64,000 nt of DNA from an uncultured Alphaproteobacteria bacterium. GTDB lineage: Bacteria; Pseudomonadota; Alphaproteobacteria; Micropepsales; Micropepsaceae. The notes under the pieces were generated by a model. That model was not told where the DNA came from. It saw nothing but the letters and a program-made list of their open reading frames with translations, and did not search any database. Where the stretch lies: contig CADEFU010000004.1 in assembly GCA_902826695.1 (NCBI GenBank), positions 248,001 to 312,000 of the forward strand, written 5' to 3'. The translations under genes and the position numbers were made by a program. Below, piece after piece: positions 1-64,000 of this stretch; the stretch's first letter is position 1; the number at the start of each line of letters is the position of its first letter.

Positions 1-999
1 GTCGTTGATTTCCTTCACCTCGCCGATCAGGTTAGAGATCTTGCTTCCTGCCGCCACCTGCAGCCCTGCGGTTGTCGTAAAATGCTGCACCCAGTCATGG
101 CGGCTCTGCAGCTTCACATGCCCCGGCTTGAAGCCTGTGTTGATGATATCGCTCGTATCGACATCCTTCAGCAGCACCTGAAACCGGCTGTCACCGAAAT
201 ACATGGCGAGCGCCAAGATCAACGCTCGGTTTTCTTCAACCGGATCGCCAGACTGTGAGCGCTCCTGCGCGACCGAGAACAAAGGTCCCAAATACTCCGC
301 AAACGAAACCGGTGTCTTCGTCTGTGCCGTGCTGACCTGCGCAATCGTCAAATAGTAGGATCGGATAGCCTCGGCATTATCGAGTTGCATTGCCTTCACG
401 GTTGCCGCTTGCACGTCCGCGACGAGCCCCTCCGGCGGCTGCACGCCGACGGTGATCATGTCGCCGACGACCTCGACCGACTTCACGCTCGCGTAGATCG
501 GCTCGCCCTTGCCCTTGCCGATGAACCAATCGAGCAGATAGATGGCAACGGGCCGGATGATCCATCCTGGCACGCTAAGCGATCCCACCGACAAACTGGT
601 CACGTCCAACTCCTTGTCGGACGGCGCGATGCGGGCTTGCACATTCAGATAGCGCCCCAAGAACGTCTCCGGGATCGGCAGCTGCGCGGTGCCTTGAATC
701 ACAACATTGCCGTCCTCCGTCAGCACGCGCCCGTGCGCGGCGCCCACGCGCGACAACGCGGCACCCAGCGCCCCGCTGATCTCGCTGTCGCGCACGCTGA
801 TCGCAGTCGTCTGCCCGGCACCCATATTGCGCGGATCGAAGCGCCTCAAAATCTCGCCGGCACTCGCGCCCTCGAGTGTTTGCTGGTCGGCCTCGGTCAC
901 CAGCGGCGTCCGCTCGATGGAAATCAGCGGCAAATTGATCGGGCTCAAGCAAATGAGCGAAACAACGAGCCGAATGACATTCTTAAGAACGAAAAACAC
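1..999 (-). CDS. Membrane-anchored protein of unknown function, truncated by the window edge
   Basis: An open frame starts at a GTG (997-999) and runs off the left end without a stop; 333 codons are visible and the C-terminus is missing. AAAGGA lies seven bases before the GTG, which supports this start. Residues 1-26 form one hydrophobic segment (FFVLKNVIRLVVSLICLSP), so the protein is probably a single-pass inner-membrane or exported protein. A second hydrophobic patch, with PGWIIRPVAIYLLDWF, lies near residues 144-160. The rest is mixed soluble sequence without cysteine clusters or nucleotide-binding motifs. I do not recognise a family and assign no function. It is divergent from the ThDP enzyme at 1140, with 140 bp between them. 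Codon use matches the neighbours, with no sign of transfer. Confidence 0.7.
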   Translation of the reverse strand, partial: MFFVLKNVIRLVVSLICLSPINLPLISIERTPLVTEADQQTLEGASAGEILRRFDPRNMGAGQTTAISVRDSEISGALGAALSRVGAAHGRVLTEDGNVVIQGTAQLPIPETFLGRYLNVQARIAPSDKELDVTSLSVGSLSVPGWIIRPVAIYLLDWFIGKGKGEPIYASVKSVEVVGDMITVGVQPPEGLVADVQAATVKAMQLDNAEAIRSYYLTIAQVSTAQTKTPVSFAEYLGPLFSVAQERSQSGDPVEENRALILALAMYFGDSRFQVLLKDVDTSDIINTGFKPGHVKLQSRHDWVQHFTTTAGLQVAAGSKISNLIGEVKEIND

Positions 1000-1139
1000 G
1001 AAGCAGTCCTTTAGCAGTCTTCCGCAACGCTAAGGCCTGCGCCGCGGACACGCCACCAACCGCCAGGGGAGCACCTAGCTGTGGCGCTCAAATCCGCCGT
1101 TCGCTATCGTGCCGCGACAAATATCCCGAGGAGTCTGTC

Positions 1140-2696
1140 ATGAATGCCAGCGAAGCCGTCCTGCGCGAACTTGTGGAACTCGGCGTCGAGGTCTGCTTCG
1201 GCAACCCCGGAACCTCGGAAATGCACCTCGTCGCAAGCTTCGACCGGGTCGGCGGCATGCGCCCGATTCTCGGCCTGTTCGAGGGTGTGTGCACAGGCGC
1301 CGCCGACGGTTACGCGCGAATGGCTGGCAAGCCTGCCGCCACCCTCCTGCACCTGGGACCAGGCCTTGGGAACGGCTTTGCGAACATCCACAACGCAAGG
1401 CGCGGCCAGTCGCGAATGATCAATCTCGTCGGTGACCACGCAACCTATCACCGCAAATACGATGCCCCGCTCCAAAGCGACATCCACGCGATCGCAAAAC
1501 CTATCTCCGATTGGATCGGCGATCCGGTGTCGGGCGACGATGCGGTCGCAAAGACGCGCCAAGCGTTCGAAGTCGCCATGCGTCCGAACGGCGGGCTCGC
1601 GACACTGATCGTGCCCGCCGACGTGGCATGGTCGGAAATGCCGGCAGGCGCCAAATCTGCGCCCGCAAAACGCACTGCAGCGAAACCCGTCGACATGAAG
1701 CTCGTGCGCGACGCGGCAGCCGCCTTACGCTCGGGCGAGCCGTCGGTACTCCTCATCGGCGGCCATGCTGGCCTAGAGCGTCCGCTTGCACTCGCCGCTG
1801 CCATTGCCGAGAAGACGGGTGCAAAGCTCTTTGCCGACACGTTCGTTCCGCGCCTTGCGCGTGGCCGCGGCCGTGCCCGGCCGGACCGCGTCCCATACCT
1901 GGGCGAAATGGCCGTTATGATGATGCAGGGCTTCCGCCACGCCGTGATGGTTGGAACGAAGGCGCCGGTCGCCTTCTTCGCCTATCCGGGAAAGCCATCG
2001 ACCTTCCTTTCGCCGGACTGCAAAACCCATCAACCCTGGGACAGCGAAAACGATGTCATCGACGTCCTGACGGCACTTGCCGAAGAAGTCGGTGCCAAAG
2101 TGACGCCAATTGCGGCAAGCGGCGCGCTTCCCGACGTGCCCACCAGCGGCAAGCTCAACGTCCAAAGCTTCGGCGATGCGTTTGCGGCCTTGCTGCCCGA
2201 AGGGGCGATCGTTTCGGACGAAGCAATCACATCCGGCACCTGGGCGCAGATCGCCTCGCAAAGCGCCGCCCCACACGACTGGCTTGCCCTCACCGGTGGC
2301 GCGATCGGTGACGGCATTCCGATGGCCGTTGGGGCGGCCATTGCCTGCCCGGGGCGCCCCGTCGTCAACATCCAAGCCGACGGCAGTTCGATGTACACGA
2401 TCCAAGGCTTGTGGACCGCTGCGCGCGAAAACCTCCACGTCATCACGGTCCTGTTCAACAACAAGTCCTACGGCATCTTAAACATGGAACTCGACCGAGT
2501 CGGCGCAACCGCGCAGAGCGAACGCTCGCGCTCGCTCCTCTCGCTCGATAAACCCGTGATCGACTTTACGAGCCTCGGCCGCGCGCTCGGCGCTAACGCC
2601 GTGCGCGTGGACGATGCAGCCAGCTTCGCAACGGCGTTCAAGCGCGCCCTGGCGGAGACCGGCCGCCCGCACGTGATCGAAGCGATGATGAGCTGA
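1140..2696 (+). CDS. Thiamine-diphosphate-dependent acetolactate synthase large-subunit-like enzyme
   Basis: 518 residues with the three-domain layout of the ThDP decarboxylase/AHAS superfamily. The N-terminal PYR domain carries the conserved Glu in LFEGVCTGAADGYAR (near residue 48), which activates the cofactor. A central domain follows, then a C-terminal PP domain with the metal/diphosphate motif in variant form, ADGSSMYT followed about 25 residues later by FNNKSYGIL. The family covers acetolactate synthase-like, benzoylformate decarboxylase-like and related 2-oxoacid enzymes. Without a small subunit or biosynthetic neighbours I cannot name the substrate, and it is probably not the anabolic IlvB. 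GAGGAG lies 7 bases before the ATG. The gene stands alone, divergent from the truncated gene at 999. A strong hairpin lies 12 bases after the stop. Confidence 0.85.
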   Translation: MNASEAVLRELVELGVEVCFGNPGTSEMHLVASFDRVGGMRPILGLFEGVCTGAADGYARMAGKPAATLLHLGPGLGNGFANIHNARRGQSRMINLVGDHATYHRKYDAPLQSDIHAIAKPISDWIGDPVSGDDAVAKTRQAFEVAMRPNGGLATLIVPADVAWSEMPAGAKSAPAKRTAAKPVDMKLVRDAAAALRSGEPSVLLIGGHAGLERPLALAAAIAEKTGAKLFADTFVPRLARGRGRARPDRVPYLGEMAVMMMQGFRHAVMVGTKAPVAFFAYPGKPSTFLSPDCKTHQPWDSENDVIDVLTALAEEVGAKVTPIAASGALPDVPTSGKLNVQSFGDAFAALLPEGAIVSDEAITSGTWAQIASQSAAPHDWLALTGGAIGDGIPMAVGAAIACPGRPVVNIQADGSSMYTIQGLWTAARENLHVITVLFNNKSYGILNMELDRVGATAQSERSRSLLSLDKPVIDFTSLGRALGANAVRVDDAASFATAFKRALAETGRPHVIEAMMS

Positions 2697-2700
2697 CGCA

Positions 2701-2830
2701 ATAAAAAAGCGGCAGGTGCCGTTGGGGGCGAACACCTGCCGCATTCGGCGCCTAGGCGATGGGTTCGACGGGAACGCTTGGGTAGGGGGGCATCCCGTCT
2801 CTAGGCGCGAAAGAATCACTTCAGTGATCT
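2701..2830 (-). ncRNA. Candidate structured small RNA with C-rich loops and its own terminator
   Basis: Read on the minus strand, this gap holds a compact series of hairpins. An outer stem pairs 2801-2811 with 2744-2755 (TTCGCGCCTAG with CTAGGCGCCGAA, one bulged C). Inside it, 2793-2799 pairs with 2767-2773 (GACGGGA with TCCCGTC), exposing a loop that contains CCCCCCTACCC. A perfect 10-bp terminator stem follows (2733-2742 with 2709-2718), whose loop contains CGCCCCC, then a run of six U (2703-2708). A further small palindrome, 2815-2828, lies at the 5' end. A GCTAGA box at 2834-2839 resembles the Caulobacter-type -10, but the only -35-like TTGACC (2862-2867) is 22 bases away, so the start point is uncertain. 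Several alphaproteobacterial sRNAs use C-rich loops to bind ribosome-binding sites; that role here is inference. Confidence 0.55.
2702..2742 (-). terminator. Intrinsic terminator facing leftwards
   Basis: GCGGCAGGTG (2709-2718) and CACCTGCCGC (2733-2742) form a perfect 10-bp stem with a 14-base loop. On the minus strand it is followed by a run of six U (2703-2708). On the plus strand no T-run follows, so it fits a minus-strand transcript better than the ThDP-enzyme gene ending at 2696. No minus-strand protein gene lies upstream for more than 1.3 kb, which is why a small RNA is proposed. Confidence 0.7.
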
Positions 2831-3125
2831 GACTCTAGCAGCCGCGACGGATCGTAATAGTGGTCAACTGCTGGCGATGCCGGTGACAGTATGGAAAACT
2901 CGACCATCGACCGGCCGGTCCAACACGCCAATCTGCACGCGACCACAACCTACGATGAGAATATCAAACGCATCGCACAGAAGTCTCAGCACTATGATAA
3001 GCGAGAAATTCCATACGATTCTTCAAGACGCGGCGTTTGCAAACCACCCAACCTCTGCCAATCTCTCAATCTGAAGGTGCAGAACCGGTCCAAGACGCAC
3101 CGGTCAGACAGCGAAGGTTTTCCAC
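2831..3125. other. Intergenic stretch before the membrane protein at 3126
   Basis: About 300 bp between the sRNA candidate and the gene at 3126. It contains the candidate minus-strand promoter elements (GCTAGA at 2834-2839, TTGACC at 2862-2867) and an imperfect direct repeat, CCGGTCCAAcACGC near 2925 and CCGGTCCAAgACGC near 3087. Short open frames cross it, but none has a convincing ribosome-binding site, and the longest runs out of frame into the real gene at 3126. I see no other RNA gene or protein gene here. Confidence 0.5.
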
Positions 3126-4103
3126 ATGAATGTGTCCCCGAGCACGCACTTCGAAGCCTCACCGCAGCTGACTACGCTCTGGATTGCGGCGTCCATCATC
3201 TCCATAGCCGCCGTTGCCGTCGCCCCGATCGCCGCCTTTGTGCTCATGATCAGCGCCTTTGGCCTCCCCCACGTCCTTTACGAGCTGCGCTACGTGGATG
3301 AACGATTCAGCGCCCGGATCCCGCGCCGGCCCCTAGCCGCCATCGGAGCTCTGGTCGGCTTGATCGCAGCCGCGCGCATCGCGAACGGCCTCCACCTCGT
3401 CATGGGCGAGGCCTTCCTCTGGATCGAGCTCGGCCTCGGCGCCCTGCTCGCCTTCACCGCTACGCTGCTTATGCGAAACAACAAGCTCCTCGGCGCCGCC
3501 ATCGGCGTCGCGTTCGCGCTGGGTGCGGTCTTCGCGCCCATACCCACGTTTCTGGTCTGGGCCTGGCTCCACAACCTCACGCCGCTAGGTTTCGTTGCGG
3601 AAATCACCGAGGGCGATGAGCGCCGCCGCTGGCTCCTCCTTCTCTCGATTCCCTTCTTCGTCCTACCGGCCTTGGTTGCGACGGGCATCTTTCACACCCT
3701 TGCCAACACGCTTTTCCAAGTGGCCGAACTTCAGTGGACGTCAGTGTTCGGCGCTGGCGACAAGCCCCTGCTCTCGTTCCTGCCCGCGGAATCGACCGAT
3801 CTCAACCTCTTCTCGGCTGCGGTCGTGGCGCAGACAATGCACTACGTCGCCGTCATTGTGCTCCTGCCGCAGCTTTTGAAAGCCAAGCAGCCGGCCGCCA
3901 CCAACACGGTCGTGCCGTGGCCGAGCTGGCCGGTCTTCGCCGCCGGCGTCTCCACCATCGCCGCCATCGCATTCGGCATCTATGCCGTGAGCTACACCGA
4001 TGCCCGCGCAGCATACGGCGTTGCCGCCGCTATCCACGCATGGATCGAGCTACCCATCCTACTGCTGGCGATTGGCTCCGGATTCACGTCAGCGCGTAGA
4101 TAG
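3126..4103 (+). CDS. Polytopic membrane protein with conserved-looking histidines, possible distant Brp/Blh relative
   Basis: 325 residues, about eight to nine predicted membrane segments, and short loops. Several histidines sit at or inside membrane segments: GLPHVLYELRYVDERF near residue 47, WLHNLTP near 148, TMHYVAV near 240 and IHAWIELPI near the C-terminus. Brp/Blh carotene dioxygenases also have four membrane-embedded histidines, the first in a G-x-P-H context, that bind iron. The match here is only by pattern, so an oxygenase role is a hypothesis. No carotenoid gene is nearby. AAGG eight bases before the ATG supports the start. The 3' end overlaps the convergent small membrane gene at 4084 by 20 bp. 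Confidence 0.7.
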   Translation: MNVSPSTHFEASPQLTTLWIAASIISIAAVAVAPIAAFVLMISAFGLPHVLYELRYVDERFSARIPRRPLAAIGALVGLIAAARIANGLHLVMGEAFLWIELGLGALLAFTATLLMRNNKLLGAAIGVAFALGAVFAPIPTFLVWAWLHNLTPLGFVAEITEGDERRRWLLLLSIPFFVLPALVATGIFHTLANTLFQVAELQWTSVFGAGDKPLLSFLPAESTDLNLFSAAVVAQTMHYVAVIVLLPQLLKAKQPAATNTVVPWPSWPVFAAGVSTIAAIAFGIYAVSYTDARAAYGVAAAIHAWIELPILLLAIGSGFTSARR

Positions 4104-4428
4104 CCTCGCCACCCCACCACGACGCTGCATTCGCCATCACCGACAGCAACGCAGCCTCATCCCACCGCGGCGTCGCAACGATCCGGTAAGCGAAAACTTC
4201 AGCCGCAATCACGCACGCCTCAAGTAACGGCGTCGCCATGGGGCCGACCGCGCCTTGCGCATCCCAAAACACGGCCCAGAGAATGGGGTGTGTCACAGTA
4301 GTACCGGCGACAGCCGCGACTGCACAAAGCCACCACACACGAGCCATCGCAGGCGCCATGATCCCGGCCACGGACGCCTCAATCGCATAGGTAAGCGCCA
4401 TCGCCTCAAGCTGCGTCAACGCTTCCAC
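4084..4428 (-). CDS. Small integral membrane protein of unknown function
   Basis: 114 residues with about three to four hydrophobic segments and a short THPILWAVFW motif. The start codon overlaps the end of murJ by 13 bases, so the gene is probably translated from the murJ transcript. The stop lies 20 bp inside the convergent gene at 3126-4103. There are no catalytic motifs and I do not recognise the family. The double overlap and the clear membrane-protein hydrophobicity argue that it is real rather than a chance frame. A link to lipid II export is not supported beyond the shared transcript. Confidence 0.6.
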   Translation of the reverse strand: MEALTQLEAMALTYAIEASVAGIMAPAMARVWWLCAVAAVAGTTVTHPILWAVFWDAQGAVGPMATPLLEACVIAAEVFAYRIVATPRWDEAALLSVMANAASWWGGEAIYALT

Positions 4429-5924
4429 CCGAACCCGAGCAGCGCGACGCCATAGCTCACGAGTGCAACGATTCCGATTGCACCAAGCAAGATTTCAGCC
4501 CTCAGGTACGCGACACCGGCAAGCAGACTGCCAAGTGGAGCCGACACGAGGTAGACGACAGCCGTCGCATAAGCCGCTGCAAGTACGATCCGCGGTGCCA
4601 GTCTCACCAACCGCTCGTCGAGCTTGAACAAGCCCCGAGATGCTGCGACCGCCGCCAACACCACGAAATTGACCCACGCGCCGGCGGCGGTGCCCAACGC
4701 CAGGCCTGAGGCGCCGAACGCTAGCCCAAAGACCAGCGCAAATTTGACACCGAGATTGATCACGATCGACACCACCGTCGCAACAACCGGTGTCGTCGTG
4801 TCGCCGCGCGCATGGAATAGCGGCGTCACCGTCCGAAGCAGAACGAATGCAGGCAAGCCGATGGCATAAGCCGTCAGCACAGCAGCAGCCGCTTCCGCCG
4901 CCTGCACATCGAACGCACCGCGCGCAAATAGCCCGCGCATGATCGTCTCCGGTGCGGCAAAAAACATGACGAGACAGGGCAACGTCAGCAGCAAACCGAT
5001 CTCGGTCGCCCGGTTGAATGCATGTGCCGCCTTCGCGTCCTCTCCCGCGGCAAGCGCGCGCGAAAGTTCGGGCAGAAGCACGGTACCAAGCGCCACACCG
5101 ACGACGCCGATCGGCAGCTGGTTCACCCGATCCGCGTAGTAAAGCGCCGTCGGCTCACCCACCGCCAGAAAGCTGACCAGGATCGTGTCGGCGAAAAGTG
5201 CGATCTGAACGCCGGACGCGCCCAGCGCCGCCGGCCCAAACCTGACCGCAAACTGCCGCACGTCCGCCGTCAGCTTCGGCCACATTGGCATCACCGGCAG
5301 CCCCTTTCGCGCCGTCGCATAGAGCAACAGCGCAAGCTCGCCCGCCCCGCCGACGAATACGCCCCACGCCGCCGCATGCGCCCCCGTCGGAAACAGGAAC
5401 GCAACGCTTAACGTCGCGATCATGGAGAGGTTGAGCAACACGGGCGCGGCCGCCGCCGGCCAAAATGTTTTCTCGGCGTTCAACGTGTCGCCCAGATGGG
5501 TCACGATGGCCAAACACAAGAGATAGGCAAACGTGATCCGCGTGAGTTCAACCGCAAGTGCCATCTGGTCGGGTCGCTCGACAAATCCCGGAGCCAGCGC
5601 CGCAACCACCCATGGCATGAAAATCAAAGCTGCCGCCAAGATCACGAGTTGAATCGCGATCTGCCATCCCATCATATTGCGCGCGAAGTTTCGCGACGCC
5701 TCCCCGCCCTCCTTACGCAGCGACGCGTAAAGCGGGATGAACGCCGCGTTGTAGGCGCCCTCTGCGAAGATTGCACGCAAGTGGTTGGGCAACCGGAACG
5801 CGATCACGAACGCATCCGATAGAAGCCCCTTACCCAGGACCGACGCCATGAAGATGTCGCGTGCGAACCCCGCAACCCGGCTGAGCAGCGTAAATCCGCT
5901 GACCGAAAGCAAAGAACGAAGCAT
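4416..5924 (-). CDS. murJ: Lipid II flippase MurJ
   Basis: 502 residues, the usual length for MurJ/MviN, with about 14 membrane segments of the MOP exporter fold. The N-terminus (SVSGFTLLSRVAGFARDIFM) carries the Arg residues that line the MurJ cavity. The conserved NLRAIFAEG-type loop is present as NHLRAIFAEGAYNAAFIPLY. In this family the protein flips undecaprenyl-PP-MurNAc-peptide-GlcNAc across the inner membrane for peptidoglycan synthesis. The gene overlaps the small membrane gene downstream (4084-4428) by 13 bases and ends 33 bases short of the hydrolase gene at 5958-6623, which lies on the same strand upstream, so all may share a transcript. Confidence 0.95.
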   Translation of the reverse strand: MLRSLLSVSGFTLLSRVAGFARDIFMASVLGKGLLSDAFVIAFRLPNHLRAIFAEGAYNAAFIPLYASLRKEGGEASRNFARNMMGWQIAIQLVILAAALIFMPWVVAALAPGFVERPDQMALAVELTRITFAYLLCLAIVTHLGDTLNAEKTFWPAAAAPVLLNLSMIATLSVAFLFPTGAHAAAWGVFVGGAGELALLLYATARKGLPVMPMWPKLTADVRQFAVRFGPAALGASGVQIALFADTILVSFLAVGEPTALYYADRVNQLPIGVVGVALGTVLLPELSRALAAGEDAKAAHAFNRATEIGLLLTLPCLVMFFAAPETIMRGLFARGAFDVQAAEAAAAVLTAYAIGLPAFVLLRTVTPLFHARGDTTTPVVATVVSIVINLGVKFALVFGLAFGASGLALGTAAGAWVNFVVLAAVAASRGLFKLDERLVRLAPRIVLAAAYATAVVYLVSAPLGSLLAGVAYLRAEILLGAIGIVALVSYGVALLGFGWKR

Positions 5925-5957
5925 CTACCACCGAATCCCGACAGCGGGGCGCCCTGA

Positions 5958-6623
5958 TTACAGCTTCCCCGCCCACGCGGCAAACGCGTCCAAAATCTCG
6001 CGTCTTACGTCATCGTCCCGCCGCCCGGACCGTGCCGGCACGTGAAAGGAGTGATCGGCATTCTCGACCAAGTGCAATGTCGCCGATTTCCCGAGCTTCT
6101 TGACCAAGGGCTTCAGCAAGGACATGTCCGCCAGCGCATCGCGCGTCCCCTGCAGAAACAGCATCCGCACTCGCACATCGAAGAGGTGCGCCGCACGCTC
6201 ATCCGACGGCGTGCCCGCCGCATGCAATGGAAACCCGAAGAACGCGAGCCCCTTAACCCCGAGCGGCTCCAACGCCTCAGCTTGCGACGTCATTCGCCCG
6301 CCGAACGACTTCCCACCCGCAATCAGCGGCAAACCCGGCAGCATCGCGCGCGCCTTCGCAACGGCCGCCCTGACCGCCGAATGCGCCACTTTGGGCGTGT
6401 CAGGACGCTTTGACCCTTGTTCCATGTAAGGAAACTGGTAGCGCAACGTCGCCACGCCCCTGACGCCAAGGTCGCCGGCCACAGCCTCCATGAACGCATG
6501 TGTCATGCCCGCGCCTGCGCCATGTGCGAACACGTAGCAAGCGCGAGCCGAAGGTGGCGCCACCAACAAACCCGACACGCGGGTGGTACGAACCTCGATA
6601 CTGACCGGCTTAGGGCGCACCAT
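5958..6623 (-). CDS. Alpha/beta hydrolase of the KANL3/Tex30-like family
   Basis: 221 residues from the ATG at 6623. The nucleophile elbow is GGKSFGGRM, with a Ser nucleophile. The oxyanion region has AHGAGAGMTH near residue 30, the acid is probably Asp in QGTRDALADM, and the catalytic His is in NADHSFHVP. The family consists of small dienelactone-hydrolase-like proteins without a lid, mostly of unknown substrate. An open frame extends nearly 100 codons further upstream, but that part is Arg/Ser-rich shadow of the next gene, so I take the inner ATG, which overlaps the end of the upstream gene by 14 bases. This suggests co-translation with the paraoxonase-like gene. Confidence 0.85.
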   Translation of the reverse strand: MVRPKPVSIEVRTTRVSGLLVAPPSARACYVFAHGAGAGMTHAFMEAVAGDLGVRGVATLRYQFPYMEQGSKRPDTPKVAHSAVRAAVAKARAMLPGLPLIAGGKSFGGRMTSQAEALEPLGVKGLAFFGFPLHAAGTPSDERAAHLFDVRVRMLFLQGTRDALADMSLLKPLVKKLGKSATLHLVENADHSFHVPARSGRRDDDVRREILDAFAAWAGKL

Positions 6624-7698
6624 CCCACACACAATCGACGATCTTCGGTTCGAAGATCGCGCCGATGAGCAACCGCTTGTCGACACTCGCGCCAACGCTC
6701 GCGCCCGAGATCTCCTCACCCGTGTTGTAGTAGATCGTTTGCGGCGCGAAACCGCCCTTCCCGTCCCCACGCAGATGCACGATGTGACTCGGCGAGAGCT
6801 TGGTGGCGTCGCCAAAATGCTCGAGCAATGGGAAAATCTTGGAATGCACGCCAAGCAGCAGGTCACCATTCGCCAGAACATCGAGGTTGTCCGCAAACCC
6901 CGGAACCACAACCGCTGCCCGTTGCTTCAACGCGCCCGTCGCTGCGTCGCGGTCGTACACATAGACCGTGCGCTCCGACCCCGCGGAAACATATAGGGAC
7001 CGACCATCCGCGCTGACGTTGATGCCGTTCGATCCGCCCAAGCCGCTAAGCGCCGTCGCGAACTTGGCGCCGTCGAAGTACTGCACCGTGGTCAGACGCA
7101 GGCGAAGATAGTCCTCAGCAGTGCGCTGCCACCCCGAAACGTTCGCATGGTCGTTCGTCACGTAGAATGCGTCCGCCCCAACGCCCACCAGATCGTTCGG
7201 CGAAACCATCTCCGGCCCCGCAACCGTGCGCCGATGCGTAAGGGTAGAGCCAGCGACGTCGAACACCTCGACCGTATGCTTGCCACCCGCATGGCTTATG
7301 ACGAACAGCGTCTTGCGCCCATCCGCGCCCCGGTAGAGGCTGATCCCGTGCGGCCAGAATCCTTCCGGCAGCATTGTCGCGGTCGCATCGACCGGCTGTG
7401 CATCCGTCGCGTTCAAATCGTAAGTCCAAATCGCGCCGCGCACATTCCTCGGGTCCGGAGCCGCACCCGCGCCCAGCGCTCGCCGGCGGTCGTACCCCGC
7501 CAGATAGGCGAGCTTAGTCTCCCCATCGATCGCCAAGTCCTCAACACCGACGATCCCGCCGCCGTTGACCTGGCGGCACGCGCCGACGCTGGCGGGCTTG
7601 ATATCCAAGAACACGCCTGCAGCCTGAAGGAAGAAGTAAACCCAAGCCCCGAACGCAACCAACAAGACCAGAAAGAGCCACTTCAAGAACCTACCCAT
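6610..7698 (-). CDS. SMP-30/paraoxonase-like beta-propeller, membrane-anchored
   Basis: 362 residues from the ATG at 7698, with AAGGGAG eight bases upstream. A GTG at 7707 lies inside that ribosome-binding site and is rejected. One N-terminal membrane segment (FLKWLFLVLLVAFGAWVYFF) anchors it, and the rest should be periplasmic. Motifs of the arylesterase/paraoxonase and SMP-30 propellers are visible: GVEDLAID, PHGISLY, SPNDLVG, VTNDHANVSG, FADNLDVL and EEISGASVG. Their Asn/Asp residues bind calcium in paraoxonases. A lactonase or arylesterase activity is likely by family; the substrate is unknown. It is co-transcribed with the hydrolase at 5958 and divergent from the ATP-grasp/M32 fusion. 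Confidence 0.8.
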   Translation of the reverse strand: MGRFLKWLFLVLLVAFGAWVYFFLQAAGVFLDIKPASVGACRQVNGGGIVGVEDLAIDGETKLAYLAGYDRRRALGAGAAPDPRNVRGAIWTYDLNATDAQPVDATATMLPEGFWPHGISLYRGADGRKTLFVISHAGGKHTVEVFDVAGSTLTHRRTVAGPEMVSPNDLVGVGADAFYVTNDHANVSGWQRTAEDYLRLRLTTVQYFDGAKFATALSGLGGSNGINVSADGRSLYVSAGSERTVYVYDRDAATGALKQRAAVVVPGFADNLDVLANGDLLLGVHSKIFPLLEHFGDATKLSPSHIVHLRGDGKGGFAPQTIYYNTGEEISGASVGASVDKRLLIGAIFEPKIVDCVWDGAP

Positions 7699-7814
7699 GC
7701 GTCCCACTCCCTTAGCCGCGTGGCCGAAACTAGCAGCGAAAAACCAACCCGTGACGGGTCCAATTGGCGCATGCTAACCGTTGCCCCCTGAACCGCGGGA
7801 AACACGGAAACAGT

Positions 7815-10793
7815 ATGACCAATCCGACCATCTTGAGTCCGAACGAAACGCTGGGCCTCACCGGCGCCGCTCTCGACAGCCGCGTACGCAAGTCGGCGAG
7901 CCACATCAACGACCTGACCTTCGCTCAAATCGGCCAACGCCTTCGCGCAGATGCGCAAAAGAACGAACTCACCTACGAACGCGACGGCAAATTCGAACCG
8001 ATCCCCGTGATGCTGCGACCTCTCCTCGCTATGAACGAGCAGCTCGGCTACGTCCAGCACGTCTGCCAACGCCTCACCGACGCGCTGAAGCTGCTACCAT
8101 CGCTCTACCTGAACGATCCCGTGGTCAAGAAGATCATCGCGATCACGCCCGGTGAAGAAGGTTGGCTCCGAGATACCTGGACGCCCGCGCACCAACGCAA
8201 CAACACAGTCTACGGCCGCCTCGATGCGGTGTGCGACTTCACCGCCGCGGGCTGGCAAGACACCCTCCACTTCATGGAAGCCAACCTCTCCGGCGTCGGC
8301 GGAATCAACTACGCTCCGCTCGCCGAACAACTGGTGATGCGCGACATCATTCCAACGCTTCTCGATCACGACCCCACGCTCCGGATCGAACTGCCGCGCG
8401 ACCAGCGCGACCTCTTCATTCAAGTCCTGATCGACCACGCGCGAGCGCTCGGCCGCACGAAATGCCGCTTGAGCTTCGTCGAGCCGAAATACGCCGAAGA
8501 CGGCATCAACGAACAATCCGTTCTTAGCCAATACCTCGCCAAACGCCACAACCTCACGATCACCCACGCAGATCCAAGCGAGTTGCGCATCAAGGACGGC
8601 GACGTCTACTACGGCGACGAGTGCGTGGATGTCGCATATCGCGACTACGAGGTCCGGGACCTGATCGAACTCGAAGAGGAACTCGGCAAGCCTCTCGAAG
8701 CGATGCGACACCTGTTTAAACAGAACCGCGTCGTCTCATCCCTCGTCGGGGATTTCGATCACAAAAGTTGCTGGGAAGTGCTCACTGACCCCGCGGTCGC
8801 GGAGCGCTTCTTCAGCGCGGAGGAGTGCCGCCTCTTCCGCCGCCACGTGCTTTGGACACGCATCGTCGGCGAACGAAAAACGACGCTGCCCCACAACGTC
8901 GAGGGCGACCTGCTCGAGTTCATGCGCACGCACCGCGAAGAGCTTGTGATGAAACCAAACCGCTCCTACGGCGGCGAAGGTGTAACGATTGGCGCTTCGA
9001 CTTCAGCCGCCGACTGGGAAAGACTGATCGACGAAGCGGTAAGGAACGTCGACCACACCGAAGAGAACTGGGTTGTTCAAAAAGCCACCCGCCTGCCTGT
9101 CCACGAGTTCCCTGTCGTCAGCCAAGATGGCCGCGTCTTCGCCGAACAATTCTACGCCGTCATGGGCTTCGCGCCGACCGAAAACGGCCTTGGCATCATG
9201 TGCCGGGTCAGCCAAAGGCAAGTCGTCAACGTCGCCCAACATGGCGGCATGGCGGCGGTCCTCGTTGCCCACCCGCCGCGCGAACTGCGTGTCCCGAAAC
9301 GCTCGCAAGGCGGCCGCCACGACGGCGCCGAGGAAGCGCTCCGTTCGAAGATCACCGAGCTTCAGCACTTTGACAACGCGATCGCCGTCCTTGAATGGGA
9401 CGAAGAAACAACCCTGCCCGACGGCGGTCGCGACGAACGGGGCGAGCAACTCGGCACACTCGAGGCCGCAAGACACGCGCTCCTCACGTCCGACCATCTT
9501 GGCGATCTCATCGAAGAAGTCGCCGTGACCCGCGAAGGTGACGAACGTTGGCGTCGCGAAATCGAGCTGTTGCGTGACCTCCGCGCAAGCGACCTAGCAC
9601 TCCCGAACGACCTCGTTCGCGCCTACGCCGCCGCACGGTCACGCACCACGGCCGCCTGGGAAGACGCGCGCGAAGCCGACGACTTCAAACTGCTGGCACC
9701 GGCGCTTGGCGAGCTCGTCGCTCTAGCCCGCGAGTCGTCCAAAACCATCGACCCCGACGCCGACCCGTACGACATCCTGCTCGACGAGTACGAGCCCGGT
9801 ATGACGCGCGCGCGCCTCGAGCCCGTGTTGAACGCGCTCCGCAAGCGCCTCGTCCCAATGGTCCAGGAGTCGACGCGCAAAACAGCGTCCTGGCCGGACA
9901 GCATCACGCGCGCAGTCCCGGATGCAAAGCTGTGGGCGGTATGCCACGACGTTCTAGAGACGATCGGCTTCGATTTCACCCGCGGCCACCTCGATCGCGC
10001 AACCCACCCTGGCACCACGGCACTAGGTTTCGACGACGTTCGCCTTGCCTTGCGTCCCAACCACGACGACTTACTCGAGGCGATCCTAACCACGCTGCAT
10101 GAAGGCGGCCATGGCCTCTATGACCAAGGTCTCGCCCCGCAAGACCGCGCCACGCTTCTCGCTCAAGCTCCATCCATGGGCATGCACGAAGCCCAAGCGC
10201 GCCTATGGGAAAACCATGTTGGCCGCAGCAGCGCCTTCTGGCGCTTCCTGTTCCCACGCTTGCGCGAAAACCTCGGTGCCCTAACCCAAGGCCTGGACGC
10301 AGATAAGCTCTTCCAAGCGGTCAACCGCGTACGCCCAACCTACATCCGCGCGAGCGCCGACGAATTGTCATACCACCTGCACATCCTGCTTCGTTACGAA
10401 CTCGAAGTCGCGATGATCAAAGGCGACATTAAAGTCGACGATCTCGCGGGCGAGTGGAACAAGCGCAGCCAGTCGCTGATCGGCGTTACGCCGATGAGTG
10501 ATCTGACCGGCGTACTCCAGGATGGCCATTGGGCGTCAGGCATGTTCGGCTACTTCCCGACCTACACCCTGGGCAGCCTCTACGCCGCCCAACTCATCGA
10601 AGCCTATGGAAAAACCAGCGACCTCAACGCCGAAATAGAGCGCGGCGAGTTCACGCCTTTGCGCACCTGGCTCCGCGACAAGATCTACAGCTCAGGCGAT
10701 CGGATCCCGACCGAGGACCTGGTCACACGCGTCACGGGAAAAGGCCTCGACGTCGACGCCTATTTCCGGCACATCGCAGTGAAATTCGGCTGA
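7815..10793 (+). CDS. Fusion of circularly permuted ATP-grasp ligase and M32 metallocarboxypeptidase
   Basis: 992 residues from the ATG at 7815 (GGAA just upstream); a start at 7764 would add 17 residues of low-complexity sequence. Residues 1 to about 495 resemble the type 2 circularly permuted ATP-grasp proteins: FMEANLSGVGGINYAPL, a nucleotide-binding VMKPNRSYGGEGVTIG (Lys 380) and NWVVQKATRLP. After a short basic linker (about 490-505), residues 505-992 form a complete carboxypeptidase Taq (M32) domain. It has LEWDEETTLPDGG near its start, the zinc motif HEGGH (762-766), the third ligand in MHEAQARLWE (Glu 792, the expected 30 residues on), the RPTYIRASADELSYHLHI region and a full C-terminus. 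Both halves look intact in one frame. It would be a cytoplasmic ligase plus carboxypeptidase; the substrate is unknown. It ends 4 bp from the convergent transporter gene. Confidence 0.85.
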   Translation: MTNPTILSPNETLGLTGAALDSRVRKSASHINDLTFAQIGQRLRADAQKNELTYERDGKFEPIPVMLRPLLAMNEQLGYVQHVCQRLTDALKLLPSLYLNDPVVKKIIAITPGEEGWLRDTWTPAHQRNNTVYGRLDAVCDFTAAGWQDTLHFMEANLSGVGGINYAPLAEQLVMRDIIPTLLDHDPTLRIELPRDQRDLFIQVLIDHARALGRTKCRLSFVEPKYAEDGINEQSVLSQYLAKRHNLTITHADPSELRIKDGDVYYGDECVDVAYRDYEVRDLIELEEELGKPLEAMRHLFKQNRVVSSLVGDFDHKSCWEVLTDPAVAERFFSAEECRLFRRHVLWTRIVGERKTTLPHNVEGDLLEFMRTHREELVMKPNRSYGGEGVTIGASTSAADWERLIDEAVRNVDHTEENWVVQKATRLPVHEFPVVSQDGRVFAEQFYAVMGFAPTENGLGIMCRVSQRQVVNVAQHGGMAAVLVAHPPRELRVPKRSQGGRHDGAEEALRSKITELQHFDNAIAVLEWDEETTLPDGGRDERGEQLGTLEAARHALLTSDHLGDLIEEVAVTREGDERWRREIELLRDLRASDLALPNDLVRAYAAARSRTTAAWEDAREADDFKLLAPALGELVALARESSKTIDPDADPYDILLDEYEPGMTRARLEPVLNALRKRLVPMVQESTRKTASWPDSITRAVPDAKLWAVCHDVLETIGFDFTRGHLDRATHPGTTALGFDDVRLALRPNHDDLLEAILTTLHEGGHGLYDQGLAPQDRATLLAQAPSMGMHEAQARLWENHVGRSSAFWRFLFPRLRENLGALTQGLDADKLFQAVNRVRPTYIRASADELSYHLHILLRYELEVAMIKGDIKVDDLAGEWNKRSQSLIGVTPMSDLTGVLQDGHWASGMFGYFPTYTLGSLYAAQLIEAYGKTSDLNAEIERGEFTPLRTWLRDKIYSSGDRIPTEDLVTRVTGKGLDVDAYFRHIAVKFG

Positions 10794-10797
10794 ATCG

Positions 10798-12138
10798 TCA
10801 CGCCTTCTCGATCTCGGCGCGGATCGCCCGTTGGCGCTCCGCGTCGAGTGGAAAGTTCCACATCAGCGCCATCGCGACGAGCTTGATCGCAATCGGCACC
10901 GCCGCGTAAAGCAGGGTCAACGCCAGCAGCGCATCTGCTGAGTTTGTGCTTCGCCCGTCTACGCCGATCGCGCTCGCGTCGAACCCCACAAAGTGCAGAA
11001 CGGGCAGAGACACCGCCGCGAGCGCGAACGCCATCTTCGTGGCGATGCCCCACAGCGCGAAGAACAGCCCTGTCCGCTGCTCACCCGAAGCCTGCGTGTC
11101 CGCATCCACGACGTCCGCCTGGATAGCTGACGGCAGCACCAAGTCGGCGCCAACGCCTATCCCAGACACGATCGAGATAATCAGAAATGCAATCACATCG
11201 CCCTCGCCTACGACGAACGGCGTGAACGCAAAGGCGCCGCACGCAACGACCATCGCCATCACCCAGGCGCGATGCTTGCCTATCCGTCGCGCCAGCCATA
11301 GCCAGAACGGAATGGCGACCAGTCCCGCGAGAAAGTAAGCAAGCAGCAACGGACCATAGGCCTCGCCCGCGCCGATCACATGCGCGACGAACAGCAAGAA
11401 CAGCGTCGCCGGGAGCCCGTTCGCGAAGGCATTGATCAAGTAAGCGGTAATCAACCGCCGGAACGGCGCATTGCTCGCGATCGCGCTCAAGCCCACGCGA
11501 AACTTTACCCGCGCCCGCGTAAGCGGCGCAGGCTCCGGCACCCGCGCGAGCGCCCATGCAACGGTCGGCAACAGCAGCGCGATGACGACCCCGCCCAGCA
11601 CCATCATATGGACGCGCGGATCGCTGTACCCGCTCGCCGTCAAAATCGTTGGCGTCGAGGCGGCGATCAACGTGCCGAACAGCCCGATCCCCTCACGCAC
11701 CCCCGCGATGCGCGTCCGCTCGTCGTAATCGCCCGACAGTTCCGCGCCCCAAGCATTGTAGGGCAGGATCATCATCGTCCAGCCCAAGGTCAGCCCGAAC
11801 AAGCCAATCCCGAAATACCAGAGCGTTACGTTGTCCGGCGGCACGAACAGCACCCAAACCGAAACCACGACAACCGGAAGCCCGATAAGCACCCAGAGCT
11901 TCCGGCGCCCAAACCGGCTCTCCGTGCGGTCGCTTAGAAACCCCATCACCGGGTCGGTAAAGGCATCGAACACCCGCGCCAAAATGATGATGTAGCCGAG
12001 CCAATCCAGCGGCAACCCTAGCGTCTGGGCATAAAATGCCGGCAAGAAGACGTAGGGTGGCAGCAATAGGATCGCCAGCGCGGCCGCTGGCGCCCCATAG
12101 GCCGCCAAAACCCCTGCCTTGAGCCGTTCGGTATTCAC
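10798..12138 (-). CDS. MFS transporter of the GPH (MelB-like) type
   Basis: 446 residues with 12 membrane segments. The GPH/MFS_2 signature is present in the first half: LARVFDAFTDPVMGFLSDRTESRFGRRK, split here as FDAFTDPVMGFLSDRT and RFGRRKLW, with the Asp residues that bind cation and sugar in MelB. A second GPH-like loop is LARVPEPAPLTR. Related transporters occur in the sigmaE-ChrR regulon of Rhodobacter beside a flavin oxidase and a CFA-synthase-like gene, the same partners seen here, so lipid-linked cargo is as plausible as sugar. It is divergent from the flavoprotein gene at 12180 (41 bp) and convergent with the fusion gene (4 bp). Confidence 0.85.
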   Translation of the reverse strand: MNTERLKAGVLAAYGAPAAALAILLLPPYVFLPAFYAQTLGLPLDWLGYIIILARVFDAFTDPVMGFLSDRTESRFGRRKLWVLIGLPVVVVSVWVLFVPPDNVTLWYFGIGLFGLTLGWTMMILPYNAWGAELSGDYDERTRIAGVREGIGLFGTLIAASTPTILTASGYSDPRVHMMVLGGVVIALLLPTVAWALARVPEPAPLTRARVKFRVGLSAIASNAPFRRLITAYLINAFANGLPATLFLLFVAHVIGAGEAYGPLLLAYFLAGLVAIPFWLWLARRIGKHRAWVMAMVVACGAFAFTPFVVGEGDVIAFLIISIVSGIGVGADLVLPSAIQADVVDADTQASGEQRTGLFFALWGIATKMAFALAAVSLPVLHFVGFDASAIGVDGRSTNSADALLALTLLYAAVPIAIKLVAMALMWNFPLDAERQRAIRAEIEKA

Positions 12139-12179
12139 AGGCTATGATCCATGCGGCCTCGGCCAGCGTAACGGGTCCC

Positions 12180-13478
12180 ATGGCCAATATAGCGATCATC
12201 GGCAGTGGGATTTCGGGGCTTTCGGCCGCCTACCTGCTCCAGCAAAAGCACACCGTCACCCTCTACGAGAAAGAGCCGCGCCTTGGCGGCCACAGTAGAA
12301 CGATTACGGTCAAACACGGCGATCGGATCATTCCCGTCGACACGGGCTTCATCGTCTTCAACGAACGCAACTACCCGAACCTGACCGCCCTGTTCGCCCA
12401 TTTGGGCGTCAAGATCAAGAACAGCGACATGACCTACGCCTTCACCACGCGTGAGGGATGGTTCGAATGGGGCGCGAAGGACCTGAACACCATCTTTGGC
12501 CAACGCCGAAACCTCCTGCGCCCTTGGTTCCTGAAGCTCTTGAGCGAAGTCCTGCGGTTCAACCGCGAGGTTGTGGGCCGCGTCGACGACGATCCATACA
12601 TCACACTCGGCGATCTGATCGCCGCAATGAAGCTAAGCGAGCACTTCAAGTACTACTACCTGCTGCCTATGTCCGGCGCCATCTGGAGCTCCCCGCCGCA
12701 GCAGATGCTGAAGTTCCCGGCAAAAGTCTTCGTGAACTTCTTCCAGAACCACAGCTTGCTGTCCACCGGCGGCCAGCCGCAATGGCTGACCGTGGACGCC
12801 GGCTCGCAACAATACGTCCAACGCATCGCCGCAGCCCTTCGCGACCGCGCGCTCACCGGCTGCGCCGCAACCTTAGTTGAGCGTCACCCCGGCGCCGTGC
12901 GCATCAAGGACACGCAAGGGCGCGAGGCGCTCTACGATCATGTTGTCTTCGCGTGCCATACGGACGAGGCGCTTGCGCTAATGGGCGACCCTTCGCCTAG
13001 CGAGCACAGCGCGCTTTCCGCCATCCGCTACCAAAAGAACGTCGCCATCTTGCACAAAGATCCGCGGTTCATGCCGAAGCGGCGCCGTTGCTGGTCAGCC
13101 TGGAACTATCATGCCAGCGGCAAGATGCACGAGCCGGCCGTCACGCTGACATACTGGATGAACCGCCTCCAAGGCATCGACGAGAACTATCCGCTTTTCG
13201 TGACGCTAAACCCGCAAAGCGAAGTCGCGCCCGCAGACATCTTCGACACCCACGTGTTTCACCACCCCGTATTCGATGTCGGTGCGATGGCCGCTCAAGC
13301 GCAGATCGCCAGCATGCAAGGCAGTCGTAACACGTGGTTCTGCGGCGCCTACATGCGCCATGGCTTCCACGAAGACGGCTTGATGAGCGCCATGGCGGTC
13401 GCGGAGAAACTTGGTGCAAACGCGCCTTGGCACGGCACCAGCCGCGACCAGGGCGAACTCGCCGCCGCTGCCGACTAA
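12180..13478 (+). CDS. FAD-dependent amine-oxidase-like protein of the cfa-associated family
   Basis: 432 residues from the ATG at 12180. An in-frame ATG at 12144 would add 12 residues before the dinucleotide fold and is less likely. The N-terminus is the classic Rossmann motif IAIIGSGISGLSAAYLL, then EKEPRLGGHSRT and DTGFIVFNERNYPNL, typical of the flavin proteins found next to cyclopropane synthase homologues. The conserved PMSGAIWSSPP and YHAsGKMHEPAVTLTYWMNRLQ segments are present. In Rhodobacter a protein of this kind acts with a CFA-like methyltransferase in membrane-lipid modification under singlet-oxygen stress; the exact reaction here is inferred. Its stop overlaps the convergent gene at 13475 by 4 bp. 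Confidence 0.85.
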   Translation: MANIAIIGSGISGLSAAYLLQQKHTVTLYEKEPRLGGHSRTITVKHGDRIIPVDTGFIVFNERNYPNLTALFAHLGVKIKNSDMTYAFTTREGWFEWGAKDLNTIFGQRRNLLRPWFLKLLSEVLRFNREVVGRVDDDPYITLGDLIAAMKLSEHFKYYYLLPMSGAIWSSPPQQMLKFPAKVFVNFFQNHSLLSTGGQPQWLTVDAGSQQYVQRIAAALRDRALTGCAATLVERHPGAVRIKDTQGREALYDHVVFACHTDEALALMGDPSPSEHSALSAIRYQKNVAILHKDPRFMPKRRRCWSAWNYHASGKMHEPAVTLTYWMNRLQGIDENYPLFVTLNPQSEVAPADIFDTHVFHHPVFDVGAMAAQAQIASMQGSRNTWFCGAYMRHGFHEDGLMSAMAVAEKLGANAPWHGTSRDQGELAAAAD

Positions 13479-14005
13479 CGCAGGTTGAGCAGCGCCGCCC
13501 TCAAGCGGGGCTCGGAAGTCCGCGGCGAGAGCCAGACGCCGAAGAAGGGATCAGCAAACGCGCCGTCTGCAATCTCCGAGGTTACCGCGCCATTGTGGAA
13601 GAACCGTACGCCACGCCCCGGTACATGCAACGCGGTAATGCGATCACCATCCTTCACAGCCGGAAACGCACGCGTCAGCGCCGACGCGTATCGAGCAATC
13701 ACGTCCTTCGGCAAGGTCGGTGCCACCTTTTTCATCTCCTCGGCCGTACGCTCTACAAGCTCTTCGGTCGTGAACGACATCCGGTAGCGCAAGGTCAAAG
13801 CAAACGGGGCGTTCATCGACCACTGCGGCGCATCGGTCCAAAGTGTCGCGTCGTACGCGGTAAACACCAGCCAGCTGAGCGATCCGCTGCCATAGGGCTT
13901 GGCCGCGCTGATCTCCCCGCCAAGCTCGGTTGGCCGCGCCATAGCCGCAGCCAGCGAAGCAAACCCAAACAACGTCACGAAAACAAAGAACGCGACTCTA
14001 CGCAT
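13475..14005 (-). CDS. Exported chalcone-isomerase-like protein
   Basis: 176 residues from the ATG at 14005, with an N-terminal signal peptide (RRVAFFVFVTLFGFASLAAAMA). It matches the bacterial chalcone-isomerase-like family (Chalcone_3): SGSLSWLVFTAYDATLWTD near the N-terminus, FALTLRYRMSF, RYASALTRAFPAVKDGDRIT and a C-terminal FFGVWLSPRTSEPRLRAALL. These periplasmic proteins have the fatty-acid-binding chalcone-isomerase fold, but most lack proven catalysis. The start codon overlaps the end of the methyltransferase gene (ATGCGTAG), so the two are translationally coupled. The shared transcript suggests a role in handling modified lipids. Confidence 0.8.
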   Translation of the reverse strand: MRRVAFFVFVTLFGFASLAAAMARPTELGGEISAAKPYGSGSLSWLVFTAYDATLWTDAPQWSMNAPFALTLRYRMSFTTEELVERTAEEMKKVAPTLPKDVIARYASALTRAFPAVKDGDRITALHVPGRGVRFFHNGAVTSEIADGAFADPFFGVWLSPRTSEPRLRAALLNLR

Positions 14006-15167
14006 GCGCCAACTCCACCTGATGAACGTCGGTTCGGCCAACCGCAAAGGCCGCCGCACACATGCCGATATAGAACTGCCAGTTGCGAAGGAAATAGTCG
14101 TCATGCCCCATCGCGCGAAGTTTTTCCTCAGCAGCCTTTTGTCCTGCCGACCAGGCCCGCAGAGTCCGCGCGTAGTCTTGCCCAAACGAAAACACGTCGA
14201 GCACCTTTAGCCCTGCCCGCTCCGCTTCCTCCTTGAACCGCGCCAACGAGGGCAGCATTCCGCCCGGAAACACATAGTGCCGGATGAAGTCGCTTCGCGT
14301 GCGATAGCCGGGAAACACGTCGTCTTTCACTGAGATCGTCTGAACCACCGCGCGACCACCACGCTTTAGGCGCTCGCTTAGGGTATGAAAGTACTGCGGC
14401 CAGTACCGCTCACCCACCGCCTCGAACATCTCGATCGACACGATCATGTCGTAGAGCCCCTTCGTCTTGCGATAATCCTCAAGGCGAACATCCGCCTTCG
14501 ATCCCAACCGCCGCGTAGCAAACGCGTGCTGCGCCGGCGACACCGTGATGCCGGTCACTTCATGCGCGCGCTGTGCTGCAGCTTCAGCGAAGCCGCCCCA
14601 CCCGCATCCGACCTCAAGCACATTCGACCGCGGCGCCACGAACTTATCGAGAATGCGCGCATACTTCGTACGCTGCGCATCGGCGAGGGAGCTGTCCTTC
14701 TCTTTGTAAAGAGCCGACGAGTACGTCATCGTTTCGTCAAGCCACAACGCATAGAAGTCGTTCCCGACGTCGTAATGCGCCTTGATGTTGCGCTGGCTTC
14801 CGCTTTCGCTGTTCCGCCGCACCAGCGTATTCATCAGCACGAACCCCACACGGTTCCAGATGTTGCCGTGCGCATATCCCTCAAAGTAGTCGAGGTTGAG
14901 CAACAGCAACGAAACGAACGCCTCGATATCGTCCGTCTCCCAAGCGCCCGCGATATAGTCCTCGCCAAGCCCGATGTCTCCACGCGCAAGCACGCGAACG
15001 AGTACATCCCAAGACTTGATCGCAAACCGCGCCTTCGGCCCCGCCTGGCGCCCGGTGACGACATGCACCTCACCGTTTGGCGCAACGAACGTCAGAGTGC
15101 CGAATTCAATGCGCCGGATCGCCTCCAGCCAACGCCTTTCGATTGCCGAGTATGGAAGTAAAGTCAT
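13998..15167 (-). CDS. cfa: CFA-synthase-like SAM-dependent lipid methyltransferase
   Basis: 389 residues, close to cyclopropane-fatty-acyl-phospholipid synthases. The N-terminal lipid-binding domain (residues 1-110) contains GLGEDYIAGAWETDD. The SAM domain starts with NIKAHYDVGNDFYALWLDETMTYSSA and has the glycine-rich loop VLEVGCGWGGFAEAA. EMFEAVGERYWPQYF and HYVFPGGMLPSL follow, the usual active-site and bicarbonate-site region. Either cyclopropane formation or the methylation step toward furan or branched lipids is possible. The neighbouring flavoprotein and transporter favour a specialised lipid modification. The DUF1365 gene that commonly sits between the flavoprotein and the methyltransferase is absent. 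Confidence 0.85.
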   Translation of the reverse strand: MTLLPYSAIERRWLEAIRRIEFGTLTFVAPNGEVHVVTGRQAGPKARFAIKSWDVLVRVLARGDIGLGEDYIAGAWETDDIEAFVSLLLLNLDYFEGYAHGNIWNRVGFVLMNTLVRRNSESGSQRNIKAHYDVGNDFYALWLDETMTYSSALYKEKDSSLADAQRTKYARILDKFVAPRSNVLEVGCGWGGFAEAAAQRAHEVTGITVSPAQHAFATRRLGSKADVRLEDYRKTKGLYDMIVSIEMFEAVGERYWPQYFHTLSERLKRGGRAVVQTISVKDDVFPGYRTRSDFIRHYVFPGGMLPSLARFKEEAERAGLKVLDVFSFGQDYARTLRAWSAGQKAAEEKLRAMGHDDYFLRNWQFYIGMCAAAFAVGRTDVHQVELAHA

Positions 15168-15247
15168 GCGTCCAACCTTGCGCCCGCCAAGTCGGGCTCA
15201 TCAGCGAAGTATACGCAAGTATTGAGGCGTTGGATTTCCCTGGGAAA

Positions 15248-15700
15248 CTACCAGGATCCCAGATCCGCATCGTCCCCTGCGCCGCCTTCTTTCCCGTCGG
15301 CGCCGAGGGAAGAAACATCGAATTTCCCGTGCGTTCCCGGCAGCTTATAGAGATAGGGCCGCCCCCACGGGTCGATAATTCCCCCCGCCTTGTTAAGATA
15401 GGGACCGTCCCAGGCGGTCGCACCCTCAGGCTTCTCGACCAATGCCTTCAAGCCCTGCTGATCGGTGGGATAGCTTCCGTTCGCCAGGTAATAGAGGTCA
15501 AGCGCCGTTGCGATATTCGCGATTTGAACTTTCGCGGCCTTCGCCTTCGACGCATCGAAGTATCCGATCACCGTCGGTGCCGCGAGCGCAATGAGCAGGC
15601 TCATGATCGCCAGCACGACCAAGAGCTCAAGCAACGAATACCCGCGTTGCGACGCGCGCCGATCCTTACGCTTCTTCTTCCGACCGAACATCCCGCTCAC
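15248..15700 (-). CDS. gspG: Type II secretion major pseudopilin GspG
   Basis: 150 residues. The prepilin signal is QRGYSLLELLVVLAIMSLL: a short basic leader, Gly at the cleavage site and Glu at +5, so a prepilin peptidase should cut after RG. The C-terminal GspG domain has DLYYLANGSYPTDQQGLKALVEKP, WDGPYLNKAGGIIDPWGRPYLYKLPG and the calcium-site Asp residues in SLGADGKEGG. It forms the shaft of the pseudopilus that drives type II secretion. The start overlaps the gspE stop (ATGA), so it is coupled to gspE; gspF is missing between them. Confidence 0.92.
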   Translation of the reverse strand: MSGMFGRKKKRKDRRASQRGYSLLELLVVLAIMSLLIALAAPTVIGYFDASKAKAAKVQIANIATALDLYYLANGSYPTDQQGLKALVEKPEGATAWDGPYLNKAGGIIDPWGRPYLYKLPGTHGKFDVSSLGADGKEGGAGDDADLGSW

Positions 15701-17400
15701 CCTTCCTCCTGCGCGACCCGGGAAACTTCCTCCACCGTGGTCACGCCTTCAAGCACTTTTCGAAGCCCGTTGCGCCTCAAGCCTTCCATCCCCGCAGCCA
15801 GTGCTGCGGAATGAATTATGGAAGCGCTTGCCCTCTCGCCCACGAGGCGCCTGATCTTCTCATCGGGCACCAACAACTCGCACAAGACCGTCCGCCCCCG
15901 ATACCCCGTCCCATGGCATGCCGCGCATCCCTTAGCGGCGAAAACCCGCGGCGCACCCTCGACCCCCATTGCTTTCAGTTCAGCCGTCCACTCGGCCCCA
16001 AGCACGATGGGTGCCTTGCAGTCGCAGCAAAGCAGACGCACCAAACGCTGCGAGAGAATACCCGCCACGGTCGATGTCAGCAGGTAGTCCTCGACGTGCA
16101 TGTCGAGCAGCCGTGTCAGGGCCCCCGCCGCACTGTTCGTGTGCACGGTCGATAGAACGAGATGCCCGGTCAGCGAGGCCTGCACCGCAATCCGAGCGGT
16201 CTCGGGATCGCGAATCTCGCCGACCAAAATTACATTCGGGTCGTGCCGCAAGAATGACCGAAGCGTACTCGCGAACGTCAGCCCAATCTCCGGCTTCACC
16301 TGGACCTGATTGACACCCGGTATTTTGTATTCGACAGGATCTTCGACCGAGAGAATTTTGCGCGACGTCGTGTTCAGGCGCTGCAACGCAGCGTACAGGG
16401 TTGTTGTTTTCCCGCTGCCGGTCGGCCCCGTCACCAGCACGATCCCGTTCGGCTTGGCAAGCAGCGCCACAAGCTTTGCCTGCATCTCGGCGTCGAACCC
16501 CAGCGCGTCGAAGTCGAGCGCTACCGACGACTTGTCGAGAATGCGAACCGCCACGGCTTCGCCATAGACAACCGGTGCCGTCGCAATACGAAGATCGATC
16601 TCTTTCCCGCGGATCGCAAGCTTCACCGCGCCATCCTGCGGCAAACGTCGTTCAGCGATGTTCAACCCGCTCATGATTTTCAGCCGCGAGACGATCGCGG
16701 GCGCGAGTTCGAATGCCGCCGGCTCCTCTTCTTTCAGTACGCCGTCAATCCGCGTACGTATCCGCAACCGCCGTTCTAGCGGCTCGATGTGTATGTCCGA
16801 TGCGCCGGCCTCGACGGCCCGCGTGATCAGCGCATTGACAAAGCGAATGACCGGCGCCTCGCTCGCGCTCTCGCGAAGTCGTGCAACGTCCGCATCCGTC
16901 GAGCCTTGCCCGCCCCCGCTAGCCGCCGAAAGCGCCTCCGCGTCGCCCGCCGAATAAAGCCGCTTCAGCGCCTCCTCGATCTCCGTCGATGACCCCGCCT
17001 TTACAATCACGCGGCGGTTCGTGGCCAAAGCCAGTGCGTCCGTTACAAACCCGTCCAGCGGATCGACGGTCGCGATCGTTACCGTGTCGTCGTTTGCTGC
17101 GAGCAGCACGGCCTTTGAGTCCTTCAAGAACCTCTCAGTCACGCTTTCCGGCAGCACTGGCTCGATCGGATACTCGGCCCCGTCCGCGACCGGAATCCCA
17201 AGCCCGTCGCTAAACGCCGCGACCAGGTCGCGCTCCGGCACCAGACCCAATTCGAGCAGAATCTTGGTAAGGCTAACGCGCGTGTGTTCGAAAACGCGCC
17301 AGGCCCGCTCCGCGCTTTCGGCATCAAGCTTGCCGGCGCGACGCAGGTGGTCGAGTAGCTTCTGCTCGGCGCTAACCGCCGCGGATGCAGCTGCGACCAT
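15697..17400 (-). CDS. gspE: Type II secretion ATPase GspE
   Basis: 567 residues from the ATG at 17400 (GAGG eight bases upstream; a TTG two codons earlier is rejected). The N-terminal MshEN/T2SSE_N domain (about 10-160) is followed by the hexameric ATPase. It shows Walker A GPTGSGKTTTLYAAL, the Asp box with DIHIEPLERRLRIRTRIDG, Walker B NVILVGEIRDPETA and the His box GHLVLSTVHTNSA. Near the C-terminus is the tetra-cysteine zinc motif, LLCCDCKAP and CAACHGTGYRGR. It powers pseudopilus assembly from the cytoplasmic face. It lies between the prepilin peptidase gene (48 bp upstream) and gspG (4-base overlap). Confidence 0.93.
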   Translation of the reverse strand: MVAAASAAVSAEQKLLDHLRRAGKLDAESAERAWRVFEHTRVSLTKILLELGLVPERDLVAAFSDGLGIPVADGAEYPIEPVLPESVTERFLKDSKAVLLAANDDTVTIATVDPLDGFVTDALALATNRRVIVKAGSSTEIEEALKRLYSAGDAEALSAASGGGQGSTDADVARLRESASEAPVIRFVNALITRAVEAGASDIHIEPLERRLRIRTRIDGVLKEEEPAAFELAPAIVSRLKIMSGLNIAERRLPQDGAVKLAIRGKEIDLRIATAPVVYGEAVAVRILDKSSVALDFDALGFDAEMQAKLVALLAKPNGIVLVTGPTGSGKTTTLYAALQRLNTTSRKILSVEDPVEYKIPGVNQVQVKPEIGLTFASTLRSFLRHDPNVILVGEIRDPETARIAVQASLTGHLVLSTVHTNSAAGALTRLLDMHVEDYLLTSTVAGILSQRLVRLLCCDCKAPIVLGAEWTAELKAMGVEGAPRVFAAKGCAACHGTGYRGRTVLCELLVPDEKIRRLVGERASASIIHSAALAAGMEGLRRNGLRKVLEGVTTVEEVSRVAQEEG

Positions 17401-17448
17401 GGTCAAATCCTCAGTTCGCGGCCATTTACCGCCCGCCCGCCCGGGTGT

Positions 17449-18210
17449 TCAAGCACCCAGAAGCAGCGGTCCGTACAGCCACGTCAACCAAAGACCTGCT
17501 GCAAGTCCCACGCCGAGTGGCAGCGCGGTGTCTGCCGTCATCGCCCTCCCGCGCAAGTGAACCAGCAAAGCGAGCCCCAGGGACAAAATAGCCCCGTAAA
17601 GAAGCACCGTCCCTATGCCCGCCAACCCCACCCAGGCGCCCGCGGCAGCCATCAGCTTCGCGTCACCAAAGCCAAGCCCATCCCGCCCCCGGACCGCTCG
17701 GTAAGCCCATGCGGCGCCAACCATCAAGCCGAACCCTGCCGCCGCCCCGATCGCATGCCACACCAGCGACTGGGGGTCGATCCACCAAGCGACCATCAAC
17801 CCGGCCGGGATCAGCGGTAGGGTCAAAACGTCGGCTAGGATCATCGACCGCCAATCCATCGCAGCCAGTGCCAACAGCGCCCAACCAAGCCCCACCGTGA
17901 TCCACAGCAGATCACCGCGCACCTCGGTCATCGCCCATAACACGGTGACTGCGGCTGCAATCTCGATCCCTGGATAAAGCGCGTCGATGCGCGTGCCACA
18001 GCCCCGGCAGCGCCCTCGTTGCACCACCCAACTCACCAGGGGCACCAACTCCAGCGGGGACAGCGTCTTTGCGCAAGACCGGCATCGCGACCGCGACGCA
18101 ACCACGTCCTCCCCGGCAGGCAACCGCACGACAAGCACGCTCAAGAAGCTGCCCACAAACGGCGCCATGCAAAGCGGAACCAACCAATCAAACGGCGCAA
18201 CCGCACTCAC
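17449..18210 (-). CDS. Prepilin peptidase (A24 family), GspO/PilD-like
   Basis: 253 residues from a GTG at 18210, 19 bases after the SCO1-like stop; the frame stays open further upstream, but that part is Arg/Ser-rich shadow. The N-terminal methylase domain has the zinc-binding pairs CRSCAKTL and CRGCGTRI. Around it are PFVGSFLSVLVVRLP, ELVPLVSWV and YPGIEIAAAVT, typical of bifunctional peptidase/methyltransferases. The aspartyl protease residues lie in ALAAMDWRSMILAD and GFGDAKLMAAAGAW. Seven to eight membrane segments are visible. It should cut and N-methylate the GspG-type pseudopilins encoded two genes downstream. Confidence 0.88.
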   Translation of the reverse strand: MSAVAPFDWLVPLCMAPFVGSFLSVLVVRLPAGEDVVASRSRCRSCAKTLSPLELVPLVSWVVQRGRCRGCGTRIDALYPGIEIAAAVTVLWAMTEVRGDLLWITVGLGWALLALAAMDWRSMILADVLTLPLIPAGLMVAWWIDPQSLVWHAIGAAAGFGLMVGAAWAYRAVRGRDGLGFGDAKLMAAAGAWVGLAGIGTVLLYGAILSLGLALLVHLRGRAMTADTALPLGVGLAAGLWLTWLYGPLLLGA

Positions 18211-18229
18211 TGCGAGCGCCCCGCCACTC

Positions 18230-18832
18230 TCATGGCGTGCTCGGCCCAGCCTCAATGAGCGCACGCAGCCGCTTCTCGATGACGTCCTGCGGCGTGCCGA
18301 AAGCGATCGTATCCACCACCGCACCGCGCTCATTCATAAGGAACACCGCAGCCGTGTGATCGAGCGTGTAGTCGGCGTCCTTCAGCGGAACTCTCTCGCT
18401 CGTCACCTCGAACGCATCCGCAACCCGCTTTATGTCCTTCGCCGGGCCAGTGATCGCGCGCACACGCGTCCTGAAGCCCGAAAAATAGCTCTTCAACACC
18501 GGCGCGGTGTCGCGCTCGGGGTCCAGCGTTACAAAGACGACCTGCACCTTTGCCGCTTTAGGTCCGATGCGCGACAGCGCCGCGTCCAGTTCCCAAACCG
18601 TCACCGGGCAAATCACAGGACACTGCGTGAAGCCAAAAAACACAGCGCGCGGTTTCCCCGAGAGCGCCCCCCAAAGCACGCCCGCGCCCGTCTCATCGAC
18701 GAGCTTTACGTCGTCTACGCCACGCCCAAGCTTCGCGAAATCGGCGGCAACGGTAGAAGTTGCCTTCTCGGCACGCGCTGCGACCGGCGCGAACGCGACA
18801 ACCGCCAAGACAAGGCAAAGGACAAAACGCAT
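18230..18832 (-). CDS. SCO1/SenC-family copper chaperone-like thiol protein
   Basis: 200 residues from the ATG at 18832; a longer frame begins at 18904, but the inner ATG opens a clean signal peptide (RFVLCLVLAVVAFAPVAARA). The thioredoxin-fold domain has the SCO copper motif FTQCPVICPVT (CxxxC) and the partner His in YTLDHTAAVFLMN. In SCO1 proteins these three residues bind copper for delivery to the CuA site of cytochrome c oxidase. The gene heads the run prepilin peptidase-gspE-gspG. There is no oxidase gene in the window, so the target is unknown. Confidence 0.88.
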   Translation of the reverse strand: MRFVLCLVLAVVAFAPVAARAEKATSTVAADFAKLGRGVDDVKLVDETGAGVLWGALSGKPRAVFFGFTQCPVICPVTVWELDAALSRIGPKAAKVQVVFVTLDPERDTAPVLKSYFSGFRTRVRAITGPAKDIKRVADAFEVTSERVPLKDADYTLDHTAAVFLMNERGAVVDTIAFGTPQDVIEKRLRALIEAGPSTP

Positions 18833-18939
18833 TCTATTCCAATCAAGCCGCTCACTAACCGCCAGCTTCTCCCATTTAAACACAAACAGGGGGTTAACCG
18901 GCAAGCTGGCGCGCCACCCATGGCTCGACGATCAAATGG

Positions 18940-19029
18940 TGGCGGATGGGGTGAGATTCGAACTCACGGAGGGCGCAAACCCTCGCCGGTTTTCAAGACC
19001 GGTGCCTTAAACCGCTCGGCCACCCATCC
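18940..19029 (-). tRNA. tRNA-Ser (anticodon UGA)
   Basis: The minus strand reads GGATGGG at the 5' end (19023-19029), pairing with CCCATCC (18944-18950), then G and an encoded CCA (18940-18942). The anticodon stem-loop contains CTTGAAA, with TGA at 18993-18995, reading UCA codons. A long variable arm (GCGAGGGTTTGCGCCCTC) and a TPsiC arm with GTTCGAAT mark it as a class II serine tRNA. Confidence 0.97.
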
Positions 19030-19313
19030 GACTTTGCTGCGGGCGCGAGATGTAGCATCGGCCGAAGCGCTCGAAAAGCCCGCCGACGGCTTCGCGCTTG
19101 CGGCAAAAACGAGGCACCCCCAGCCCGCCACGCCTGAAGATCGGCTGACGAAACAATGCTGCAAGTGCGCCCGTCACAAACCAAGCGCGTCACGATGATT
19201 TGTGAACTGCCAGTCAACCGCAGTGGTGGTAGATTCGACTCAAATCAGTGCCACGCGTTTCAAACAAGCGCAGAGCAGACACCAGATCTGCAGGCACCTA
19301 ATGGGAGGGACGA
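19030..19313. other. Intergenic stretch between tRNA-Ser and a small gene
   Basis: 284 bp. The part next to the tRNA should hold the tRNA promoter (a weak TACATC-type -10 about 20 bases upstream of the tRNA). The right part must hold the promoter for the gene at 19314, but no convincing -35/-10 pair is seen. A stretch with GAGCGCTTCGGCC-type short palindromes occurs near 19055-19075. No coding signal was seen. Confidence 0.5.
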
Positions 19314-19538
19314 ATGTCCGACTCTTCGATAACCGCTTTCAACAACCTGCAACCGATTGTGGTGCGCACGATCCGCGAGGCGTTCGATGACGCCGTCAAG
19401 GAAATCGAGCAACGTCGCGGTGCGCTGCCTGAATGCGAGCGCGCGCGCGTCGCGCGCCATCTCGTGGAAATGGCCCGCCACGGCGAGTGCAGCTTCGAAC
19501 GCCTGCGTGGCGCAGCCATCGAAGCGGTTCCGCTCTAA
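19314..19538 (+). CDS. Small acidic protein of unknown function
   Basis: 74 residues, preceded by a strong ribosome-binding site (GGGAGG five bases before the ATG). It is mostly helical in character, with IVVRTIREAFDDAVKEIEQRRG and ARVARHLVEMARHGECSFERLR. It has no signal peptide or membrane segment, so it is probably cytoplasmic. The charge pattern could suit a small regulator or adaptor, but I do not recognise a family. It lies 56 bp before the CxxCH gene on the same strand and may be co-transcribed with it. Confidence 0.65.
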   Translation: MSDSSITAFNNLQPIVVRTIREAFDDAVKEIEQRRGALPECERARVARHLVEMARHGECSFERLRGAAIEAVPL

Positions 19539-19594
19539 ACCGCACGCGTCTACCCGCTTGTTTGTCCGCACCTTCGCGTGGGAAAGTCCCGCGC

Positions 19595-20881
19595 ATGCGT
19601 TTTCGTTGGTTCGCAATCCTCAGCAGTTTGATGACGGCAGCGTGCGTCGGTGCCGCGCCGCTCGACCGCATCGAAAAGCCGCCTACAACGTGGCGCGGCC
19701 ACGTCTTCACCCCCAGCTTCAAATTTCCTACAAAACCAAACGTCGAGCCGTATCCCTGGCAGAGCATCAGCTTTCGCAAAGAGCCCGAGCGCTACCTGCG
19801 TGAGCTGCTCGCCTACACCCTCGATGGCCAAGATCGCATCAATTGGAACCTAGAAGCGAACAAACGCCGCCGTTGGCACCACATGCCCTGGCTCGGTCCC
19901 GGCGCCAATGGCCGCGAGTTCATCCACGGCCTAACCCGTGGGCGCGACCTCGCACCCGGCGAACTCGGCAACGCACAAACTGCCTGCCGTCAGAACTGGG
20001 CGATTGCATTCTACAACGACGCGGGCGGTGCCGTGCTCGGCAAAATCTGGGGCTCAGGGCGTCGTGATCCAAGCCTGAATGCACTGCCGTTCCCCGTTGG
20101 CACCGTCGCCGTCAAGATCGTCTTCACCGAAGCCACCATCGCCGACGATCCAAAACTCGCCAACGCACCCGAGATCGACGCAAACATCCACGCAGACGCA
20201 ACACCCGGCGATGGTCACTGCGCCGAAGCAATCAGCAATAACAAGCCTGCATCTCGCGAACCGCGCAAACTGCGCTTGATTCAAATTGATCTAGCCGTGC
20301 GCGAAGACCGCGCCAGCTACAAGACAGGCTGGGTCTTCGGCAGCTTCCGCTATGACGGTACGATCCCCGCAAGCGACCCGTGGGCGAAACTTGTGCCGAT
20401 GGGCCTGATGTGGGGCAACGACCCGCAACTCAGCGACGACGCTGCTACCGCAGGTGCAAAGCCGCGCCAGAGCATCGTCTTCGACGCCGGCCTGGGTTTC
20501 GGCCGGGGCGGCCGCATGAACGGCATCGTCGACGACCGCTCATCGGCCTGCAGCTCCTGCCACATGGCCGCGCAATGGCCGACGGTCGCGCCGATGACCG
20601 CCCCCCCGCCCTGGACCGACGCTAAGTGCTGGTTCCGGAACCTCGACGCCCGCTACACGTTCGGTTTCCCGCCGGGAACGGGGAAAGGCTGCACCGACGT
20701 GGTCGCGTTGGAGAAGACTCAGTCGCTCGACTTCTCGCTTCAGCTCGCGATCGCACTACGCAACTGGAGCATGGCGCGCGCCCAAAGTGGCAAGCCCGTT
20801 CGAACCCCGATCGGCACCCTCGGTCGCAACGGCGACCGCCTCACCGTCGACGGGTTGGAGAGCTTGGTCCTGAAACGCTAG
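19595..20881 (+). CDS. Exported protein with one CxxCH haem-binding motif, function unknown
   Basis: 428 residues from the ATG at 19595. The open frame extends further upstream but there overlaps the small gene at 19314 in another frame. The N-terminus is a signal peptide, possibly lipoprotein-type (RFRWFAILSSLMTAAC). A single c-type haem motif, ACSSCHMAAQWP (Cys 319, Cys 322, His 323), lies in the C-terminal third, with Met residues nearby as possible axial ligands. The larger N-terminal part (for example TACRQNWAIAFYNDAGG and GKIWGSGRRDP) is not recognised. If haem is attached, it is a periplasmic monohaem protein with a large extra domain. Its stop abuts the convergent tfoX-like gene with no space for a terminator. 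Confidence 0.75.
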   Translation: MRFRWFAILSSLMTAACVGAAPLDRIEKPPTTWRGHVFTPSFKFPTKPNVEPYPWQSISFRKEPERYLRELLAYTLDGQDRINWNLEANKRRRWHHMPWLGPGANGREFIHGLTRGRDLAPGELGNAQTACRQNWAIAFYNDAGGAVLGKIWGSGRRDPSLNALPFPVGTVAVKIVFTEATIADDPKLANAPEIDANIHADATPGDGHCAEAISNNKPASREPRKLRLIQIDLAVREDRASYKTGWVFGSFRYDGTIPASDPWAKLVPMGLMWGNDPQLSDDAATAGAKPRQSIVFDAGLGFGRGGRMNGIVDDRSSACSSCHMAAQWPTVAPMTAPPPWTDAKCWFRNLDARYTFGFPPGTGKGCTDVVALEKTQSLDFSLQLAIALRNWSMARAQSGKPVRTPIGTLGRNGDRLTVDGLESLVLKR

Positions 20882-21304
20882 TCAGCGTTTGCGGGTCACG
20901 GCTTTCGTTTTCCGCGGGGCCACGAGCGGCAGATCGCGCGACAGCACCGCCTTCCGCGCAGGCTTCTTCTTACCCCGCGACGCGATCGCCACCTCATAGG
21001 CCCGTCGGGCCCACTTCGCGAGTTGATCTGTGTCGTCAAGCAACCGCGGCGGCACTTCGAAATAGCTCATCGCAACCGTATCGCCGTTTTTGCTCTCGAA
21101 GACGAACGGCTTCGATCCCTCGCGCTCGAACGCAGGGCGCGTCTCATCGTTAGCTTTGAGATACACGCGCTCATCCGCAATCAGCCCAAACATCTGGTCT
21201 TTGAAGTAGATGCCGGCCCCGCCGAACATCAATTTGATTTTGATCTCGCCGAACGGCGCGAACAGATCGGCGACATGCTCCCGGAAGGCGGCGCTAACCG
21301 ACAC
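20882..21304 (-). CDS. TfoX/Sxy N-terminal-domain protein
   Basis: 140 residues from a GTG at 21304 immediately after the sufA-like stop. It carries the TfoX N-terminal domain (VADLFAPFGEIKIKLMFGGAGIYFKDQMFGLIADERVYLKAN, seen here in pieces such as FGGAGIYF and LIADERVYLK), followed by a Lys/Arg-rich tail (RGKKKPARKAV, RKTKAVTRKR). In gammaproteobacteria the full TfoX regulates competence; short stand-alone N-terminal-domain proteins are common in other bacteria and have no assigned role. It is the last gene of the leftward suf operon, which may be hitch-hiking rather than function. Confidence 0.8.
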   Translation of the reverse strand: MSVSAAFREHVADLFAPFGEIKIKLMFGGAGIYFKDQMFGLIADERVYLKANDETRPAFEREGSKPFVFESKNGDTVAMSYFEVPPRLLDDTDQLAKWARRAYEVAIASRGKKKPARKAVLSRDLPLVAPRKTKAVTRKR

Positions 21305-21682
21305 CTACTGCACCGCAGCCTTAAGCGCCACGGATTCCCCGCACCCGCAAGCACTCGTCTGGTTTGGATTGTTGAACACGAACCGCGCTTGCAGCTTGTC
21401 GCGCACGAAGTCCATCTCGGTCCCGATCAAGAACAAGATCGCCTTCGGGTCGATCAGAACCTTGACACCCTTGTCTTCAACCACTTCGTCCAGCGGGTTC
21501 TGCTTCTCGGCATAGTCCATCGTGTAGGACATCCCCGCGCAGCCGGCATTCTTCAGCCCGACGCGAATGCCGACAAACGGCTTCTCAGCCTTCGCCATTG
21601 CAAGTTTCACCTGCTCGGCCGCTGCATCGGTCAAGCGCAGCGCCTTCGGGCGTTCACGGCGGGTTCTGGGGGCTTCGCTCAT
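21305..21682 (-). CDS. sufA: A-type iron-sulfur carrier, SufA/ErpA-like
   Basis: 125 residues of the HesB/IscA family. The three conserved cysteines are seen as KNAGCAGMSYTMDYAE and, near the C-terminus, NQTSACGCGES; they hold a bridging cluster or iron in a dimer. An N-terminal basic extension (TRRERPKALRLTDAAAEQVK) is typical of alphaproteobacterial members. It receives clusters from the SufBCD scaffold and passes them to apoproteins. The gene lies 15 bp after sufT and abuts the tfoX-like gene. Confidence 0.9.
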   Translation of the reverse strand: MSEAPRTRRERPKALRLTDAAAEQVKLAMAKAEKPFVGIRVGLKNAGCAGMSYTMDYAEKQNPLDEVVEDKGVKVLIDPKAILFLIGTEMDFVRDKLQARFVFNNPNQTSACGCGESVALKAAVQ

Positions 21683-21697
21683 GAGATGAATCTGGGC

Positions 21698-22057
21698 TCA
21701 AAACATGTTGAGTTCAAGCTTCGCTTCTTCCGACATGCGTTCCGGCGTCCAAGGCGGGTCGAAAACCATGTTCACGGTCACTTCGCCGACACCCGGCACT
21801 TTTGCCACGGCGTCCTTAACCCAGCCCGGCATCTCGCCCGCGACCGGACACGCTGGCGCCGTCAGCGTCATGTCGATCGTAACGTCCCTCTTATCCGACA
21901 CATCGATTTTGTAGATTAGGCCCAGCTCGTAGACATCGACCGGAATCTCCGGGTCGAACACGGTTTTGAGTTCGCGGATCAGCGCTTGCGTCAGTTCCTC
22001 AAGCTCCTGCGGAGAGAGCCCAGTTCCTTCAAGCGGCAATGGCAACTGCGTGTTCAT
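21698..22057 (-). CDS. sufT: SufT-type iron-sulfur assembly factor (MIP18/DUF59)
   Basis: 119 residues with the MIP18/PaaD-like domain: VFDPEIPVDVYELGLIYKIDV, DVTIDMTLTAPACPVAG and VNMVFDPPWTPERMSEEAKLELN. The single cysteine in TAPACPVA is the conserved functional residue. SufT proteins assist maturation of Fe-S proteins, especially under high demand, and are usually encoded within suf operons. The start overlaps the sufS stop by 4 bases (ATGA), so it is translationally coupled. Confidence 0.9.
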   Translation of the reverse strand: MNTQLPLPLEGTGLSPQELEELTQALIRELKTVFDPEIPVDVYELGLIYKIDVSDKRDVTIDMTLTAPACPVAGEMPGWVKDAVAKVPGVGEVTVNMVFDPPWTPERMSEEAKLELNMF

Positions 22058-23277
22058 GCGAATATCGCCCGGGCCTTGTGCAGCGCTTCGATCAAAACAT
22101 CGACTTCGGCGCGCGTGTTGTAGAATGCAAACGACGCCCGCGCCGTTGCCGGCACTCCAAGGCGCTCCATTAGAGGCTGCGCACAGTGATGCCCGGCCCG
22201 CACGGCAACGCCCTGCCGATCGACAATCGTCGCCACGTCATGGGCGTGCGCACCATCCATCGTGAACGAGATGATCGCCCCCTTCCCCGGCGCCTGACCC
22301 TGAATGCGAATCCAGTTCAGTTCCTTGAACCGTGCCGTCGCGTAGGTCAGCAAATCATGCTCCTGCGCCTCCAAATCCGCGCGATCGAACGCGCGAATGT
22401 AATCGATCGCCGCCCCCAAACCGACCGCTTCAATGATCGGCGGCGTTCCGGCTTCAAACCGCTGCGGCGAACGTCCATAGGTAACGTGATCGAAGTACAC
22501 CTCGTCGATCATCTCCCCGCCGCCCTTGAACGGCGGCAGGCGGTCGGCCCACTCTTTCTTGAGATACAGCACGCCAATGCCCGTCGGCCCATAGAGCTTG
22601 TGCCCGGTGGCGACATAAAAATCGCACTCCAGATGCTGCACATCGATCCTCTGATGGACCGACGCCTGGCACCCGTCGAGCAGCACCGGGATGCCGCGCG
22701 CATGCGCAAGCCGCGCGATGTGTTTCGCGGGCGTCACGGTACCCAGCACGTTCGACATATGTGTGATCGCAACGATCTTCGTACGCGGCGAAAGCACCGC
22801 CTCAAACGCCGCAAGATCGAACCCGCCATCATCCCTGATCGGCGCCCAGCGGATCACCGCACCCTTGCGCTCGCGCAAGAAATGCCACGGCACAATATTC
22901 GAGTGGTGCTCCATTTCGCTGAGCACAATCTCATCGCCTTCACCGATCGACTGCCCAAGCGCACTTGCCACCAAGTTGATGGCATCCGTCCCGCCACTCG
23001 TGAAGACAACTTGATCGGCCGAAGGAGCGTTGATGAACGCCCGTACCTTCTCGCGCGCACCCTCGTAGGCGTCTGTCGCCGCCGTTGACATCGCATGCAA
23101 ACCGCGATGCACGTTCGCGTAAGAGGTCCGCATCACCCGCGTCATCGCCTCGATCACCTGCGTCGGCTTCTGCGCCGACGCCGCATTATCGAGATAGGTC
23201 AGCGGCTTGCCGTTCACCTGCTCCTGCAGGATCGGAAAGTCCGCTCGCACCTGAGCAATGTCGAACTGCCGTGTCAT
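22054..23277 (-). CDS. sufS: Cysteine desulfurase SufS
   Basis: 407 residues, a group II class V aminotransferase-fold desulfurase. The PLP lysine is in ATGHKLYGPTGIGVLYLKK, and the catalytic cysteine is in VRAGHHCAQPLMERL (the SufS-type short loop). Also visible are YLDNAASAQKPTQV and ITHMSNVLGTVTP. It takes sulfur from cysteine as an enzyme persulfide for the SufBCD scaffold. No sufE or sufU gene is present in this operon, so the sulfur acceptor is encoded elsewhere or SufT/others substitute. It overlaps sufD and sufT by 4 bases each. Confidence 0.95.
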   Translation of the reverse strand: MTRQFDIAQVRADFPILQEQVNGKPLTYLDNAASAQKPTQVIEAMTRVMRTSYANVHRGLHAMSTAATDAYEGAREKVRAFINAPSADQVVFTSGGTDAINLVASALGQSIGEGDEIVLSEMEHHSNIVPWHFLRERKGAVIRWAPIRDDGGFDLAAFEAVLSPRTKIVAITHMSNVLGTVTPAKHIARLAHARGIPVLLDGCQASVHQRIDVQHLECDFYVATGHKLYGPTGIGVLYLKKEWADRLPPFKGGGEMIDEVYFDHVTYGRSPQRFEAGTPPIIEAVGLGAAIDYIRAFDRADLEAQEHDLLTYATARFKELNWIRIQGQAPGKGAIISFTMDGAHAHDVATIVDRQGVAVRAGHHCAQPLMERLGVPATARASFAFYNTRAEVDVLIEALHKARAIFA

Positions 23278-24563
23278 GCCGCCGTCACCTGCGTCATGCG
23301 CGCCGTAAGCCAGGCATCGACCGGCGCGCGATACGGCTCCGGCAACCGCTCCGTCACCTCTCCCAAGAAAGCGCCGACAAGCATGCTGCGCGCCTCCGCC
23401 TCCGGAATCCCGCGCTGCTGCAAGTAGAACAGCTGGCTCTCATCGAGCGCCCCAATCGACGCCCCGTGACCGCACTTCACGTCGTCGGCATAGATTTCAA
23501 GCTCGGGCTTCTGATCGATCTCCGCATGCGGCGTCAGCAGGAGCGCCCGCGACAGCTGATGACTGTCCGACTTCTGGGCCTCAGACCTCACCACGACGAG
23601 CCCCTGCACCACGCCATGACCGCTGCCGGCGGCAACACCCTTCGAAACGATGCGGCTCGTCGTGTGCGGCGCTTCATGCGTAACCCGCATCGTGAAATCG
23701 GTATGCTGTCCCTCCCCGGCCGCATATGCGCACGCCCGCGCAAACGCTGCGCCCGGCGCCGTCAACCGCGCGCTCGCCTGCTGTCGCGCCACTGCGGCGC
23801 CTGACGAAGCAACGATCCCGCGATAGGACGCATCGCGCCCCACTTCGATCGTGTCGGCACGCACGACAACACTCGCGCCTTCGTTCGCCGTCACGCGCAA
23901 ATGCCGCAACCGCGCCCCGGGCTCGAGCGAAATAGCCGTCACCGTGGTCGCAAAGCTCTGCCCCGGCGCCGCTCCATCATCGAGCTCGATCAAGGTCAGC
24001 TCGGCACCTTCTTCGAGTACGATCACGTTGCGGGTATGCGCCATAGCCGCTTCGCTCAATGTCGAGCGCACGATGACCGGCTGCTTCACCGCGAGCCCCC
24101 GCGCGACGCGCACCAGAACGCCGTCCGATGCAAAAGCCAGGTTCAAATTCTCAACCGCCTCATCCGTCGGCTGCAACCATTGCCTGAGCCACAGCGACGG
24201 CATCCCGAGCGCCTCGGCCAGACTGATGACCTCAAGCCCATCGGGCACGTCATCGGGAACACCGACAACCTTGCCACCGACGATGCGAACACGATGCCCC
24301 TTCAAGCCATCGAGGACATCGGCATCAGAAACGTCCTTGCCACTCGCGAGATCGAAGCCGTGCGCAAGCTTGTTCCGCAGGTCGGTATACTTCCAAGCCT
24401 CCAGGCGCCGATGCGGCAGCCCCTCGCGCGTAACGCGATTCAGCGCCTCCGCCCGCAACGGCTGCAACCACGACGCTCCAGGCAACGAAGCGCCAACCTT
24501 CGCGAACAACGCGACAAGGGCGCTTTCGTGCGAAACATCAGCCGTGGTCTCAACCGCCGCCAT
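23274..24563 (-). CDS. sufD: Fe-S scaffold component SufD
   Basis: 429 residues from the ATG at 24563, one base into the sufC stop (TGATG); a TTG one codon earlier is rejected. The N-terminal helical region contains LPHRRLEAWKYTDLRNKL. The C-terminal beta-helix domain has the SufB/SufD signature, GSGHGVVQGLVVV, YADDVKCGHGASIGALDESQLFYLQQRGIPEAEA and GAFLGEV. The His in KCGHGAS aligns with the cluster-site His of SufD. With SufB and SufC it forms the SufBC2D scaffold in the cytoplasm. Confidence 0.95.
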   Translation of the reverse strand: MAAVETTADVSHESALVALFAKVGASLPGASWLQPLRAEALNRVTREGLPHRRLEAWKYTDLRNKLAHGFDLASGKDVSDADVLDGLKGHRVRIVGGKVVGVPDDVPDGLEVISLAEALGMPSLWLRQWLQPTDEAVENLNLAFASDGVLVRVARGLAVKQPVIVRSTLSEAAMAHTRNVIVLEEGAELTLIELDDGAAPGQSFATTVTAISLEPGARLRHLRVTANEGASVVVRADTIEVGRDASYRGIVASSGAAVARQQASARLTAPGAAFARACAYAAGEGQHTDFTMRVTHEAPHTTSRIVSKGVAAGSGHGVVQGLVVVRSEAQKSDSHQLSRALLLTPHAEIDQKPELEIYADDVKCGHGASIGALDESQLFYLQQRGIPEAEARSMLVGAFLGEVTERLPEPYRAPVDAWLTARMTQVTAA

Positions 24564-25309
24564 CAAGCCGCCTTCACGATCTCATCGTAACCGCGGGCCT
24601 CAAGCTCGCGCGCCAGTTCCGGACCGCCCGACTTCGCGATGCGCCCGGCCGCCAACACATGCACGCGGTCCGGCACGATGTAATCGAGCAGCCGCTGATA
24701 GTGCGTGATGACGAGGAGGCTGCGGTCCGGCGCACGCAATGCATTGACGCCCGTCGACACCACTTTGAGCGCGTCGATGTCGAGGCCCGAATCCGTCTCG
24801 TCGAGGATCGCAAGCCGCGGGCGCAACATCGCCATCTGCAGCACCTCGTTGCGCTTCTTTTCGCCGCCCGAAAACCCGACATTCACGGCACGCTTCACCA
24901 TCTCGTCGGACATTTGGAGCTTCTCGCGCTCTTCCTTGAAGCGCTTCAGAAACTTCACCGCGTCCACCTCCGGTTCGCCCCGCGCCTTGAGCTGCGCGTT
25001 CAACGCTGTGCGTAGAAAATTGATCGTGGTGACGCCTGGAATCTCGACCGGATACTGCATCGCCAAGAAGATGCCGGCCGCTGCTCGCGCCTCCGTGTTC
25101 AACTCGAGTAGGTTCTGCCCGCGGAACGTAACGCTACCCTGCGTCACCTCATAACCAGCACGCCCGGCCAACACGTAGGACAGCGTCGACTTACCGGAAC
25201 CATTCGGTCCCATGATCGCGTGTACCTCGCCCTCGCCCAACGAAAGCGTCAGTCCCTTGAGTATCTTCTTGCCGTCGACGGCGACGTGCAGGTCTTTGAT
25301 ATCAAGCAT
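24563..25309 (-). CDS. sufC: Fe-S assembly ATPase SufC
   Basis: 248 residues from the ATG at 25309 (AGGGAAC just upstream); the frame stays open upstream, but that part overlaps the small membrane gene. It has ABC-ATPase motifs: Walker A MGPNGSGKSTLSYVL, signature VGFSGGEKKRNEVLQMA, Walker B RLAILDETDSGLDIDAL and an ITHYQRLL switch His. SufC drives the conformational change of SufBC2D during cluster building. The start overlaps the small membrane protein gene by 8 bases and the stop overlaps sufD by one base. Confidence 0.96.
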   Translation of the reverse strand: MLDIKDLHVAVDGKKILKGLTLSLGEGEVHAIMGPNGSGKSTLSYVLAGRAGYEVTQGSVTFRGQNLLELNTEARAAAGIFLAMQYPVEIPGVTTINFLRTALNAQLKARGEPEVDAVKFLKRFKEEREKLQMSDEMVKRAVNVGFSGGEKKRNEVLQMAMLRPRLAILDETDSGLDIDALKVVSTGVNALRAPDRSLLVITHYQRLLDYIVPDRVHVLAAGRIAKSGGPELARELEARGYDEIVKAA

Positions 25310-25562
25310 CGTAGTTCCCTTTGTAGGGGCCAACTTCGCGCCCTTTGCGGCGAAAGATGTTGCCGATGAAAAACGCAACCGCCGACGCGGCGCCCACGAT
25401 CAAAGCCACCACCAGCAGCGTCGACGCGACGATGGCGATCAGCGCCAACACGGCGACCGCGACGGCAAGAACGCCAGCTGCACTCAACCAGCCACGCCAC
25501 CCACGCGGCTTGAAGTAGGCCCAATTGATCGTCACCCGAGGTATGTCCCGTGGATCGGTCAT
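25302..25562 (-). CDS. Small two-segment membrane protein inside the suf operon
   Basis: 86 residues: a short cytoplasmic-looking start ([20 protein letters not shown]), two closely spaced hydrophobic helices (about residues 27-45 and 47-68) and a basic tail, [17 protein letters not shown]. The start overlaps the sufB stop by 4 bases (ATGA), and the stop lies 8 bases inside sufC. Such packing makes it a real operon member. I know of no standard Suf component like this. It could tether the scaffold to the membrane or simply be a conserved neighbour; function is unassigned. Confidence 0.8.
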
Positions 25563-27010
25563 CCCACACTTCCTTCCAGGCTCACGCCGATGAGTTTCTG
25601 CGCCTCGACGGCGAACTCCATCGGCAGGTTCTGCAAGACCTCGCGGCAGAAGCCGTTGACGATCAGCGTCACCGCTTCCTCGGCCGGGATCCCGCGCTGC
25701 AGACAGTAAAACAACTGATCGTCACTGATCTTCGACGTCGTTGCCTCGTGCTCGAACTGCGCCGTTGGATTGCGCGCCTCGATATAGGGCACGGTATGCG
25801 CGCCGCACTTCGCGCCGATCAACAGCGAGTCGCATTGCGTATAGTTGCGCGCGTTCTCGGCCTTCGCATGCGCGCTCACCAGTCCGCGATAGGTGTTCTG
25901 CGCCTGACCCGCACTGATGCCTTTTGAGATGATGCGCGAGCGCGTGTTGCGCCCAAGGTGAACCATCTTCGTGCCCGTATCGGCCTGCTGGTGGTGATTG
26001 GCGATCGCGATCGAGAAGAATTCGCCCACCGACTCGTCGCCGCGCAGAATGCAGCTCGGATACTTCCATGTGATCGCCGAGCCGGTTTCGACCTGTGTCC
26101 AACTGATCTTCGACCGCGCACCACGGCAATCGCCGCGCTTGGTCACGAAATTGTAAATGCCGCCTTTGCCGTTTTCGTCGCCCGGGTACCAGTTCTGAAC
26201 GGTCGAGTACTTGATCTCGGCATCGTCCATCGCGACGAGCTCAACCACGGCCGCATGCAGTTGGTTCTCATCCCGCATCGGGGCCGTGCAGCCTTCGAGG
26301 TAGGAAACGTACGAACCCTTGTCCGCGATGATCAGCGTGCGCTCGAACTGCCCGGTCTCCGCTTCGTTGATGCGGAAGTAAGTCGAAAGCTCCATCGGGC
26401 AGCGCACGCCCGGCGGTACGTAAACGAACGACCCGTCGCTGAACACGGCCGAGTTCAACGTCGCATAGAAGTTGTCGGTGACGGGCACGACGGTGCCCAG
26501 ATACTTCCGAATCAACTCGGGATGGGTCTGCAACGCCTCCGAAATCGGGCAGAAGATCACCCCGGCTTCTTTCAGCTTGCCCTTGAACGTCGTTGCGACC
26601 GAAACGCTGTCGAAGACAGCATCGACAGCAACGCCGGCGAGCAACTTCTGCTCCGTCAGGGGAATGCCGAGCTTCTTGTACGTCTCGAGCAACTTCGGAT
26701 CGACCTCGTCCAGGCTCTCCAGCTTTGGCTTCGATTTCGGTGCCGAGTAGTAATAGGCATCCTGGAAATCGATCGGCGGATAGCTGACCTTCGCCCAGCG
26801 CGGCTCGTTCATGCTCTGCCAGCGTTCGAACGCCGCAAGCCGCCACGCCAGCATCCATTCGGGCTCGTTCTTCTTCGCCGAAATGAACCGCACGATATCT
26901 GCGTTAAGCCCCTTCGGTGCCTTCTCGCTCTCGATGTCCGTGACGAAGCCGTACTTGTAGCGCTCGCCTGCGCGGGCGTTGACGGCGTCAATCGTTGCTT
27001 GCTCTGCCAT
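25559..27010 (-). CDS. sufB: Fe-S scaffold protein SufB
   Basis: 483 residues from the ATG at 27010; the upstream in-frame extension is Arg-rich shadow. The SufB hallmarks are [66 protein letters not shown] (seen in two parts) and [17 protein letters not shown]. The conserved cysteine in GAKCGAHT corresponds to the cluster-assembly Cys. It is the core of SufBC2D. The gene lies 8 bp after the NifS/IscS-type desulfurase gene and overlaps the small membrane gene by 4 bases. Confidence 0.96.
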
Positions 27011-27017
27011 CCGATCC

Positions 27018-28160
27018 TCAAGCCGCCGCGCGCGCTTCGGCGCGTTTGACGATGCGAGCCCACGCGTCCGCGAACGCGCCAAGCTCTTCTTCTTTCGTAT
27101 TCCAACCGAAACTCACACGGATCGCCGACGCCGCCAGACCCGGCTCCACCCCCATCGCCGTCAGCACATGGCTCTGCGCGACCTTGCCCGACGAACAAGC
27201 AGCACCCGCGCTAACGGCGAACCCGTCGAGATCGAGCGCAATCACCATGTTCTCCGCCGGCACGCCAGGCGCCGCGATGCAAACCGTGTTCGGCAAGCGC
27301 TCGGAGCCTTCGCCGAACACCACGGCACGCGCCGCGGAACCCTTCAGCCGCCGCTCCAACGCCGTGCGCCAGGCCACATCCAGTGCCGCGCGTTTCGCCA
27401 GATCGGCGGCCGCGCCAAACCCAGCAATCGCCGCGACGTTCTCCGTCCCGGCGCGCCGCCCAAATTCCTGCGCGCCGCCGCGCGTCTGTGAAGCGAACGG
27501 CGCTCCATGGCGCACGACAAGCGCACCAACGCCCAACGGCCCGCCAAACTTGTGCGCGTTGAACGACAAATAATCGACATCGCCGGCGACCGGCATCTTC
27601 CCCGCCGCCTGCACGGCATCGGAATGAACGAGCGCGCCATGCGCCCGTGCGATCGCAACAGCCTCGGCAACCGGCTGAACGACGCCCGTCTCGTTGTTCG
27701 CCGCCATCACCGACAGCAGCGCGCGGCCCTTGCCCTCATCGAGCAGACGCTTCAAGGCATCCAAGTCAACCGCGCCGTTCGCCTTCACCGGACAAACGAG
27801 CACCCGCAACCCCGGCACAGTTTCCTCACACAACGCCGCCGTCGCCCGTACCGATTCGTGCTCGATCGCCGAGATGATCAGCCGCGTGATCCGCGTACCC
27901 GCAACTGCCGCACCATGGATCGCGCCACGCAACGCGAGCGCATTCGACTCAGATCCGCCGCTCGTAAAAACGACATCGTCTGGCGCAGCCCCAACCAGCG
28001 CCGCCACCTGACCTCGCGCCGTCTCGATCAGCCCCCGCGCGCGCCGCCCTTCTGCATGAACCGACTGTGCGTTGCCCGTCGCGTCCATTGCAGCAATCAT
28101 CGCCGCCCGCGCCTCGGGGCGCAGCGGTGATGTCGCGTTATGGTCGAGATAGACGCGCAT
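27018..28160 (-). CDS. NifS/IscS-type cysteine desulfurase
   Basis: 380 residues, a group I class V desulfurase, distinct from SufS further down. It has [15 protein letters not shown] at the N-terminus, [29 protein letters not shown], the PLP lysine in [18 protein letters not shown] and the catalytic cysteine on the long flexible loop [16 protein letters not shown]. It is placed between iscR and sufB, the usual alphaproteobacterial arrangement. The operon therefore encodes two desulfurases. They may split cluster building and other sulfur uses such as tRNA thiolation; that division is inference. Confidence 0.92.
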
Positions 28161-28163
28161 CGC

Positions 28164-28634
28164 TTAGGCCGCCACGTGCTCCTTGGAGGTCTCGCCCAAG
28201 TCCAACTTGCGACTCATGCCGAGCACCTTCTTGTTCACAACGTCAGCCAGTGTGACAGCGTTCAGAAAGATGTGAATCTGCCGCCCAAGCTCTTCCCACA
28301 GGTCATGCGTCACACACCGACCCTGCTGCCCGGTGCACCCACGCGGCGATCCAAGCTCGCACCGCGTCGCCTTAATCGGCTCGTCGACGGCAAGCATAAT
28401 GTCCGCAATCCGCGTTTCTTCGGGGGTTCGCGCCAAACGATACCCGCCGCCTGGCCCGCGCGCGCTCACCACGAGCCCACCGCGCCGCAACCGTGCAAAC
28501 AGCTGCTCCAGATACGACAGCGAAATCTCCTGCCGCTGCGCGATCTCGTTCAGCGCCACCGGCTTTCCGTTCGTGTGCCGCGCCAAATCGACCATCGCCA
28601 TGACCGCATACCGGCCCTTGGTGCTCAGATTCAT
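28164..28634 (-). CDS. iscR: Rrf2-family iron-sulfur regulator IscR
   Basis: 156 residues from the ATG at 28634, nine bases after GAGGAG; an ATG three codons earlier abuts that site and is rejected. The winged-helix domain starts NLSTKGRYAVMAMVDLA, with the recognition helix region EISLSYLEQLFARLRRGGLV and ARGPGGGYRLAR. Three cysteines for a [2Fe-2S] cluster follow, in RCELGSPRGCTGQQGRCVTH (Cys 92, 100, 107), and His follows the third. In its family it represses its own suf operon when clusters are plentiful. The gene heads the operon, 3 bp before the desulfurase. Confidence 0.95.
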   Translation of the reverse strand: MNLSTKGRYAVMAMVDLARHTNGKPVALNEIAQRQEISLSYLEQLFARLRRGGLVVSARGPGGGYRLARTPEETRIADIMLAVDEPIKATRCELGSPRGCTGQQGRCVTHDLWEELGRQIHIFLNAVTLADVVNKKVLGMSRKLDLGETSKEHVAA

Positions 28635-28753
28635 GAGGTCCATCTCCTCGTACGTCGCGTCCGATCGGCGGCGATGTCGCGCATTGCGGGATTTTCTTGC
28701 TTTTTCGCCTACGACCCATGTTAGAAAGCGCGCCCAATCGCTTTCCGCAGCGC

Positions 28754-28782
28754 GATATAGATTTCCCGAGTACCAGGGTCAA
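28754..28782 (-). promoter_or_regulatory. Promoter of the iscR-suf operon with probable IscR operator
   Basis: On the minus strand TTGACC (28777-28782) and TATATC (28754-28759) are separated by exactly 17 bases, a near-consensus sigma70 promoter about 120 bases before the iscR ATG. The spacer and -35 read ACTTGACCCTGGTACTCGGG and onward, an imperfect dyad of the sort reported for alphaproteobacterial IscR sites. Self-repression by IscR would fit; this is inference from position and pattern. Confidence 0.7.
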
Positions 28783-28907
28783 GTATTAGCGGCAGGCCTC
28801 CGTCGCCCCACCTCTAATATATTGACCTGGATATCTTTTCCGCCGCAGCGGGAGACCTACATCCCGATCCTGTTAATCAGGAATAGTGCCGTAAATGAGG
28901 AGCCCGC

Positions 28908-29567
28908 ATGCCTGACGTCATTTTCGCCGGACCATCTGGGCGCCTCGAAGGAAAATACCAACACCAAAAGCACAAGTCGGCGCCCATCGCGCTGATCCTT
29001 CATCCGCACCCGCAGCACGGCGGCACGATGAACAATCGCGTGTCGTACGAGATGTTCTACTGCTTCCAACGGCGCGGCTGCTCGGTCCTGCGCTTTAACT
29101 TCCGCGGCGTTGGCCGCAGCCAAGGCACGTTCGACGGCGGCATCGGCGAACTCTCGGACGCGGCTGCAGCACTCGATTGGCTGCAAATGCAAAACCCCGG
29201 CGCGCAAACCTGCTGGGTCGCGGGCTTCTCGTTCGGCGCCTGGATTGGCATGCAGCTCCTGATGCGCCGTCCGGAGATCCACGCCTTCATCTCGGTCGCC
29301 CCGCCGGCTAACATCTATGACTTCACGTTTTTGGCGCCCTGCCCCGCCTCGGGACTCATCGTCCACGGCCGCAACGACCAAGTCTCGCCCGAGGCCGACG
29401 TGCAGAAACTGGTGGACCGCCTGAACGCTCAGCGCGGCATCAAGATCACGCAAAACAAGATCGAAGGCGCGAACCACTTCTTCGACCAAAACCTGCCCGA
29501 TCTGGTGAAGTCGATCGAAGATTACCTCGACATGCGCATGCCGCCGGTCGAAGAGCCGACGGTCTAA
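28908..29567 (+). CDS. Small alpha/beta hydrolase encoded divergently from iscR
   Basis: 219 residues. It starts PDVIFAGPSGRLEGKY, then LILHPHPQHGGTMNN (oxyanion region), FNFRGVGRSQGTFD, the nucleophile elbow WVAGFSFGAWIGMQL with a Ser nucleophile, HGRNDQVSP (acid) and EGANHFFDQNL (catalytic His). This family is widespread next to iscR/suf in alphaproteobacteria, but its substrate is unknown. GAGGAG lies 6 bases before the ATG. It is divergent from iscR over 273 bp and its stop overlaps the convergent anmK gene by 4 bp. Confidence 0.88.
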   Translation: MPDVIFAGPSGRLEGKYQHQKHKSAPIALILHPHPQHGGTMNNRVSYEMFYCFQRRGCSVLRFNFRGVGRSQGTFDGGIGELSDAAAALDWLQMQNPGAQTCWVAGFSFGAWIGMQLLMRRPEIHAFISVAPPANIYDFTFLAPCPASGLIVHGRNDQVSPEADVQKLVDRLNAQRGIKITQNKIEGANHFFDQNLPDLVKSIEDYLDMRMPPVEEPTV

Positions 29568-30664
29568 GCAACGCAAAGCGTGCCGCCCGGCATCGGCCGC
29601 GGCACGCCCGTCGTCATCGGAAAGCTGATCGGCAGTCCGCGCAGCGAACGCACAGCCAAATAGGCCGTCGCTTCCGCTTCAACGAAGTCACCACGCCAAC
29701 CGGCATCTTCCGCCCCGATCACGCGCGCAGGCGCAAGCGCCGCGCGAAGCTCGCGCATCAGCGTCGCATTGAGTCGCCCGCCGCCGCACACGATCCACAT
29801 CGCCGGCACCTGGGGCAGATGGTCCCGTGCCATCGCGACCGCCTGCGCGGTGAACGCAGTCAACGTCGCGGCACCATCTTCCGGCGACAGGTTCCGTGCC
29901 ATCTCAAACGTGAAATCCATTCGGTCAAGCGACTTCGGCGCCGGCTGCGCGAAATACTTATTCGTCAGCAGATGGGCGATGACGCTCGGGTTCACGCGCC
30001 CCTTGGCGGCGAACGCGCCACCTTGGTCCATAGCCTTACCCGTGTACTTCAAAAGCCAATCATCGATCGGCGCGTTGCCTGGCCCTGTATCGAAGGCGAC
30101 GAGCTCTCCACCGCGCCCGACGAACGTCACATTCGAAACGCCACCGACATTCAACACGGCAACCGGTGCGCGATCTGCGGCGAGCGCCGCATGATAGATC
30201 GGAACCAACGGCGCGCCCTGTCCCCCCGCGCGCACATCGGCCGTGCGAAAGTCACTCACCACATCGATGCCAGTCGCACGTGCGAGCATCGGCCCCGAAC
30301 CGATCTGCAACGTCATTCGTGCGTGCGGGCGATGGACCAACGTCTGCCCGTGAAAGCCGATAACGTCGATCTCAGCCGCCGCAAGCTTCGACTCGGCGAG
30401 CAACGCAGTGATTGCTGCCGCATGCACCTGCGTCAATTCGCGCTCAAGCGTCGCCAACGCACCTGGCAGCGGCCCAGCCCCGGACCACGCAACCGCGCGC
30501 TCCATCCCTTCGGCAAGCCGCGCACGCATTTCGGACGGATAGGCTTGAAACCGGACAGGCCCGAAGGCCTCAATCCGCTCTCCATCGGTGTCCAGCACCG
30601 CGGCGTCGATACCGTCCATCGACGTCCCGCTCATAAGCCCGACTGCCTTCAGAACGCGCACCAT
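29564..30664 (-). CDS. anmK: Anhydro-N-acetylmuramic acid kinase
   Basis: 366 residues, the usual AnmK length. It is an ASKHA-fold kinase with the phosphate loop GLMSGTSMDGIDAAV, IGFHGQTLVHRP, SDFRTADVRAGGQGAPLVPIYH (shown in part) and VLNVGGVSNVTF. The catalytic Asp lies in ADVRAGGQGAP context. It phosphorylates and opens 1,6-anhydroMurNAc released during wall recycling to give MurNAc-6-phosphate. It is divergent from tyrS by 54 bp, a pairing common in proteobacteria, and fits the several cell-wall genes in the window. Confidence 0.95.
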   Translation of the reverse strand: MVRVLKAVGLMSGTSMDGIDAAVLDTDGERIEAFGPVRFQAYPSEMRARLAEGMERAVAWSGAGPLPGALATLERELTQVHAAAITALLAESKLAAAEIDVIGFHGQTLVHRPHARMTLQIGSGPMLARATGIDVVSDFRTADVRAGGQGAPLVPIYHAALAADRAPVAVLNVGGVSNVTFVGRGGELVAFDTGPGNAPIDDWLLKYTGKAMDQGGAFAAKGRVNPSVIAHLLTNKYFAQPAPKSLDRMDFTFEMARNLSPEDGAATLTAFTAQAVAMARDHLPQVPAMWIVCGGGRLNATLMRELRAALAPARVIGAEDAGWRGDFVEAEATAYLAVRSLRGLPISFPMTTGVPRPMPGGTLCVA

Positions 30665-30718
30665 TTCGTGCTAAACACCCCGCCCCAAACTCGAATCCAA
30701 ACCAAGGCTTTATAGACG

Positions 30719-31969
30719 ATGAGCGCGTTCCGCTCCCCATTCATGAAGGAATTCGCCGCGCGCGGACACTTGCACCAGTGCACCGCCGAGGCCGAGCTCG
30801 ACGCATTGATGGCGAAGGAACGGATCGCGGGCTATATCGGCTTCGACTGCACGGCGCCCAGCCTGCACATCGGCAACCTCACCCAAATCATGCGCCTGCG
30901 CGTGCTGCAGCGCGCTGGCCATAAACCGATCGTGGTCGTTGGCGGCGGCACAACGAAGGTGGGCGACCCCTCCGGCAAGGACGAAACGCGCCAACTTCTG
31001 AACGACGCCGCGATCGAAGCGAACAAGGAACGCCACAAGGAAATCTACCGCCGCTTCCTAAAGTTCGGCGATGGCCCGACCGATGCGATTATGGTCGACA
31101 ACGCCGAGTGGCTGGACACGCTGCAGTACATTCCGTTCCTGCGCGACGTAGGCCGCCATTTCACGATCAACCGCATGATCACGATGGATAGCGTGAAGCT
31201 GCGCCTGGACCGCGAGCAGCCGCTGACGTTCCTCGAATTCAACTACATGATCATGCAGTCCTACGACTTTGTGGAACTGTACCGTCGCTACGGTTGCCGC
31301 CTGCAAATGGGCGGCTCCGACCAATGGGGCAACATCGTCTCGGGGATCGACCTCGCCCGCCGCACGGACAGCGCCGAACTATTCGGCCTGACTTCGCCGC
31401 TGATCACGACGTCATCCGGCGCGAAGATGGGCAAGACAGCCGCCGGTGCCGTTTGGCTCTCCGCCGACATGCTCTCGCCCTACGACTACTGGCAGTACTG
31501 GCGCAACGTCGAAGACGCAGACGTCGGCCGCTTCCTGCGCGTCTTCACCGATCTGCCGTTGGACGAAATCGCCCGCCTTGAGGCGCTCAAGGGCGCAGAC
31601 GTCAACGAAGCGAAGAAGGTGCTCGCCAACGAAGCAACCGCACTCTGCCATGGCCGAGCCGCCGCCGATCAAGCAGCGGAGACGTCGCGCAAGACCTTCG
31701 AAGGCGACGGCATGTCGTCGAACCTGCCGACGATCGAGGTCCCACAAGCCGAGTTCGCCGCCGGCATCAGCGTACTCGCCGCGTTCACCCGCGCAGGACT
31801 CACGTCCTCGAACGGCGATGCTCGCCGGCAGATTGCGGGCGGCGGCTTGCGAATAAACGACGAAGCGGTGTCTGACGAGAAGTTGACGCTCGGTCAAACA
31901 CAGTTACATGACGGCGTGATCAAACTCTCGCTCGGCAAGAAGAAGCACGTCCTGCTGAAGCCGGTCTAA
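30719..31969 (+). CDS. tyrS: Tyrosyl-tRNA synthetase
   Basis: 416 residues. It is class I: the HIGH motif appears as [11 protein letters not shown] and the KMSKS motif as [11 protein letters not shown]. Tyrosine-pocket residues lie in [36 protein letters not shown] (in part) and the C-terminal S4 RNA-binding domain ([23 protein letters not shown]). It charges tRNA-Tyr in the cytoplasm. The stop overlaps the convergent yhdP-like gene by 4 bp. Confidence 0.97.
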
Positions 31970-34900
31970 TTCGTCTTCGTCTCGGGCGGCGCGGGCTTCG
32001 GCGCGGGTGCCGCCATCGGCGTCGCAGCTTGCGGCGTCGGTCCCATCTGGAAGATCTTGCGCAAGAACCCCGGCGCCAACATCGACACCGGATTCACCGC
32101 GATCTTCAACTCGTCGATCGGCCCCGCGACGCCGTAGGTCACGCCGAAAATGCCCTCACCATCGCGCGACCCGAGAATGTCGCCGATCAGCGGCACCTCG
32201 CTGAACATGCTGTTGAGGCCGTAAAGCGGCACGATCGTGCCGTTCAGGTCGATGCGATCCGTCGCCCGGTTAATCGTGCCTTGCGTCGTCAACCCGATCG
32301 ACGGCCCCTGCGCCACACCGTTACGCACAGTGATGACGTCGCCGCGTCCTTGGAACGTCTGCTCGAGCCTCGAAAACGTAATCCCCTCGTCCCGCATCAG
32401 ATCGTCGAGGCCCGTGAATGACCCTGCAGCCAACAATCGGGCAAAGAACGGCTGATTGACGATCTTGAATTTCTCGATCTTCAACCTTCCATCATAAGCC
32501 TGCGCTGCCGCCTGACCACCAACGGGCATCGGCGACAGATCGACATCAAGCGCAAGCTCGCCGCCGATCATGCTGCGAAACCCAGTCGCGGCACGCAGCA
32601 AACGTCCGGCGTCCGCTGTCTGCAAACGCAGCTTCCGCGACCCGTCGGCCGCGCGCACCATCTCGCCGCGCACGTTGGACGCATCTGCCGAAGCATCGAC
32701 CTTGAACGCAGTCAGATTGTACCCATCGCTCGCGTAGTCGAACTTCACGCCCGTAAACCACACGTCGCCTTGAAGATAGGCAAGATCCATGTCGGCCTTG
32801 ATCGACACCGGCCGCTTGCGATCGCTCTTCGGCGCACGAGCCTCTTCGTCATCACCTTCAAGAAACCCGCCGGCGTCGATCGCACGGCCCTTTGCCTCAA
32901 AGACCAACCCGCGCTCGGCGTTGTCGCGATAGCTCAGGACGAAGTCGTTACGCTGGCCAAGTTGCAGCTTCTTGAAATCCGCCTCGCGGATGCCGCCGCC
33001 GCCAATCACAAGGCGGCCCAACGCCTTCATACCCGGCCCCGTCGCGTCGATATTCGCAATCTCAATCGACTTGTCCGGTCGGAAAACGATGTTGGCCTTC
33101 AGCGAGGCGCTCGCATCCTCGGGCTTCGCCCAGTTCAACTGCGGCGCTGCGAGCCGCGCGCCCGTCAAGTTCGTGTCGATCTGCGCCTTCTGAAACTTTC
33201 CGCCGCGGCCGACAAAAGACGCAACGAGCGACGTCTTACCGTCGATATAGCCGCCCAAATCGAGACCCAGCGCCGCGCGTTGCGCGTTGTTGAGCGTCGA
33301 CGTCACGTCGATCCGCGTGCCCACGGCCGCGGTGCCGGTGAAATCCTCCGTCCACGTAAAGCCCATCGGCGCCGTGTTCACTTGCACGGCGCCATGCGCC
33401 TTCAGGCCCTTACCGGTCAAATTCACCTGGAACACGCCGCCAGTCAGGCGCTGCTGCTCGTTTACCGGCAGCTTTACATCCTTGAACTCGCCATCGACAT
33501 CGATGCCGACATCGTCGGCCTTCAAGTCCTTCAACATCGGAATCGTGAACGCGAACTTCACGTTGGCCGTGCCGCCCGCCTGCGCTGCCTTGATGCCATA
33601 GCGCGTCGGATAGCCAAGCCGCGGTTTGTCGAGCAGAAGCAGCAACTCTTGCGTCGGCCCCGTCACCGCACCGGTAACCGTGCCCACAGTACCGCGCTTG
33701 TGCGTCTCGGGAATTGTGAACCCGCCAGCGCCCACCGTAAGCCGTCCGATATTGCCGCTTACGATCTCCGTCTTGAACGTGTCGCCAAGCACCGTCGCCG
33801 TGCCGCGAACATTGGTGAGATCCGGCAAACCTTCCAGATACGTGAACCGCATTCCCTCCATCGCCAAGACGACATTCATCATCTCGTCGGGTATGCGCCC
33901 ACCCACGATCGCACCAGGCGCGATGTTGATGGCAATGGTCCCACTGCGAATGATGCCTTCGTGAGCATTCGCCATCACCCAATCGCGCGCGCCTGGGGCC
34001 GCCCCCGCAGGCCACAGCCGCTTCAGGCTCTCAACCGACAATTCCTTCAGCTGCCCGTTCAAGACGACGCCGGTCGATCCCGGCCCGTCCTGCAACTCGC
34101 CCGCAAGCGTCAGCTCAAACGGCCCCCGCGTCGCACGAATCTCTTCGATCGCAAGGTTCGCCCGCGCCGCATCGAACGCCGCGCGGAAGCTCGCTCGTTC
34201 GAGCGCGAGCCCACCATCGAACACATTCGGCGCGTCGATCGAGATATCTTGCGCCGTCCAATCCGCCGTCAGTGTCTCGAGCGCGCCATCCGCGCCGAAC
34301 GAAAACGCGCCCTCCCCGGCGACCTTTCCGCGAATGGTCTTGCCCGTCCAAGTCAGCTCCTCGATCGAGTAGCGCTTGCTCGGAAAGTCCAACTCCACAG
34401 TCAACGCCGCATTCTTCAAGACGATCGGATCGGGCTTCAAAGCCGGAAGCTGCAACGATCCTGCGTCCGCGTTGAGCCAGAACTTGCAGCGCCCCATCTG
34501 ACCGCTCATCAGAAGGTCGCACGTCGCCGTCCCCTGTACCGGAATGTCGAACCCGGCAAGGGCTTTAAGCCCCGCACCGCTCGCAGCCAGCGTCTTCAGA
34601 CGAACCGGCTTGAACGCGGCCTCAAGCGCCACATGCTCGTTCCCGTTCGTGTAGCGCGCCGCCGCCGTGAACAGCCAAGAGGTCTTGTCGTGCAGGCTCA
34701 CCGGCGCATTCACCGAAACGACGACGCCCCCAGCCTTACGATCGAACGCCAGCGACGCTTTCTGAGCCGTCCAATAAGACTTCGTCTCTTCGTCGAATAG
34801 CGTCAGCTTGGCATCGCTAATCGCGAAGCGCGTGAGATACCGTGAAAGCTTGTCGTCCGCCTTTGGTGACAGCAGCGCACGCAACATCTCCTCGGTCACA

Positions 34901-35340
34901 CCGGACGATGTCTCCGTCTTGTCTTCCTTGGCAGGCGTTTCGTCCATCTGCAGCCCAAGCTGCATCCCGCCATCTTTGCGACGCACCACCATCGCGCTGA
35001 CGCCCGAAAGCTCAACCCGTGTCGGCGTTACTTCGCCGTTCATGAGCGCCGGCCCCGACAGCGACACGTTCGCCTTCGGTACGCGCGCGATCACGTTGCC
35101 GTTGCGATCGACCGCTTCGACGTTGGCAAACTGAATGAGCGCGACTTTGTTGCCTTCCGTCCACTCGATTGAGCTATCGCCCAAGCGCAGCTGAACGTCT
35201 TTGAGGCTACCGTTGACCGCTGCCTCGATCTGCGAACTGAGAAACCCCGGCAGCGACCCGCCGCTCATCAAGCGCCAAGCATAAAAGCCAGACACGAGCA
35301 TGAGGAGCACAACGGCAACCCCCGCAACGCGCAAAGCCAT
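31966..35340 (-). CDS. YhdP/AsmA-like inner-membrane lipid-transport protein (DUF3971)
   Basis: 1124 residues from the ATG at 35340 (a TTG at 35361 is the other possibility). One N-terminal membrane anchor ([19 protein letters not shown]) is followed by a very long periplasmic beta-rich chain. It contains a DUF3971 region in the middle ([48 protein letters not shown]) and an AsmA_2-type C-terminus ([43 protein letters not shown]). Proteins of this group are bridge-like and thought to move phospholipids to the outer membrane. The Ala/Pro/Lys-rich tail is typical. It stands alone between tyrS and bcp. Confidence 0.88.
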
Positions 35341-35528
35341 GCCTGCTGAACGCCTGACCAAACCAACACCCTCGCGACGACTACGAGCCCGCGACCTGAA
35401 GGGGCTCAGGCAGGCCGAGTCAAACTAACACGGACGCCACCGCGGCAAACCAGAGAATCCGAGCAGGCTTGGTTTCGGCCCGGAAAACTGGTTCAACCCG
35501 GCCCAGCAACAAGGGAGCGGATCGGCCA

Positions 35529-36002
35529 ATGGCCAAGACCATCGCGGAAGGCGACAAAGCGCCCGCATTTACCCTCGAAACCGACGCGGGGAAAAAGATC
35601 TCGCTCAAGGAACTCGCCGGCAAACCGATCGTTCTCTACTTTTACCCGAAAGACGACACCCCGGGCTGCACCAAGGAGGCGATCGATTTCTCTGCGGCCG
35701 CGCCAGCGTTCAAGAAGCTGGGCGTGACCCTAATCGGGGTCTCCAAGGATAGCGTTGCCGCCCATGAGCGCTTCCGCAAGAAACACGCGTTGACCATACC
35801 GCTTGGCTCGGATCCGGAGGGCAAAGTGATAGAATCGTACGGCTCCTGGGTCGAAAAAAGCATGTATGGCCGCACCTACATGGGGATCGACCGCTCGACC
35901 TTCCTCATCGATGGCAAAGGCAAGATTGCAAGAATCTGGCGAAAAGTACGGGTTCCGGGACACGTTGCCGATGTGCTCGAAGCCGCTAAGTCATTGTCTT
36001 AA
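35529..36002 (+). CDS. bcp: Thioredoxin-dependent peroxiredoxin Bcp, one-cysteine form
   Basis: 157 residues from the ATG at 35529 (AGGGAG upstream). Motifs of the BCP/PrxQ group are visible: GDKAPAFTLETDAG, VLYFYPKDDTPGCTKEAIDF with the peroxidatic Cys, LIGVSKDS and GRTYMGIDRSTFLID. The resolving cysteine five residues on in E. coli Bcp is replaced (Ile), and no other cysteine exists in the chain, so it must be a one-Cys enzyme that uses an outside thiol. It reduces hydrogen and organic peroxides in the cytoplasm. Confidence 0.93.
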   Translation: MAKTIAEGDKAPAFTLETDAGKKISLKELAGKPIVLYFYPKDDTPGCTKEAIDFSAAAPAFKKLGVTLIGVSKDSVAAHERFRKKHALTIPLGSDPEGKVIESYGSWVEKSMYGRTYMGIDRSTFLIDGKGKIARIWRKVRVPGHVADVLEAAKSLS

Positions 36003-36166
36003 AAAGATGTAAGGAACCCGCGGATTTCTACGGCTTGGCGAAAAGCTTCAAATCCGTAACAATCCCCCCTGGCTTCCCAGTTGGGTCGGGGCGCACGTTA
36101 TGCACAGCAGGGAACCTGCTTGAGCATGGGCGCCAGACCGCATTTGCTTTTAGTTGAGGTTGTCGG

Positions 36167-37498
36167 ATGTCTTCATTGGCGGCGCTTGCCCACCGGTTGT
36201 TTCCACACCGCCAGTTTTATCTGCGTAGCCGCGGCTCGGTTCAGTTCTTCGAATTCACCCCCTCTTTCCAGATGACCGTTGCCTCGGCCACGTTGTTCAT
36301 TCTCGGTTGGGTCGCTTACGCCTCGGTCGTAGTGATCTTCAAAGAGCAGATCATCACCGCGAAAGATCAACGCTACGCCAGCATGCAAGCCGCCTACGAA
36401 GGCCGCGTCTCACAAATGCAGCTCGCCTACGACGAGCTCAACGGCCTACTCGTACTCGCCGAGGAGCGCTTCCAAAACGCGACCCGCGATCTTGAATCCA
36501 AGCACCGCCAGCTGACCGCGCTGTTGATGCAAAAGCAGGCGATGGACAAGCAGATTCGCGACGTCCGCCGTCAAACCGCCTCGATGGTCGACTACGCCGG
36601 TCCGCGCTACGCGCACGCAGCAGCGCCCAACGGCACGAATATCCTCATGATGCAGGTGGCTGAGGCCGAACCGGCTGTCCGCCAAAGCCGCGCTCAGGAA
36701 ACAATCAAAGACAGCGTCATCGAAAACGTTCAGACCGCCGTCGGCGGAAAGAACTACGTCGTCCAGCGCATCGCGGGCCTCGAGGATCGGCTGAACTCCG
36801 TCAAGAAGCAGCAAGTCGCCCTACTCGGCGATTTGCGCGCATCGGCCAACAGCCAGATCGACCGCTATGAGCGGATCGTATCGATGACTGGCCTCAACGT
36901 TGATCAAGTGGCAACTCAGATCGGCGCGAAGCCTGGCCGCAATGGCCAAGGTGGCCCGTATCTCGCTTCGGAAGTGCGCGCCTCCAAGATCGATGGCGTC
37001 ATCGACGAGTTTGATCGCCAGTTCGCGGACATCGCGGAAGCTTACGGCCGCCTCGATGGCCTGACGACCGCCATGGGCCGCCTACCGATCGTGACCCCGG
37101 TCGCCCACGGCCAATACCGCTCGACCAGCGGCTTTGGTTACCGCGTGGACCCGTTCACGGGCCGCACGGCTTTCCACTCGGGCGCAGACATGGCCGGCGA
37201 CTTCGGAACGCCCATCCTGGCGGCCGCGCCAGGACGTGTCGTCGCCACGGAACGCCGCGGGGCCTATGGCCTGATGGTCGAAATTGACCATGGCCGCGGC
37301 ATACGCACGCGCTACGGGCACCTCCAAAGCGTGTTTGTGAAAGCAGGAGATCCGGTGGCATTTCGTCAGAAAATAGCTACCATGGGCTCAAGCGGGCGGA
37401 GCACCGGACCACATCTTCACTACGAGATTTGGTTCAACGACGTCGTTCGCGATCCGACCAAGTTCTTCGATGCGGGGCGAAATGTTTTCAAAGGGTAG
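36167..37498 (+). CDS. lmdC: Membrane-anchored M23 peptidoglycan endopeptidase, LmdC-like
   Basis: 443 residues. A cytoplasmic tail (about 1-35, rich in His, Phe and Arg) precedes one membrane helix (VASATLFILGWVAYASVVVIF), then a long periplasmic coiled coil (about 65-145) and linker. The C-terminal LytM/M23 domain has YRSTSGFGYRVDPFTG, the zinc ligands HSGAD (His 337, Asp 341) and the HLH motif (His 416, His 418). The full zinc site suggests an active D,D-endopeptidase. In Hyphomonas, LmdC binds bactofilin through its cytoplasmic tail to shape the cell; the bactofilin gene here overlaps its 3' end by 17 bases. GAGG upstream supports the start. Confidence 0.88.
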   Translation: MSSLAALAHRLFPHRQFYLRSRGSVQFFEFTPSFQMTVASATLFILGWVAYASVVVIFKEQIITAKDQRYASMQAAYEGRVSQMQLAYDELNGLLVLAEERFQNATRDLESKHRQLTALLMQKQAMDKQIRDVRRQTASMVDYAGPRYAHAAAPNGTNILMMQVAEAEPAVRQSRAQETIKDSVIENVQTAVGGKNYVVQRIAGLEDRLNSVKKQQVALLGDLRASANSQIDRYERIVSMTGLNVDQVATQIGAKPGRNGQGGPYLASEVRASKIDGVIDEFDRQFADIAEAYGRLDGLTTAMGRLPIVTPVAHGQYRSTSGFGYRVDPFTGRTAFHSGADMAGDFGTPILAAAPGRVVATERRGAYGLMVEIDHGRGIRTRYGHLQSVFVKAGDPVAFRQKIATMGSSGRSTGPHLHYEIWFNDVVRDPTKFFDAGRNVFKG

Positions 37499-38063
37499 CA
37501 AGGGGGGGCCTAACAACCCCATGGACAATCTCCCGGTTCCAACGAACCGGAAAACGCTTGGCAGATCAGCGCCTTCGATCATTTCTAACGACCTTGTCGT
37601 TATCGGTACGCTGACCTCGACAGGCGACATTCAGATCGATGGACGGGTCGATGGGGACATCCGTTCGGGCTCGGTCACGATCGGTGAAAAGGCAAATTTC
37701 GAGGGCGAGATCGTCGCTGAAGAGTGCACGATCCGCGGCCGCGTGAACGGCATCGTTCGCGCTCGCAAAGTTCACCTGTCCGGCACGTGTCACATGGAAG
37801 GCACGATCCTACACGAATCGCTCGCCGTTGAGATCGGTGCGTTCTTCGAAGGAAACTGCCGTCACAGCGCCGACCCTCTCGCAGAAGTTGCGGGCAAGCC
37901 CGAGCCAAAGGCCTCGTTCGAGCCCAAGCGCGACCTCGGTGTAGCAGCTCAACCAGCCGCTCAGGTCCAACCTGCCTCTGGCATCTTCGGCCGGCCGGCC
38001 GCAGGCGCAACGCGCACGACCAGCACCGGCAGCCTGCTCGGCGCCATCAAGTCGGGCCACTAG
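37482..38063 (+). CDS. bacA: Bactofilin, BacA-like
   Basis: 193 residues from the ATG at 37482. I prefer this over the ATG at 37470 because it begins MFSKGSKGG, matching the MFSK-type membrane-targeting start known from Caulobacter BacA. The bactofilin beta-helix (about residues 30-130) shows the regular six-residue repeats: TSTGDIQIDGRVDGDIRSG, VTIGEKANFEGEIVAEECTI, RGRVNGIVRARKVHLSG. A disordered Pro/Ala/Lys-rich tail follows. It polymerises without nucleotide into a membrane-bound scaffold that places the M23 enzyme encoded just before it. Confidence 0.92.
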   Translation: MFSKGSKGGPNNPMDNLPVPTNRKTLGRSAPSIISNDLVVIGTLTSTGDIQIDGRVDGDIRSGSVTIGEKANFEGEIVAEECTIRGRVNGIVRARKVHLSGTCHMEGTILHESLAVEIGAFFEGNCRHSADPLAEVAGKPEPKASFEPKRDLGVAAQPAAQVQPASGIFGRPAAGATRTTSTGSLLGAIKSGH

Positions 38064-38078
38064 CCAAGACGAAATCCG

Positions 38079-38107
38079 AAAAACCGCCTCCCTATGGGGG
38101 GCGGTTT
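38079..38107. terminator. Bidirectional intrinsic terminator between bacA and prfB
   Basis: AAAACCGCC (38081-38088 region) pairs with GGCGGTTTT, with TCCC and GGGG extending the stem around a TAT loop. It is followed by T6 on the plus strand and preceded by A5, giving U-runs in both directions. It lies between the convergent bacA (stop 38063) and prfB (stop 38118) genes and should end both transcripts. Confidence 0.9.
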
Positions 38108-38117
38108 TTTGCTGCGC

Positions 38118-39249
38118 CTATTCCAAGTCCTCAATCGGCACGTCCGCCACGCCCTTCAAACGCTGCGCCAGGGACGCCTGCATGAAGGCGTCAAGCTCGC
38201 CGTCCAACACGTCCTTGGGTGAATAGCTCTGCGCGCCGGTGCGCAGGTCCTTCACTAACTGGTACGGCTGCAGCACGTATGAGCGAATCTGGTGCCCCCA
38301 GCCGATATCGCTCTTCGAAGCGTTTTGCGCATTGGCTACCGCCTCCCGCTTCTCAAGCTCAGCCTCGTAAAGCCGCGAGCGCAGCATCGCGAACGCCGTC
38401 GCCCGATTCTTATGCTGCGAACGGTCGTTCTGACACGACACGACAATGCCAGTCGGGATATGCGTAATGCGGATGGCGCTCTCGGTCTTGTTGACGTGCT
38501 GCCCGCCCGCGCCACTTGCCCGGTAGGTATCGATCCGAAGGTCCTTGTCCACGATTTCGACCTCGATCGTATCGTCCACGACCGGATAGACCCATACGCT
38601 CGCAAAACTCGTGTGCCGGCGAGCATTGGAATCGTAGGGCGAAATCCGCACAAGCCGATGCACGCCAGATTCCGTCTTCGCCCACCCGAACGCGTTCTCG
38701 CCTTTGATCAGGATCGTCGCCGACTTGATCCCAGCCTCCTCGCCCGCGCCTTCCTCGATAAACTCGACCCGAAAGCCGTGCCGCTCGGCCCAGCGCGTGT
38801 ACATCCGGAACAGCATGGACGCCCAATCTTGGCTCTCCGTCCCGCCCGCACCGGCGTGAATCTCGAGGTAGCAATCGTTCCCGTCAGCCTCGCCCGAGAA
38901 CAGCGATTGCATTTCAAGATCGCTTGCCCGCGCCGCCACTTGCCGCAGCGCCGCCTCGGACTCGCTGACAAGCCCAGCATCACCCTCGACCGAAGCAAGC
39001 TCGATCAGCTCCACCGTGTCGCGATACGACCGGTCGAGCTCCCTGAAGTCATTCAACGACTTTTCGACCTTGTTTCGCTCGCGCATCAGCTTTTGCGCGT
39101 TCGCGGAGTCGTTCCAAAACTTTGGGTCTTCCGCTTTCGCGTTTAGCTCGTCGAGCCGGCGCTGTGCAGCGTCCGGGTCAAAGATGCCTCCTCAGCAGTG
39201 CCAGCGATTGCTGGATCTGCTCGGCGATCGACTGCATTTCTGCGCGCAT
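38118..39249 (-). CDS. prfB: Peptide chain release factor 2 with programmed +1 frameshift
   Basis: Translation starts at the ATG at 39249 ([20 protein letters not shown]) and meets an in-frame TGA at codon 24 (39178-39180). The sequence before it is AGGAGG-CAT-CTT-TGA-C, the classic RF2 autoregulatory site; slipping +1 at CTT gives [16 protein letters not shown] and then an open frame to 38118, 376 residues in all. The main body has the codon-recognition and catalytic motifs of RF2, with GGQ in [17 protein letters not shown] and [16 protein letters not shown]. It releases peptides at UGA and UAA. A reader that ignores the shift would start wrongly at the inner ATG (39086). Confidence 0.95.
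39178..39192 (-). promoter_or_regulatory. RF2 programmed frameshift element
   Basis: On the minus strand AGGAGG (39187-39192) stands three bases before CTT TGA C. The internal Shine-Dalgarno-like sequence at this fixed distance promotes +1 slippage at CTT when RF2 is scarce, as in the E. coli element. All parts (SD, slippery CTT, TGA, following C) are intact. Confidence 0.93.
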
Positions 39250-39315
39250 TGTCTCGTTCCGCACACGAAAAAGGGCGCGACTTATAGGTCGCGCCCAAAC
39301 CATCCTCAAGCGATA

Positions 39316-41781
39316 TCAGTAAAGGCCCCAGTCGCCATTGCTGGACGCCGCACCAGTCTCATCCGATGAGCCATCCTCAGAACCGTCCTCGCCCACAGCC
39401 GTGCTCCCAGCCCCGAAACGATCACCGCGGGCTGCGTAGCCGCTGCCGGGCTCGGTGCCAGCCTTAAAGGCTTCAAGAACGACGCCTGAGCTAGACGGTC
39501 GGCCCGACTTCAGATCGACGCGCACGAGGCGAATTCCAGGCGGTATGCGGAACGGCACCGGCGCCTGTTTGCCGACGGCTTCCTTCATGAATTCTTTGAA
39601 GATCGGCGCAGCGTTCGTACCGCCCGTCTCGCCTCTACCCATGCTCGCCGGTTGGTCGAAGCCTATATAGATGCCGACAGCCAAGTTCGGCGAGAACCCG
39701 ACAAACCATGCGTCTTTATAGTCGTTAGTCGTACCGGTCTTGCCGGCCAAAGGCACGCCAACTTCACGCGCCACCATGGCAGTACCGCGCTCAACCACAC
39801 CCTCAAGCATGTGCGTGATTTGATACGCAGTGCGCGGGTCCAACACGTTCTCGGCGTTGTTGGCGATCAAGGGCTCATCCTGCTGCGCCCAAGCGTCCGC
39901 GTTGCACCCTTCGCAAACGCGCTTGTCGTGGCGGTAGATCGTCTTGCCGGTCCGATCCTGAATACGATCGACCAGCGCCGGATAGATGCGCTTGCCGCCA
40001 TTCACGAACATCGAATACGCGGTCGTCATGCGAACCAGCGTAGACTCGGTCGAGCCCAGCGCGTTCGCAAGCACCGCCAACATGTTGTCTGAGGTGCCCA
40101 TCTTGCGGGCGTACTCGACCACCTTGTCCATCCCGATGTCGGCGGCAATTCGCACCGTCATCAGGTTGCGCGACTTCTCAAGGCCTTGGCGCAAGGTTGA
40201 AGGGCCGGCAAAGCCCTCATCGTAGTTTTCGGGTCGCCACATCGGCAAACCCTGTCCCTGCTGGGCCACAAACGGTACGTCCAACACGATGCTCGAAGGC
40301 GTGTAGCCCATGTCGAGCGCAGCCGCATAAACGATCGGCTTGAACGACGACCCTGTCTGCCGCAACGCCTGCCAAGCGCGGTCGAACTCGCTCGCGTAGT
40401 AGCTAAACCCACCCACGAGCGCGAGCACACGCCCTGTGTGTGGATCCATCGCCAAGAGACCGCCATTGACCTTCGGCACTTGGCGCAGCCCGTACAGCCC
40501 CTTCGTGCTGCCGTCCGCAGCCTTCGGCAACGCCTCGACATAGACGACGTCGCCCGGCGTCACGACTTCCGCGGCCTTCTTCGGTTCGGGCCCCATCCGC
40601 TCGTCGGTGATGAACTTACGCGCCCACTTCAGTTCGGCGTGCGGGATACGGCCTTCTTTCCCATCGGCGAAGCCGACCTGAACCGACTCGTTCGGCCCAT
40701 AGCCCGTCACCGCCGCAAGCCGCCATTCGGTCACGTCCAGCAGCGCCGGAATATCGCCCAGCGTCTTCTTCCAATCCGTCGCGAGATCCACCCGGGTGAC
40801 CGGTCCGCGCCAACCGTGTCGGCGGTCATAGGCGACCAGCCCTTTGCGCAACGCCAGCACGCCATATCGCTGCAGCGTCGGGTCGAAGGTCGAGCGCACC
40901 GCCAGACCACCGTCGTAGAGCTTGGCGTCGCCATAGTTCTGTTGAATCCAGCGGCGGATTTCCTCGGCAAAGAACTGCGCTTCCGGCGATTGCGCACCCG
41001 CTGGCCGGAAGTGCGGAACCAACTCTTCCGCCTGCGCCTTGCCCGCGTCTTCAGAACTGATGAACTGGTTCTCGGACATCCGCGCGATCACCCAATTCCG
41101 GCGATCGATCGCTCGGCGGTAATTGCGCACCGGATGGTAATTGCTCGGCGCCTTCGGCAAACCGGCAAGATAAGCCGTCTCTGCGACCGTCAATTGATCG
41201 AGCGACTTGTCGAAATAATTGTAGGCCGCCGCCGCGACGCCGTAGGAACCCGACCCTAAGAAAATCTGGTTCAGATAGAGCTCTAGAATCTTGTCTTTGC
41301 TGTACGCGTCCTCAAGGCGGAACGCGAGCATCCATTCCTTGATCTTGCGCTCGAGCGTCGCTTCGCTCGTCAGCAGGAAGTTCTTCGCCACCTGCTGCGT
41401 GATCGTCGACGCGCCTTCCGGCCTGCGGTTCGCCCCGGAAACATAGTTTTGCAAGTTGGTGACAAACGCGCGCGTCACGCCGTTGATGTCGACGCCAGGA
41501 TGCGAATAGAAATCTTTGTCTTCAGCCGACAAGAAAGCGTCAATCACGCGCCGTGGAATCGCGTCGATTGGCACGAACAAGCGCCGCTCGCGCGCATACT
41601 CTGCGATCAACGAACCATCGTTCCCATACACGCGCGTCGTGATCGGCGGCTCGTACGTCGCGAGGCTGCTGTAGTCCGGCAGGTCTTGGCTGAGTTTGTA
41701 GAGGTAGAGTGCGACGCCCGCGAATACCGAGATCGTCAGGACCGCAATCCCGCCAAGCGTGTACGCAATAAAACGATACAT
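39316..41781 (-). CDS. mrcA: Bifunctional penicillin-binding protein 1A
   Basis: 821 residues. It has an N-terminal membrane anchor (IAYTLGGIAVLTISVFAGVALYLY), a glycosyltransferase-51 domain with the catalytic Glu in FLSAEDKDFYSHPGVD and EGASTITQQVAKNFLL, then an OB-like insert typical of PBP1A. The transpeptidase domain has the active Ser in RQTGSSFKPIVYAA, an SxN-like region (TTAYSMFVNGG) and KTGTTNDYKDAWFVGF. It polymerises and cross-links peptidoglycan. The C-terminus is acidic and Ser/Gly-rich. It lies 141 bp after the amidase gene on the same strand. Confidence 0.95.
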   Translation of the reverse strand: MYRFIAYTLGGIAVLTISVFAGVALYLYKLSQDLPDYSSLATYEPPITTRVYGNDGSLIAEYARERRLFVPIDAIPRRVIDAFLSAEDKDFYSHPGVDINGVTRAFVTNLQNYVSGANRRPEGASTITQQVAKNFLLTSEATLERKIKEWMLAFRLEDAYSKDKILELYLNQIFLGSGSYGVAAAAYNYFDKSLDQLTVAETAYLAGLPKAPSNYHPVRNYRRAIDRRNWVIARMSENQFISSEDAGKAQAEELVPHFRPAGAQSPEAQFFAEEIRRWIQQNYGDAKLYDGGLAVRSTFDPTLQRYGVLALRKGLVAYDRRHGWRGPVTRVDLATDWKKTLGDIPALLDVTEWRLAAVTGYGPNESVQVGFADGKEGRIPHAELKWARKFITDERMGPEPKKAAEVVTPGDVVYVEALPKAADGSTKGLYGLRQVPKVNGGLLAMDPHTGRVLALVGGFSYYASEFDRAWQALRQTGSSFKPIVYAAALDMGYTPSSIVLDVPFVAQQGQGLPMWRPENYDEGFAGPSTLRQGLEKSRNLMTVRIAADIGMDKVVEYARKMGTSDNMLAVLANALGSTESTLVRMTTAYSMFVNGGKRIYPALVDRIQDRTGKTIYRHDKRVCEGCNADAWAQQDEPLIANNAENVLDPRTAYQITHMLEGVVERGTAMVAREVGVPLAGKTGTTNDYKDAWFVGFSPNLAVGIYIGFDQPASMGRGETGGTNAAPIFKEFMKEAVGKQAPVPFRIPPGIRLVRVDLKSGRPSSSGVVLEAFKAGTEPGSGYAARGDRFGAGSTAVGEDGSEDGSSDETGAASSNGDWGLY

Positions 41782-41922
41782 GTGTCGATGATCCCGCGCC
41801 TAGACCGCGCACGCCCCAGTTATATCACGCTGCGTCCGCGAGACAGGTGAAATATCCTGACACGAACGTAATGGCTCCAGCATTTTTGTCGCAATTTTTG
41901 AGCATTTCCCGGGCTCCCACCA

Positions 41923-43146
41923 TCACCTGTCGCTTTCGGCTTTGTGCTCCGGCCGACTGCTTTTGAAGTACCTGTCCACGGCCACCGAAATGGCCCCGGC
42001 CATTGCGCTCTTCCACCGGCCGGTTCTCATCTCCGACTCATCGAGCGAGTTCGAAAGATAGCCCAGCTCAAGCAGCACCGATGGCACGTCAGGCGCCTTT
42101 AAGACCCGAAATCCGGCAAAACGATGACTTTTCTGCCGAACCCCACCAACGCGCTGCAACTCTGGGACGAGGGCCTGCGCAAACTTCGCCGCACTGTTCT
42201 TAGTTTCGCGCTGAGCCAGGTCGATCAAAATGCTGGTCACGATGTCAGACTCGTTTGTCAGGTCTACACCGGCAATCACGTCGGACTGGTTTTCAGCGCG
42301 CGCGAGGCGCTCCGCCTCGCGGTCCGACGCCCGCTCTGAGAGCGTGTAGATCGACGCGCCCCGTGCCTTTTCGCTTGGCGCGGAGTCCGCATGAATCGAG
42401 ATGAAGAGATCGGCCTTGGCGCGCCGGCCCACCGCGACCCGCGCTTTGAGGGACAAAAACACATCCGTGTCGCGGCTCATGACAACGGTGTACCGCCCGG
42501 TGCGCTCAAGTGCGTCTCGCACCGCCAAGCTAACCGACAGCACCAGATCCTTTTCCAGCACCCCAGAAACCCCGGTGGCGCCAGGGTCAACGCCGCCATG
42601 CCCTGGATCGATCACAATGACACGCTTGGCGCGCTTGGGCTTGGCCGCCGTAGGATCGACCTCGATATCGTCGCCTGGTGCGGCCTCATCAGGCTTCGCA
42701 GCCTCCGGCCAACCGGCAGATTTCAGGTAGGCCGCGCGCTCTGTCGCCACGAGGTCCAGGACCAACCGGTACCGCCGCTGCCCCTCGGGCGGCAGAAGGA
42801 ACTTGTTGGCGACCGCAGCCGGCTTGGTCAGGTCGATCACCATCCGCGAGTGCCCGGGCTTGAAGAGGCCGAACCGAAACCCCTTCATCAACCCAGTACC
42901 GCTTTGAGCCACGGCGGGATCGATTTTCCAAGCCATCTCGGGAAAGTCGACCACGATGCGGTAGGGGTCAGCCAGGGTGAACACAGAAAAGTCCACCCTA
43001 TCGGTCAGATCCAGCACGAACCGGGTCCGGTCCGAGTGCTCGGCAACCCTGATCTCGTTGACCACGGCTTTCGGCGCGGCCCCGGCACTAACTGCCGCCG
43101 CAACTACCAAAATGCAGAAAACCAGGCTTTTCCAAACCAATCGCAT
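41923..43146 (-). CDS. amiC: N-acetylmuramoyl-L-alanine amidase with AMIN domain
   Basis: 407 residues from the ATG at 43146; the open frame extends 57 codons further, but the inner ATG starts a clear signal peptide (RLVWKSLVFCILVVAAAVSAGAA). The AMIN domain (about 30-135, RFVLDLTDRVDFSVFTLADPYR in part) targets the protein to septal peptidoglycan or pole structures. The amidase_3 domain has the zinc ligands in VIDPGHGGVDPGA, VLEKDLVL and ADLFISIHADSAP, and the catalytic Glu in PSVLLELGYLSN. It cuts the stem peptide from MurNAc for daughter-cell separation. It is divergent from rne across 532 bp. Confidence 0.93.
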   Translation of the reverse strand: MRLVWKSLVFCILVVAAAVSAGAAPKAVVNEIRVAEHSDRTRFVLDLTDRVDFSVFTLADPYRIVVDFPEMAWKIDPAVAQSGTGLMKGFRFGLFKPGHSRMVIDLTKPAAVANKFLLPPEGQRRYRLVLDLVATERAAYLKSAGWPEAAKPDEAAPGDDIEVDPTAAKPKRAKRVIVIDPGHGGVDPGATGVSGVLEKDLVLSVSLAVRDALERTGRYTVVMSRDTDVFLSLKARVAVGRRAKADLFISIHADSAPSEKARGASIYTLSERASDREAERLARAENQSDVIAGVDLTNESDIVTSILIDLAQRETKNSAAKFAQALVPELQRVGGVRQKSHRFAGFRVLKAPDVPSVLLELGYLSNSLDESEMRTGRWKSAMAGAISVAVDRYFKSSRPEHKAESDR

Positions 43147-43678
43147 GCGACGGCGCTTCGAGGCTCCCAACGCTCGCGGATCATCAACCAGCCCTCGTTG
43201 ACGACCGGTTAGCCAAGAATCGGTCACGGTATGCCCGCAAGAGGGAGTCTTCGCCAGACCCACCTCGCAAATCCGCAGATTTCTGCGGGGTTTCCTGTTG
43301 CGACAGGGAGGCAACACGTCTACAAGAACACCGCCGGTCGCAGATCAGACTCGAATCGCAATGCGGAGTTTGATGATCGGATTCGGCGTTTCGCGTCCAT
43401 GGCTGTGCCTCGGCACCCTGATTGGTCGCGCAATGCCAGAACGCTGGCCGCCCAATCCGGGGCAGCACGCGATAGGGGCCGAAGCAAAGAACCCATGACC
43501 TTTTTCGCCACATCACACGCGGCGCGAGTCCGGGCACTAAGCCCGAACCCGCTCATCGCCGCGTTGTCGAGCGGCGCTTCTCCAACATCCAACCCATTGG
43601 AACCGGGCGTGCGCGGTCGTCAAACCGTGCTCACGCAGCAGGCTAAGCCGCAGCGCGCGGGTTCCGGAGACTTACTTG
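43147..43678. other. Long divergent intergenic region; probable rne leader
   Basis: 532 bp between amiC and rne. Short open frames cross it on both strands, but none has a convincing ribosome-binding site or protein-like composition. It holds a probable rne promoter at 43298-43326, a perfect small hairpin CCGCAGA-TT-TCTGCGG (43273-43288), and about 345 bases of probable untranslated leader with several GC stems. RNase E genes in other bacteria have long leaders that the enzyme itself cuts for feedback control; that function here is inferred. Confidence 0.6.
43298..43326 (+). promoter_or_regulatory. Probable rne promoter
   Basis: TTGCGA (43298-43303) and TACAAG (43321-43326) are 17 bases apart, a fair sigma70-type match. 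Transcription would begin near 43333, giving a leader of about 345 bases before the rne ATG. Only the pattern supports it. Confidence 0.4.
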
Positions 43679-46360
43679 ATGTCCAAGAAAATGCTGGTGG
43701 ACGCGAGCCACCCGGAAGAAACACGCGTCGTCATACTTGATGGTAACCGAGTAGAAGAATTCGACTACGAGTCGGCCTCCCGCAGGCCCCTCAAGGGAAA
43801 CATCTACCTCGCCAAGGTCACCAGGGTCGAACCCTCGTTGCAAGCGTGTTTCGTCGAATACGGCGGCAACCGCCACGGCTTTTTGGCGTTCTCGGAAATC
43901 CACCCCGACTACTACCAAATCCCGACCGCCGACCGGCAAGCGCTGCTCGAAGCCAACCGTGCCGCGCGCCGCAGCGAAGAACTCGAAGACGACGACGATG
44001 ATGCGCCGCAAGGCGCACCTTCTGAGCTGCACACTGCCGAAACCACCGAAGGCGACGCCGCAAGTGCACCCGCCTCTCTAGCTGCAACGAACGGCGAAGA
44101 CGGCCCCGAAATCGTCGAAGTCGATACCAGCGGCCCAGAGGAAGTGTGGGTCCACGATCCGGAAACCGACGAAGGCGCAGTAGCTGCCGAAGCGCCCGCC
44201 GCACCGGTCGAAGCAACAGCCGAGCCCGTCATCGAATCGGATGTAACACCGCTCGAAGCAGCGGAAGCGGCCCAAGCGCAAGAACCCGCCGACGACGCAA
44301 TGGAAGAAGAGCTTCCGCGCCGCGACTACCGCTCGATGCGCCGCTACAAGATCCAAGAAGTCATCAAGCGCCGCCAAGTCCTGCTGGTGCAGGTGGTGAA
44401 GGAAGAGCGTGGCGGTAAGGGCGCGGCCCTGACCACCTATCTCTCGCTCGCAGGCCGCTATTGCGTGCTCATGCCGAACACCGATCGTGGCGGCGGAATC
44501 TCGCGCAAAATCTCGAACACGGCCGACCGCCGCAAACTCAAGGAAGTCGCCGGCGAGCTCGAGGTGCCCGATGGCATGGGCGTCATCATACGCACCGCCG
44601 GCGCCAATCGCACAAAGCAAGAGATCCGGCGCGACTTCGAATATCTGATGCGCCAGTGGGACGCCGTGCGCGACCTCACCCTGAAGTCGACGGCACCCAC
44701 GCTCGTCTACGAAGAAGGCAACCTCATCAAGCGCACGATCCGCGACCTCTATTCAAAGGACGTCGACGACGTGTTGGTCGAGGGTGACCAAGGCTTCGAA
44801 GAAGCGCATGGCTTCATGAACATGCTGATGCCGAGTCACGCGGAATCGGTGAAGCACTACAAAGACCACGTGCCGTTGTTCCAGCGGTACGGCGTCGAAG
44901 CTGCCCTCGACAGCATGTTCAATCCGATCGTGCGCCTGCGTTCCGGCGGCTACATCGTGATCAACCAAACCGAAGCACTCGTCGCCATCGACGTAAACTC
45001 CGGCAAGGCGACGCGCGAACACCACATCGAAGACACCGCGCTCAAGACGAACCTGGAGGCCTCCGAAGAAATCGCGCGCCAACTGCGCCTTCGCGACCTC
45101 GCCGGCCTTGTCGTGATCGACTTCATTGACATGGAGGAGCACCGCAACAACCGCTCCGTCGAAAAGCGTCTGAAAGACAGCTTGCGCCACGACCGTGCGC
45201 GCATCCAGCTTGGCCGCATCTCGCCTTTCGGCCTGCTCGAAATGTCGCGCCAGCGTCTGCGCGCCGGCATGGTCGAAGGTGCAACGATCCCCTGCCCGCA
45301 CTGCGAAGGCCGCGGCGTAATTCGTTCGGTCGGTTCGATGGCACTGCGCGTGCTTCGCGCCGTCGAAGAGTATTGCCAGCGCGAAAACCTGCAGGCGATC
45401 ACACTGCGCATTCCGCCCGAAATCGGGCTCTACATCCTCAACCACAAACGCGCGCAGCTGACCTCGATCGAAGACCGCCACGGCGTCTACATCTATATCG
45501 AGGCGAAAGCCTCCCTGGCCGCCTCGTCCTATGAGATCGAACGCGGCGCCAACGTTCCATTCGAGCCCCGCAAGGCGGCAGCCAAAGCCGTCACCGTCGA
45601 AAGCGAGCTTGAGGTCAACGACGACAACCACGAGCCAGACGACGTCGCAGACGAAGCGGGCGAAATCACGGAAGTCGAAGAACGCGACGACACCCAAGGC
45701 GGCGAAGAAGAACGCGCCGCCGGTGCCGCAGACCGTGGCGGCCGCCGCCGCCGCCGTCGCCGCGGCCGAAACCGCGATCGCGACAACCGCCCAGTTCATG
45801 GCCAACCCGCAGAAGGCCAACGGCCGCAGCCCGAGGCAGCGGCGGATACTGCCGAAGGCGATAGCCAAGACGACGGCGCTGACGACGACGCAGAGGTCTC
45901 TGACGGCGACGACGCGGCCGCACCGCAGCAACCTGCCGCGTTCGGCGAAAACGGCGAAGGCCGCAAACGCCGCCGCCGCGGCCGACGCGGTCGTCGTGGC
46001 CGTCGTCCGGACGGCGATGGCAGCAGCGGATACGGCTCAACACCGCAGCCGCAGGCCGCACCCTCGCCCATCGGCCACCTGCCGACGCCAGCCGACGCGT
46101 TCGACGCGCCCGATTGGCCCTCGACAGGCGGTTACGAAACCAATCGCGGCGAACGCCCGCCAATGCCGCGCAACATCGAACCGCCGCGCCACGCGACGCC
46201 CGAGCCGGTAGTGCCACCGGAACCGAAGCCGGCCGAACGCACCTCGATCGCCTCGCTCTTCGGCTTTGGCTCCAAACCCGAAGAGCCACCCGCCGCCAAT
46301 ACGCCCAACGAACCAAAGCCGGAGCGTAAAGGCTGGTGGAACAAACGGATGGGCAGCTAG
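43679..46360 (+). CDS. rne: Ribonuclease E
   Basis: 893 residues from the ATG at 43679 (GGAG ahead). It starts KKMLVDASHPEETRVVI. The S1 domain is interrupted by an acidic insert (about 90-210) as in alphaproteobacterial enzymes. The catalytic core has ISRKISNTADRRKLKEV, GMGVIIRTAGANRTKQEI, the DNase-I-like catalytic Asp regions ALVAIDVNSGKATREH and LVVIDFIDMEEHRNNRSVEKRLKD (in part), and the zinc-link CPHCEGRGVIRSVGS. The C-terminal third is disordered, with Arg-rich RNA-binding patches (GGRRRRRRRGRNRDRD, RKRRRRGRRGRRGRRPDGD) and a Pro-rich tail that would scaffold the degradosome. The last 4 bp overlap the convergent aminotransferase gene. Confidence 0.96.
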   Translation: MSKKMLVDASHPEETRVVILDGNRVEEFDYESASRRPLKGNIYLAKVTRVEPSLQACFVEYGGNRHGFLAFSEIHPDYYQIPTADRQALLEANRAARRSEELEDDDDDAPQGAPSELHTAETTEGDAASAPASLAATNGEDGPEIVEVDTSGPEEVWVHDPETDEGAVAAEAPAAPVEATAEPVIESDVTPLEAAEAAQAQEPADDAMEEELPRRDYRSMRRYKIQEVIKRRQVLLVQVVKEERGGKGAALTTYLSLAGRYCVLMPNTDRGGGISRKISNTADRRKLKEVAGELEVPDGMGVIIRTAGANRTKQEIRRDFEYLMRQWDAVRDLTLKSTAPTLVYEEGNLIKRTIRDLYSKDVDDVLVEGDQGFEEAHGFMNMLMPSHAESVKHYKDHVPLFQRYGVEAALDSMFNPIVRLRSGGYIVINQTEALVAIDVNSGKATREHHIEDTALKTNLEASEEIARQLRLRDLAGLVVIDFIDMEEHRNNRSVEKRLKDSLRHDRARIQLGRISPFGLLEMSRQRLRAGMVEGATIPCPHCEGRGVIRSVGSMALRVLRAVEEYCQRENLQAITLRIPPEIGLYILNHKRAQLTSIEDRHGVYIYIEAKASLAASSYEIERGANVPFEPRKAAAKAVTVESELEVNDDNHEPDDVADEAGEITEVEERDDTQGGEEERAAGAADRGGRRRRRRRGRNRDRDNRPVHGQPAEGQRPQPEAAADTAEGDSQDDGADDDAEVSDGDDAAAPQQPAAFGENGEGRKRRRRGRRGRRGRRPDGDGSSGYGSTPQPQAAPSPIGHLPTPADAFDAPDWPSTGGYETNRGERPPMPRNIEPPRHATPEPVVPPEPKPAERTSIASLFGFGSKPEEPPAANTPNEPKPERKGWWNKRMGS

Positions 46361-47508
46361 CGGCGTCTAGCCTTACACCAAGCGACGAGCGCGTCGGCAG
46401 CGCGCTCGATTTCGCCTGTCGATCCGGCATACGAAAACCGCAACCAGCGCTCGCCCTGCGCAGGGTCGAAGTCGACGCCGGGCGTGGCGGCAATGCCCGT
46501 GTCATTGAGCAAGCTCTTCGCGAACGCACTTGCGCTCACGCCGAACGGCGACACATCGGCGTAGACGTAAAACGCACCATCTGCCGGCGCGACCACACCA
46601 AACCCGGCTTCTTTCACCGCACGCAACAGCCGCGCGCGGTTCGTCGCATAAGTCCGTACATGACCGTCGAGCTCATCGCCCGCGTCCAGCGCGGCCAACG
46701 CCGCCACTTGCGACACGGTCGGCGGCGAGATGTAAAAGTTCTGCGCGAGCCTCTCGAACGTACGCACCAGATCGGCTGGCACCACCATCCACCCGATCCG
46801 CCACCCCGTCATCGAGAAGTATTTCGAGAAGCTGTTGATCACGATCGCATCGTCCGTGAACGCAAGTGCAGTCTGCGCGCGCGCCCCGTAGGTAATGCCA
46901 TGATAGATCTCGTCCGAGATCAGCTTCTGCCCACGGCGCACACACACATCGGTGATCGCCTTCAATTCGGCCTCGTCGATCACCGTCCCGCTCGGATTTG
47001 CGGGGCTCGCTATCAGCAGGCCCTCACCCTCCCCCGCTTCCGCAACCGCACGCGCCGTCAAGCGGAACGCCGATTCCTCGCGGCACGCGATGAACGTGGG
47101 CACCAACCCCATCGCCTGCGCGATGTTACGATAAGCAGGATACCCCGGCGCTGCCATCGCAAGCCTTTCGCCGGAATCGAATAGCGCCAAGAACGCCAAC
47201 GTGAACCCCGCCGACGACCCCGTCGTCACGACAATCCGTTCCGGCGCGACCGTGACGCCGTATATGTCGCGATAGTGCCGGGCGAGTCGCTCGCGCAGCG
47301 CAGGTCGCCCCAGAGCTTCCGTATAGCCGAGCAGATCCTCGCCAAGCGCCCGCGATACTGCCTGAATCGCGAGCCTTGGCGCCCGCGTGCCGGGTTGGCC
47401 CGTTTCCAGGTGGAATACGGTCCGCCCTGCCCTAGCGAGCCCGTTTGCCTGGTCCATCACGTCCATCGCCAAAAACGGCGCAACTTCGCTGCGTTTTGAG
47501 GGGGTCAC
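46357..47508 (-). CDS. PLP-dependent class I/II aminotransferase
   Basis: 383 residues, fold type I. Visible motifs: FHLETGQPGTRAP, TTGSSAGFTLAFLALF, ASPANPSGTVIDEAEL, DEIYHGITYG, the PLP lysine in VINSFSKYFSMTGWRIGWMV and the carboxylate-binding Arg in ERWLRFSYAGS. It belongs to the aspartate/aromatic aminotransferase branch; the amino-acid partner cannot be fixed from sequence. It is a single-gene unit, convergent with rne and separated from bepA by 220 bp. Confidence 0.9.
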   Translation of the reverse strand: MTPSKRSEVAPFLAMDVMDQANGLARAGRTVFHLETGQPGTRAPRLAIQAVSRALGEDLLGYTEALGRPALRERLARHYRDIYGVTVAPERIVVTTGSSAGFTLAFLALFDSGERLAMAAPGYPAYRNIAQAMGLVPTFIACREESAFRLTARAVAEAGEGEGLLIASPANPSGTVIDEAELKAITDVCVRRGQKLISDEIYHGITYGARAQTALAFTDDAIVINSFSKYFSMTGWRIGWMVVPADLVRTFERLAQNFYISPPTVSQVAALAALDAGDELDGHVRTYATNRARLLRAVKEAGFGVVAPADGAFYVYADVSPFGVSASAFAKSLLNDTGIAATPGVDFDPAQGERWLRFSYAGSTGEIERAADALVAWCKARRR

Positions 47509-47614
47509 TTACCTTACTTCCGCTTCATACTCCGCCCAGAATTAGCATCGCACAGCAGCCAATTGCGCCATCTTTCGCTGACGGCCGCATCGCGGCTGTG
47601 TGACAAGCTCCTGA

Positions 47615-47643
47615 TTGACGGGAAATCCCTACATTCGTACCGT
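47615..47643 (+). promoter_or_regulatory. Probable promoter of the BepA-like protease gene
   Basis: TTGACG (47615-47620) and TACCGT (47638-47643) with a 17-base spacer, about 90 bases before the GTG start at 47733. The -35 is strong and the -10 moderate. Confidence 0.4.
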
Positions 47644-47732
47644 GGCAGTTAGAGGCGAAGGCCAGAAAACAACCGGCTCTTTGCGCCGCTTTTTAGGCGC
47701 ACGGTTGTTGCGTTCAGTTGGAGACCGATGCC

Positions 47733-49112
47733 GTGACCAGCCGACATTCGACGCTTACCCGCAGACTACGCAACGCCACCCTGGGCCTGGTTGCGGTCGC
47801 AGCCCTTTTGTCTGCCCAAGCGCCTGCATCCGCGGGCGGCACCGGCATTCGCGACGCCGAGGTTGAGCGCATTATGCGCAAATACAGCGACCCGATCTTC
47901 AAGGCGGGCGGCCTCGATCCGAAAGCTGTCAGCATCTATTTGATCAACGACGATTCGCTCAACGCCTTCGTCGCAGCAGGCCAAAACATGTTCATGCACA
48001 CCGGCATGATCATGGCTCTCGATACGCCGAACGATCTCAAGGGCGTTATCGCCCACGAAACCGGTCACATCACCGGCGGCCACTTGATGCGCGGCCCGGA
48101 AGCAATGGCCAAAGCCGAAATCCCGATGCTCATCGGCATGCTCGCGGGCGTGGCAGCCATCGCTGCAGGCGTACCCGACCTCGGCATGGCCCTGCTGATG
48201 GGATCGCAGTCGATCGCCTACCGTGAAATTTTGGCCTACAGCCGCGTTCAGGAATCTGCCGCCGACCAGGCTGGCGCGAAGTTCATGGAAGCCACTGGCC
48301 AGTCGCCCCGCGGCATGACCAAGGTCTTCGACCTCTTCGCCGACCAGGAAGCGCTAAGCGGCATCCGCCAAGATCCGTTCGTGCGTTCCCACCCGCTTTC
48401 ACGCGACCGCGTCTCCGCGCTGCAAAACATCGTCGACCAGTCAGCCTACAAAGACAAACTCGACTCGCCAGCCGACATCGCCGAGTACGAGCTCATGCGC
48501 GCTAAGCTGCGCGGCTTCATCGAAAAGCCGGAAGTCGTGCTCCGCCGCTATCCGATGTCCGACAAAGGCGCCCCCGCCCGCTATGCACGCGCAGCCGCGT
48601 TCTTCCGCGCAGCGCAGCTCGATCGCGCGCTGCCCGAAATCGACAGCCTCATCGCCGAACGGCCCAACTATGCGTTCTTTTGGGAGCTCAAAGGCCAGAT
48701 CCTGATGGAATCGAGCCGCCCGAAGGAAAGCATTGCTCCATATCGCAAAGCCGTCGATCTCGCCCCAGACGAACCGCTGATCCGCGCGAGTCTCGGCGCG
48801 GCCCTTCTCGCTACCGAGGATACGTCGCTCATACCCGAAGCGAAGAAGCACCTGAAGTACTCGCTGAAGGACGAAAGCGACAACGGCATGGCATGGTTCT
48901 ACCTCGCCATGGCCTACGGCCAGACCGGCGAAGACGGCCTCGCTGCGCTAGCCACGGCCGAACGCTACTATGCGCTCCGTGCTTACGCGCCTGCAGCAAG
49001 CTTCGCGCAGCGCGCCGTCGTCAAACTCAAAGAAGGCTCGAACGACTGGCAGCGCGCCAACGACATCCTGGCCATCGCCCAATCAGAAGCCGCCAAACAA
49101 AAGAACCGTTGA
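47733..49112 (+). CDS. BepA-like periplasmic M48 metalloprotease with TPR repeats
   Basis: 459 residues from a GTG at 47733, eight bases after GGAGA; an earlier in-frame TTG overlaps that site and is rejected. A signal peptide (LRNATLGLVAVAALLSAQAPASA) leads into an M48 domain with HETGHITGGHLM and the third zinc ligand in SRVQESAADQAGAKFM. The C-terminal half has TPR helices (ELKGQILMESSRPKESIAPYRKAVDLAPDEP, in part). BepA-type proteases degrade or assist outer-membrane proteins that stall at the BAM or LPS machinery. It lies 9 bp before a DsbA-like gene, which suggests joint envelope quality control. Confidence 0.92.
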   Translation: MTSRHSTLTRRLRNATLGLVAVAALLSAQAPASAGGTGIRDAEVERIMRKYSDPIFKAGGLDPKAVSIYLINDDSLNAFVAAGQNMFMHTGMIMALDTPNDLKGVIAHETGHITGGHLMRGPEAMAKAEIPMLIGMLAGVAAIAAGVPDLGMALLMGSQSIAYREILAYSRVQESAADQAGAKFMEATGQSPRGMTKVFDLFADQEALSGIRQDPFVRSHPLSRDRVSALQNIVDQSAYKDKLDSPADIAEYELMRAKLRGFIEKPEVVLRRYPMSDKGAPARYARAAAFFRAAQLDRALPEIDSLIAERPNYAFFWELKGQILMESSRPKESIAPYRKAVDLAPDEPLIRASLGAALLATEDTSLIPEAKKHLKYSLKDESDNGMAWFYLAMAYGQTGEDGLAALATAERYYALRAYAPAASFAQRAVVKLKEGSNDWQRANDILAIAQSEAAKQKNR

Positions 49113-49121
49113 TCCAAACTC

Positions 49122-49898
49122 ATGAACCAGAAAAGCGTTCTCTACCTACTCCTCGCCGCCGCCATCATGATCACTGCCGTGTTCGGCGCGCTGCGCCTCG
49201 CCGGCACGTTCTCGAGCGGCGATGTCCCCGACGTAGCGATGAACAAGACCGACGTCGAAAAGATCGTCCGCAACTACCTGATCGAACACCCTGAAGTTCT
49301 GTTCGAAGCCTTGGACGGCATGAAGGCCAAGGAAGAGGGCCAGCGCATGGCCCGCATGCGTGACAAGGCGAAGTCGCAACAAGCACAGCTCTACCAAGAA
49401 GCCGATCCGCTGATTGCGGGCAACCCGAAGGGCGACGTCACGATCGTCGAGTTCTTCGACTACCGCTGCCCGTATTGCCGCAAGGTAAAAAAGGACGTCG
49501 CCGACCTGCTGAACCAAGACGGCAACATCAAATTGATCCTGAAGGAGTTTCCGATCCTATCGCCCGAATCCGAATTGGCTGCCCAAGCCGCGATCGCCTC
49601 GGCTGCGCAAGGCAAATACTGGGATTTCCATATGGCCATGATGGGCGCTGAAGACCTCACAGAAGAACGCGTCTTCGAACTCGCCAAAAGCGTCGGCGTT
49701 GATATCCAACGCCTCAAGGCCGACATGAAAAGCCCAAAGGTCGCCCAACGCCTCAGTGAAACCCAAGCTTTAGCCCGAGCTCTCGGCATCGACGCTACGC
49801 CGACATTCTTCATCGGCGACGAACCATTCTCCGGCGCCCAGACGCTCAAAGAGTTGAAGGACGCGGTGGCGGCAGTACGCAAAGCCCGGCCGAGCTAA
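49122..49898 (+). CDS. DsbA-family thiol oxidoreductase (Com1/ScsC-like)
   Basis: 258 residues with an N-terminal signal or anchor (SVLYLLLAAAIMITAVFGALRLAG). A helical N-terminal extension (DVEKIVRNYLIEHPEVLFEALDGMKAKEE in part) is like the oligomerising ScsC/Com1 stalk. The thioredoxin-fold domain has the active site FFDYRCPYCRKVKKD (CPYC) and the cis-Pro loop GIDATPTFFIGDEPF. It should oxidise or isomerise disulfides in the periplasm; the stalk favours an isomerase-like or oligomeric form. It follows the BepA-like gene after 9 bp. Confidence 0.9.
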   Translation: MNQKSVLYLLLAAAIMITAVFGALRLAGTFSSGDVPDVAMNKTDVEKIVRNYLIEHPEVLFEALDGMKAKEEGQRMARMRDKAKSQQAQLYQEADPLIAGNPKGDVTIVEFFDYRCPYCRKVKKDVADLLNQDGNIKLILKEFPILSPESELAAQAAIASAAQGKYWDFHMAMMGAEDLTEERVFELAKSVGVDIQRLKADMKSPKVAQRLSETQALARALGIDATPTFFIGDEPFSGAQTLKELKDAVAAVRKARPS

Positions 49899-50102
49899 CC
49901 ATCTCGTCCGCTTCTCGGTCGGCGCAAGCGGTCCGATTGGCCAACTACCCGCTGCTGCGCTATAGTCGCTTTGCTCTGGAGCGGGGCCCGTAGGCCCGAT
50001 TTTCATCTGACAACTAGCGCATGTTGCGCGCGCGGACCGGCTCGGTTCCGCGCGGGCGATAGCGCGTCTTCGCTGTCGGGGCGGTTATTGGGAAGAAACG
50101 TT
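49899..50102. other. Intergenic region with candidate promoter and GC-rich hairpins
   Basis: About 200 bp. TTGGCC (49937-49942) and TATAGT (49961-49966), 18 apart, make a candidate plus-strand promoter. The probable leader of the gene at 50103 then holds a small GGGCC-CGTA-GGCCC stem (about 49984-49997) and a strong 26-base hairpin, CGCGCGGA with TCCGCGCG (50029-50054). The hairpin has no T-run, so it may be a leader structure rather than a terminator. No known riboswitch is recognised. Confidence 0.4.
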
Positions 50103-50315
50103 ATGGACAAGAAACAACTGCCTCCAGCTCACGTGCCGAAACTGTTCTCGACCGTCGCCGCAATCATGTTGGGCGTGCTAGCGGGCGCCCTGGCATATCG
50201 GGGGTACTACGGCATCGACGTGGCCGTCGGCACTTTCCACGTGCCGGTTCTGATGAGCTGGATCGCCGCCGGCGTCTTCGGCATCGTGGCCGTTTTCGCG
50301 TTCCGGGAAGCTTAA
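50103..50315 (+). CDS. Small two-segment membrane protein, unknown function
   Basis: 70 residues from the ATG at 50103, with GGAAG seven bases upstream. Two hydrophobic helices (LFSTVAAIMLGVLAGALAY and VPVLMSWIAAGVFGIVAVFAF) are joined by a short loop, with a positively charged N-terminus that should stay in the cytoplasm. Nothing identifies a family. It stands alone between the DsbA-like gene and the cyclase gene and is followed by a GC hairpin. Confidence 0.6.
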   Translation: MDKKQLPPAHVPKLFSTVAAIMLGVLAGALAYRGYYGIDVAVGTFHVPVLMSWIAAGVFGIVAVFAFREA

Positions 50316-50330
50316 GAGCCCGGCGAGCAA

Positions 50331-50355
50331 CCCCCGCGCGGCGTTAGCGCGGGGG
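50331..50355 (+). terminator. GC-rich hairpin, possible terminator
   Basis: CCCCCGCGC (50331-50339) and GCGCGGGGG (50347-50355) form a perfect 9-bp stem with a 7-base loop, 15 bases after the stop at 50315. There is no T-run, so termination strength is uncertain. Confidence 0.45.
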
Positions 50356-50489
50356 CTCGACGCCTCGCTAGCCGGCCGGCGTCACCGGCATGGCGGGTTT
50401 GTCCTTGCGTTGTGCTTGGGGTATCAGCGGTCATAGGTCCCACGTCGATCGCCGAACGCGATGTCCGGCGAAGCAACCACGGACGATAG

Positions 50490-51467
50490 ATGGCTGAGAT
50501 TGTTCCGAGCGAAGAACTGCGGGCCTTTTTGCTGCGCCTCTACGCCGCCATGGGCGACAACGACGCCGATGCCGTGCGCGAGATGTATTCGACGCGCGCG
50601 TGCCTGCTGAACATCGGAACCGATCCCGACGAATGGTGGACGGGCCCCGCGGGCACCGAAGTCATGCTTCGCCAAAATGGAGAACTGGGCGGAATCAAAT
50701 TGCTGCCTGGCTTGCCCGTTGCCTACTCCATCGGAAACGTCGGGTGGATCGCCGACCGGCCGCGTGTGGTGCTGCCGACGGGCGCCGAGGTTAGCGTGCG
50801 CCTCACACTCGTGCTGACGATCGAGCGGGGACACTGGCGGATCGTGCAGTGGCACGGCTCCATCGGGCAGAAGGACGAAGTGTCGTTCGGACAAACGCTG
50901 ACGAAGAATATCGACCAGATCGAGCGCCACGTGCGTGACGAACGACCGGACGTGCGCTCGGCCTCTGCGCCGGACGGCACGGTGACGATTGCGTTCACCG
51001 ACATCGAATCGTCGTCCGTGTTGCTCGACCGCTTGGGCGATGCGGCGTTCATGCGCGTGCTCGGTTGGCACGATCGCATCGTGCGTGAGGCGGCGGAGCA
51101 GCAGAACGGGTTCGTAGTGAAATCGCAGGGAGACGGTTTCATGCTGGCCTTTCCTTCGGCCGCGTTGGCGTTGCGGGCGAGCCTCGCGATGCGCGAGCGG
51201 ATCAGCGCCGGATTCGAAGGCCTGCCGGTTCGCATCCGTGTGGGGCTCCACTCGGGCGAGGCGATCAAGCGCAGTGACGACTTCTACGGGCGAACGGTCG
51301 TGATCGCCGCGCGCATCGGATCGGCTGCCCTCGGCGGCGAGATCTTGGCGTCCGATCTCGTCTACGCGCTCGCGCGGGGGCTCGGCACGTTCACGTTCGG
51401 CCCGCCGCGCCCCGCAGCGTTGAAAGGGCTCGAGGGTTCGTTCGATTTGTACCCGGTGGTAGCGTGA
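50490..51467 (+). CDS. Class III adenylate/guanylate cyclase-like protein with N-terminal NTF2-like domain
   Basis: 325 residues. Residues 5-140 form an NTF2/SnoaL-like domain (LRAFLLRLYAAMGDNDADAVREMYS, then a beta-sheet ending HWRIVQWHGSIG). Residues 160-325 are a nucleotidyl cyclase catalytic domain: the first metal Asp in FTDIESS (Asp 171), the substrate Lys 211 and second metal Asp 215 in VKSQGDGFMLAF, and VGLHSGEAIKRSDDFYG. In GRTVVIAARI the transition-state Asn is Val 271, while the Arg (275) is kept, so activity may be altered. No membrane segment is present; it is probably a cytoplasmic sensor that binds a small ligand through the NTF2 fold. The stop overlaps the region just before the lipoprotein gene. 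Confidence 0.85.
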   Translation: MAEIVPSEELRAFLLRLYAAMGDNDADAVREMYSTRACLLNIGTDPDEWWTGPAGTEVMLRQNGELGGIKLLPGLPVAYSIGNVGWIADRPRVVLPTGAEVSVRLTLVLTIERGHWRIVQWHGSIGQKDEVSFGQTLTKNIDQIERHVRDERPDVRSASAPDGTVTIAFTDIESSSVLLDRLGDAAFMRVLGWHDRIVREAAEQQNGFVVKSQGDGFMLAFPSAALALRASLAMRERISAGFEGLPVRIRVGLHSGEAIKRSDDFYGRTVVIAARIGSAALGGEILASDLVYALARGLGTFTFGPPRPAALKGLEGSFDLYPVVA

Positions 51468-51475
51468 GATATTCG

Positions 51476-52264
51476 ATGGAACGGAGCGTGACCAACTATC
51501 TACTGCCGTTGGTGGCGGCCGTTGCACTTGCTACAAGCGGGTGCTCCCCAAGCGAGACCGATTCCGCGACACCCGCCACGGACGGGACTGCCAAACCTGC
51601 CGTCGACGCGGCTGCACCCAGAAACACCGCTGAAGAGACCGCGCTCGCGGCCCGCGAAGCAGCCGAAACGCGCCAGAACGGCGTCTATCAAGACTGTCTG
51701 CGTCGTCCGCCAGCGCCCGCGTCGGCGAACATGAAACCGCCGACGAATGCGAAAGGCATGTACGCCAACAAGGGCGAGTGCCGGGGCTGCTCGACCGGAT
51801 GGTGGCGCACGAACGAACCGACGGCGCTGCACGCCACGCCCGACTCCGATGCTGCGCAAACCACAACGGTGCCAGCCGAGACCTGGGTCTATGCAGCAGA
51901 AACAGTCTCATTCACCGTGCCCACTCGGGGGATCGTCGTGAAGCCGGGTGGCGCATTCAAACAATGCGATACGGTCTACCACCTCTTTACGCACCTCGAC
52001 GAGGGCGACTCTTGGGACAAAGTTTGGCGAGAGGGTAAGTTGCTCACCTACGAGGAGAGCAAGGACGCCGTCATTCGTTGGGTCGACGCATTGCCCGTTG
52101 TCGACGGTAGGGACGGCTGGTGGGTTCGTCTCCAACAACAGAACGGCAAAACTGGGTGGGCCTGGGCCACCGCGCGCGAGTACGAGTTCAGCTGCAAGTG
52201 GGAGAGAGACCCCGAAGACGTCTGCGCAAGCGCGCCGAAGAAGGCGCCGCCGGCACTTCACTGA
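51476..52264 (+). CDS. Lipoprotein with C-terminal SH3-like domain
   Basis: 262 residues from the ATG at 51476; a GTG at 51464 overlapping the cyclase stop is the alternative. The signal peptide ends in the lipobox LATSGC, so the mature protein is lipid-anchored. A low-complexity Ala/Pro/Thr linker (about 25-75) leads to a domain with a Cys pair (NKGECRGCSTGWWRTNEP), a hydrophobic core (ETWVYAAETVSFTVPTRGIVV) and SH3-like strands near the end (GWWVRLQQQNGKTGWAWATAREYEF). It probably binds something in the periplasm, such as wall or protein; nothing more specific can be said. It is likely co-transcribed with the cyclase gene. Confidence 0.75.
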   Translation: MERSVTNYLLPLVAAVALATSGCSPSETDSATPATDGTAKPAVDAAAPRNTAEETALAAREAAETRQNGVYQDCLRRPPAPASANMKPPTNAKGMYANKGECRGCSTGWWRTNEPTALHATPDSDAAQTTTVPAETWVYAAETVSFTVPTRGIVVKPGGAFKQCDTVYHLFTHLDEGDSWDKVWREGKLLTYEESKDAVIRWVDALPVVDGRDGWWVRLQQQNGKTGWAWATAREYEFSCKWERDPEDVCASAPKKAPPALH

Positions 52265-52290
52265 CGCGCAACAGCGACCAACAAGGCCCG

Positions 52291-52416
52291 ATGGCGCAAA
52301 GCCAGACCCTGGATTTCCGCTTGAACGTGGCGGGTGAAACCGGTATTGACGCGGCCCGCTTGCTCCGCCTTGGAGCATTTGTTGAACCTGAACAGGAAGG
52401 AGTGCGTCATGCGTGA
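52291..52416 (+). CDS. Possible 41-residue leader ORF upstream of rtcB
   Basis: An ATG at 52291, with AAGG close upstream, opens 41 codons (AQSQTLDFRLNVAGETGIDA and onward, ending VRHA). It stops at 52416, overlapping the next tiny ORF by 8 bases (ATGCGTGA). The composition is protein-like but short, so chance cannot be excluded. It has no signal peptide or known motif. If translated, it would couple to the ORF at 52409 and then to rtcB. Confidence 0.35.
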   Translation: MAQSQTLDFRLNVAGETGIDAARLLRLGAFVEPEQEGVRHA

Positions 52417-52504
52417 AGTTGCCCAAAACGCCGTCATCGCTCTCTTTTCGTCTTTCTTTCAGGAACAACAGTCATGGGCATTTCCCGTGAAGGCGGCGGC
52501 TTAG
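52409..52504 (+). CDS. 31-residue ORF with very strong ribosome-binding site, overlapping the rtcB start
   Basis: AGGAAGGAG (52394-52402) stands 6 bases before the ATG at 52409, one of the best ribosome-binding sites in the window. The ORF (REVAQNAVIALFSSFFQEQQ and onward) ends with TAG at 52502-52504, 31 bases inside rtcB, in a different frame. It looks like an amphipathic helix. It may be a leader that controls rtcB translation, or a small protein in its own right. The strong site is the main evidence. Confidence 0.45.
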   Translation: MREVAQNAVIALFSSFFQEQQSWAFPVKAAA

Positions 52505-53613
52505 ACCGTCCGCTAACGACCGTCGATATCATCGCCTCCGCCGATAGCTGGATCGAGCAGACGGCGGTCGATCAATTGCATCAGAACGCCAAGCTCGAAG
52601 GGATCGAGCGGGCGGTGGGGCTGCCCGATCTGCATGCCGGCCGCGGCATTGCCGTCGGCGCTGCCTTCTGGTCGCGCAGCCATGTCTACCCGCATCTTGT
52701 CGGCAACGACATCGGATGCGGCATGGGGCTTTGGCAGACCACGACGCCGGTCCGCAAGTTCAAGCTGGATTCGGCGGAGCGCAAGCTCACCGGACTTGAG
52801 CACGTGTGGGACGGCGATGCGGCGGGCGCACTTCACGATGCCGGGTTGCCGGACACGCTTGCGCGCGACGCGCTGGGCAGCATCGGCGGCGGCAATCACT
52901 TTGCCGAGTTGCTGTGCGTGGACGCGGTCGAAGATTCGGCAGCGTTCGAGCGGCTTCAGTTCGATCGCGCGCCCGTCTATCTGATGGTGCACAGCGGATC
53001 GCGCGGGTTGGGACAGGCCATTCTGCTCAGGCACATGGAGCGGCAGACGGTGCAGCCGTTGCTCGCGGGGAGCGAGGCGTGCGGCGCTTACCTGCGCGAT
53101 CACGATCAAGCGGTGCGTTGGGCTGTCGCGAACCGCCGCGTCATCGCGGCGCGGTTCTTCGAGCGGTTGGGGCTCGCGGGCGAGCGGCGGCTCGACATCT
53201 GCCACAACAGCGTGACGCCGCATGACGGCGGCTGGCTGCATCGCAAGGGCGCGGCGCCGGCGGACCAGGGCGTTATCGTGGTGCCGGGTTCGCGGGGCGA
53301 CCTCACCTATATCGTGCAGCCGCGGCTTGAGAATGCAGATCGTGCGCTCCATTCGCTGGCGCACGGCGCGGGCCGCAAGTGGAGCCGGAGTGAGGCAAAG
53401 GCGAAGCTTGAGCGGCGATTCACGATCAGCGATCTCGAACGCACAAAGCTTGGCAGCCGTGTCATCTGCGAGGACCGCGAACTGATTTTCGAGGAAGCGC
53501 CGCAAGCCTACAAGGCCATCCACCAGGTGATTGAAGATCTGAAGGCGGTCTCGCTCATCGACGTGATCGCAACGTTGCGCCCGCTCATCACCTACAAGAC
53601 GAGGCGGGTATGA
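52474..53613 (+). CDS. rtcB: RNA ligase RtcB, RtcB2-like, paired with prfH
   Basis: 379 residues, shorter than the roughly 400-480 of housekeeping RtcB, as in prfH-linked RtcB2 proteins. Metal-binding motifs are intact: GLPDLHAGRGIAVG, VGNDIGCGMGLW, GGGNHFAEL and VHSGSRGLGQA. The guanylated His is His 256 in WLHRKGAAPADQG. It joins 2',3'-cyclic phosphate to 5'-OH RNA ends using GTP. The start ATG has AGGAA upstream, within the tiny ORF at 52409. It overlaps prfH by 4 bases. The likely role is resealing ribosomal RNA cut at the decoding centre, working with PrfH. Confidence 0.9.
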   Translation: MGISREGGGLDRPLTTVDIIASADSWIEQTAVDQLHQNAKLEGIERAVGLPDLHAGRGIAVGAAFWSRSHVYPHLVGNDIGCGMGLWQTTTPVRKFKLDSAERKLTGLEHVWDGDAAGALHDAGLPDTLARDALGSIGGGNHFAELLCVDAVEDSAAFERLQFDRAPVYLMVHSGSRGLGQAILLRHMERQTVQPLLAGSEACGAYLRDHDQAVRWAVANRRVIAARFFERLGLAGERRLDICHNSVTPHDGGWLHRKGAAPADQGVIVVPGSRGDLTYIVQPRLENADRALHSLAHGAGRKWSRSEAKAKLERRFTISDLERTKLGSRVICEDRELIFEEAPQAYKAIHQVIEDLKAVSLIDVIATLRPLITYKTRRV

Positions 53614-54239
53614 CGGTCGCGATCATTCACATTTCGGCGGGCCAGGGCCCTGAGGAGTGCGCATGGGTCGCGGCCGAACTCGCGCATGCGTTCGCCCGCG
53701 AAGCAACGCGCGAAAACCTCGCCTGCGAACCGGTCGAGCCTTATGTGGGACCGACGGCGTCCATCTTGCTGCGCATCAAAGGCGAAGGTGCCGACGCGTT
53801 CGTCGCGGCGCGCGAGGGGACGGTGCGCTGGATCGGGACCAGCCCGTTTCGTCCGGCGCACAAGCGGAAGAATTGGTTCGTCGGCGTGTTCCGCGTGGCG
53901 GAAACCGGCGACACGCCGGACTTCAACGAGCGCGACATCGTCTATGAGACCATGCGCGCATCAGGACCGGGCGGGCAACACGTCAACAAGACCGAGAGCG
54001 CGGTGCGCGCGACGCATACGCCCTCAGGCCTTGTTGCCGTTTCGCGCGAACAACGCTCGCAAGCGGCGAACAAGAAAGTCGCGCGGTTGAAACTCGCCTT
54101 GGCGCTGCAGGCTGAGCGCGACGCGCACGCGGAGGACGCGAAGTCCGCGATGTGGGCGAAGAACCACGCGCTCGAACGCGGGAATGCGGTTAGGACGTAT
54201 GAGGGGCCGAAGTTCAAGCTGCGGCGGAACTCGCCCTAG
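53610..54239 (+). CDS. prfH: Release-factor homologue PrfH
   Basis: 209 residues, far shorter than RF1/RF2 because the N-terminal and stop-codon-recognition parts are missing. The catalytic loop is complete in [20 protein letters not shown] (GGQ at 121-123), and a basic C-terminal region follows (SREQRSQAANKKVARLKLAL). PrfH proteins release peptides from ribosomes whose 16S rRNA has been cut in the decoding centre, so that RtcB2 can repair them. The ATGA overlap with rtcB couples their translation at a 1:1 supply. No toxin or nuclease gene is nearby. Confidence 0.92.
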   Translation: MTVAIIHISAGQGPEECAWVAAELAHAFAREATRENLACEPVEPYVGPTASILLRIKGEGADAFVAAREGTVRWIGTSPFRPAHKRKNWFVGVFRVAETGDTPDFNERDIVYETMRASGPGGQHVNKTESAVRATHTPSGLVAVSREQRSQAANKKVARLKLALALQAERDAHAEDAKSAMWAKNHALERGNAVRTYEGPKFKLRRNSP

Positions 54240-54277
54240 GTCTTCCAGCCTTTGATTTGTCCGGTCGACGGCCCTTG

Positions 54278-54664
54278 TTAGGCGAACCTATCCACCACAG
54301 CTTTCGGGACGCGGATGGGGCGCGCGTTTGCGCGGTCGAGGATGGCCCAGGTGGTTCGGCAGCGAACGATGACGCGGCCGTCTTTCGCGAATTCGGCGTA
54401 GCGGTCGAACTTCGCGCCGACGGCTTCCTCAGCCACCCAGGTACGTCCGGTGAGGCTTTCGCCTTCTTTCAGATTGCCGGCATAGTCGATCTCATGCCTG
54501 ACAACGACCCAGACGTAGCTCGCCACTTGTTCGGACGTTGCGACCGCGGCCCAATGGGCGGTAGCGAGGTCCTGAACCCAGCGCACCCACACCGCGTTGT
54601 TGACGTGGCCCAGTTCGTCGATGTCGGCGCTTTGGGCGGTGAAGCTTTTCTCGAATTGACGCAT
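54278..54664 (-). CDS. Hotdog-fold acyl-CoA thioesterase (4HBT family)
   Basis: 128 residues from the ATG at 54664; the open frame continues 30 codons further upstream, but without a good site. The 4HBT signature is SADIDELGHVNNAVWVRWVQDL, with the catalytic Asp in the usual HVNN context, followed by VVVRHEIDYAGNLKEGESL. It probably hydrolyses short or medium acyl-CoA in the cytoplasm. It is convergent with prfH and on the same strand as thiG, 102 bp downstream of the end of thiG. Confidence 0.85.
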   Translation of the reverse strand: MRQFEKSFTAQSADIDELGHVNNAVWVRWVQDLATAHWAAVATSEQVASYVWVVVRHEIDYAGNLKEGESLTGRTWVAEEAVGAKFDRYAEFAKDGRVIVRCRTTWAILDRANARPIRVPKAVVDRFA

Positions 54665-54766
54665 CGGGTTTCTATACGCGGAGTACTCCGAGCGTGTGAA
54701 GTGGCGCCGAGCGCGCACTAGACCCGCCAGCCTGCCACTCCAATGGTGACACATTCGGTGAAGAGG

Positions 54767-55546
54767 TTAAATCAGCCCCGCCAGCGGCGACGACGGGTCG
54801 GCGTAGGTCTTCTTCTTCATCCGCCCTGCGAGATACGCGAGCCGTCCGGACTCAACCGCGAGCCTCATCGCGCGCGCCATCATCACCGGGTTCTTAGCCT
54901 CGGCGATCGCCGTGTTCATCAGCACACCGTCGCAACCGAGTTCCATCGCGACCGCGGCATCCGATGCCGTACCAACGCCCGCATCAACGAGCACAGGAAC
55001 CTTTGCCGCCTCGATGATCAGCCGAATGTTCACGGGATTCTGAATGCCAAGCCCCGACCCGATCGGCGCAGCCAACGGCATGATCGCCGCCGCCCCCGCG
55101 TCTTCGAGCCGCTTGCACATCAATGGATCGTCGCTGCAATAGACCATCACCTGAAAGTCATCCTTGGCGAGAATCTCCGTCGCGCGCAGCGTCTCGATCA
55201 TGTCGGGATAAAGCGTCTTACGGTCGCCAAGCACTTCAAGCTTCACGAGCGACCACCCGCCCGCCTCACGCGCGAGGCGCAGCGTACGCATCGCCTCTTC
55301 CGCCGTGTAGCAGCCAGCCGTGTTCGGCAAATACACAACCTTCTTCGGATCGATGAAGTCGACGAGCTTAGGGCTTCCCGGATCGGCAACGTTCACGCGG
55401 CGAAGGGCGACTGTCACGATCTCCGCGCCCGACGCCTCCAGCGCCGCCGCGTTCTCGGCATAGTCCTTGTACTTTCCCGTGCCGATGATCAGCCGCGAGC
55501 GGAACGTGCGTCCAGCGACGCTCCACGTATCGTTGTTGTTCGTCAT
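54767..55546 (-). CDS. thiG: Thiazole synthase ThiG
   Basis: 259 residues, a TIM barrel. The Schiff-base Lys is in [11 protein letters not shown], and other conserved stretches are [39 protein letters not shown] and [31 protein letters not shown] (in part). It condenses DXP, dehydroglycine and ThiS-thiocarboxylate to the thiamine thiazole. The start abuts the thiS stop. The other thi genes are not in this window. Confidence 0.95.
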
Positions 55547-55753
55547 TTATCCGCCGCCCACAAAATTCACGATCTCGAGCCGGTCACCCTCTACCAGCAT
55601 CGTCGCCGCATAGGCCGAACGCGGCACGATCTCAAGGTTGCGCTCAATCGCAATTTTGCGCGCCTCAAGCCCCAGCCGCTCGACCAGCCCCGCAAGAGAC
55701 GTCGCCTCAGGCAGAGCATGCTCCTGACCGTTCAGCTGAATGCGCAATGTCAA
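55547..55753 (-). CDS. thiS: Sulfur-carrier protein ThiS
   Basis: 68 residues with a ubiquitin-like fold: LRIQLNGQEHALPEATSLAGLVERLGL, EIVPRSAYAATMLVEGDRLEIV and the C-terminal Gly tail (VNFVGGG) that is adenylated and thiolated by ThiF. It donates sulfur to ThiG, encoded immediately after it. No thiamine riboswitch was recognised in the 154 bp upstream. Confidence 0.93.
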   Translation of the reverse strand: MTLRIQLNGQEHALPEATSLAGLVERLGLEARKIAIERNLEIVPRSAYAATMLVEGDRLEIVNFVGGG

Positions 55754-55837
55754 AGGTGATTCCGCTTGTCCAATTTTCTACGGTTCGTCAATGAGATAGC
55801 GTGGCTTGCCCCCGCTAACCACCTGTCATCTGGTGCC

Positions 55838-55866
55838 TTCCGCCGCACCCGCCGACTGGCTATAAA
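55838..55866 (+). promoter_or_regulatory. Possible promoter of the aroQ-accB-accC run
   Basis: TATAAA at 55861-55866 is a good -10 about 42 bases before aroQ. The matching -35 (TTCCGC, 55838-55843) is poor. Position is its main support. Confidence 0.3.
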
Positions 55867-55907
55867 AGCGGCGCATTCCTCACCATGGACACCCAGTCGC
55901 TGACAAG

Positions 55908-56363
55908 ATGGCCAAGCCGATTTTTGTCCTCAATGGCCCGAACCTGAACCTCCTGGGAAGCCGGGAGCCGGAGATCTATGGCTCCACAACCCTGGCGGAC
56001 ATCGAGGCGCAGGTCCGCGCCCGGGCCGCTCAGGCGGCCTTAACCGTCGATTTCCGCCAATCGAACCACGAAGGCGACCTGGTCGATTGGCTCCAGGAGG
56101 CCCGTACCAAGGCGGCAGGGGTGATCTTGAACGCCGGCGCCTATACGCATACCTCAGTCGCCCTGCATGATGCCTTGAAGGCCTTGGAAATCCCGGTCAT
56201 CGAGGTCCATATCTCGAACCCCTACCGGCGGGAACCGTTCCGCCATACCTCCTACATTTCGCCCGCCGTAACTGGCACGATTTGCGGGGTCGGCGCGCAA
56301 GGGTATGCCCTGGCCGTCGAAGCCCTCGCCGCACTAACAGCACCCAAGAAGGGTCAAGGATGA
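55908..56363 (+). CDS. aroQ: Type II 3-dehydroquinate dehydratase
   Basis: 151 residues, dodecameric class. It has the N-terminal FVLNGPNLNLLGSREPEIYG with the catalytic Arg and Tyr, FRQSNHEGDLVDWLQEA, LNAGAYTHTSVALHDAL and VHISNPYRREPFRHTSYIS with the catalytic His nearby. It dehydrates 3-dehydroquinate in the shikimate pathway. The stop overlaps the accB start (ATGA). The aroQ-accB-accC order is widespread in bacteria. Confidence 0.96.
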   Translation: MAKPIFVLNGPNLNLLGSREPEIYGSTTLADIEAQVRARAAQAALTVDFRQSNHEGDLVDWLQEARTKAAGVILNAGAYTHTSVALHDALKALEIPVIEVHISNPYRREPFRHTSYISPAVTGTICGVGAQGYALAVEALAALTAPKKGQG

Positions 56364-56824
56364 GCAAAGAAGAAAAAACCGATCCATTGGAAGGCAAGCT
56401 GATCCGCGATCTGGCAGCGATCCTCGAAGAAACTGGATTGAGCGAAATCGAGATCGAGAAAGCGGGGCTGCGCGTACGCGTCGCCCGCACGCTGCACATG
56501 GTAGCCGCGGCCCCCATGGCCCACGCACCGGCAGCAGCTCACACCGCAAAGCCCGCCGGGGCGGCTAAACCAACCGACGTGTCGAGCCATCCGGGTCTCG
56601 TCGCTTCGCCGATGGTGGGCACGGCCTATGTCGCGCCCTCACCCGGCGCCAACCCCTTCGTGAAAATCGGAGACATGGTGACGGAGGGCCAAACCCTCGT
56701 CATCATCGAAGCGATGAAGACGATGAATCAGATCCCGGCCCCACGCGCCGGCCGTGTCACTCAAATCATCGTCAGCGATGGCCAGCCGGTCGAATTCGGC
56801 GAACCGCTGATGATCATCGAGTAA
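56360..56824 (+). CDS. accB: Biotin carboxyl carrier protein of acetyl-CoA carboxylase
   Basis: 154 residues from the ATG at 56360, overlapping the aroQ stop. A helical N-terminus (LIRDLAAILEETGLSEIEIEKAGLRVRV in part) is followed by an Ala/Pro linker and the biotinyl domain. The domain starts VASPMVGTAYVAPSPGA and has the biotinylated Lys in IIEAMKTMNQIPAP. It carries carboxybiotin between AccC and AccAD for fatty-acid synthesis. It lies 1 base before accC. Confidence 0.96.
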   Translation: MSKEEKTDPLEGKLIRDLAAILEETGLSEIEIEKAGLRVRVARTLHMVAAAPMAHAPAAAHTAKPAGAAKPTDVSSHPGLVASPMVGTAYVAPSPGANPFVKIGDMVTEGQTLVIIEAMKTMNQIPAPRAGRVTQIIVSDGQPVEFGEPLMIIE

Positions 56825-56825
56825 G

Positions 56826-58172
56826 ATGTTCGACAAAGTCCTCATTGCCAACCGTGGCGAAATCGCATTGCGCGTCAACCGTGCGTGCCACGAAATGGGC
56901 ATCAAGACGGTCGCGGTCCATTCGACCGCCGACGCAAACGCCATGCATGTGCGCATGGCCGACGAGAGCGTCTGCATCGGTCCGCCACCCGCCCGCGATA
57001 GCTACTTGAACATTCCGGCGATCGTGACCGCCTGCGAAGTGACCGGCGCCCAAGCTGTCCACCCCGGCTACGGTTTCCTGTCGGAGAACGCACGCTTCGC
57101 TGAAATCATCGAAGAACACGGCATCGTTTTCATCGGCCCTAAACCCGATCACATCCGCCTCATGGGCGACAAGATCGAGGCGAAGAAAGCGGTCAAGCGA
57201 CTTGGCATTCCCGTGGTGCCGGGCTCGGACGGCGCCGTAACGAACGATGCCGACGCCAAACGCATCGCCGACGCGATCGGCTATCCGGTGCTGGTCAAAG
57301 CAGCAGCCGGCGGCGGCGGCCGCGGGATGAAGGTCGCGCGCAACGAGTCTGAGCTATCGCTCGCCCTGGCCACGGCACGCTCTGAAGCCAAGGCCGCCTT
57401 CGGCGACGATAGCGTTTATCTCGAAAAGTACCTCCAGCTCCCGCGTCACATCGAAATCCAAGTTCTCGCCGACAGCCAAGGCAAGGTGGTTCACTTGGGA
57501 GAGCGCGACTGCTCGCTGCAGCGCCGCCACCAAAAGGTTTGGGAAGAAGCTGGCTCGCCCGCGCTGAACGCGCAAACCCGTGACAGTATCGGTCGCGTCG
57601 TCACCGACGCGCTCACCCGCCTCGGCTATCTCGGCGTCGGCACGATCGAGTTCCTGTATGAAAACGGCGAATTTTACTTCATCGAAATGAACACACGTCT
57701 GCAGGTCGAGCACCCTGTGACGGAGATGATCACCGGCCTCGACCTCGTACGCGAGCAGGTGCGCGTTGCCCATGGCGGCTCGATCGGCTTCGACCAATCC
57801 GATGTGACGTTCTCAGGCCACGCCATCGAGTGCCGCGTCAATGCCGAGAACCCGCTCACGTTCCGCCCCTCGCCCGGCCTCATCAAAGAGTTCCACGTGC
57901 CCGGCGGCCTGGGCGTGCGTGTCGATTCCGCCGCCTACGCCGGCTACAAGATCCCGCCCTACTACGACAGCTTGATCGGCAAGTTGATTGTGCACGGCCG
58001 CAACCGCACCGAATGCCTCATGCGGCTGCGCCGCTCGCTGTCCGAGTTCGTGATCGACGGTATCGAAACGACGATCCCGTTGTTTCAATCGCTCGTCAAC
58101 GAACCCGACATCGTCAATGGCGACTACTCGATCCACTGGCTTGAAAACTTCCTGAAGAAACAGACGGGCTGA
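56826..58172 (+). CDS. accC: Biotin carboxylase subunit of acetyl-CoA carboxylase
   Basis: 448 residues, an ATP-grasp enzyme. Its motifs are FDKVLIANRGEIALRVNRAC, HPGYGFLSENARFAEI, LVKAAAGGGGRGMKVA for ATP binding, HIEIQVLADSQGKVVHLGERDCSLQRRHQK (in part) and FYFIEMNTRLQVEHPVTEMITG. It carboxylates biotin on AccB with bicarbonate and ATP. It is followed after 5 bases by aat. Confidence 0.97.
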   Translation: MFDKVLIANRGEIALRVNRACHEMGIKTVAVHSTADANAMHVRMADESVCIGPPPARDSYLNIPAIVTACEVTGAQAVHPGYGFLSENARFAEIIEEHGIVFIGPKPDHIRLMGDKIEAKKAVKRLGIPVVPGSDGAVTNDADAKRIADAIGYPVLVKAAAGGGGRGMKVARNESELSLALATARSEAKAAFGDDSVYLEKYLQLPRHIEIQVLADSQGKVVHLGERDCSLQRRHQKVWEEAGSPALNAQTRDSIGRVVTDALTRLGYLGVGTIEFLYENGEFYFIEMNTRLQVEHPVTEMITGLDLVREQVRVAHGGSIGFDQSDVTFSGHAIECRVNAENPLTFRPSPGLIKEFHVPGGLGVRVDSAAYAGYKIPPYYDSLIGKLIVHGRNRTECLMRLRRSLSEFVIDGIETTIPLFQSLVNEPDIVNGDYSIHWLENFLKKQTG

Positions 58173-58177
58173 ACGCC

Positions 58178-58846
58178 GTGCGCCCCGGTCCGATCATCCC
58201 CGAGCGGACACTGCTGAACGCCTACCGCGACGGCATTTTTCCGATGGCCGAAACGCGGACCGACAGCGAGGTCTTCTGGGTTGACCCGAACCGCCGCGCG
58301 ATCATGCCGCTCGACGCCTTCCACGTGCCCAAGCGCCTAGCCCGCACCATCCGCACGACGAAGCTACGGGTCACTGCCGACGCCGCCTTCGAAAGCGTCA
58401 TCGCGGCCTGCGCAGAAACGAAAGCGGGCCGCGAAAACACCTGGATCAACCCGCTGATCGAACGCTCCTACATCAACCTCCACGTCAAGGGCCACGCCCA
58501 CAGCATCGAAGTCTGGAACGGCGAAGCGCTGGTCGGCGGCCTCTATGGTGTTTCTATCGGCGCGGCATTCTTCGGCGAAAGCATGTTCAGCCGCGAAACC
58601 GACGCCAGCAAGATCGCCCTCATCCACCTCGCCGCTCGTCTGAAAGCAGGCGGTTACGCCTTACTCGACACGCAGTTCATGACCGAGCACCTAAGACAGT
58701 TCGGCACCACCGAGCTGCCCAAAGCACGCTACAAAGAGCTGCTCGCCAAGGCGGTGGCGATGAAAGCGGATTTCTACGTGTTGGGCGGTGCAGGTGCCGC
58801 AGGCTGCGTCGGCGCCGTCTTACAGCTTACGACCCAAACGTCATAA
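58178..58846 (+). CDS. aat: Leucyl/phenylalanyl-tRNA-protein transferase
   Basis: 222 residues from a GTG at 58178. It begins LLNAYRDGIFPMAE, then VFWVDPNRRAIMPLDAFHVPKRLAR, TWINPLIERSYINLHVKGHAHSIEVW (in part) and GVSIGAAFFGESMFSRETDASKIAL, ending LQLTTQTS. It adds Leu or Phe to N-terminal Arg/Lys of proteins, marking them for ClpS/ClpAP degradation. The final 73 bases overlap the 3' end of the convergent DUF2155 gene, and both reading frames keep family-like sequence there. Confidence 0.94.
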   Translation: MRPGPIIPERTLLNAYRDGIFPMAETRTDSEVFWVDPNRRAIMPLDAFHVPKRLARTIRTTKLRVTADAAFESVIAACAETKAGRENTWINPLIERSYINLHVKGHAHSIEVWNGEALVGGLYGVSIGAAFFGESMFSRETDASKIALIHLAARLKAGGYALLDTQFMTEHLRQFGTTELPKARYKELLAKAVAMKADFYVLGGAGAAGCVGAVLQLTTQTS

Positions 58847-59346
58847 ACCGCATGCTCCAGCGCGTTCAGCGCCGGGCTCGACGCGAACATCCAGCCTGAA
58901 AAGATTTTCTGGATAGTCCCATCCGGCTTACGATCTTGAATCTCGAGGAACGCTGCAGCCTCAGGCGGTTCCTCCGGCGGGCGTGTCTTGCACGCATGGG
59001 CCGTCACGATCAGCGTGTTGTAGAACACCGGCTGCTTCAGACCGACCTCAAGCTTCGCTGTGCGCGCGGCAACCTTGTCCAACCCGCCCAGGATAACACC
59101 CGTCGCCGTCGGCGCCGCACTCGATGGCGGCGGAGGGATAATCTCAGGCGGCGGCTCCGGCGGTGCTACCACGGTCTCGCCCGACGGGGTCTCAACCGGC
59201 GGAACGGCGTCCGTCGGCGGCGGCGGCGCGGGCAAATCCTCCGGCACCGGCATCGGCATCTCGACGGGTGGCGTCTCCGGCTGCGCGAACGCAAGCCCAG
59301 TGACCAACACGGACGAGGCAATCAACAACGCTACACGACGGTTCAT
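58774..59346 (-). CDS. Periplasmic DUF2155 protein
   Basis: 190 residues with a signal peptide (RRVALLIASSVLVTGLAFA), a long Pro/Glu-rich linker (about 20-85) and the DUF2155 domain. The domain shows GGLDKVAARTAKLEVGLKQP, LIVTAHACKTRPPEEPPE and FSGWMFASSPALNALEHAVYDVWVVSC, with two cysteines that probably pair. The family is nearly confined to alphaproteobacteria, usually beside aat and NDUFA12/mlaD as here, and its function is unknown. The stop lies 73 bp inside aat. It starts 15 bp after mlaD. Confidence 0.9.
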   Translation of the reverse strand: MNRRVALLIASSVLVTGLAFAQPETPPVEMPMPVPEDLPAPPPPTDAVPPVETPSGETVVAPPEPPPEIIPPPPSSAAPTATGVILGGLDKVAARTAKLEVGLKQPVFYNTLIVTAHACKTRPPEEPPEAAAFLEIQDRKPDGTIQKIFSGWMFASSPALNALEHAVYDVWVVSCKTAPTQPAAPAPPNT

Positions 59347-59361
59347 GGGAGCAAAACTCTC

Positions 59362-59859
59362 TTACGGTGTCGCCGGCGCTGGGCTGGACGGTGCGCTCTC
59401 TTCAGGCTTCTTCTCGCTGTCCCCACCCGAGAACATCGCTTGACCAAGCAAGCCGATCAAATCAACCGATCCTTGTGTCGCGCTGAACTCGCCGCCCGTC
59501 TTTAGCATGTCGTCGCTCCCACCCGGCGATACGGCGAGATAGGCGCCGCCAAGAAGCCCTTCGCTTGCCACCTTGATCGACGAGTCTTCCGGAATGGCCA
59601 CGTCCTGCTTGATATTCATCCGCACAAGCGCACGGTAGGTTTTCTGATCCAACTCTTGGCTCGTCACGCTGCCGACCTTGATGCCCGACAAGCGCACATC
59701 CGTGCCGACAGAGATGCCGTCGATCCGGTCGAATCGTGCGACCACTTCATAGCCCGCGACCGTACCCGATCCCGTCGTGTTCCAGCCGTAATAGAAGAAG
59801 CCGACCGCTACCGCGACAACGGCCGCGCCAAGCAGCGTTTCAACAAATCCGTTCTGCAT
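59362..59859 (-). CDS. mlaD: MlaD-type phospholipid-transport protein (MCE domain)
   Basis: 165 residues from the ATG at 59859 (AGGGGAGCGAG just upstream); an earlier in-frame start overlaps NDUFA12 and is rejected. A single N-terminal membrane helix (ETLLGAAVVAVAVGFFYYGW) is followed by an MCE domain: YEVVARFDRIDGISVGTDVRLSGIKVGSV (in part), QDVAIPEDSSIKVASEGLLGGAYLAVSPGG (in part). A hydrophobic pore stretch, SVDLIGLLGQAMF, follows. Hexamers of MlaD hold phospholipid beneath the MlaFEB transporter. The other mla genes are elsewhere. Confidence 0.92.
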   Translation of the reverse strand: MQNGFVETLLGAAVVAVAVGFFYYGWNTTGSGTVAGYEVVARFDRIDGISVGTDVRLSGIKVGSVTSQELDQKTYRALVRMNIKQDVAIPEDSSIKVASEGLLGGAYLAVSPGGSDDMLKTGGEFSATQGSVDLIGLLGQAMFSGGDSEKKPEESAPSSPAPATP

Positions 59860-59869
59860 CTCGCTCCCC

Positions 59870-60253
59870 TTACTTCGGCTGCCAAGCTTCGTAGTCACCG
59901 CTCGCGGGCGCACGTTGCCCGCTGCCCATCAGACTACCGGGCGGCCGATACGCGTTTGGCGTTCCCGTCAAATTCGGCTGATGCTCCACTTCCCAAGCCT
60001 TACGCTTTGGTGGCGCAACGGTCGGCGGCTCGTCCACCGTATGATGCATCCACCCGTGCCATTCAGCCGGCACCATCGAAGCCTCGGCGAGGTTCTTGTA
60101 GAGCACCCACCGCCGCTTCCCATCGCGAGTCTGGTAGTACGAATTGCCGAAGAGATCTTCGCCAACAAACGTGCCGTTCCGCTTGGTGTAGATCCAGGTC
60201 CCAAGCGTGTTCCCGTTCCACCAGGTCAGCAACCAATTCAACAGCTTAAACAT
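59870..60253 (-). CDS. NDUFA12-type accessory subunit of respiratory complex I
   Basis: 127 residues from the ATG at 60253 (GGAG upstream). Family features: LLTWWNGNTLGTWIYTKRNG, VGEDLFGNSYYQTRDGKRRWVLYK and VPAEWHGWMHHTVDEPP. This is the bacterial form of the mitochondrial B17.2/NDUFA12 subunit, found in alphaproteobacteria and bound to the peripheral arm of complex I. The stop lies 10 bp before the mlaD start, and the DUF2155 gene follows, the usual alphaproteobacterial order. Confidence 0.94.
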   Translation of the reverse strand: MFKLLNWLLTWWNGNTLGTWIYTKRNGTFVGEDLFGNSYYQTRDGKRRWVLYKNLAEASMVPAEWHGWMHHTVDEPPTVAPPKRKAWEVEHQPNLTGTPNAYRPPGSLMGSGQRAPASGDYEAWQPK

Positions 60254-60359
60254 CAAGACTCCGGACTCGGCAGACCAAGGCGGCGGACTATGGCGCGAGA
60301 GCGGCTGGCCCGTAAAGCGCGCGCAAGCGCGCCCTCCCCGGCCCAATCCGCGATTCCAC

Positions 60360-63269
60360 TCAGGGTTGTTTCACCGTTGCAACACTATTTTTAGGTGCGC
60401 CCGCGCCGACCTGAGGCAACACGCGAACCTCAATCCGCCGGGTATTCGTCAAATAGGCCGCCCCGACCGCCACGACCTCAGCCTTCGTGATGCTCTCAAG
60501 GTCCCCAAGCTGGCTGCGGATCGTCGTGAGCGACCGCGGCTCGCTCTGTACATCCTCAAGCGCAGACACCCAAAAATCGTTCGTCAACCGGCTGGTCTCC
60601 GCGGACTTGATGATCGGCGTACGCGCTCGGGCAAGCACATCGTCAGAGAACGAACCCGACTTAACCTCCGCGACGATCTTGTCCACCGTCCGGAAAAACC
60701 CGTCCACAAGGTCAGGCCGCGTTTCGGCCGACGCCGTGATGTAGCCGAAATTCGGGAGCGCACCAGAGTGCCAGCCACCAACCGAAGGTGAATACGTGGC
60801 GCCCTGCGCCTCGCGAAACTCTTCGGTCAACCGCACTTTCAGCACTTCACGCAGGATCGAGATCGCACGCGCGCGCCGCGTATCGGAAAAGAAGTCGGGC
60901 GCAGGCCACGCGACATAAGCCGACGCTTGATCGGCACGTCCCTCATGTGCGAAGCGCAGGGACTTAGCCTGCGAAGGGAAGCGAACATCGCGCGCACCCG
61001 CTCGCTCTGGCAGCTTCGCCGCCCGCACAGGCAACGCAGCAAATGTCGTCGCAACCGACGCAATCACCTCGTCCGGTGAAAAGTCGCCGACGACCGTCAC
61101 TTCGATGGGTGCCGAGGCCAACACCGGCTTCATCGTTGATTCGACGTCGCCGATCCGCAACGCCTTCATATTGGCGATGCTTGGAAACGCCCATCGCGGA
61201 TCCCCTGAACGCAGCAGCGTGGGCACTTCGCGCGAGATAACGCGTCCGGGGCCCGACGAGAACTGCTTGATATAACTCTCGGCTGCCGCCTGAACCCGCT
61301 CAAGCCCACCCGGGCGATACGCGGGATCCGTTGCAAACGCGGTAAGCAATTGCAGCTGCAGAGCAAGATCGCGCCGGTTTGTGCGTCCGCTGAACTCGAA
61401 CGATTCCTCGTCCATCGAAAGCGAGTTCGACACGATCCGCCCCGCGAGCGACTCCTCAAGCTCGTCGGTGGTCAACCGCTTCAGCCCGCCTTCGATAAAC
61501 CCGAACGGAAGTGCCCAATTCAAACCGACCCTGTCCCGCGGCATGTGAATGAAGCCGCCCGCAAACCGCGCCGCAACATAGATCGAGTCAGCCTCGAAAC
61601 GCGTCGGTTTAAGGTTCAGCATCACGCCGTTGGCGAACCGAACCATCGTCACGCCTAGATCGGCCGCCTCCCGCCGCTCGGCAACGCCACCCGGTGTCCC
61701 AAAGCTGGCGTAGGGAAATGTCTTGGCATCGATTTGCGGCGCCGGCGCCACGACCGTCTTGACGCTACCCTCGAATGCAGCCGCGACAGCACCGTCACCG
61801 CCATCGATCGCCTTGCCCGACGTCACAAACACGATCGGCCCTTCGCCACCGCGCACATCCCTAAGCGCCTGAAGCGCACTCTCAGGCGTCACGCTCGCAG
61901 CAGCCCGCTCGAAACGAGCCAACTGCTCGGCAGGCGGCGAGAACACTTGCCGGTCGCTGAAGGAGCCAACGATCTGGCTCGCCAACTCTCGCGTCTCCCG
62001 CGTAGCCGACTTTGTCACCGCATCCTCAAGCGACGCCCGCCACTCTTTGAGCTCACGAGAAATCTCCGCCTGCGAGAAACCGAACTCAACGGCGCGCCGG
62101 AACTCTTGCTCCGCTGCGGCCAACCCGCGACGCCACTCACCCGGCCGCACCGACGCCGTGAGGCTGAGCGCGCGCGACAAACCACGCGAGTTGCTGAGGC
62201 CAACGTTTGCGCCGACAAATGGCGGATTGGATTCGCGCGCAATCCGTCCCAATCGCCGACTGAGGATCGAAAGAGCAATCTGACGCCGCAAGTTTAGCGC
62301 CCGAACCGCCATGCTGTCTGGCGCATCTTCGGGCGCGGAGAGCCACGTCACATAGACATTTTCAGGCATGTTCGCTTCGACATGCGATACGGCAACAAGT
62401 GAGCGCGCCGTAAGCGGCCCCTGCCCGGGATCGGTCGGATCGGCCCCTTCACCTTTCCAATCCTCGAACTTTGCCCTGATCGTCGCCTCGATCTCTGCGG
62501 GCTCCATATCGCCGGTGACGACCAGCAGCGTGCGCTCCGGCCGATAGAAGCGTTTGTAGTAATCCTCTAGAAGTTCCTTCGTCGCACCCTTGATTGTCTC
62601 GGCCGTTCCGATGGGAAGCCGTTGCGCTTGTCGCTGCCCTTCGTAGAGAAGCGCCCACTGTCGTTCCAGCGCACGATACTCTGGCGTATTGCGCGTTCGC
62701 TGCTCGGAGAGCACAACGCCCTTCTCACGCTCGATCGCTGCGGGATCGAGCGTCAGCCTGTCGCCAATCTCGCGAAACAACATCAACCCTGTATCGACGA
62801 GATCGGCATCGTTCTTGGGCAACTCCAGCATGTAGACGGTTTCGTCCGTGGACGTGTACGCGTTCGTATGCGCCCCGAACGCCAGTCCCTTGCGCTGCAG
62901 AAGCTTCACAAACTCGCCTTCCGGAACGTTCTTCGATCCGTTGAAGGCCATGTGCTCCATGAAGTGGGCGAGCCCGCGCTGTGCATCGCTCTCTTGAAGA
63001 GACCCCGCCGCGATCCGAAGCCTCAGCGATATCGTCCCCGCCGGCTGCGTATTGCGCATGATCGCAAAGCGCATTCCGTTTGCGAGCACGCCCACGCGAA
63101 CGGCCGGATCGGGCCTGATATCGCTGTCTTCATGCGGCCAATAGCTGTAGTCGGCGCCGCTGTAGCGGCCAGTGCCGGACTGCGGCGGCTGCCCCGGTTG
63201 AACGCATGAAGTCAGAACCAACGAACACAATACTACCGCGACGAACCGGAACGCCGTCATCGACCGCAT
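60360..63269 (-). CDS. M16-family zinc metallopeptidase, lipoprotein form
   Basis: 969 residues from the ATG at 63269 (GGAG upstream). The signal peptide ends in a lipobox (VLTSC), so it is likely lipid-anchored in the periplasm. The active N-terminal half has the inverted zinc motif HFMEH (about 102-106) in GLAHFMEHMAFNGS and the third ligand Glu about 75 residues on (ERQWAL, ERE region). The second half has the paired, inactive M16_C copies (PSVGGWHSGALPNFGYITASAETRPDLVDG in part). Two tandem M16/M16_C pairs, as in pitrilysin-like clamshell peptidases, would degrade peptides in a closed chamber. The gene stands alone before the alcohol dehydrogenase gene on the same strand. Confidence 0.9.
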   Translation of the reverse strand: MRSMTAFRFVAVVLCSLVLTSCVQPGQPPQSGTGRYSGADYSYWPHEDSDIRPDPAVRVGVLANGMRFAIMRNTQPAGTISLRLRIAAGSLQESDAQRGLAHFMEHMAFNGSKNVPEGEFVKLLQRKGLAFGAHTNAYTSTDETVYMLELPKNDADLVDTGLMLFREIGDRLTLDPAAIEREKGVVLSEQRTRNTPEYRALERQWALLYEGQRQAQRLPIGTAETIKGATKELLEDYYKRFYRPERTLLVVTGDMEPAEIEATIRAKFEDWKGEGADPTDPGQGPLTARSLVAVSHVEANMPENVYVTWLSAPEDAPDSMAVRALNLRRQIALSILSRRLGRIARESNPPFVGANVGLSNSRGLSRALSLTASVRPGEWRRGLAAAEQEFRRAVEFGFSQAEISRELKEWRASLEDAVTKSATRETRELASQIVGSFSDRQVFSPPAEQLARFERAAASVTPESALQALRDVRGGEGPIVFVTSGKAIDGGDGAVAAAFEGSVKTVVAPAPQIDAKTFPYASFGTPGGVAERREAADLGVTMVRFANGVMLNLKPTRFEADSIYVAARFAGGFIHMPRDRVGLNWALPFGFIEGGLKRLTTDELEESLAGRIVSNSLSMDEESFEFSGRTNRRDLALQLQLLTAFATDPAYRPGGLERVQAAAESYIKQFSSGPGRVISREVPTLLRSGDPRWAFPSIANMKALRIGDVESTMKPVLASAPIEVTVVGDFSPDEVIASVATTFAALPVRAAKLPERAGARDVRFPSQAKSLRFAHEGRADQASAYVAWPAPDFFSDTRRARAISILREVLKVRLTEEFREAQGATYSPSVGGWHSGALPNFGYITASAETRPDLVDGFFRTVDKIVAEVKSGSFSDDVLARARTPIIKSAETSRLTNDFWVSALEDVQSEPRSLTTIRSQLGDLESITKAEVVAVGAAYLTNTRRIEVRVLPQVGAGAPKNSVATVKQP

Positions 63270-63291
63270 CAAATCACTCCCCGCCGACGCC

Positions 63292-64000
63292 TCAAGCGTC
63301 GAACATTACCACCGATCGAGCAAGCTCCCCACGCTTCAGCTCCTCGAACCCATCGTTGATCTGATCGAGCTTGATCCGGCGCGAAATCATCTCATCCAGC
63401 TTTAGCTTCCCCGATAAGTAGAAATCCACGAGTCGCGGCATATCAACCGGGAACCGGTTCGAGCCCATCAACGAACCCTGTATCCGCTTCTCGCCCAGAA
63501 AATCCGCGCCATGCAGTTCGATGTTCACCCCAACCGGGATCATACCGATGATGTTCGCCGTGCCGCCGCGTCCAAGCATCCGAAATGCCTGCTCCGCAGT
63601 TTGCTTCAATCCGATTGCCTCAAACGAATGGTGCACACCGCCATTTGTCAGGTCGATAACCTGCTTGACCGGATCGCCATCTTTTGGATTGACCACGTCG
63701 GTCGCGCCGAAGTGCTTCGCAAGGTTGAGCTTTGATCCTTGCATATCGACCGCGATGATCCGCCCCGCGCCGGCAATCGCCGCACCGTTGATGCATGCCA
63801 AGCCCACACCGCCGCAGCCAATCACCGCCACGGTCTCGCCCGGACGCACCTTCGAGGTGTGCATAACGGCGCCGACGCCCGTCATCACCGAACAGCCAAT
63901 CAGTGCGGCCCTATCAAGCGGCATATCTTTGCGGATCTTCACGCACGCATGCTCATGAATGAGCATCTGCTCCGCGAACGATGAAAGATTTAGAAACTGG
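63292..64000 (-). CDS. Zinc-dependent alcohol dehydrogenase (MDR family), truncated at the window edge
   Basis: The frame is open to the right end, so the N-terminal third is missing; 235 residues are visible. The Rossmann motif is VIGCGGVGLACINGAAIAG, followed by IIAVDMQGSKLNLAKHFGATDVVNP. DRAALIGCSVMTGVGAVMHTSKV is the class III-like segment, and the C-terminus is LDEMISRRIKLDQINDGFEELKRGELARSVVMFDA (in part). It belongs with class III/NDMA-dependent-like zinc alcohol or formaldehyde dehydrogenases. The catalytic zinc ligands Cys and His would lie outside the window, so activity cannot be checked. Confidence 0.85.
   Translation of the reverse strand, partial: QFLNLSSFAEQMLIHEHACVKIRKDMPLDRAALIGCSVMTGVGAVMHTSKVRPGETVAVIGCGGVGLACINGAAIAGAGRIIAVDMQGSKLNLAKHFGATDVVNPKDGDPVKQVIDLTNGGVHHSFEAIGLKQTAEQAFRMLGRGGTANIIGMIPVGVNIELHGADFLGEKRIQGSLMGSNRFPVDMPRLVDFYLSGKLKLDEMISRRIKLDQINDGFEELKRGELARSVVMFDA

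Follow-up and report, generated by a model that had tools for sequence, protein, structure and literature searches.

Synthetase and hydrolase domains with opposing activities are known to share one polypeptide chain, as in GspSA, whose amidase is kept in check by its synthetase domain (PMC6272389). The fused protein investigated in this study resembles E. coli GspSA and trypanothione synthetase-amidase in that the same ATP-grasp fold (Z 22-24) and a hydrolase are found in a single polypeptide. However, its hydrolase is a C-terminal M32 zinc carboxypeptidase instead of the N-terminal CHAP cysteine amidase of GspSA, and its Pfam matches include neither GSP_synth (PF03738) in the ligase half nor any CHAP amidase domain. 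A comparable logic of ligase and eraser is represented by the RimK/RimB and tubulin tyrosine ligase/carboxypeptidase pairs, in which an ATP-grasp ligase acting at the C-terminus is combined with a carboxypeptidase or protease on separate proteins. Furthermore, E. coli YgiC/YjfC and Cp1B of E-64 biosynthesis have the same fold (Z 24-26) and form amide bonds on small acids or peptides; unlike the fused protein, they are single-domain enzymes without a peptidase and use other substrates. Cp1B links an amino acid to trans-epoxysuccinate, and YgiC/YjfC are peptide-spermidine ligases according to a title cited in the same paper (PMC12568646).

Architecture of the fused protein

In the window, i.e., the whole 64,000-nucleotide stretch analysed, the gene at 7815-10793 on the plus strand was translated as a single stop-free frame of 992 residues, with a short linker of about 12-15 residues (~494-507) between the halves (Table 1). 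This agrees with the initial annotation, and the junction is open in all fused relatives. The genome is a 4.3-Mb draft (99.7% complete) with alphaproteobacterial MAGs as its nearest named relatives, and the M32 half is its sole M32 gene. Genes for MurJ, an alpha/beta hydrolase and an arylesterase-like protein lie upstream on the minus strand, and a convergent MFS transporter gene lies downstream. These surroundings do not suggest a pathway, and PADLOC matched no defence family.

Table 1 Features of the fused gene in the window, with residue numbers of the protein in brackets.
Feature	Position	Strand	Basis
Fused gene: N-terminal GSH-synthetase/Gsp-synthetase-like ATP-grasp ligase and C-terminal M32 metallocarboxypeptidase (992 aa)	7815..10793	+	Pfam, PDB matches, relatives, model
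Ligase half (1-494)	7815..9296	+	AlphaFold2 model, pLDDT 91; VIA-align matches
RLDAVCDF (135-142)	8217..8240	+	R135 and D137 invariant in 72 relatives
EANLSGVGG (155-163)	8277..8303	+	Putative Mg-binding E155 and N157 invariant in 72 relatives
KPNRSYGGEGVTIG (380-393), predicted ATP-binding lysine and Gly-rich loop	8952..8993	+	K380, G386, G387, G393 invariant
RVSQRQVVNVAQHGGMAA (464-481), conserved C-terminal ATP-grasp segment	9204..9257	+	Alignment of relatives
Linker (495-507)	9297..9335	+	Frame open in all fused relatives; dN/dS
M32 carboxypeptidase half (508-992)	9336..10790	+	Pfam, PDB matches
HPG...DVRLA (731-733, 741-745), sites of HPF and DxRxT, both altered	10005..10049	+	M32 alignment
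HEGGH (762-766), zinc ligands and catalytic Glu	10098..10112	+	Invariant positions in M32 alignment
Glu792, third zinc ligand, within HEAQARLWEN	10188..10190	+	M32 alignment

The N-terminal half scored weakly in Pfam against PF14403 (CP_ATPgrasp_2; E 2.8e-4, 20.4 bits), under the gathering cut-off of 32, and the Pfam GSH-synthetase family was absent from the matches to the fused protein at E<0.1. Its only significant PDB profile match was 3n6x (E 3.2e-4), a putative glutathionylspermidine synthase of the CP_ATPgrasp_2 family that, unlike the fused protein, is standalone and uncharacterised; Cp1B was a weak sequence-profile match (E 0.46). When this half was modelled alone by AlphaFold2 from an alignment of 72 sequences, the pLDDT reached 91; a full-length model from 14 sequences gave a poor N half, with pLDDT <50 across most of residues 1-348. 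Structure comparison of the ligase-half model by VIA-align retrieved soybean homoglutathione synthetase 3kal (Z 28.6, 422 residues aligned), human GSS 2hgs (26.7), YgiC/YjfC (26), Cp1B (24.4), GspSA (24) and 3n6x (23.7). The next fold class remained at Z <10, and RimK superposed only in part (Z 8, ~210 residues). The likeness to eukaryotic-type glutathione synthetases (2hgs, yeast 1m0w and 3kal) extended over 408-427 residues at Z 26-29 and rmsd 3.6-3.9; in contrast to these enzymes, the ligase half shares 10-15% identity with them, lacks the Pfam GSH-synthetase match and comes from a genome with a bacterial GshB. The modelled N half thus falls squarely within the glutathione synthetase/glutathionylspermidine synthetase superfamily as a predicted complete three-domain circularly permuted ATP-grasp fold, much as the initial annotation had described it from the sequence.

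The residues R135, D137, E155, N157, R276, D277, K317, K380, G386 and G387 were invariant among the 72 ligase relatives. At the level of motifs, they presumably match the superfamily residues that bind substrate and metal/ATP in GSS and GspSA, and we take the motifs RxD, ExN, KP..GG and VN...GG to form the same catalytic arrangement as in eukaryotic-type glutathione synthetase. Because of the fold and these invariant binding residues, the N half very probably functions as an ATP-dependent carboxylate-amine ligase.

The C-terminal half (residues 509-991) matched Pfam PF02074 (peptidase M32) with an E value of 9.4e-153 over profile positions 2-489 of 489, and M32 structures in the PDB matched with E values down to 1.7e-100. 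Full-length homology and all zinc-site residues are shared with the M32 carboxypeptidases 7a03, B. subtilis 3hq2, Thermus 5wvu and Pyrococcus 1k9x, which, unlike the present protein, are unfused. The zinc-site and catalytic residues H762, E763, H766 and E792 were invariant across 96 M32s, so the M32 half with HEGGH and Glu792 is complete as first proposed, and a metal-dependent carboxypeptidase function is predicted for it. The accompanying statement that HEFGH is the commoner M32 motif was mistaken: it occurred in none of the 96 collected M32 stretches, which carry HE(G/T/A/V/C/L/I/M)GH instead, and the solved M32 7a03 itself has HEGGH. The HES/AQ motif (HESQ) reads HEAQ in the fused protein, and IRXXAD and GXXQDXHW are kept as IRASAD (844-849) and GVLQDGHW (899-906). 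HPF and DXRXT are also listed among the M32 family motifs (PMC7918520); here they are replaced by HPG and DVRLA, and the loss recurs in 11 of the 30 fused members counted. This loss does not undo the M32 assignment, which rests on the whole-length match and the zinc site.

The altered HPF/DxRxT marks a divergent M32 subgroup. Both motifs were kept in 45/45 comparison M32s, which lie outside the fused and divergent-pair clades and were all drawn from ligase-bearing or alphaproteobacterial genomes, whereas at least one was lost in 20/43 M32s of these clades; four Chloroflexi downstream M32s with both motifs kept were left uncounted. The difference gave a Fisher p of 3e-8 with relatedness ignored and is not a corrected test, since the losses trace to related branches: one alphaproteobacterial subclade, as one event, among the fused proteins, and several branches of the divergent-pair clade. 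The motif divergence in ligase-associated M32s is as would be expected for a specialised substrate.

Distribution and descent of the fusion

In the survey of the fusion and of side-by-side genes that the initial annotation had envisaged, a scan of genome contigs identified both halves in one frame in 30 species-level genomes besides the window, and head-to-head pairs were found in Gemmatimonadota, Planctomycetota and Myxococcota. The fusions belong to Alphaproteobacteria, Planctomycetota MAGs, Gammaproteobacteria (Chromatiales and another) and one Myxococcota MAG. Most genomes of the window genus encode the full-length fused protein, as do genomes from some further genera of the family, where a close ligase homologue without M32 was seen solely at contig ends. 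The junction frame was open in 13/13 fused relatives aligned over their full length, and also in the other fused contigs holding both halves. One of the 30 (L080, 10001-10177; same genome as L013) has its fused gene frameshifted near residue 50, through either a sequencing error or decay of the copy.

Phylogenetic trees placed the fused ligases in one clade (100/100) and the fused M32s in one clade (100), which points to a single fusion event with later vertical descent and, probably, horizontal spread. Both halves are under purifying selection, with dN/dS among close relatives of 0.05-0.16 for the ligase and 0.08-0.22 for the M32, and about 0.08-0.20 over the junction residues 488-510; the linker length is conserved among the fused assemblies. 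The open junction in fused relatives and the low ratios in both halves (0.05-0.22) indicate that the fusion is neither chance nor a missed stop. The neighbours of the fused gene vary from lineage to lineage, so the fusion module appears self-contained. In some Planctomycetota (L065, L066 and L067), an HSP90 (htpG-like) gene immediately precedes the fused gene, and the two overlap or abut.

Ligase and M32 genes linked outside the fusion

A separate ligase gene with about 43-52% identity was found in 47 genomes. At eight of these loci (L097, L098, L099, L100, L101, L103, L117 and L124, with L098 cut at a contig end), a head-to-head M32 shares the spacer with the ligase. An even draw of 298 genomes from Gemmatimonadota, the phylum of G558, yielded 10 ligase genes, six of them with a head-to-head M32, and one further pair each came from Planctomycetota (G1017) and Myxococcota (G1659). 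All 12 comparable head-to-head M32s were located in one clade of 18 (support 86), whose remaining six members come from ligase-bearing genomes. Furthermore, four Chloroflexi have an M32 from yet another branch 1.2-3.5 kb downstream of the ligase. In a Phycisphaeraceae MAG (L103:6899-10143), two adjacent M32 genes on opposite strands are found next to the separate ligase.

An M32 was present anywhere in the genome in 37/47 separate-ligase genomes and was not found in the other 10, some of which are incomplete; the M32 is thus dispensable or replaceable and not strictly required by the ligase. A TldE/PmbA-like gene without HExxxH directly follows the ligase at seven Chloroflexi loci (L089, L092, L095, L104, L113, L127 and L128), and these partners may be inactive subunits, as the HExxxH is missing. 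At two of the seven, an M42-type peptidase gene is next in line. Other peptidase-family genes beside separate ligases encode M42 (L128), S9 (L112 and L129) and M20 (G1646) members. Taken across several phyla, the fusion, the head-to-head pairs and the nearby genes support a functional link between the halves, and the ligase so appears to work with an M32 in many lineages.

A second-tier ligase family (L194-L206 and L232-L239; profile E about 1e-45 to 1e-138) occurs in Planctomycetota and Myxococcota with no M32 alongside. Distant ligase relatives (22-29%) are carried on plasmids of Sinorhizobium, Mesorhizobium, Pantoea and Streptomyces (L052-L055), and those of Pantoea and Streptomyces are surrounded by further ATP-grasp, aminotransferase, NRPS and CapA-type genes resembling small-molecule pathways. 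Two candidates were set aside: the long open frames at N-like genes in L207 and L208 as further fusions, because no Pfam family matches the extra stretches, which are probably chance frames of GC-rich DNA, and GT4 glycosyltransferases near a few ligases as partners, because their distance is inconsistent and was judged coincidence.

Candidate functions of the ligase and carboxypeptidase pair

Since several phyla keep the two genes fused or side by side, the ligase and the M32 probably handle one common peptide. Glutathione synthetase-type enzymes lengthen a peptide at its C-terminal carboxylate, and M32 enzymes cut residues from a free C-terminus. By analogy, we tentatively put first a bifunctional enzyme whose ligase and carboxypeptidase both act on a single peptide metabolite. 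With ATP, the N half would phosphorylate a small peptide, or a peptide-like acid, at its C-terminal carboxylate and would couple the activated carboxylate to an amine, in the simplest case an amino acid, like glutathione synthetase with gamma-Glu-Cys and Gly. The fused M32 zinc carboxypeptidase would recognise the free C-terminal carboxylate and hydrolyse the terminal residue off again, and both activities in one chain would control how much extended peptide is present, in the way that E. coli GspSA controls glutathionylspermidine. Both enzyme activities, the shared substrate and same bond, the order and direction of the steps and the kind of peptide are what we infer in this scheme. The make-and-remove enzyme suggested by the initial annotation gains from the functional link, the chemistry and the GspSA precedent, and its opposite action on one peptide stays conditional, for the linkage indicates common use and not opposite action. 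With a polyamine as acceptor, which is what has been reported for YgiC/YjfC, the free carboxylate that an M32 needs would be missing from the product.

A sequential route is nearly as likely. The M32 would trim a precursor, exposing a new C-terminal carboxylate or freeing an amino acid, and the ligase would then cap the end with another amino acid or amine, in one-way remodelling or salvage. The fusion and the gene pairs are accounted for equally well, the other peptidase families beside separate ligases (TldE/PmbA-like, M42, M20 and S9) resemble general peptide processing, and YgiC/YjfC of the same fold appear as peptide-spermidine ligases in a title cited in PMC12568646. However, the head-to-head layout puts ligase and M32 on separate transcripts, which a fixed step order does not need. 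We know of no precedent in the superfamily for fusing two one-way steps, unlike the fusion of synthetase and hydrolase.

It is unlikely that the fusion is mere bookkeeping, i.e., that two peptide-metabolising enzymes that differ in substrate share expression and the M32 is a general peptide scavenger. M32 enzymes are indeed broad in specificity, and about a third of the more distant relatives searched have an unfused M32, but the linkage is repeated across several phyla and arrangements, the altered motifs are confined to ligase-associated M32s in the comparison, and the fused M32s form one old clade.

A role for the N half as alternative glutathione synthetase, with the M32 half degrading glutathione or a relative, is very improbable. 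Eukaryotic-type GSH synthetases are the best structural match, and several ligase-bearing Chloroflexi possess a GCS2 gene yet lack a clear GshB. Nevertheless, there is no Pfam GSH-synthetase match, any GCS2 is absent from 13/47 genomes, and canonical GshB is already present in most fused proteobacterial genomes searched as well as in the window genome, for which this reading is rejected. Because canonical gshB and a gshA-type gene are located elsewhere in the window genome, the ligase is not needed for glutathione there, and glutathione is an unlikely product. Besides the gshA-type gene, this genome contains a second GCS2 (YbdK-like) carboxylate-amine ligase (L175:7703-8881; G000 C6:110714-111553). 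A YbdK-like GCS2 was rejected as a partner of the ligase: it occurs in several ligase genomes, but the same 13/47 have no GCS2, and the neighbourhood is never common. Finally, an assembly or sequencing artefact joining two adjacent genes, for which nothing was found except the general risk of draft genomes, is refuted, as is the missed frameshift or stop that the initial annotation had considered, by the same in-frame junction in 30 other assemblies, the kept linker length and purifying selection across the linker.

In the literature searched, no paper mentions M32, carboxypeptidase and ATP-grasp together, in agreement with the earlier remark that no named system has this architecture. That remark needs narrowing, since a synthetase and a hydrolase in one chain are already known; what the literature searched does not describe is the pairing of this ligase family with M32. 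Possibly, though short of probably, the bifunctional enzyme belongs to a previously undescribed regulated system, widespread in uncultured bacteria, that acts on a peptide metabolite or a C-terminal peptide tag. Such a system would combine a GSH-synthetase-like writer with an M32 eraser that is fused, head-to-head or replaced by other exopeptidases. The pairing of ligase and carboxypeptidase, conserved in several bacterial phyla, points to an undescribed peptide metabolite, and the fusion places both activities in one gene, which is convenient at the bench. The physiological roles of the M32 family are poorly known, and a specific pathway for this family would follow.
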